From positions 1 through 28,049 of the IMG/VR virus record IMGVR_UViG_3300042328_000825: a stretch of DNA of 28,049 nucleotides, one strand, 5' to 3'. Both the position numbers and the translations under genes were made by a program. This stretch comes from a virus. Below, in pieces: positions 1-28,049 of this stretch (positions within the stretch are counted from its first letter, which is position 1; every line of letters begins with the position of its first letter). The notes beneath the pieces are model-generated. The model made no database searches, was not told where the DNA came from, and was given only the letters and a program-made list of their open reading frames with translations.

Positions 1-93
1 TACAATGGTATCATGGAATCCATTGGAATCATTTTGGGTCTTTTCTTTATCCTTGCCCTCAATGATTCCAATGGATTCCATGATACCATTGTA
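1..93. repeat. Perfect 33-bp inverted repeat at the left edge
   Basis: Bases 1-33 are the exact reverse complement of bases 61-93, separated by 27 bp. The right arm codes for the conserved gp41 stretch YNGIMESIGII, so it is the genuine copy. The left arm lies at the very edge of the window, where gp41 similarity should continue but does not. A fold-back chimera or an assembly artefact at a contig end explains this better than a biological hairpin. Confidence 0.93.
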
Positions 94-411
94 TATGGCT
101 TTTTCTTTGCAGAACTTTTCAGTCTGCTCTACCATCCACTGTGTATCTGACTTCTCACCTTCCTTGAACATGTCATCCGAAATGGATACACACTTCTTGA
201 ATTCTACTTCTCCAAGAGAAGTCTCATTCTCCAGAGATACGAGAATCGCATCTTTGGTGGGAAGATTGTTATATTTGAGAATAAACTTAGAAACAATATT
301 GAAGACAGTCTTTTCTGACTTGTCGTGAAAATATGCTTCCTGTAGGAAGGGCACAACCTTCCTTGAATAGTCCTCGTTCAAGACGAGGTTTTTCAAGATT
401 ACTGATTCCAT
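1..411 (-). CDS. 41: Replicative DNA helicase, gp41-like (partial, C-terminus beyond window)
   Basis: Only the first 137 codons are present; the gene runs off the left edge. The N-terminus resembles T4 gp41, the hexameric 5'-3' helicase that unwinds the fork and works with primase gp61. Similar stretches include NEDYSRKVVPFL, EAYFHDKS, WMVEQTEKFC and KAIYNGIMESI. The Walker motifs would lie further on, outside the window. The start at 411 has no good Shine-Dalgarno site but lies 6 bases after a TATAAT box, so the mRNA may be leaderless. It is the last gene of the leftward replication block, 37 bp beyond the preceding ORF. The last 11 codons (bases 1-33) are probably not real, because they are an exact inverted copy of bases 61-93 and do not resemble gp41 at that point. 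Identity is by recalled family similarity; confident. Confidence 0.88.
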   Translation of the reverse strand, partial: MESVILKNLVLNEDYSRKVVPFLQEAYFHDKSEKTVFNIVSKFILKYNNLPTKDAILVSLENETSLGEVEFKKCVSISDDMFKEGEKSDTQWMVEQTEKFCKEKAIYNGIMESIGIIEGKDKEKTQNDSNGFHDTIV

Positions 412-417
412 ATTTGT

Positions 418-445
418 ATTATACTCTTATATTAATCTATGTCCA
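418..445 (-). promoter_or_regulatory. Early sigma70-like promoter for gp41
   Basis: On the minus strand TGGACA (445-440) is followed by a 16-bp spacer and TATAAT (423-418). The gp41 ATG begins 6 bases after the -10 box, at the position expected for +1. It overlaps the end of the preceding ORF. The same geometry is seen at the other two early promoters in the window. Confidence 0.68.
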
Positions 446-448
446 GCA

Positions 449-763
449 TCAGTCTTGATGAACATCATCTTCAAGATCGGCAGTGTCCAATGATTTTACT
501 TCAATACCGCTTTCAACAATATTTGTAAATATTTCACCAACTGTATTAGTAAAATGTTGTTCTTCTTTATTAAAATCTTCAGGAGCTTGTATAATATCAA
601 TTTCCATTGTCACGCTCAAATCATCGCCTTTTTCTTGTAAACTAATTTTTCCAAATTTAAAAACAATATCCTGATACGGTCCAGTTTTAATTTTGATTGG
701 ACAAGTTTGAGTAACGTCTGATGTTGGATCTTCCAAAAATTCGTATTTAATCTTGCTGTCCAT
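449..763 (-). CDS. Small conserved-context protein of unknown function between uvsX and gene 41
   Basis: A 104-residue acidic protein that I do not recognise. The start at 763 is chosen because AAGGA lies 8 bases upstream; an in-frame ATG at 790 would add nine residues with a poorer ribosome site and a longer overlap with uvsX. It overlaps the uvsX 3' end by 17 bp, so the two are probably translationally coupled. The middle of the protein (about residues 25-65) alternates hydrophobic and charged residues as in beta-strands, and the C-terminal tail is very acidic (DTADLEDDVHQD). No membrane segment or signal peptide is seen. Its place between recombinase and helicase genes suggests a replication or recombination accessory role, but that is inference from position only. 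Confidence 0.75.
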   Translation of the reverse strand: MDSKIKYEFLEDPTSDVTQTCPIKIKTGPYQDIVFKFGKISLQEKGDDLSVTMEIDIIQAPEDFNKEEQHFTNTVGEIFTNIVESGIEVKSLDTADLEDDVHQD

Positions 764-1769
764 ATTTGAAGTCCTTTTGGATATTCGCATCCAACTTATC
801 TAGAACATCTTTTGTATAATACTTTTCCGGTTCGTCATCGATATTCTTTTCAAATACTTTTGACCCATCCGGCAATTCAATACGGGTAGACACCTTCTTG
901 AACACACCATACTTGATTGCAAGGTCTGTCAGGCCGTAGTACCTACTCAATCCAGTCGTGTAATTTAGTCGTGTTTCTACTTGAGTATTTTCTTTTACAA
1001 ATCGATTCTTGTAGTTTGTGCACTTTATAAAGTTGCCTACTACACCCTCTTCTCCTTTGTCCTTTGACTTTGAAAGAGTAAGAATAGTGCTTGCAGCATA
1101 CTTCAGACCAATACCACCACCCAGCTCCTTTGTTGGCACATAAGCACCGATGACCTGATATGTGTGATTAGTCAGAAGCATTGGAATGTTAGCCTTACCA
1201 AGCTTCAGTGTCAGTACACGGAAAGTCGCTTTTGTCTGCTGGGCTTTAGTCATGTCTCTGACATTCTTTCCTTCAGCAGAGTCATTCATCTCTTTTTCGG
1301 TTGACAACATGCCCAAAGAGTCAAGAACCATAAACATTGGCTTGCGCTCATCTTCTGGGGTCTCAAGTACATCATTAACGATCTTGAGTGCCTGAGTCTT
1401 GAAGTCTTCAATAGTTGCCACAGGAACCACTGCAATTCTATTTGTATCAATTCCTCTTGACTCAAACATGTCTGTGGTGACTGCTTGCTCTGTGTCGAAA
1501 TAAATGACAACTCCTTCTTCGTGGTCTCTGAGGAATTGTGATGCGATTCCGAGTGCATAGAAGGTCTTTCCGGTTGCTGGATCACCAGCAAGACAAGAAA
1601 TCTTGTTATTGGGAAGACCTCCGTAAATTGAACCAGACAAAAGGGCGTTCAATACATAAGAACCAGTGTCAATAAACCCAGTAACATCAGAACCTTCAAG
1701 GCCATCTGCAACAAGTTTAGCGTCTGGATTATTTATCTTTGTGATTAAGCTTTTTAGATACTTTGACAT
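747..1769 (-). CDS. uvsX: UvsX-like RecA-family recombinase
   Basis: A 340-residue strand-exchange protein of the RecA/UvsX family. It forms filaments on single-stranded DNA and drives recombination-dependent replication and repair in T4-like phages. Visible motifs: Walker A GDPATGKT at residues 62-69, the catalytic glutamate in FDTEQA (about E94), Walker B MFMVLD at 145-150, and the loop-2 region after NHTYQVIGAY with a glycine-rich ELGGGIGLKYAAS stretch at about 215-227. T4 UvsX is about 390 residues, so this version is somewhat shorter, as in environmental T4-like phages. The start at 1769 overlaps the upstream ORF by 41 bp and has only a weak purine-rich ribosome site (AGAGAAAG), which suggests coupled translation. 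It sits in the replication block between polymerase and helicase, as in T4. Confidence 0.96.
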   Translation of the reverse strand: MSKYLKSLITKINNPDAKLVADGLEGSDVTGFIDTGSYVLNALLSGSIYGGLPNNKISCLAGDPATGKTFYALGIASQFLRDHEEGVVIYFDTEQAVTTDMFESRGIDTNRIAVVPVATIEDFKTQALKIVNDVLETPEDERKPMFMVLDSLGMLSTEKEMNDSAEGKNVRDMTKAQQTKATFRVLTLKLGKANIPMLLTNHTYQVIGAYVPTKELGGGIGLKYAASTILTLSKSKDKGEEGVVGNFIKCTNYKNRFVKENTQVETRLNYTTGLSRYYGLTDLAIKYGVFKKVSTRIELPDGSKVFEKNIDDEPEKYYTKDVLDKLDANIQKDFKYGQQD

Positions 1770-2031
1770 TATTTTTTCTTTCTCTAGTAGTTACAATTAC
1801 AGCAGCCCAATTTTCTTGGGCTGTTTCTGCTGATTTTACCGATTTGATGATTAAGTTGCCATCAACTTCAAGAAGTCTATCACCAACAATATAGCATGGC
1901 CCACCTTCAAAATCAAATAACCCATCACCATGGCGAGTATACAAAGACCTACCTTCGATTTTGTAAGATCCATCTTCAAGAAGTGTGAGTATTCGTTCAT
2001 CACCATATCTAGATTTAAATTTCTTAACCAT
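1729..2031 (-). CDS. Small protein of unknown function upstream of uvsX
   Basis: A 100-residue basic protein that I do not recognise. The start is supported by AGGAG 9 bases upstream. The reading frame overlaps the start of uvsX by 41 bp, which is long for this compact genome, and the overlapping C-terminal part is lysine-rich (RERKNNVKVSKKLNHKDK). The body has short repeated strand-turn patterns (DGSYKIEGRSLYTRHGDGLFDFEG, VGDRLLEVDGNLII) that suggest a small beta-rich fold. No signal peptide or transmembrane segment is present. Position between polymerase and recombinase genes hints at DNA metabolism, but nothing in the sequence confirms it. Confidence 0.7.
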   Translation of the reverse strand: MVKKFKSRYGDERILTLLEDGSYKIEGRSLYTRHGDGLFDFEGGPCYIVGDRLLEVDGNLIIKSVKSAETAQENWAAVIVTTRERKNNVKVSKKLNHKDK

Positions 2032-2034
2032 AAA

Positions 2035-2274
2035 TTAATACTCCTGATTTACAGCCTTTAGCAATTCCAATTCTTCTTTCAACTCTTGCAATTCTTCTTT
2101 GAGTTGAACAATTATTTTGTTTTGTCTATCAATTTCTCTTCTCTGTTCTTTAATATCACTATTATTTGAAAAAGTTATTTCATGATTTGAATTAGAACCA
2201 AAAATATATTTGCCATCAATAAATTTGGACTTTTTTATATCATACTGGTTATATTTTTTAGAAAAACTTTTCAT
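2035..2274 (-). CDS. Small coiled-coil protein downstream of DNA polymerase
   Basis: A 79-residue protein; function not recognised. The C-terminal half (from about residue 40) is a strong coiled coil with heptad-like leucine and isoleucine spacing (KEQRREIDRQNKIIVQLKEELQELKEELELLK). The N-terminal part is basic and rich in Ser, Lys and Asn. I chose the ATG at 2274. A TTG six codons earlier overlaps the polymerase stop codon but has no ribosome site in front of it. The 2274 start itself has only a weak GAG upstream, so translation may depend on coupling to the polymerase gene. It could be an oligomerisation or scaffold-like partner, but this is a guess. Confidence 0.6.
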   Translation of the reverse strand: MKSFSKKYNQYDIKKSKFIDGKYIFGSNSNHEITFSNNSDIKEQRREIDRQNKIIVQLKEELQELKEELELLKAVNQEY

Positions 2275-2288
2275 TTTTATATTATATC

Positions 2289-4790
2289 TCAATTAAAGAA
2301 CGATTCAAGTGTAACTCGTTTATTTATCGACCAACCAATAGCTTGAAGAATATTATCAAGTGGTTCACCAAAAGTTTTGTCAAATTGTTTTTTACGATCA
2401 ATATATTTTTCAAGTTGAAAATTTTTAGGTGGTTTGTTGATAAACCCCATAACTGCATCTTTACCAGCTATCCCATAAGGATTGGGAACTTTAACAAAGA
2501 CAAACTTCATCTTGTCGTTTTCCTTGATGGATTGAATTTCTTTGTCTATGTTTAGTTTCTTTGTATATGCATTATGCAACAATGCTGCCTTTGTAGCAAT
2601 TGGAGTTCCAATCTTGTAAATATTAGAACTGTCTTTGTATTTATTGATACCCTTGACACCCCGAGGAGCTGCGACATCTTCAATAGGCATAATCATAAAA
2701 GCATCATAAAATTTATCAACATAGTCTCGCAACTCCTCGGGAGTTTTTGTCAAGATAATACGAATACAATCTTTTAATTTGGAACGCACGACTGCGGGAG
2801 TACTGCTTCGTGCAGTTTCAAGACCCATGATCTTTAACTTTGGATCTGCAAATCGAACACCTTCAAGATCTTGCATAAGCAGTGCATATCGCTTTTTGGC
2901 AATAAACATTCCCGCAGAAGCAATTGCTTCACGCTTGAAGAAGATCTTATTTTCCGGACAACCGAGAGTGTATGCTAGCAATTCCATTTCTTTCTTAAAC
3001 TGCGGTTGTATCTTGTGCTCACAGACTTCATGAATAAACTGTGTCACGTCTGCAATTTCAGTCTTTGCAGAAACCTTCTCAACGACAGCATTCAGATTAA
3101 GATAGACAGAGTCAGTATCCACTGCCAGTACATAGTCCTTGTCATCCTTTGTAAGGTGCTGAATATAGTCGTTCATAGCCATCTCTGCCTTGCGAATGAT
3201 TACCTGACCAGTTACGGTCACGGCGGTAGCAAGTTCCGGAGATGAATAGACGAAAGCAGGATTCCCAAGGCAACCATAAAGGCTGTTTGCAAGAATTTTT
3301 TTAACTGACTGACGAACCTTCAATGCAGCAATACGGGGAAGAAGATCTTTGTCCTTTGTCTTTTCGTATTCCTTCTCCAACTCAATCATCTTGTTCTTTG
3401 CTTCCTTACGCTGATTAAAAGTCTTTTCGATCAGGATTGGAATAAAGCCTTTGATTTCGCGTGTAAACATAGATCCGTTGCAGGCAAGACACGAAGATAT
3501 GCTTTCTGCATGTTCTATAAAATTTGGAATATCTTTTCTTTTGCTTCGAAGAAAATCATCTGCGTTTAAAGAAGAATCTTTGTGAGTGCAAGTTTCTGGT
3601 GAAATATTCCATTGCATAATAATGCTAGGATACAGACTTGTAGCATCAAAACTTACAATATTTTTGTAGAGACCCGGAGTAACATCCTTTACGTAGGCTC
3701 CAACAAATTGATCGTCTTTGGCATAACTCCGCTTTAACGGTGGAATTATGTTTTGTTTAAAAAGATAATCACAGCAAATGGTTTCCCAGATGCGTGTTGC
3801 AAAGAAAACCGTATCAAATGTTATCTTGGCTTCGTATGCAATAGAAACCGCAAGGTCGATCAGTCTGAGCTTATTGTCAAGCTGTTCAACCAAGATTGCA
3901 TCTTGAACGTTATACTCCGCAAACTTTTGAAAATCATTGCGGTAAAACTCCCGAAGTGACCCATACTCGCTGTAATCAAGTTTTTGAGCATCCAGTTCCG
4001 CCTTTGCAATAAAATTTAGAGCGTAACTTTCTTGACTCGTTCCGGAGAACTTTTTGTACAGATCCATGTAATCAAGAATCGTATATCCGGGAAATTCATA
4101 GATCTTATAGACCTTTCCACCGATATCCGTTTCCCGCATCTTCATCAAACCAAAAGGCAACCACTCCTGAATCTCCTTCTCTTCAAAGAAGAGTTTAGCC
4201 CTACCTATTATATAGGGCATATCGAACAGTTTAATATTCCACCCAGAAATAATGTCAACATCTTCTTTTGCCAAGACTTCAAAGGTTTTTTTGATCAGTT
4301 CCTTTTCTGAACTCGTAAGTATTACTTTACAATCAGGAAGATCGACTGGCTTTGAAGTTATGACATAAGTAGCGCCATCAACCCGAATGCTCATCAGGTT
4401 AATTTTTTCATTTGGGTTGTCCAAATCAGGAAACCCGTCTTCACTCTCACATTCCAAGTCTAGGTATGCGACTTTGATCTTGGAAAGATCGTATTCCACC
4501 TCAGCCTCATAAGTCTCCATGAGATATTGAGTGAGAAAATCAGTGTTTCCATAAATCGGGCAATCATCTAAATCCCTGTATTGGTCAAGAAACTGTCTGC
4601 AATCATAAAGAGTGTCAAAGATCATACGCTTGACCTTGACACCATTCAGCGATCTATACTTGCTGTCTTTATCTGTTTTGATGTACAGAGAAGGTTTAAA
4701 CGCAACGGTGTCCGTAAACCGAACACCATTGCGATAACCTCGGACAAGTATTTTGTTGCCCTTCAGAGCGCAGGCAGTATAAAATTTCAT
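2289..4790 (-). CDS. 43: Family B DNA polymerase, gp43-like
   Basis: An 833-residue replicative DNA polymerase with proofreading. Exonuclease motifs: DLE at 111-113 (Exo I), NIKLFD at 185-190 (Exo II) and YNVQDAIL at about 294-300 (Exo III). Polymerase motifs: A, FDATSLYPSI at 381-390; B, KKILANSLYG at about 497-506; C, DTDS at 558-561. The KKRYALLM block follows. The protein ends in LESFFN, a short hydrophobic tail like the sliding-clamp contact peptide at the C-terminus of T4 gp43. T4 gp43 is 898 residues, so this is a little shorter. The start overlaps the upstream stop codon as ATGA (4787-4790), which suggests coupled translation from the early promoter at 5112-5139. In T4 regA is the immediate neighbour; here it is more than 20 kb away. 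Confidence 0.97.
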   Translation of the reverse strand: MKFYTACALKGNKILVRGYRNGVRFTDTVAFKPSLYIKTDKDSKYRSLNGVKVKRMIFDTLYDCRQFLDQYRDLDDCPIYGNTDFLTQYLMETYEAEVEYDLSKIKVAYLDLECESEDGFPDLDNPNEKINLMSIRVDGATYVITSKPVDLPDCKVILTSSEKELIKKTFEVLAKEDVDIISGWNIKLFDMPYIIGRAKLFFEEKEIQEWLPFGLMKMRETDIGGKVYKIYEFPGYTILDYMDLYKKFSGTSQESYALNFIAKAELDAQKLDYSEYGSLREFYRNDFQKFAEYNVQDAILVEQLDNKLRLIDLAVSIAYEAKITFDTVFFATRIWETICCDYLFKQNIIPPLKRSYAKDDQFVGAYVKDVTPGLYKNIVSFDATSLYPSIIMQWNISPETCTHKDSSLNADDFLRSKRKDIPNFIEHAESISSCLACNGSMFTREIKGFIPILIEKTFNQRKEAKNKMIELEKEYEKTKDKDLLPRIAALKVRQSVKKILANSLYGCLGNPAFVYSSPELATAVTVTGQVIIRKAEMAMNDYIQHLTKDDKDYVLAVDTDSVYLNLNAVVEKVSAKTEIADVTQFIHEVCEHKIQPQFKKEMELLAYTLGCPENKIFFKREAIASAGMFIAKKRYALLMQDLEGVRFADPKLKIMGLETARSSTPAVVRSKLKDCIRIILTKTPEELRDYVDKFYDAFMIMPIEDVAAPRGVKGINKYKDSSNIYKIGTPIATKAALLHNAYTKKLNIDKEIQSIKENDKMKFVFVKVPNPYGIAGKDAVMGFINKPPKNFQLEKYIDRKKQFDKTFGEPLDNILQAIGWSINKRVTLESFFN

Positions 4791-5104
4791 TTCTTTGCGT
4801 CTTTGTCCTTGAGCAATCCTGCAAGGATAACACTATAATTGATAATGTCAACGATTGCGTCGTACACGCTCTCGTTTTTCAAACAAAGTTCTCCACGGTT
4901 CAAATAAGTAGAGATTCTTGACATTTTATCCGTCATTCGAATAAGAACCCCGAGTTCTGCTGTTGAAAACCCAAGATATTCCGCTCGGCGGAAGTTCATG
5001 AACGGATCTGCGGTAGAAGCATAGTCATTGTTCTTTTTTTCCATCAATTCCTTGGCTTCTTGACAAATTTTAGTATGTAAGGCAAATAGTTCGTCTCTAG
5101 TCAT
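4787..5104 (-). CDS. DUF1599 / nucleotide-modification-associated domain 1-like protein
   Basis: A 105-residue, all-helical-looking protein. The stretch EKKNNDYASTADPFMNFRRAEYLG (about residues 22-45) has the KN-DY...NF pattern of the DUF1599 (Nmad1) family. The C-terminal ESVYDAIVDIINYSVIL (78-94) resembles the helix of MazG-like NTP pyrophosphatases that carries acidic metal ligands. Members occur in phages and are linked by context to nucleotide metabolism or base modification; the reaction here is unproven. The start at 5104 is chosen although the frame stays open to 5200, because upstream residues do not fit the family and would cross the promoter. There is no clear Shine-Dalgarno site; ATG lies 7 bases after the -10 box, so the transcript may have no leader. 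It heads the operon that contains the polymerase. Confidence 0.72.
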   Translation of the reverse strand: MTRDELFALHTKICQEAKELMEKKNNDYASTADPFMNFRRAEYLGFSTAELGVLIRMTDKMSRISTYLNRGELCLKNESVYDAIVDIINYSVILAGLLKDKDAKK

Positions 5105-5111
5105 GTCGCCA

Positions 5112-5139
5112 AATATAACACCTTTTAATGGACTGTCAA
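5112..5139 (-). promoter_or_regulatory. Early sigma70-like promoter for the polymerase operon
   Basis: On the minus strand a consensus TTGACA (5139-5134), 16-bp spacer and TATATT (5117-5112; five of six consensus bases). The first codon of the DUF1599-like gene begins 7 bases after the -10 box, so +1 should fall at or one base before the ATG. It abuts the divergent late promoter at 5143-5150. Confidence 0.8.
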
Positions 5140-5142
5140 GAA

Positions 5143-5150
5143 TATAAATA
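5143..5150 (+). promoter_or_regulatory. T4-type late promoter box TATAAATA
   Basis: An exact match to the T4 late promoter consensus, with +1 expected near 5156, in front of the rightward membrane/lysis/fibre cluster. The following seven bases TTAAGAC are identical to those after the late box at 16761-16768, which supports a conserved element longer than the eight-base core. Confidence 0.75.
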
Positions 5151-5175
5151 TTAAGACACAATGGAGTTTGCAAAG

Positions 5176-5781
5176 ATGTACCTATCCATGATCGATCCAA
5201 TTAAAACAATAGAAGGAATTTCTCTTGCAGTTATGGGAATTTTGGGTATTGGATGGGGTGTTGCAAAATTTTGGAAGACCAAACAAAAATCAGATAATTT
5301 TATAGCAATTCATACGGAAATCCATGAATTGCTTACCGAACTTCGTTTAAGTGCCGGAAGCATGCGAGCCACGGTGCTTCAATTCCACAACGGGGAATAT
5401 TTTATGGATGGTATATCCATGAGAAAATTTTCAATCACGCACGAATCTTCTCACCGTGGTTATATTTCCCAAGCCGTAAAATTTAAAAATGTTCTTTGCT
5501 CACTTTATATTCCCCTTCTAAACAGAATTCTTGAAGACAAAGCTATTATCTACCACGTTCAAGCAATGTCTGAAAGTTATGCAAAGCATTTCTTTGAAGA
5601 TGAAAATATTTCTCATTATGCATGCCTACCATTAAAAAATAAAGCAATTAATGTCGGATTTATACTAATTCAATGGCATGAGGATTTTAAACCAAATATG
5701 GACAAAGAACATGCCATGATGGAACATTTCAAAACTATAAAAGATTCTATAGAACTTCAACTTTCATATCAGAGGAACTAA
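5176..5781 (+). CDS. Membrane-anchored protein with GAF-like domain
   Basis: A 201-residue protein with one N-terminal hydrophobic segment (about residues 13-32, SLAVMGILGIGWGVAKFW) followed by a soluble domain. The stretch RATVLQFHNGEYFMDGISMRKFSITHE (64-90), then HYACLPLKNKAINVGFILIQWHE (148-169), has the strand order and look of a GAF-type sensor domain. This is my judgement by eye and not a firm family match. Start: GGAG lies 9 bases before the ATG at 5176; an in-frame ATG at 5161 is also possible and lies only 10 bases after the late promoter box. The gene is first in a late transcript and is followed by a holin-like and a lipoprotein gene, so a role in timing lysis or sensing membrane state is conceivable but unproven. 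Confidence 0.72.
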   Translation: MYLSMIDPIKTIEGISLAVMGILGIGWGVAKFWKTKQKSDNFIAIHTEIHELLTELRLSAGSMRATVLQFHNGEYFMDGISMRKFSITHESSHRGYISQAVKFKNVLCSLYIPLLNRILEDKAIIYHVQAMSESYAKHFFEDENISHYACLPLKNKAINVGFILIQWHEDFKPNMDKEHAMMEHFKTIKDSIELQLSYQRN

Positions 5782-5782
5782 T

Positions 5783-6217
5783 ATGCCTACAGAATTAATA
5801 TCTTTGCTTGGTGGGGGGGTTACGGGATTCCTATTCCGCTACTGGGCCCAAAGAGCCCAAGACCAAAAAGACATGTTTAAAATGGCTATTGAGGCCAACA
5901 AACAAACAACAGATAACCAAGATAAAGCAGTCCAACGAGTGCCACTTGATGTAGGCAAAGGAGTGAGACAATTAATAGTTCTTTCATGCCTTTTTGCAGT
6001 CGTTGCAGCACCATTTGTTCTTCCATTCTTTGGGATCTCCACATTCGCTGAATTTACACAAAAGCAACCTGAAAGTTTCTTCGGCTTGATACCCGAAACA
6101 ACTCGTAAATATTTTGTAGAGATACCGGGATATTTATTTGCCGAAGAAAATCGCCAAGTTCTCTTGGCCGTAGTAGGATTCTACTTCGGAACAGCTGCGG
6201 GGGGAAATAAATCATGA
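5783..6217 (+). CDS. Holin-like membrane protein (three-TM type)
   Basis: A 144-residue protein with a glycine-rich hydrophobic N-terminus (about 4-20, ISLLGGGVTGFLFRYW), a charged segment (21-60, with QDQKDMFKMAIEAN), a long hydrophobic helix (62-84) and a third helix at the C-terminus (about 124-141, VLLAVVGFYFGTAAGG). This layout, with a final GFYFG-type helix, matches the 3TM holin superfamily found in phages and gene transfer agents, which opens the inner membrane for lysis. The start has GAGG 7-10 bases upstream and lies one base after the previous stop codon. The stop overlaps the next start as ATGA. A run of seven G residues at 5813-5819 lies in codons 11-13. No endolysin gene is recognised beside it, so the lysis role rests on fold and context. 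Confidence 0.68.
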   Translation: MPTELISLLGGGVTGFLFRYWAQRAQDQKDMFKMAIEANKQTTDNQDKAVQRVPLDVGKGVRQLIVLSCLFAVVAAPFVLPFFGISTFAEFTQKQPESFFGLIPETTRKYFVEIPGYLFAEENRQVLLAVVGFYFGTAAGGNKS

Positions 6218-6456
6218 AATATATTCTAGCATTAATTTTTCTGGCATCCTGCACAACACCACAGATTGTTTCTCCTCTGGACAAACAAGGAAATCCAATT
6301 CATAGTGTATTAAAAGAGCCATTTTTTGGAACACCTAGCCAAGCCTCCGAATGGAGTTTTTGGTATGTCATAATTTGTGCAGTTGTATTCTGGTTTGCTT
6401 GGAAAGAATTTAAGTCTGTAATGTGGCCAAAGCAACCCAAAAAAGAAGATAAATAA
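6214..6456 (+). CDS. Small lipoprotein with C-terminal TM segment, spanin-like
   Basis: An 80-residue protein starting with a lipoprotein signal peptide, MKYILALIFLASC, with a good lipobox (LASC, modified cysteine at residue 13). A second hydrophobic segment lies at about 47-64 (WSFWYVIICAVVFWFAW), followed by a basic tail. A lipidated N-terminus plus a C-terminal membrane anchor is the topology of u-spanins, which link outer and inner membranes in the last step of Gram-negative lysis. Its place right after the holin-like gene (ATGA overlap) fits this. The periplasmic part would be only about 35 residues, much shorter than in T1 gp11, so it could instead be an inner-membrane lipoprotein or one member of a spanin pair. 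It implies a Gram-negative host. Confidence 0.62.
   Translation: MKYILALIFLASCTTPQIVSPLDKQGNPIHSVLKEPFFGTPSQASEWSFWYVIICAVVFWFAWKEFKSVMWPKQPKKEDK
6448..6455 (+). promoter_or_regulatory. Probable late promoter box GATAAATA
   Basis: Seven of eight bases match the T4 late consensus. The box overlaps the stop codon of the lipoprotein gene and lies 16 bases before the fibre-like gene, leaving room for the GAGGAA ribosome site between. The GATAAATA variant also occurs at 10750-10757 and 20021-20028. Confidence 0.5.
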
Positions 6457-6471
6457 GATACGAGGAAAATC

Positions 6472-8697
6472 ATGGGCGTAAAGAAACAAATGGATACATT
6501 TTTTGCCAGTTTGGGTGAGCAAACTGGATACCGTGGAAGATTGGTAAACACACCAATGGGACCGTTCCGCTGGAACGATGCCATCGAATTGTGGGAAAAC
6601 GTCAACAACGGTATGGTGATGAATAATATTTCTTTCATGGATGAATTTGCCATGATGGATTACGATACTTTAGGTGGTGGAGGTGGAGAAAATATAACAC
6701 CCCTTTATTTAAATCTTGATTTTACTCAAGGAACATTTGATTCTAGAATAACATTTTTTGAAAATGGTGTCGGTGGAATAGTAAACAGCCAAGGAATCCT
6801 TGATTATAATGAAAACAATTTATTGTCTTGGAGCGATTATGGTTTGACTGGCTGGGGATTGCCACCCGCCGGAGTATCTAGAACAGAAATTACAGATGTT
6901 GATGGAAATCCACAAAGGGGTGCTCGTATAACTTTTAGGCAGGCTGGAAATTCATCTTTAACTTTACAAACACTTTATAAAACAACATCAAAGTCTTTAA
7001 TATTTTGGATAAGAGGTAGTACATCAAATATAGGAAACTGTGGTGGTGCTGTAGAAAATGTAATTGAAGTTGGAATGCAAACTCCAAATACTGCATCTAA
7101 TGGTGGATTTGATGGACCTATTGGAACACCTTTTGGTACAGGTATTTGGGGATTTTCGAATAGAGGAACTTGTGATCTTATAGGTGGATTTACATCTGGT
7201 GTTATAGTAGATAAACTTGACCCATCATTTAGACCAAACCTTTGGAGAATTAGAAATATCTCAACTACTGAATGGACTAAAGTAAAAGTAACAAATTATG
7301 ATTCTGTCTCAGCAGTAAATATATATTTCGGTACTGCAACGCTGGGAGTTGGCGCCACATACACATTCGATATGTGTCAACTACAGTTACAGGCAGGCCA
7401 GTATGATAAGGGGTATAGAAGAACAACTGGTTCACCATATTATGGACCCAGAATTACATTTGCTTCCACTGGCGGAATAACATTGGGATGGTGGCTTGAA
7501 CCAGAATTAAAAAACCGTTTAACAAATTCCATGAATTTGTCTTCGTCTGGTTTGAGTGGAACAACAGGATGGAGTTTGAGTCGCTGTGGAATTACTTGGA
7601 CCACAGAAGTATTATCGCCCGCCGGATATTCAGATGGTTATAAACTTTTTGATGATACTACTTCAGGAACACCGACACATAGATTGATATCGGATGCTGT
7701 TACACAAACAATCAGCCCCCATTCACCCTCTGGCTATAGTTTCTACACAGCAAGCACATGGTTTAAAGCTGGTGGTTTAACAAATGCATATCTTGTCATT
7801 GCAGATTCTACAGAAACCAATTTAGCTAGAGCAATATTTGATTTACAAAATTTTGCTGTTGGTACCACAGCACAAAGCGGAAGTGGAATAACTTTAATAA
7901 ACACAGCCACGGGTCTTGAATTATATAACAATGGATGGGCAAGAGCATATATGAGTGCTGTTGTTGGTATAAGCTCCGCTTTACGAATGCATATTGGTAC
8001 AGCAATACGATCAAATGAAAATGCTTATTTGGGAACTGGAACTGGTTTCGTCTATATCTGGGGCCCACAATTTGAAAGCACTCTATTCCCGAGCAGCTAT
8101 ATGCCAACTGGAAATTGTGGTGCTAATTCTTTCATTTTACGTTCGTCAAATACTGCAATAATCGGAAATACCGGTAACTTGTTTTATGCAAATGATAATT
8201 CTGGAACAATAAACATAGAATATTATTACAGAAACAACCAATTTAGAAATTTCCCGTCCATAGCTAATTTTAGATTTGGTTCCGCTTCTTGCGATCCACG
8301 AACATATTCTGTTTCTTTATTTGCGGGCGAGGGAAACAATTACTACAGTGGAAATAATGTAAGAACTGCAGGTGGTACTGGTACAAACAGCTTCGTATAT
8401 TATAATGGAAGTAACGCCAATTCACCACCTCGTTACAATAACTTTATAAGACAAAGCGGTTCTTTCCTTGGATTGAGTGGATCATCCTCTTATAATATAA
8501 TAAGCGTAAATGGTAGAACTGGTTCTAACTCAATTGTTTTTGGCAACGGCGGTGGAACTCTTAATATTCCTACCTCTTTAGATTTTCAACAAAGATGTGA
8601 TTCTAACCCGGATGGTCACCCGGGAATAATAATTAAGAAGTTTTCATTCGAACCAGTATTTACGCCACAAAATATTTTAGTACAAAGAACAACTTAA
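6472..8697 (+). CDS. Large fibre-like virion protein with carbohydrate-binding-type modules
   Basis: A 741-residue protein. An N-terminal module (1-63) with GPFRWNDAIELWENVNNGMVMNNISFMDEFAMMDY is followed by a five-glycine linker (68-72), so it looks like a virion anchor followed by presented domains. Two beta-sandwich-type modules follow. The first ends near YTFDMCQLQLQAGQYDKGYRRT (about 297-318). The second ends near FVYIWGPQFESTLFPSSYMPT (about 526-546), the typical closing motif of CBM4/9-like domains in phage fibres. The C-terminal 190 residues are rich in Asn, Gly and Ser and could be a further lectin-like (LamG-type) domain. GAGGAAA supports the start. It is the only large adhesin-like gene on the plus strand and converges on the dUTPase gene, overlapping it by 4 bp. 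Confidence 0.8.
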   Translation: MGVKKQMDTFFASLGEQTGYRGRLVNTPMGPFRWNDAIELWENVNNGMVMNNISFMDEFAMMDYDTLGGGGGENITPLYLNLDFTQGTFDSRITFFENGVGGIVNSQGILDYNENNLLSWSDYGLTGWGLPPAGVSRTEITDVDGNPQRGARITFRQAGNSSLTLQTLYKTTSKSLIFWIRGSTSNIGNCGGAVENVIEVGMQTPNTASNGGFDGPIGTPFGTGIWGFSNRGTCDLIGGFTSGVIVDKLDPSFRPNLWRIRNISTTEWTKVKVTNYDSVSAVNIYFGTATLGVGATYTFDMCQLQLQAGQYDKGYRRTTGSPYYGPRITFASTGGITLGWWLEPELKNRLTNSMNLSSSGLSGTTGWSLSRCGITWTTEVLSPAGYSDGYKLFDDTTSGTPTHRLISDAVTQTISPHSPSGYSFYTASTWFKAGGLTNAYLVIADSTETNLARAIFDLQNFAVGTTAQSGSGITLINTATGLELYNNGWARAYMSAVVGISSALRMHIGTAIRSNENAYLGTGTGFVYIWGPQFESTLFPSSYMPTGNCGANSFILRSSNTAIIGNTGNLFYANDNSGTINIEYYYRNNQFRNFPSIANFRFGSASCDPRTYSVSLFAGEGNNYYSGNNVRTAGGTGTNSFVYYNGSNANSPPRYNNFIRQSGSFLGLSGSSSYNIISVNGRTGSNSIVFGNGGGTLNIPTSLDFQQRCDSNPDGHPGIIIKKFSFEPVFTPQNILVQRTT

Positions 8698-9215
8698 CTA
8701 ACTCCAGTACTTCCAAATCCGCCAACCCGGTCTGTCTTCAGGCCGGGTTGGTTGTAAATTTCAGCAAACTGAACTTGCTCATACTTGACAACTTCACCTT
8801 GGGCGATTCTATCTCTGTTATAAATTTTAATAGGATCTTGTACGTTTGTGTTGATCATAATCAACTTTGTTTCATACGTATAATCTTCATCAACGACACC
8901 TTCGCAGTTTGCCAATGTAAGACCATACTTTAAGGCCATACCTGATCTTGGGTGGAGACGAATTGAATATCCAGCAGGTATATCAAAAGTCAACCCAGTT
9001 CGTACCAGCGCACGTTCTCCCGGCATAAGAAGAATGTAGTATTCATCCTTATCGTGATCGTATTGTGGTTCAATCTCGCTAGTCTCTTTTCCCTCCCACA
9101 CCTTTACTTTTTCATCTTTGGGGATATAAGCAGCAAGATCAAAACAAGCAGCCATCTTGGTTTGGTAATTGGGATCAACTACTTCTGGAGAATCTTTATA
9201 ATATTTTAAATACAT
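8694..9215 (-). CDS. dut: dUTPase (trimeric type)
   Basis: A 173-residue deoxyuridine triphosphatase that converts dUTP to dUMP and pyrophosphate, keeping uracil out of DNA and feeding dTMP synthesis. All five motifs of the trimeric family are seen: I, AACFDLAAY (22-30); II, HPRSGMALKYGLT (88-100); III, GVVDEDYTYE (106-115); IV, RDRIAQGE (134-141); V, DRVGGFGSTG (162-171). The protein is a little longer than usual because of an acidic insertion at about 40-58 (EGKETSEIEPQYDHDKDEYY). The ATG at 9215 is preferred over a TTG at 9230, because the TTG would overlap the -10 box. There is no Shine-Dalgarno site; the ATG lies 6 bases after TATAAT. It is an early-type gene isolated between two late clusters. 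Confidence 0.95.
   Translation of the reverse strand: MYLKYYKDSPEVVDPNYQTKMAACFDLAAYIPKDEKVKVWEGKETSEIEPQYDHDKDEYYILLMPGERALVRTGLTFDIPAGYSIRLHPRSGMALKYGLTLANCEGVVDEDYTYETKLIMINTNVQDPIKIYNRDRIAQGEVVKYEQVQFAEIYNQPGLKTDRVGGFGSTGVS
8722..8751 (+). terminator. GC-rich hairpin downstream of the plus-strand fibre gene
   Basis: CCAACCCGG at 8722-8730 pairs perfectly with CCGGGTTGG at 8743-8751 across a 12-base loop, starting 25 bases past the fibre stop codon. The following plus-strand bases are only moderately T-rich (TTGTAAATTT). The stem lies inside the last codons of the dUTPase gene. It may stop rightward late transcripts, but the weak T tract makes this uncertain. Confidence 0.4.
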
Positions 9216-9221
9216 ATGTAA

Positions 9222-9249
9222 ATTATACAATCATATTGCCTTCTGTCAA
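9222..9249 (-). promoter_or_regulatory. Early sigma70-like promoter for dUTPase
   Basis: Both hexamers are consensus on the minus strand: TTGACA (9249-9244), 16-bp spacer, TATAAT (9227-9222). The dut ATG begins exactly 6 bases after the -10 box, where +1 is expected. The -35 box overlaps the stop codon of the neighbouring structural gene. Confidence 0.87.
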
Positions 9250-9581
9250 GGCCATCTTATGTTTTGAACTGCGCCACAAGCTGCTGGTCTATTTTCTTCA
9301 GTTCCATCCCAAGTTATTGCCAAAATTTGCTGTTCCAAAGAATTGGAAATAGAACGAATATTTTGTATATCGGTTTTAATTTGTTCCGTTTCTTCTATGG
9401 ACAACAATCCAAGAGCAGCATTTCTTTGTTTGTAATCTGGTGCCAAGATTAATATTTTTTCCATTGCTTGTTGTCTTATTTGCACCAATTGATATTGAAC
9501 AACATCATAAAAATTTCTATTATCTAATATTGCTGCTTCTCCACCTTCATAATGATTTATATATTGTTTAAAAATATTCAT
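9246..9581 (-). CDS. Small helical tail-fibre-associated protein of unknown function
   Basis: A 111-residue protein and the last gene of the adhesion island. It is mostly helical: residues 20-45 (NRNFYDVVQYQLVQIRQQAMEKIL), then APDYKQRNAALGLLSIEETEQIKTDIQNIRSISNSLEQQI, with a C-terminal TWDGTEENRPAACGAVQNIRWP. The pattern of helix, P(D/E)(Y/W)KQRN motif and C-terminal W...I.W resembles small phage proteins encoded next to tail fibre genes, some of them fibre-assembly factors, but I cannot name a family. The start has a very strong ribosome site (AAGGAGGA) formed by the last codons of the upstream gene, only two bases after its stop. Its role may be to help fold or attach the fibres. Confidence 0.72.
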   Translation of the reverse strand: MNIFKQYINHYEGGEAAILDNRNFYDVVQYQLVQIRQQAMEKILILAPDYKQRNAALGLLSIEETEQIKTDIQNIRSISNSLEQQILAITWDGTEENRPAACGAVQNIRWP

Positions 9582-9583
9582 AA

Positions 9584-10315
9584 TTATCTTCCTCCTTGAC
9601 CTACAGCAGTATACATTATAGCCATTGAATATGGGCTATTTGTTGAAAAATCTGTAAATACTAAATCTTGTTTTCTTATTGTTTGTGGAAGCGTAAAAGA
9701 TCCAACATCATATTGCATTCCTAAACTTCCTATCCCAGTTAAAGGTCCTCTTGTTCCGTATCCTGTTCCATTATAGCCTGCGTTACCGGATCCAATGATA
9801 CCCATAGTCGGGGTATTATTAAATACTGCGGCAAAAATATAGTAATTTAATAGCGGAGGTGTCAATCCTGAATAATTCCTTACAGTATTAACAGTAAATC
9901 CACTTCCTACTGCAATTGATGGTGACATATAAATTGATGTTGTAGGTAATCCAAATTCATCAACATTATAAATTCCAAACATCATATTACCAGTAGTAAC
10001 TGTATTACCACTTTGAATATGCAAACCATTTATGCGTGTTGGATATGGAAAATAATATAAACTAAAATAAATTCGATTTGCAACAACAACACCTGTGTTT
10101 GCTGCACCATTTCTACCATTTGATGGGCCATAAAAACAATCACTAAATCCACCATCTCCCGTTTGGTAACCGGATGTACCTCTTCCCATATCCGTTGTGC
10201 TTATAGGTCTACCGGGAAGATTGGACCAAACTTTTGTCTGCCCAACTTGATTGTTGACAGAGGCCGCTGACAACGAATCATTACTATTTGGAAAACCAAA
10301 TATACCTTGATTCAT
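9584..10315 (-). CDS. Structural protein of unknown function (beta-rich, Gly/Asn/Tyr-rich)
   Basis: A 243-residue protein without recognised domain. Composition is typical of phage fibre or tip proteins: many Gly, Asn, Ser, Thr and Tyr and almost no charge. Residues about 80-155 (IYFSLYYFPYPTRINGLHIQSGN, MMFGIYNVDEFGLP, YYIFAAVFNNTP) look like alternating beta-strands of a jelly-roll or C2-like domain. The start overlaps the previous stop as ATGA (10312-10315), so it is translationally coupled to the preceding gene; the stop lies two bases from the next start. It may be a receptor-binding tip, inferred only from position and composition. Confidence 0.7.
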   Translation of the reverse strand: MNQGIFGFPNSNDSLSAASVNNQVGQTKVWSNLPGRPISTTDMGRGTSGYQTGDGGFSDCFYGPSNGRNGAANTGVVVANRIYFSLYYFPYPTRINGLHIQSGNTVTTGNMMFGIYNVDEFGLPTTSIYMSPSIAVGSGFTVNTVRNYSGLTPPLLNYYIFAAVFNNTPTMGIIGSGNAGYNGTGYGTRGPLTGIGSLGMQYDVGSFTLPQTIRKQDLVFTDFSTNSPYSMAIMYTAVGQGGR

Positions 10316-10734
10316 AGAGAAGCACTCTCAACAAATATACCAAAAGTTTCACCAGCATTTGTTGATGCGAATATACCTGAAGTTGCTCCTGAAATTGCTC
10401 CCGGGAGAACTAAACCAATTAATTCGGGAACTTCGAATCTAACAATAGTATTTGAGGTGCTTGGAGTATTTGCAGGAATTAATTTTTCAATCATTAATCT
10501 TCTAGTTGTACCACCATCTACGGTTCCAAAAAATCTTACTACACCTGCTGTGTTTCCTCCAGATGAAGCTACCGATACTCTGCTTATTCTTTTCCCAACA
10601 GCCGCAGATGCAGGTGCAGTAAGACCAGCACAAACAACTGACATTGTTCCGGTGCCATCTCTGGCAGTATTGGCAGTAGTAATTTGCGTAATTTCAAAAA
10701 TAGGGTTATTTGCGTATTGTGGGTTGTTTGCCAT
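10312..10734 (-). CDS. Small beta-sandwich structural protein
   Basis: A 140-residue protein with low charge and alternating hydrophobic strands (GKRISRVSVASSGGNTAGVVRFFGTVDGGTTRRLMIEKLIPA, NTIVRFEVPELIGLVLPGAI, ETFGIFVESASL). It resembles small beta-sandwich virion proteins that occur beside tail fibre genes, but I cannot assign a named family. AAGGAG lies 8 bases before the ATG. A late-type box GATAAATA (10750-10757) precedes it, so a transcript carrying this gene and the next two may start here. The protein ends within an ATGA overlap with the following gene. Confidence 0.7.
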   Translation of the reverse strand: MANNPQYANNPIFEITQITTANTARDGTGTMSVVCAGLTAPASAAVGKRISRVSVASSGGNTAGVVRFFGTVDGGTTRRLMIEKLIPANTPSTSNTIVRFEVPELIGLVLPGAISGATSGIFASTNAGETFGIFVESASL

Positions 10735-10749
10735 ATAAATTCTCCTTTA

Positions 10750-10757
10750 TATTTATC
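10750..10757 (-). promoter_or_regulatory. Probable late promoter box GATAAATA
   Basis: On the minus strand the box is followed by TAAAGGAG, so the ribosome site for the gene at 10734 lies just downstream. It overlaps the stop codon of the upstream fibre gene, as do most late boxes in this window. Seven of eight consensus bases match. Confidence 0.55.
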
Positions 10758-12684
10758 ATACTAATCCATAAGAATATAATAAGTAATGTGGAAACGCTGT
10801 GGTTTGATTTGTTCCATCGCCAAATGTTACACCAGAAGCACTGATACCTGCGATACTAAATAAAGCACCATTTTGATCTATACCTGCAACCATATTAGTT
10901 GCAGTAAAACCAGATGTCAATACTTGCCCATCACTGGTTTGTTTATATGCTGCCAGTATCGGTACAGATTGAGTTGGTGCCGCATTTAATCTTAGTACTG
11001 ATCTACCACTTTGGTAATTGTAAGAATTGTTTATATCACAATAACCAAAAACAAAAAATCTTTCTGTGTTTAAATTATGACTGAATGCGCCAAGTCCATT
11101 GAATGCGCTACCACCAATCTGAAATATTCCATCCCTCAACCAAAGACCACCAAATGATGTTGCTGGTAGTGCCATGAAAGATAAGAATGTAGTTCCACTA
11201 GAACTTCCAAATGTAAATCCTCCAGAAGAAATTATACCTCCAGATATTTGATTTAAATTTCCATTTAAAGTAATACCACCAGAAGCACTCAGTCCACCCG
11301 GAGCATTCAAACGACCATAAATTGTTGCTGAGGTTTGTGTAGTTGCACCGATTACTGCTGTATTTGATCCCAGACCTAATGCATTTGCACCTATTACAAT
11401 TTCATTTGAAGATGTTATATTTCCAGAAGCTGCCAAATTTCCAATGAATACTGAGCTTGCTGAATTTTGCAAGGTAGCACCAGCCGTACCTGCAAATTCT
11501 CCAGCCTGTGCACCTATCGCAATATTATTGCTTCCAGTTGCATTGTTATAAAGGGCTCTACGACCAATCAAAGTATTCGAAGCACCCGTTGTGTTTCTAA
11601 ATCCTACTTCTGCTCCAATTGCAGTATTTCTGCTGGTATTATTTGTATTGACTAAACTGTTCCAACCAATCGAAATATTTTCAGTCACTGGATTTGGAGA
11701 TCCGAAGCCCGGACCAAGAGCTTGATGTCCTATTGCAATGTTATCGTTGCCTGTATTATTTCGAATTAATGCAAAAGTTCCAATTGCAACGTTTTCGCTG
11801 CCAGTAGTATTATTAGAGAGAGAAGACGTTCCTATTGACATATTATAGGAAGCAGTTGTTGAATTTTGCAAAGCACTGGAACCAATTGCTACGTTATATT
11901 CTGCCAATCCAACTCCCGCTGTAACAGAATTTAAACTTTGCAATGCAGCAACACCAATAGCAGTATTAGCTCTGCCTCTGGTATTGCTAATCAATGCGCT
12001 AACACCAATACCGATATTTGCATCTCCCGTTGTATTATCTCTTACAGCATTTAATCCAATTCCAATATTATTAAATCCAGTTACACCAGAATTATATGCG
12101 TTGGCACCTATTGCAAGATTTGTAGAAGTATTACTAACACCAAGCCCAACTCGGATTCCATTTACAGAAATATCATTAGCAAAAGTACCACCAGAAGCAC
12201 TTAAACCAGCATTAAATGTTACTAAACCACTAAAAGTTCCTCCTGCTGCACTAATTCCCGCAGTAAATCTTGTGAGTGCGGTGAAAGTTCCTCCTGCTGC
12301 ACTCAATCCACCATTTGCAGCTAACAATCCAGCAACCGTAATAGCATCAGTTACTGCATCACCAAGATTTACATTTCCATTAGCAACAAAGTTTCCATTG
12401 ACTGTTAACGTAGAACCAGAAGGAATTATTGTATTAGATGATAAAGTTGCACCAGCAGCACTAATTCCCGCAGAGAAAGATTGAAGAGCAACAAAGGTAT
12501 TTGCAGTTCCTGTAGTAACTCCAGTTACTGCACCTGTTAGTCCGTTGAAGGTTGTTACATAATCGCCAATTGAGGGATATGTTCCAACTACAATCCATGC
12601 ATATCCGTTCCATTGCCATGTAGTGCCATCATATGGATATTGTTGGCCTACGGTTAATGGTGGATTTGGAAAATCTATTGGCAT
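10756..12684 (-). CDS. Tail fibre with YadA-head-like repeats
   Basis: A 642-residue fibre. Residues 1-50 hold a module with WQWNGYAWIVVG that is shared with the protein at 16256-16753 and probably anchors it to the virion. A stalk (about 65-180) repeats the pattern aGlSAaGGTF. About 15 copies of a NxAIG..AL..NTTG repeat follow (about 185-445), the left-handed beta-roll repeat of trimeric autotransporter heads (YadA/Hep_Hag type), which also occurs in phage fibres. The C-terminal 190 residues are beta-rich and may be the receptor-binding tip. Such repeats often precede a self-cleaving S74 chaperone; none is seen, so another factor may help trimerisation. No strong ribosome site; a weak late-like box GGTAAATA lies at 12706-12713. 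Confidence 0.85.
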   Translation of the reverse strand: MPIDFPNPPLTVGQQYPYDGTTWQWNGYAWIVVGTYPSIGDYVTTFNGLTGAVTGVTTGTANTFVALQSFSAGISAAGATLSSNTIIPSGSTLTVNGNFVANGNVNLGDAVTDAITVAGLLAANGGLSAAGGTFTALTRFTAGISAAGGTFSGLVTFNAGLSASGGTFANDISVNGIRVGLGVSNTSTNLAIGANAYNSGVTGFNNIGIGLNAVRDNTTGDANIGIGVSALISNTRGRANTAIGVAALQSLNSVTAGVGLAEYNVAIGSSALQNSTTASYNMSIGTSSLSNNTTGSENVAIGTFALIRNNTGNDNIAIGHQALGPGFGSPNPVTENISIGWNSLVNTNNTSRNTAIGAEVGFRNTTGASNTLIGRRALYNNATGSNNIAIGAQAGEFAGTAGATLQNSASSVFIGNLAASGNITSSNEIVIGANALGLGSNTAVIGATTQTSATIYGRLNAPGGLSASGGITLNGNLNQISGGIISSGGFTFGSSSGTTFLSFMALPATSFGGLWLRDGIFQIGGSAFNGLGAFSHNLNTERFFVFGYCDINNSYNYQSGRSVLRLNAAPTQSVPILAAYKQTSDGQVLTSGFTATNMVAGIDQNGALFSIAGISASGVTFGDGTNQTTAFPHYLLYSYGLV

Positions 12685-12708
12685 ATGTTAATATTTTTCT
12701 AATATTAT

Positions 12709-15600
12709 TTACCAGAACTTTAAGGTTCTCCACATTTCCTGACCAGTGTGACGCATGATGTACAGATACTTAAGTCCATCTACAGTAGTTACAACTTCCA
12801 TACGATTTCCTATAATTGCCGTAGAATGTGCATATGGGGTTGTTCCAGACGCATGAATTTCAAAAGTTGTAAAATCTAATTCATAAATACGACCCGTTGC
12901 ATCTTTAGTAAAGAAATATGAGTCATTACCATCATAAGCATACATCGAACCTGTTGTCAGAGTTGCTGCCATTGGACTATAGAATGGTGAAACATCCCAT
13001 GTGCCAGTTGGGATATCATAAAGATCCAATATATTGGAACCACCACCACGGGAAGAAATAAGCCATCTACCTTTAGTATCCGAATTCGTTAGATTAAACA
13101 ACCATCTAAAATCTATTCCAGTGCTTCTAGCAGGCACTTCATAAATTTCATAAAAACTACCGTTATCACCTGACGCGGCCGTAGTAATGCTTGCTGCCAG
13201 ATTTATTACGGTGCCTGTATGTGAGTTAATTGATGTCTCAGAACCCGTTCCTAAACCAGCAACAATGCGAATGCGTTTACCAATAAGAGAGTTTGATTGC
13301 CAGTTTTTATTTGCATCTGTCAAAGTTGATGTTCCGGCACTGGTTACTACACCAAATGAATCTAAAATTTCATACTTTGAAGTGGCATCTGGTGTTGCAA
13401 CAACCCACGAAGCAACCGTAAGTGCTGTTGCAGAATTTGAGGTTATTACAGATTCGTTGCCAGTTCCTGTTCCACAAACAATACGAACACGACAGCTAGT
13501 CCATTGATTTGGAATCCAAGACTTGGAAGAATCCACCAATGTTGTCGGAGTTCCAGATGTAGCCCAACCAAATGGACTTTGTGCTGGAATTTTAGTTGTA
13601 CACATAGCACCAAATCCACGTGGCTCCTGAATTACATATCTAGAAGTACCGTTTGTTGGTGCAGTTATTGCCGAACCCAACACAGTAATTGATGTTGCTG
13701 TATTTGAAGCAATTTTTCTTGCTACAGGCAACGTAGGTGAAGCTCCAGCAGTCAATATGTAAAGTATTTTTCCAGTAAGTTCGTTTGTATTCCAATTTTG
13801 CGACGCATCTACCAATGTTGATGCAGACTGTGATAATGCTGCCGTGGGTGATGCTGTTGCAGTAGGAGCAGCGATTGAGAATGTCGTTAAAGAAGATGTT
13901 CCTATTACCTGAAATGTATTATTAAATGTAGTATCCGTGGTACAACCAGCAATTGTTACGAATTCATTATGTTTAAAGTCATGATTTACTCCAGCTGCAG
14001 TTGTGACGTTTCCAACTTTTCCTGTAGTAATGTTCAACACCAAACCAGTTCCTGCGCCACCAGATACTGAACTAGTTGCAGCCGCAGCATAGCTTGTTCC
14101 AGAAGCAGCAAGTTGTACTGATGTTACAGCTCCATTTCCAGTGATGCCTGTAACGTATGCCTGAGCGTTGCTTCCTGTAGTTGTAAGTGTGACCAAATCA
14201 CCTATGGCGTATGTTCCTCCGGCAGTGTTTACGGAAACACTCAGCACCCCACTAGCATTAAAAACGATACCAGAAATTGCGTATCCTTCGTGTGGAGCCT
14301 CATAACCAGTTCCACCAAATGGAGTTGCGGAAATGTTTCTTGCTACACCTGTGTCTGTAATATTTCCGTTTGCCCATAAATCTTTTTCAACTGAATATTG
14401 CCAAATTGCAGAACTTGCGTTTCCAGCTACCCAAAGTTTATCTGTATCTCCATATACCGCATATTGTGATGTGTTGTCTGGAGTTACACCCCATTTATGA
14501 TCGATAAAGAAAGTATTGTTGGTATTTCCGACAATTCTTCTTCTTTGTCCAATTCCTGTTCCAGACGTAATACGAATTTGGTGGTTTGCCCATCTATCGT
14601 ATTCCATAGTTACGCCAGTATTGGTTAAACTATAAGCAGCAGTGGTTGTTCCTGTTAGTCCAGATACAAATGCGCCAGCAACTTCTCCAGTACGATCTAT
14701 TGCAAAATCCGTGCCGTATTGTGCCCCTATATGGCCACCGATTGCTGTCTTGGTTTGCCAAGTGTCCGATAAAATATCGTAAAATTGCAGTGAAGAAAAA
14801 GGTGCTGATGATTGCCCTGAAAACAGCCAAAGACCACCACCCAAAATTTGATAAATTGAAGATTCGTCAGGTGTAACAGTCCAAGGAGTATTAACTGTTA
14901 CAACCGTAGATTCGATAACATAATGGGTATTTGCGTTAGCTGTTGTAACTGGTAGTAGATATGGAGTTCCAGTTACGTTTGGCCAACCTGTATTATTAAA
15001 AGAATCTACTGCTTGATGGTTTGTATCAGAGAAATATAAAGTAGTGGTATCATTATACAAAACTCTTCTTATTTGTCCTTGACCTTGACCAAAACTTAAT
15101 CTGCATTGATAACCATCCCATTGATTTACTCTCCATTTTTTGGTGCTATCTGCTATAGAAGCTGACGCAGCAGTTGTTACAACTCCAAAATCCGCAGTAA
15201 CTGAATCGGCAACACTTGTTATAGTGCGTTCTTGGCCTGCACCTTTTCCAGCAATAATTCTTATTGTTAATTCATCCGAAAGTTCAGAATATTTTCCAAA
15301 TCCTGCAATTGTTATTGTGTTGGATGTTGCTGCAATTGTATGGCCGCGATAACCTGAATATTTTGAATACTTTAGAGCAGCAGTTGTTGATGGAGCGATA
15401 TTTGGTGGTGCTACTTCCTGCCAAGAATCGGAATAGGTATCATATCGCCACATTGCTTGGCCGATGACATAGTAGAAAAATCTTGCCTTGTCATCACTTG
15501 AAGCCAATGCAGAGGTTGCAGAGGTTGCTGTAGGAGCAAAACGCATCCATTCGAATACTGGTTGATCAACTTGTGGTTTTAAAAGATTTGTTACTGGCAT
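12709..15600 (-). CDS. 963-residue virion protein with six tandem-like repeats and Kelch-like strands
   Basis: A large structural protein without a named family. About six copies of one repeat are visible, with the pattern W.(N/G)...G..(V/I)RI..G.G.GQ...I..N..T...........PD..S.Y.I, near residues 112-145, 150-195, 335-385, 595-655, 688-747 and 755-820. Between and around them are Kelch-like strands (SLQFYDILSDTWQTKTAIGG, 269-289; DLYDIPTGTWDVSP, 859-872; SSAIWQYSVEKDLWANG). Residues 440-530 are Gly/Thr-rich and beta-like. The protein starts with a helical or extended segment (VDQPVFEWMRFAPTATSATSALASSDDKARFFYYVIGQAMWRYD) that could be the attachment part. AGGAAA supports the start; it follows the preceding gene by 12 bp. 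It is the longest protein in the island and is likely a fibre shaft or a large baseplate-linked protein. Confidence 0.82.
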   Translation of the reverse strand: MPVTNLLKPQVDQPVFEWMRFAPTATSATSALASSDDKARFFYYVIGQAMWRYDTYSDSWQEVAPPNIAPSTTAALKYSKYSGYRGHTIAATSNTITIAGFGKYSELSDELTIRIIAGKGAGQERTITSVADSVTADFGVVTTAASASIADSTKKWRVNQWDGYQCRLSFGQGQGQIRRVLYNDTTTLYFSDTNHQAVDSFNNTGWPNVTGTPYLLPVTTANANTHYVIESTVVTVNTPWTVTPDESSIYQILGGGLWLFSGQSSAPFSSLQFYDILSDTWQTKTAIGGHIGAQYGTDFAIDRTGEVAGAFVSGLTGTTTAAYSLTNTGVTMEYDRWANHQIRITSGTGIGQRRRIVGNTNNTFFIDHKWGVTPDNTSQYAVYGDTDKLWVAGNASSAIWQYSVEKDLWANGNITDTGVARNISATPFGGTGYEAPHEGYAISGIVFNASGVLSVSVNTAGGTYAIGDLVTLTTTGSNAQAYVTGITGNGAVTSVQLAASGTSYAAAATSSVSGGAGTGLVLNITTGKVGNVTTAAGVNHDFKHNEFVTIAGCTTDTTFNNTFQVIGTSSLTTFSIAAPTATASPTAALSQSASTLVDASQNWNTNELTGKILYILTAGASPTLPVARKIASNTATSITVLGSAITAPTNGTSRYVIQEPRGFGAMCTTKIPAQSPFGWATSGTPTTLVDSSKSWIPNQWTSCRVRIVCGTGTGNESVITSNSATALTVASWVVATPDATSKYEILDSFGVVTSAGTSTLTDANKNWQSNSLIGKRIRIVAGLGTGSETSINSHTGTVINLAASITTAASGDNGSFYEIYEVPARSTGIDFRWLFNLTNSDTKGRWLISSRGGGSNILDLYDIPTGTWDVSPFYSPMAATLTTGSMYAYDGNDSYFFTKDATGRIYELDFTTFEIHASGTTPYAHSTAIIGNRMEVVTTVDGLKYLYIMRHTGQEMWRTLKFW

Positions 15601-15612
15601 AATATTTTCCTA

Positions 15613-16239
15613 TTAAGTGAATGATAATTTAGAACGAATTGCTTGAGCATAACAAGCTTGAGCGTCATTGGCTACACGCCACAACTGGTGAAGTGGACCT
15701 TCTGAAACCAATCCTACTGCCTGTGATGTCGATAGAGTATATGGATTTACTGCTGAGTTGTTGAATGTTGTAGCGGTTACAGCATTGTTCACATTGGCTG
15801 TGGCTGTAACTGTTCCCGAAACAGGAACGGTGGCATTAACTTCGGTTGGTGCTGCCAAGTTGGTTCCGATTGCTTCTATTACGACCTTTTGGCGTAGACG
15901 GGAATCAACAACAGCATTGCTTTCCAAAAGTTTGTTCATGCGACGAAGAAGTGTTGCTAGGCTTTCTTCATAACTCTCAACATCAATGTAAATTTGCAAT
16001 GCATCAGTTGCATTCATAGATGCTGTATTATAATCTAAAGTCAATACATTGTTAGCAAAACTTACTGCACCATTGGTTGAATCAGCAAAATTATAAATTA
16101 TTGTGTTTGCTGTGGTATTTGTGATGAGAAGAATATTTGCAAGTGTAATAGTATATTGAAGACCCGTAAAAGTTACGGTATTGGCTGCTGGATTAAAGAT
16201 GTATCCACCTACTATATCTGTTCCGACTAATCTTTTCAT
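15613..16239 (-). CDS. Structural protein of unknown function (beta-rich with central helix)
   Basis: A 208-residue protein. Residues 1-75 form a beta-rich domain starting MKRLVGTDIVGGYI, a motif echoed in the C-terminal part of the protein at 16764-17999 (GTDIIGGYI). A helical segment follows (about 85-120, YEESLATLLRRMNKLLESNAVVDSRLRQKVVIEA) that could form a trimer coiled coil. A Thr/Val/Ala-rich stretch with repeated TVPVSGTVTATANVNNAVTAT and a short C-terminal helix (LHQLWRVANDAQACYAQAIRSKL) complete it. The start is supported by AAGGAA. A late box lies 13 bases upstream of the ATG. No family recognised; probably a fibre or baseplate component. Confidence 0.75.
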   Translation of the reverse strand: MKRLVGTDIVGGYIFNPAANTVTFTGLQYTITLANILLITNTTANTIIYNFADSTNGAVSFANNVLTLDYNTASMNATDALQIYIDVESYEESLATLLRRMNKLLESNAVVDSRLRQKVVIEAIGTNLAAPTEVNATVPVSGTVTATANVNNAVTATTFNNSAVNPYTLSTSQAVGLVSEGPLHQLWRVANDAQACYAQAIRSKLSFT

Positions 16240-16252
16240 TTGTGTTCCTTTA

Positions 16253-16260
16253 TATTTATA
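16253..16260 (-). promoter_or_regulatory. T4-type late promoter box TATAAATA
   Basis: An exact match on the minus strand, 13 bases before the ATG at 16239. The expected +1 near 16247 would leave a leader of about 8 bases that still contains GGAA. The box overlaps the stop codon of the upstream gene. Confidence 0.68.
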
Positions 16261-16753
16261 ACACCGTTGCCATTGCTATTACAAACGCAGCATCTACCCC
16301 ACCGGCACCAGTAGCACCAGTAGCACCAGTAGCACCAGTAGCACCAGTATTACCTTGAGGACCAGCACCACCAAACTCTACCCAAATACGAGAAGCACCA
16401 TCAGTTACTGCAGTGAATAGTTTGCCAGTGTTTGTGTCATACCATCTATCTCCCGCAGTTGGTCCTGCTCCAACAGTAGTGCCTTCGGTAAAGCTGAAAT
16501 AAGTTCCTCCTCCACCACCACCGCCTCCACCAGTATAGGCAATTGTTAGAGTATTTCCCGTTGGGGTTACAGATATAGAAGTTCCTGCAGCAATATTAAT
16601 TGATCCACAAAGACCATTTAATTGTGAAACATATTGCGTCAAACCACCTGCAGGATTATAAACATCCCATGCAGTTCCGTTCCATTGCCAAGAACGACCA
16701 CCAAAGGTGTAAATTTCGTTTAGTGATGGGGATGGAGGAAAATCTAGTGGCAT
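16256..16753 (-). CDS. Small fibre protein with shared anchor module and short collagen-like tail
   Basis: A 165-residue protein. The N-terminus (MPLDFPPSPSLNEIYTFGGRSWQWNGTAWDVYN) is clearly related to that of the fibre at 10756-12684. It is followed by a LNGLCGSINIAAGTSISVTPTGNTLTIAYTGGGGGGGGG segment of a kind common in phage fibres. Residues 93-126 (TVGAGPTAGDRWYDTNTGKLFTAVTDGASRIWVEF) form a small module also seen near the C-terminus of the collagen-like protein at 17999-20014. The end is a short collagen-like run (GPQGNTGATGATGATGATGAGG) and a hydrophobic tail (AAFVIAMATVL). The ATG lies 7 bases after a late box and has no Shine-Dalgarno site, so its mRNA may be nearly leaderless. Confidence 0.8.
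   Translation of the reverse strand: MPLDFPPSPSLNEIYTFGGRSWQWNGTAWDVYNPAGGLTQYVSQLNGLCGSINIAAGTSISVTPTGNTLTIAYTGGGGGGGGGTYFSFTEGTTVGAGPTAGDRWYDTNTGKLFTAVTDGASRIWVEFGGAGPQGNTGATGATGATGATGAGGVDAAFVIAMATVL
16306..16350 (-). repeat. Five 9-bp tandem units coding for Gly-Ala-Thr
   Basis: CACCAGTAG is repeated four times exactly (16306-16341), followed by one copy with a final change (16342-16350). It codes for the GATGATGATGATG run on the minus strand. Copy number could change by slippage and would alter the collagen-like tail in steps of three residues. Confidence 0.85.
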
Positions 16754-16760
16754 GTCTTAA

Positions 16761-16768
16761 TATTTATA
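16761..16768 (-). promoter_or_regulatory. T4-type late promoter box TATAAATA, start-codon-proximal
   Basis: An exact match on the minus strand followed by TTAAGAC and then the ATG at 16753, so +1 would leave a leader of about two bases. The box contains the stop codon of the upstream gene. TATAAATATTAAGAC is identical to the sequence at 5143-5157 on the plus strand. Confidence 0.75.
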
Positions 16769-17999
16769 TGATTTCGAACCATGAAAGATCTGTATAACCT
16801 TGTGTGTTATTTGTCGTAGGAACCAGTACGAGAACAAATGTATCACTTACTCCCAGTTGTGTTCTTCCTATTTGAAAATTGAAATCATTTATGCTAGATA
16901 CGTCCAAGGTTCCGCTGCTACTTATATATCCACCTATAATATCAGTTCCACCAGTAACTCCGGTAGCCGTAACATTATATTGAACATTTCCATTGAAATG
17001 TGTTGCCCACGTGTTTCCAGTTAAAATTGGATTCAATAAAATTCTGTATTGCACTACTAATGGTTTGTTATTTGTTCCCGGCTCTATTGCCACACTAATA
17101 TTTGACGGCACAATAATACTATCCAATCTATCGGGGGCCATTCGTATTGCAATCAGTGGATATTGAGTTCCTGCTGTTGTTAAAGTATGGGGTGTAGTTC
17201 CACTGTGGGTTACGTTGTATCTTCTGCTGAATCCTTCATATCCACCTTCAGACAATATCGTTGAACAAATTTGTCTCATGGTACTGCTTGTTGCTTGGCT
17301 AGAAGTATTTTCAATTTCATATCTCAAAGGCAAGCATGCGGTTGTCATGTAAGTTGTTGAATTTTTATTTGTATTATAAAATGTGTGTGCCACAACAGGT
17401 TTACCATCTATAAAGAATCCGGTGCGGACATCACCCACACCCAACCATTCAACATCTAGCCAAAAAATATTTCCTTTTGTCACATCTATCGTAACACCAG
17501 AATCACCAGTTCCATCAAATTTGTCACCATTCCAATTTGATTGTGTTACCGTTTGTGTGGTTCCGAGTGAAGCAGATGTCAAGCAAACTGACAACGTCAA
17601 TCCATCTTGCTGTAGGTATACTCCATTATATGGCGTTCCAGCTGTAACACCGCCCGTTATTCCAAAATATCCAACCCGTTGACGCAATCCACTTTTTGGT
17701 TGGGCCATTGCAAAAGAGTCAACAATAGTCAAAGATTTTCCCGGCTGGTATGGAAACACCCTTTTAGTTTCAACATACATTTTAGAGCCATTTGTGGTCC
17801 CTGCGGTTAAAGATACAGTGCTTTCTACTGGATTAAAGGAATATGTGCCGCCACTTACTCCAACATAATTCCATTTATCACTGAGTGTATATCTTTGCTG
17901 ACTGTCAAATAAAGTAAAAGGATTGCTAACCTTTAGACGATTGAAAGCATCTACAACATTTCCTTTGAATCCCACAAGATCGTTAAATAGGTATGACAT
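16764..17999 (-). CDS. Virion structural protein, conserved phage beta-sandwich type
   Basis: A 411-residue protein. The N-terminal motif VVDAFNRLKVSNPFTLFDSQQRYTLSDKWNYV (about 16-47) resembles the start of structural proteins I associate with environmental T4-like phages. A lectin-like beta-sandwich follows (about 48-250, with GNIFWLDVEWLGVGDVRTGFFIDGKPVVAHTF), and then a second beta-rich domain (about 255-411). The C-terminal part has GTDIIGGYISSSGTLDVSS, echoed in the protein at 15613-16239. GGAG lies 9 bases upstream of the ATG, and the start overlaps the stop codon of the preceding collagen-like gene by one base, so it is co-translated with it. It is likely a tail-fibre or virion-surface protein; the family recognition is from memory and not certain. 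Confidence 0.78.
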   Translation of the reverse strand: MSYLFNDLVGFKGNVVDAFNRLKVSNPFTLFDSQQRYTLSDKWNYVGVSGGTYSFNPVESTVSLTAGTTNGSKMYVETKRVFPYQPGKSLTIVDSFAMAQPKSGLRQRVGYFGITGGVTAGTPYNGVYLQQDGLTLSVCLTSASLGTTQTVTQSNWNGDKFDGTGDSGVTIDVTKGNIFWLDVEWLGVGDVRTGFFIDGKPVVAHTFYNTNKNSTTYMTTACLPLRYEIENTSSQATSSTMRQICSTILSEGGYEGFSRRYNVTHSGTTPHTLTTAGTQYPLIAIRMAPDRLDSIIVPSNISVAIEPGTNNKPLVVQYRILLNPILTGNTWATHFNGNVQYNVTATGVTGGTDIIGGYISSSGTLDVSSINDFNFQIGRTQLGVSDTFVLVLVPTTNNTQGYTDLSWFEII

Positions 18000-20014
18000 T
18001 ATATTATTCTCCAGCCGGATCTGTAGATAAAATGCAGACCAGCGTTGTCTAAATTTATTATTGCTGAACTTTGATTGTCTATAGTATGTGCTGCAGTAGC
18101 ACCAACAATAGTTATTCGTCTTGATGTGCCACCACCTGCATTTCCAGATTCATCCTTTACCACAATTTCTCTTCCTGTTTCTGGGTTGGTTGGAAGAGTT
18201 ATTGTAACGGGACCTGCATAACTTACGCCAATATAATAATCCGAATACAAAGCTGCGTATGTTGCACCAGTCACACCAGTAGTTGCAAGAATAGAAATGC
18301 TTGACCCAGCACCGCCGCCGCTATTTGATGGCTGTATCCATTGAGTCGTCCCATTTAAATCTATTACATAAACATATTCTATACCGCTATCGGAATCCAT
18401 CCATCTGCTACCAACAGTAATTCCAGAATTTACTGGAGCATTTTCTTGATAATAAAAATCTATTACACCAGTTGAACCTTTGGCTCCAGTGGTTCCGGGT
18501 GCACCAGTTGGACCTGTGGTTCCTGTGGTTCCGGGTGCACCAGTTGGACCTGTGGGACCTGTAGGACCAGTTGGACCAGTTGGACCTGTGGTTCCTGTGG
18601 TTCCGGGTGCACCAGTTGGACCTGTGGTTCCTGTGGTTCCGGGTGCACCAGTTGGACCTGTGGTTCCTGTGGTTCCGGGTGCACCAGTTGGACCTGTGGG
18701 ACCTGTTAGTCCTATATCCGCTCCACAAGATCCTGCAATCGAAATATCAACATTTTTTCTTCTTCTGGTGATTGTAATATTATCACCAATAAAATTCATC
18801 GTATTGACAGAACGAATTATCTTATCACCATTCAAAGAAATATCAACTGCGCCACCACCTGCTGGCGTGGTCATCTGTCCGATGCGATCTATAGCCTTTT
18901 GAATATCGTCGTTTTTAAACTTGTCCAATATTCCTGAAACATGTTCAGAGTTAAACGACAATATTCCATCTTGTAAAATTAATGGAAACTCTGCTTCGAT
19001 TACAGGGCTTGTTCCGGCTGGACCTTGTTCGCCGGGATCTCCTTTTTCCCCTCTTGGTCCAATAGGACCTTGAGGGCCCACAGGTCCTCTATCACCTTTA
19101 TCTCCCTTTTCTCCACCCGGACCTTCGGGGCCAACAGGACCTTGAAGTCCAACCTCACCCGCAATTCCGTCTTTACCGGGTATGCCCTGCTGACCTTGCG
19201 GACCTTGAGGACCCATAGGACCAATAGGACCAACTTCTCCTTGATCGCCTTTATCACCCTTTTCTCCCTTGTCTCCTTTATCGCCCTTTGGTCCGATTAC
19301 TCCCGGATCACCTTTAGGCCCAACTTGACCTTTTTCTCCTTGTGGTCCTGCGGGGCCAACATCTCCCTGTTGACCCTGCTTTCCATCATTTCCCTGTGGA
19401 CCCATGGGTCCTTGCGGTCCTGCTGGGCCCATTGGACCAATCTGACCACGCTCACCTTGAAGTCCCTGCGATCCAGCTTGAGGAATTATTTCCTTTACAA
19501 TTGTTTTTTCTATTAATTGAACTACTGGTTTTTCTATTACTTTTGGTAATTGTTCTTTTGGTTTTTCTACTTGTACTTGTTCTTCAAGTAAATTTTTTAT
19601 TTGAGTAGAATTTCCTACAAATTTTACTATTTTATTTGAATTTTTTTCAATAAAATATCTCTCGGTTATTCCGTTTCCAAGATATATTTTTTCATCACAA
19701 GAAAGTGAAGTTGTTTCTTTTAGTAAAGTATTTTGCAGTAAAGACCCAATAGGTCTTTTTAATTTAAAAGTAGAACCTTGAACATTTTCAAACATAAGTA
19801 CTGGTTGAAAATATTCTTTTATCTTGGATGCATTTCCTTCTACCAGATAAGTTTCACCATACTCATCGCGCAAATATAAAGAAGTTATACCAGATCCAAT
19901 TTTAACATTTTTTGGATTTGGTGATGATTCAATTATGTGATAAACAGCACCCATCAGCAGATTTGGATGCTGCTTTACAAGTTTAAGAGTGTTTTTGTTC
20001 TTTCCAAAGAACAT
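17999..20014 (-). CDS. Collagen-like fibre protein with two chemically different Gly-X-Y blocks
   Basis: A 671-residue protein. Residues 1-150 contain two copies of a small repeat (about 37-70 and 109-142; pattern IG.GIT..Y......GN...IK) and then a Lys/Glu/Val linker (150-180). Collagen block 1 (181-334) is rich in charged GEKGDKGD and GPQGPMG triplets, the type that stabilises bacterial triple helices without hydroxyproline. A globular segment follows (335-434), then collagen block 2 (435-516), which is almost only [11 protein letters not shown]-terminal beta domain (about 518-671) ends the protein. It should form a long trimer. The ATG lies 6 bases after a GATAAATA late box with no Shine-Dalgarno site. 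Collagen-like domains are common in phage side fibres and mediate binding. Confidence 0.88.
18498..18710 (-). repeat. 36-bp tandem repeats coding for collagen-like block 2
   Basis: Three perfect 36-bp units lie at 18498-18533, 18606-18641 and 18642-18677. A 72-bp variant at 18534-18605 and a partial unit at 18678-18710 complete the array. Each unit codes for a 12-residue [12 protein letters not shown]-type period. The near-identity at DNA level points to recent expansion. Confidence 0.9.
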
Positions 20015-20020
20015 TTTAAG

Positions 20021-20028
20021 TATTTATC
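20021..20028 (-). promoter_or_regulatory. Probable late promoter box GATAAATA, start-codon-proximal
   Basis: Seven of eight consensus bases on the minus strand, followed by CTTAAA and the ATG at 20014. The box overlaps the stop codon of the upstream cysteine-rich gene. There is no ribosome site between the box and the start codon. Confidence 0.6.
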
Positions 20029-21796
20029 ATGTTCCTAAGTACCATTCACCATATAGAATTTGAGTTGCGTTTGCGCTTGTCAAACCTTCAGGAAATGTAG
20101 TAAAAGTGGATGTGCCCGTTCCTTCACCACATATACAAACTTCATTCTCAGGGGATAATGGAGGAGGCGTCGGGCAATCCGGTATCAAGTTAGCATTGCA
20201 ATCAATATATCCGGGAAAAGACGGAGAATTAAATAATGATTGTGCCCCCGGCGCCCCTCTGGTTGTATTATAATTAATCACATCATACCATCCTTGTGTT
20301 GGTGGACAAAATGGAGGTATACCAGCTGATGGATTCAAAAAACATTCTTCTTCTCCCGGTTTATCTCCTTCTTGTCCACACCAAGTAAACGTTAACTCTA
20401 TTACCCCCAACCATGAAGTAAATCCCGGTATATTATAACTTTGAATTAATGTAGATCCACAAATTCCGGGTATAGATGCAATGCTCCAAGTGGTACCTTC
20501 TGAAATTTTTAATTGAGAATCAAAGTCGTCTATTAAATAAAGACCGTTTCCAATTGTTCCCGAATTAAACGTTGTGCCATAAAAATGTCTTTTGCTGAAA
20601 AGATAGTTCAAATAGCCGTTTAAAGTTTCATCATAACTAAAAGTTCCAACAACAGAACTATAATTTGCTGCAAAATAAGGATTATCTGATAAATCATAAA
20701 AACCACACTGATAAGTTGATGGTGGAGAAATTGTTCCGGGAAAAACTAATGGAACAAAAAGACCAGTTATGCCACCAACACCCCTTTGTATCGGTGGCGA
20801 CACAAAAGTTGGTAAATCTGAAATTTCTGCGACTGTGGTTGAACCACTCAAAGCTAAATTTGGACCAAGAACTACAGAGCTAAAAAATGCACTAAATCCC
20901 TGTAAAGTATTTTTAACATCTGTCAAAGTTCCCGTACAACCTATTACATTTCCATCAGAACTGCTTAATGTCAATCCAGATGGAGATGAATAAAATTGCC
21001 AAATTCTTGCATTGTTTTGTGCATTGTCTGCAAGATATATCGATAAAGATTCGTATGTTTCATCTATTACACCGGGATATTTTAATGTCAACTCGGTATA
21101 TGAATCTGCTGGATTAAAGTTTAAAGTACTTATACTTCTTGAACTTGAAGAATCTGGTTCAACAGTAAAAAATGTTCTAGTGGGGCAGGGGCCACTGGGA
21201 ATGTCACAGGTAGTACAACCACAGCAACAATCATATTCTTCATCATATTCTGAAGTAGAAAAAATTGGACTATTTGCATTTCCTGTTGGTGTATTTGCGT
21301 TAAAAGAATACAATTTTCTTTTTATTCTTATTCCACCAGTTACAAGTATTGTATTTGTTCCTGTTCTTACATGTCCACCAGTTGTTTCTTCTATAGATTC
21401 ACTTATTCTATCCCATGTAACGCTAGCATTTGTTACACTGTTTACGTTCAAGGACAATATATTAGTAGAAACAGCATTGAATCCTTCAAATGGAAATGGT
21501 AATGGATTCCATAAAAGATAATCATCAGCGATATTTAAAGGACTTCTACACTCTAATTCGTACATGTAGAGTGGTGGAGTTCTTACACACCCCAAATTAT
21601 CTGAAGGAATTGTCTGGCTTACATATAATGGAGATGGTGGATCACTCGGAGAAGCAAATTGATTTCTATTTACATAACCCAACAAAGTGTTTGCTGTAAA
21701 TCCTTTTGTAAGTTTATCAAAAGAACTTTCAAGAGATGGTATCTGTGAATCACAAACACCACAAGCACATTGTGTTAAAAGTGCACCAATCAACAT
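20027..21796 (-). CDS. Cysteine-rich virion protein of unknown function
   Basis: A 589-residue protein in the fibre cluster, with no recognised family. It is unusual for its cysteines: CACGVC at 10-15, a dense cluster CCCGCTTC near residue 215, and scattered pairs near the C-terminus, including DCNANLIPDCPTP and EVCICG. The DCNxNxIPD string resembles short calcium-binding repeats of secreted bacterial proteins. The rest is beta-rich with low charge. I chose the ATG at 21796, two bases after the upstream stop, with GGAGG 12 bases before it; the frame is open further up, but that would overlap the neighbouring gene by 90 bp. MLIGALLTQCAC looks a little like a signal sequence but has no proper lipobox. 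Possible roles are a metal- or disulphide-stabilised receptor-binding protein. Confidence 0.75.
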   Translation of the reverse strand: MLIGALLTQCACGVCDSQIPSLESSFDKLTKGFTANTLLGYVNRNQFASPSDPPSPLYVSQTIPSDNLGCVRTPPLYMYELECRSPLNIADDYLLWNPLPFPFEGFNAVSTNILSLNVNSVTNASVTWDRISESIEETTGGHVRTGTNTILVTGGIRIKRKLYSFNANTPTGNANSPIFSTSEYDEEYDCCCGCTTCDIPSGPCPTRTFFTVEPDSSSSRSISTLNFNPADSYTELTLKYPGVIDETYESLSIYLADNAQNNARIWQFYSSPSGLTLSSSDGNVIGCTGTLTDVKNTLQGFSAFFSSVVLGPNLALSGSTTVAEISDLPTFVSPPIQRGVGGITGLFVPLVFPGTISPPSTYQCGFYDLSDNPYFAANYSSVVGTFSYDETLNGYLNYLFSKRHFYGTTFNSGTIGNGLYLIDDFDSQLKISEGTTWSIASIPGICGSTLIQSYNIPGFTSWLGVIELTFTWCGQEGDKPGEEECFLNPSAGIPPFCPPTQGWYDVINYNTTRGAPGAQSLFNSPSFPGYIDCNANLIPDCPTPPPLSPENEVCICGEGTGTSTFTTFPEGLTSANATQILYGEWYLGT

Positions 21797-21798
21797 AA

Positions 21799-23517
<1,719 letters not shown>

Positions 23518-23518
23518 T

Positions 23519-23526
23519 TATTTATA
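23519..23526 (-). promoter_or_regulatory. T4-type late promoter box TATAAATA, start-codon-proximal
   Basis: An exact match on the minus strand, followed by ATCAAAG and the ATG at 23511. The TAA inside the box is the stop codon of the upstream tailspike gene. The expected +1 leaves a leader of about two bases. Confidence 0.73.
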
Positions 23527-26002
23527 TGGCTATTACAGCCATTCCAGAACCGGAACCATTCGCAAAAGTTAATCCTTCAGAACTCAAAGAAACATTTCGT
23601 CCAAACCAACTTGTATAACCAGCTCCGGTATTATTGAATATGGATAGTACATTTGTACTATGTGTTGTTAATATACTATTAACGGTTGCCGTTTTTCCGG
23701 AAAGAGATCCTGTAATAATTTCATTTGCAGTAAATCCTATAGAACCTATTCCAATTTGAGTAGTTCCTCTAAATCCAGTTATAGAAGCAATAGTTCCACT
23801 GCTTGATCCTGTAATGTTTTCATTTAACAAGAAACCAGAATTTGTAGACACACTCAAACATTTAGTATCGGTACCAACAACATTTCCATAAGTTACGGCT
23901 TTTCTTGCATGTGTTACCAAAATATCAGCTCTTGTTAATGTACTTAAATTTGCTGTCTGTAAACCATTTAAAACTGTATTATCTGAAACTTGGGCATTTT
24001 CTACATAACCATTCCAACCAAGTAAAGTTCCACCCTGCCCAGATAAGGATATTGCAGATTCGATTCCACCTGCAGGTTGATTTGTTCCTGATGTACGTGT
24101 ACCATCTACTATATTGTTTTTGCAAACAATAGATTTTTTAACTGGTCGGCAATATAATGCAGTACCATCATAAGAATTTAAAATTTTATTTCCTTCAAAC
24201 ATAACATAATTGGCCATTATCATGCCCGGAGCATGTATAAGCATGCCACCAGCATTGTTGCAAACATTGTTTGAAAAATTTATTGTATTAAACATTGCTT
24301 GACACAATCCGGCAGCAGCAGCAGATGCTCCAGCGCCAATGTGTGCTGCACCCTGTGGATAATTTTTTCCAGAAGAAATAATATTACCAACAATATTTAC
24401 ATCTACGTCTTCTCCAGCATAACCATTATTTACAAGCGATAGCCACATTCTTCTGTCGGTATCACCAGCAGTTCTTGTTTGTATTTCATTTCCATATTCC
24501 ATCACATTATTAGAAATATTAATTATTCCACCCTGTGCTGTTGTAAAACCGAGAGAATCAAATTGACCACCTATATTAACGAACACCCCGATAGTATTTT
24601 GATTTGGAACATAAGATGTTCTCATGTAATTATTTTTAATATCAAAATTAGTTCGAACCATATAACCAATATATACTAGACCAGTATTTTCTCCACGGAT
24701 TTGGCAACCGTCAATTGTAATCTTGTCTCCAGCTACAACAAATCCACCATCAACAAAACAATTTACAAATTTAATATATTCAGATCCTACGTGCGTGTCT
24801 ACTGCACCAACAATGTTATTTGGATTTTGTGAATCACTGATTCTTAAAGCAGACATTCCATTAAATGTTATATTTCTATTTACTATTCCCAGAGATGGAA
24901 TGTATCTTCCACTCCCTGTTAATCCGGTATTAACAGTTCCCATACTGGTAGCATGTCTTGCAGCAGAATAATAACCGCCATTTATAAACATATTTTGGCA
25001 ATTATAGAGTACTAAGCCATAATCCAGTCCATATTGGGCTCCTCCCACGTCTTCACCATAACAATTGTTTACAAATACATTATCACACTGACCAAGGGTT
25101 AAAGCTTCTGCTGAACAGTTTGTGACTTTTACGTTTTCTATCGCAGTATCTTTTAAATAACGCAACTCTATTCCAATATCATAACTACCAGCTACACCAT
25201 TACCTTTTACACCTATATTTTTTATACTTCCGTTGGAATAATTCCAAACTTTATATAAACACAATCCGGACAAAGAATAATTATCATAAAATGTTCCTTG
25301 AATAACCGCACCCGTTGTACCTTGAATCAATCCAACTCTTCTTATTTCACCTTTATTTGGTGAATTTTGACCAAGATATCTGGTCCAAAATGTATTTCCT
25401 GTTATCCAAATCATATCTCCTGCAGATAAACCATGTGCTGTAGAAAAGTTTAATGTTCTATCTCCTTCAGATAAACCTGCAACTAAATTTGGAAGTTGTG
25501 TAAAAGTTATTCCAGCAACAGAATTTTTTAATACAGGTACTTGAAACCCCCAGCTTATACCAGAACTTCCATCGATTACCGATATATCTGGACCTTCACC
25601 AAATAAATTTACATCTTTCGGTATTGTTAAAGTATTATTTACTTTATAAGTTCCTGCAGGAAAATAAATTGTTTTATTACCAGAATTTAAAGCATTTTGA
25701 ATTGCTGTGGTATCATTGCTTATGCCATTTCCCATGGCTCCATATAATTTTACTGAAATGCCATACCCCGTTGGTCCGGGTGCACCAGTGGGTCCAGTTG
25801 GACCTATTGAACCAGTTGGACCTGTGGGTCCAGTTGGACCTATTGAACCAGTTGGACCTATTGAACCAGTTGGACCTGTGGGTCCAGTTGGACCTATTGA
25901 ACCAGTTGGACCTGTGGGTCCAGTTGGTCCCTGAATACCCTGCGGCCCTTGTACACCATATGGTGTAGTATATACAGTTAAACTAGGAATCCTAATGGTC
26001 AT
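23522..26002 (-). CDS. Tailspike-like protein: collagen-like stalk plus right-handed beta-helix
   Basis: An 826-residue protein. After a short anchor ([16 protein letters not shown]) comes a collagen-like stalk (17-79, [10 protein letters not shown] repeats). From residue 82, [40 protein letters not shown] is the classic entry of pectate-lyase-3-type beta-helices in phage tailspikes. The next 550 residues show the expected repeating short strands with asparagines ([62 protein letters not shown]). A pair of small repeats near the C-terminus (about 725-790; F..NE.ITGS.SG..A) precedes the final domain. Such proteins often cut or bind host polysaccharide; catalytic residues cannot be assigned by eye. 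The start follows the previous stop by one base, with GGAAAAC upstream. Confidence 0.9.
25794..25919 (-). repeat. 36/54-bp tandem repeats coding for the tailspike collagen stalk
   Basis: Units begin at 25794 (36 bp), 25830 (54 bp, with one extra 18-bp sub-unit) and 25884 (36 bp). The 18-bp sub-units code for GPTGSI or GPTGPT. The length variant inside the array shows the kind of gain or loss expected from slippage or unequal recombination. Confidence 0.86.
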
Positions 26003-26003
26003 T

Positions 26004-26399
26004 TTAGTTTTCCGTTACCTGTAAGAGACTGTTGATTGTTCCTCTCAATAGTGTGACTATCCCACCATTGTTTGGATACTGCATTTGAATGTCGTAGAAT
26101 ACTGGAACATAATCTGGGAACTGGTTTGTGTAATTTGATCCTATGGTTACATAAATTAGACCACCTGTTCCAGTTACCGCTATACCGCCTGTAATGCCAT
26201 CTGGTGGAGTAAATACAGTTCCAGAAGTTACGCCCTGAACATATTTTACAATCTCATTTCCGGGATAATAAGATTTTCTAATTTCCATAGTCAAAGTGAC
26301 CCCAGTGAGGTTATAAGCGGCTCCTGTGCCACCACAGACCCCCATGGCCCATGTTACGGTATCACCTTTTACTATAGTAGGATTGTACGAGTCTGCCAT
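26004..26399 (-). CDS. Small conserved-type virion protein at the head of the adhesion island
   Basis: A 131-residue beta-rich protein. The pattern [10 protein letters not shown]...[22 protein letters not shown]..., then [53 protein letters not shown] matches small phage structural proteins with a BppU-like N-terminal sandwich that often precede fibre genes. The match is by pattern only. The ATG at 26399 is chosen because GGGAG lies 6 bases upstream; a TTG four codons earlier overlaps that ribosome site. It is the first gene after the terminator at 26414-26442, and its stop lies one base from the tailspike start, so the two are expressed together. It may link the tailspike to the virion. Confidence 0.75.
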
Positions 26400-26413
26400 T
26401 TTTGCTCCCAAAA

Positions 26414-26442
26414 AATAATAGCCTTTATTAAAGGCTATTATT
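26414..26442 (-). terminator. Rho-independent terminator after the regA-glycosyltransferase pair
   Basis: AATAATAGCCTT (26414-26425) pairs with AAGGCTATTATT (26431-26442) with a five-base loop. On the minus strand the stem runs into six T residues (26415-26410). It lies 23 bases past the glycosyltransferase stop codon and would end leftward early transcripts before the late island. Confidence 0.82.
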
Positions 26443-26465
26443 AAGTATTTAGGTCTTTTTAAAAA

Positions 26466-27683
26466 TTAAAGAGTTACTGCAACTTTTTTGGGATCGATGT
26501 CTAAAGTCGTTTTATTTACGTTCTTTGAGACCTTTTCAGCCCAATCTTTTTGTTGTTCGGCAACCTGTTCTTGGAATTTTTGGAAAGCCTGCATGTAAAT
26601 TTTGTAGTTATTTTCTACTCTGGGTCTGTGTTCGTTGGGCAAGTGTGGCTCACTCAACAATTTTTGACATGCTGACATACCAATTTGTGGTCTTCCGGCA
26701 TAGAATGCCGTAGTTCCGATTTCATCAAAAATGCCCCAAAGATAATTTGCGTTATCAACGAACAAAATATCATTTTGTGGAAGAGGAGTACTCAAACCCA
26801 AAGAGGCAACCAAGAATGCATTTCGTGGTCTATCATATTTTCTATAGATGCAAGACAGATGATAAAGAGGCTCAACTCTGTTGGGGGCACTTTCAAATGC
26901 CATCATAAATGCATCTGCAATTTGTTCGACTGGCTTGCCCAAAAATTCTCTGCACATACCAACGCGCATCCATGAGAAGAACACCTCTTCATGCCAGCCG
27001 CCTTGCTTAATACGCTTTAGGTATTCTTCTTCAGCGATTGCAAACATTCTTGCATCAAATGCCGATTGCGCTGCATAAAATTGCTTTCTTGGTTGATTCG
27101 GATCCTTATCCAAATAGCCCTTAAGGATGTAATAATCTTTGGTATACTTTTCGATGTCGTTTGATACAGACCGAGAACGACATCCTTCTGTCCTCACTTC
27201 CCAAGCATAATCGCCTTCAAGCTTCTGGACAATCATTGGCTGTTCGCAAATAGCATATTCGTGAAGTGGCTCTTCATACCACCACTTCTTCTTTGCTAGA
27301 TTGAACAATTGGGCTCTCAGCCACTTAAACTCTCCACGCTTGATTTGGACAACATAGCCATCCAAATTATCATCAAACTTGTCAACTGGTAGAGTTCCAA
27401 CGATAAAGTCATCGGCATCGATCATCATAGCCCACTTAGTTTTGCCTAGGCAAAGCTCAAGTGCCCTTGATCTGTTTGTTCCGAAGTCAGACCATTCATG
27501 GTCATGAATCTCACCCGGAATACCCTTTTCATCAAAGAACTTTTTGATGATCTCCTTTGTATTGTCGGTGGATCCTGTATCACAGATTACATAGTAATCG
27601 ATGAATGGTGCGCATGAAGCCAAGCATCTTTCAATGTTTGGAGCCTCGTTCTTTACGATCATACTCAAAGTCAATTTGTGCAT
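26466..27683 (-). CDS. Family 2 glycosyltransferase with helical C-terminal domain
   Basis: A 405-residue protein. The N-terminal GT-A fold starts LTLSMIVKNEAPNIERCLAS. DTGSTDNT at 35-42 is the nucleotide-sugar-binding motif of this family, and DADD at 89-92 is the DxD metal site. Residues about 195-390 are helical and TPR-like (e.g. ARMFAIAEEEYLKRIKQGG, VEPLYHLSCIYRKYDRPRNAFLVASLGL). Such phage GT2-TPR proteins transfer sugars to an unknown acceptor, which may be DNA, a host glycan or a virion protein. The ATG at 27683 is chosen because AAGG lies 6 bases upstream; an ATG at 27689 directly touches that site. It lies 8 bp after the regA stop, so it is in the same early transcript, and a terminator follows. 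Confidence 0.88.
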   Translation of the reverse strand: MHKLTLSMIVKNEAPNIERCLASCAPFIDYYVICDTGSTDNTKEIIKKFFDEKGIPGEIHDHEWSDFGTNRSRALELCLGKTKWAMMIDADDFIVGTLPVDKFDDNLDGYVVQIKRGEFKWLRAQLFNLAKKKWWYEEPLHEYAICEQPMIVQKLEGDYAWEVRTEGCRSRSVSNDIEKYTKDYYILKGYLDKDPNQPRKQFYAAQSAFDARMFAIAEEEYLKRIKQGGWHEEVFFSWMRVGMCREFLGKPVEQIADAFMMAFESAPNRVEPLYHLSCIYRKYDRPRNAFLVASLGLSTPLPQNDILFVDNANYLWGIFDEIGTTAFYAGRPQIGMSACQKLLSEPHLPNEHRPRVENNYKIYMQAFQKFQEQVAEQQKDWAEKVSKNVNKTTLDIDPKKVAVTL

Positions 27684-27691
27684 AGTCATCC

Positions 27692-28049
27692 TTATGAATT
27701 AAAAAACTTACGAAGAGAACCGGGATTAAACTTTGGAATCAAGTCCCAATCATCCCGTTCATTATATTTAATGATTTTTAAACCTGCCACTGGCATCTTT
27801 TCTTTTACTTTTTGCTTGTCTACGATCTCTAGTAGATCCCAATCTTCAAGGAGTTGAATAATTGCATTTCTTCTCTTAATGTCATCTTCCGAGACATTTG
27901 ATGGGAGTCCATCTAAAGCAAATAATTCTTTGAAGTGCGCCACAATGTATACATCATTTTTATGAATAAGATGGCATGATTGATAAAGTATTTTTTTACC
28001 TTTTGGAGACACACCTATACGGGATAGGGTTTCCCTTACAACCATAAAA
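27692..28049 (-). CDS. regA: RegA-like translational repressor (partial, N-terminus beyond window)
   Basis: The C-terminal 118 residues of a protein similar to T4 RegA, an RNA-binding repressor that blocks translation of many early mRNAs by binding near their start codons. Matching stretches, recalled from T4: VRETLSRIGV, LYQSCHLIHK, YIVAHFKELFALDG, RRNAIIQLLEDWDLLEIV and DWDLIPKFNPGSLR. The ATG at 28045 is unlikely to be the true start: the preceding codon is Phe, in line with the F before the matching stretch in T4, and about 11 more residues are expected. The frame is open to the edge. It sits upstream of the glycosyltransferase and not beside the polymerase gene as in T4. Confidence 0.9.
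   Translation of the reverse strand, partial: FMVVRETLSRIGVSPKGKKILYQSCHLIHKNDVYIVAHFKELFALDGLPSNVSEDDIKRRNAIIQLLEDWDLLEIVDKQKVKEKMPVAGLKIIKYNERDDWDLIPKFNPGSLRKFFNS

Follow-up and report, generated by a model that had tools for sequence, protein, structure and literature searches.

The cysteine-rich protein encoded on the minus strand of a 28,049-base virus record (the window) is probably a late fibre-associated adhesin of a T4-like phage, i.e., a receptor-binding or distal-fibre component. Its gene retains the same position between two collagen-like genes in its relatives, diverges sharply within its own limits, is absent from most related records, and retains most of its cysteines in a distant relative. 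Receptor-binding proteins determine which bacteria are infected and are mostly unrecognized in uncultured T4-like phages; because the protein has no recognizable family and its locus identifies it as an exchanged part, it may well represent a new adhesin family, and we regard it as an orphan family that is new, in a type of locus already known. In the proposed mechanism, the gene and the upstream fibre gene (colA) would be expressed from one late transcript, the product would be assembled with the fibres and would touch the cell surface, and the slot of the gene within the host-recognition region would be swapped or fast-diversifying. The cysteines would probably pin short strand-rich segments, via metal ions or via disulphides formed after release; if a fibre protein so rich in cysteine is assembled in the reducing cytoplasm, the question arises of which of the two, metal ions or late-forming disulphides, is used.

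Table 1. Features of the window considered in the text, with positions in the window.
Feature	Position	Strand	Evidence or remark
Cysteine-rich protein gene, 589 aa	20027..21796	minus	open frame; without known family
Shine-Dalgarno-like GGAGG before ATG at 21796	21809..21813	minus	sequence; kept in both relatives
N-terminal cysteine cluster CACGVC, residues 10-15	21752..21769	minus	C10, C12, C15 conserved
Central cysteine cluster CCCGCTTC, residues 190-197	21206..21229	minus	
DCNANLIPDC element, residues 532-541	20174..20203	minus	
C-terminal CICG, residues 554-557	20126..20137	minus	both cysteines conserved
Collagen-like fibre protein colA, directly upstream	21799..23511	minus	Pfam PF01391, PHROGs tail fibre
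Collagen-like fibre protein colB, directly downstream	17999..20014	minus	Pfam PF01391, PHROGs tail fibre
phrog_1645 virion structural protein, conserved locus anchor	16764..17999	minus	PHROGs 5e-96; tblastn to cyanophages
Glycosyltransferase, 407 aa, edge of variable region	26466-27689		phrog_13126
TATAAATA, T4-type late-promoter-like, before colA	23519..23526	minus	
GATAAATAC, late-promoter-like, before colB	20020..20028	minus	overlaps end of cysteine-rich gene
Further (T/G)ATAAATA late-promoter-like elements	16761-16768, 16253-16260, 10750-10757	minus	

The Gene and Its Cysteines

The open reading frame of 589 codons begins two bases after the stop of colA, with GGAGG 12 nt upstream of its ATG, and the GGAGGTTGCA context before the start is common to the window and both relatives. 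A longer in-frame start at 21889 would overlap colA, and the GGAGG favours 21796; a frameshift fusion with colA is likewise unneeded because the gene carries a ribosome-binding site and a start of its own. The original prediction, which had called the cysteine content unusual for a virion protein and had named CACGVC, a DCNxNxIPD element, and late CxC pairs, is borne out in both respects: CACGVC, CCCGCTTC, DCNANLIPDC, and CICG are all found in the protein, and 21 of its 589 residues are cysteine (3.57%), compared with 75 of 8566 residues (0.88%) in the 25 other genes of the window, a background against which at least 21 cysteines are far above chance (binomial P = 1.1e-7). The protein family also has the highest cysteine fraction among the 191 open reading frames of at least 400 aa from the window and the fetched loci, a list that includes the same contig more than once. 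That the product is a virion protein is suggested by its gene context.

The cysteines are preferentially retained in the distant relative, in which 15 of the 21 are conserved; for all aligned residues together, the count is 242 of 543 (hypergeometric P = 0.004). In the CCCGCTTC cluster, CCC is conserved and C194 and C197 are not, and the C-terminal region comprises a group of four conserved cysteines (C533, C541, C554, and C556). A role of metal or disulphides would fit this conservation, although any role of the cysteines, or of the DCN element (residues 532-541), is speculative. An internal duplication was also considered; profile slices align over approximately 20 residues, at the two cysteine clusters only and with low probability, and no internal repeat is therefore claimed.

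Relatives, Families, and Structure

Scans of IMG/VR identified two contigs with relatives of the protein: IMGVR_UViG_3300044612_001553, with 92% identity, and IMGVR_UViG_3300027769_000122, with 40% by tblastn and about 44-45% in the alignment. Both relatives are located between the same collagen-like genes as in the window, and thus the gene and colA are found together in three of three cases. A profile search of 40 phrog_1645-bearing records, many of which are fragments, found the gene in these two contigs only. Two further contigs that match the DNA pattern (L049 and L050) are unrelated. Between the distant alleles, residues 1-50 and 301-400 are most alike (50-56%) and residues 401-500 least alike (27-28%); since only three sequences are known, this variability rests on one divergent pair.

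The original prediction would have given way to a known virion family with conserved cysteines, and the homology searches yielded none: the protein and its fragments have no significant match in Pfam, NCBIfam, or PHROGs, and the protein has no match among PDB sequences or in 50,697 phage records. A search of genome contigs with the protein alignment recovered no relative, and a literature search, largely without subscription journals, found no report of such a protein. Hints of NHL repeats (E 0.0044 to 0.071) were rejected because they are below the Pfam cut-off, comprise partial repeats only, and are missing from the fragment of the divergent relative L003. The weak PHROGs matches of the L003 fragment are to phrog_4448 (E 0.062) and phrog_27617 (E 0.13), both of unknown function. 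Residues ~233-309 of the window protein weakly resemble phrog_12846, a tail fiber protein family containing an Ig domain, although the match is not significant (E 0.19 and 0.082) and is lacking in L003. An AlphaFold model of the full-length protein, based on three sequences, is too poor for fold assignment (pLDDT 25.7), and that of the middle domain reaches pLDDT 54.1, with a strand-rich core of 76-82 in blocks of ten; a Foldseek search with the middle-domain model yielded nothing at E 0.001 or better. The phrog_12846 match falls on this strand-rich core, which is only suggestive.

A Swapped Slot in the Host-Recognition Region

The window encodes a T4-type DNA polymerase (phrog_262) and a UvsX-like recombinase (phrog_97), and the best matches listed for both are cyanophages, with about 41% and 57.5% identity, respectively; by its genes, the window is therefore a fragment of a T4-like phage without a close isolate. 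The photosystem family PF00124, as a hint to the host, was found in 0 of 23 related records, mostly fragments. In cyanophage S-RIM50, the phrog_1645 gene is located among the neck, gp16, and terminase genes. Further upstream of colA and the cysteine-rich gene, the window encodes the glycosyltransferase and a pectate-lyase-like tail spike.

Comparison with L044, the contig of the distant relative, confines the divergence to the cysteine-rich gene. DNA identity in the flanking genes is mostly 77-99%, compared with 53% for the cysteine-rich gene in a codon alignment; per 100-base block, its identity is 44-68%, with 73% in the last block, which spans the gene end, and the shift in identity falls about 100 nt or less from either end of the gene. 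For colA, identity is 77% across the full gene, with 85-95% in the final ~400 nt, and stretches over colB and phrog_1645 are 90-94% identical. Relative to L043, which is the closer relative, the identity of the gene is 92.5%, similar to that of its neighbours, and part of colA is 55-62% identical. The dN/dS ratio (Nei-Gojobori) of the gene relative to the closer relative (L001) is 0.27, compared with lower values in three neighbours, namely phrog_1645 (0.08), the glycosyltransferase (0.04), and the N-terminal part of colB (0.13); the ratio relative to L003 is 0.53, at a nearly saturated dS of 1.19.

In 19 of 40 loci, a relative of the glycosyltransferase (44-96% identity) precedes phrog_1645, with both genes visible within 10 kb, and the interval between the two ranges from 0.55 to 9.6 kb. 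Only one of these 19 loci carries the cysteine-rich gene; in L003, the second carrier, the glycosyltransferase is located at a greater distance upstream, and other relatives have different genes in the slot, or none. The gene thus behaves like an adhesin cassette in a host-recognition cluster, although its fast divergence could alternatively reflect recombination of a gene with another role. Related T4-like phages (pelagimyophages and cyanomyophages) are described as having such a hypervariable cluster, located between VrlC and neck gp14 and including tail fibres and glycosyltransferases, with collagen-repeat proteins in the structural region (PMC7029224). The window likewise has T4-like genes together with an island that is not syntenic among relatives and that encodes collagen-like tail fibres and a glycosyltransferase; a difference is that no cysteine-rich protein is named in the available text of PMC7029224.

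Late-Promoter-Like Elements

The ATAAATA motif is located 13-22 nt upstream of five minus-strand genes, including colA and colB, and 35 nt upstream of one more; none is found directly before the cysteine-rich gene. Among the nine minus-strand sites, six are at most 40 nt upstream of a gene start (simple binomial P = 7e-8). Counted over the whole window, TATAAATA and ATAAATAC are no more frequent than in shuffles, and it is their placement, not their number, that stands out. We take TATAAATA to be a T4 late promoter; on this reading, the motif implies that the cysteine-rich gene may be transcribed late, together with colA. In the stretch examined of L043, there is no ATAAATA site near the start of colA, which closely follows the preceding gene there. 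Scans for sigma-70 promoters and terminators remained at chance level.

The DCN Element and the Planctomycete Repeat

The element reads DCNGNLIPDC in L001 and DCDGNFIRPEC in L003. A scan of genomes for DCNxNxIPD found at least 116 stretches, and among the 80 titles listed, 69 belong to Planctomycetota (by reading titles), eight are without phylum, and three are others (Proteobacteria, Myxococcales, and Clostridia). The consensus of 241 copies among the matches listed is DCNxNGIPDEC[DE], with a cysteine at +2 after the last aspartate (209 copies) and an acidic residue at +3 (237 copies). The phage element shares the first half of this repeat (DC[ND]xNxI), whereas its second half differs: the cysteine is one residue early, at +1, where none of the 241 listed copies has it, or the second half is altered, and the +1 cysteine is followed by Pro-Thr or Pro-Glu and no acidic residue. 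Furthermore, the planctomycete repeat, thrombospondin type 3-like by eye, occurs in several tandem copies with a median of nine D.[ND].[ND] sites per planctomycete frame among the matches listed, whereas each of the three phage proteins has one.

A score matrix built from the planctomycete repeats was compared with 2000 residue shuffles per protein, and the score of the element was reached by 0 of 2000 shuffles for the window, 0 of 2000 for L001, and 8 of 2000 for L003; the first two scores are not independent, L001 being a near-copy of the window protein, and the figures are generous because the element was chosen post hoc. A search of 392 Planctomycetota genomes yielded no homologue of the protein, and a smaller search of eight planctomycete genomes gave 0 matches. 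A lone hit in one of the 392 (E 0.0028, two stops in frame), which was inspected for cysteine-rich strings only, is attributed to chance because a search of this size should yield approximately one hit of this kind. Hence, of the original suggestion of a planctomycete-like calcium-binding repeat, the resemblance stands as real and membership in the repeat does not: the single copy, the cysteine register, the lack of the acidic residue, and the genome search all speak against it. The DCNxNGIPDEC[DE] repeat itself is very common (loci L051-L166) and falls under Pfam cut-offs even in many-copy arrays (TSP_3 E 0.51; two stretches tried), and this abundant family therefore seems to be without a curated model.

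Proposed Function and Alternatives

The adhesin reading is based on the location of the gene between two collagen-like tail-fibre genes and near the phrog_1645 virion structural protein, from which we infer virion incorporation and adhesion; no known-adhesin domain was found in the protein. The closest analogy is with gp38 of T2 and S16, which is encoded by its own gene immediately behind a fibre gene, within a variable region that governs host range, and is about half the size of the cysteine-rich protein or less. The cysteine-rich gene is likewise directly downstream of a fibre gene, colA, which may or may not encode the distal fibre, and its product differs in being about twice the size or more, rich in cysteine, and without a family match. 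In T4-superfamily phages, gp38 is described as the adhesin that sets receptor choice (PMC12529663; PMC7289586) and as carrying five glycine-rich motifs (PMC12529663), whereas the cysteine-rich protein contains no run of three glycines and no match to the gp38 family. The best-supported analogy is that the protein would work like the gp38 adhesins of T2 and S16 and would not be a member of the gp38 family.

The main rival to the adhesin reading is an assembly chaperone or accessory for colA, comparable with T4 gp38 or Mu Tfa, which need not stay in the virion; we consider it unlikely. The two-base gap behind a fibre gene and the constant company of colA would suit it, since the T4 and Mu chaperones are placed directly downstream of fibre genes in PMC7289586; however, the chaperones named in the available text of that article are of 20-22 kDa, compared with 589 aa here, and the colA C-terminus, the presumed client end, is kept in L044 while the cysteine-rich gene has diverged, the reverse of the expectation for a dedicated chaperone. 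It is slightly more doubtful that the product is a passive structural or decorating protein (part of the whisker, neck, or baseplate) that uses its cysteines to bind metal for stability and has no role in receptor choice. The structural phrog_1645 neighbour, with the company this family keeps in S-RIM50, and the conserved cysteines are consistent with such a part, whereas the divergence far above that of the neighbours is unlike core structural parts, and the gene was not found in 38 of the 40 phrog_1645 records, fragments included.

The smallest chance is given to mimicry, or partial capture, of a secreted or surface protein of planctomycetes, with DCNxNxIPD then acting as a calcium-binding repeat. 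The strongly planctomycetal distribution of the motif and a score above shuffles in both the window and the divergent relative argue for it; the single out-of-register copy, the lack of a following acidic residue, the altered divergent allele, and the 392 genomes without a homologue argue against it. Within the adhesin reading, a more elaborate version appears very improbable, namely a new, modular adhesin type, stabilized by metal or disulphides, in which cysteine clusters pin variable surfaces and a lone calcium loop, originating from the planctomycete DCNxNGIPDEC repeat, contacts a repeat-displaying host.

Other Features of the Locus

The colA C-terminus has no match in the phage records. 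Long plus-strand open frames at 22556-23137 and 19025-19516 are antisense to the collagen repeats and are best taken as artefacts of repeat composition. In L003 (~8135-8364, equivalent to ~19,800-20,014 of the window), the start of colB corresponds to residue 73 of the window protein, with a one-base alignment gap nearby; this represents either an assembly error or a frameshift. The tail spike of the window (23522-26002) has a collagen-like N-terminus and is missing at this place in L043, and in L044 two long genes (660 and 825 aa) are located upstream of colA.
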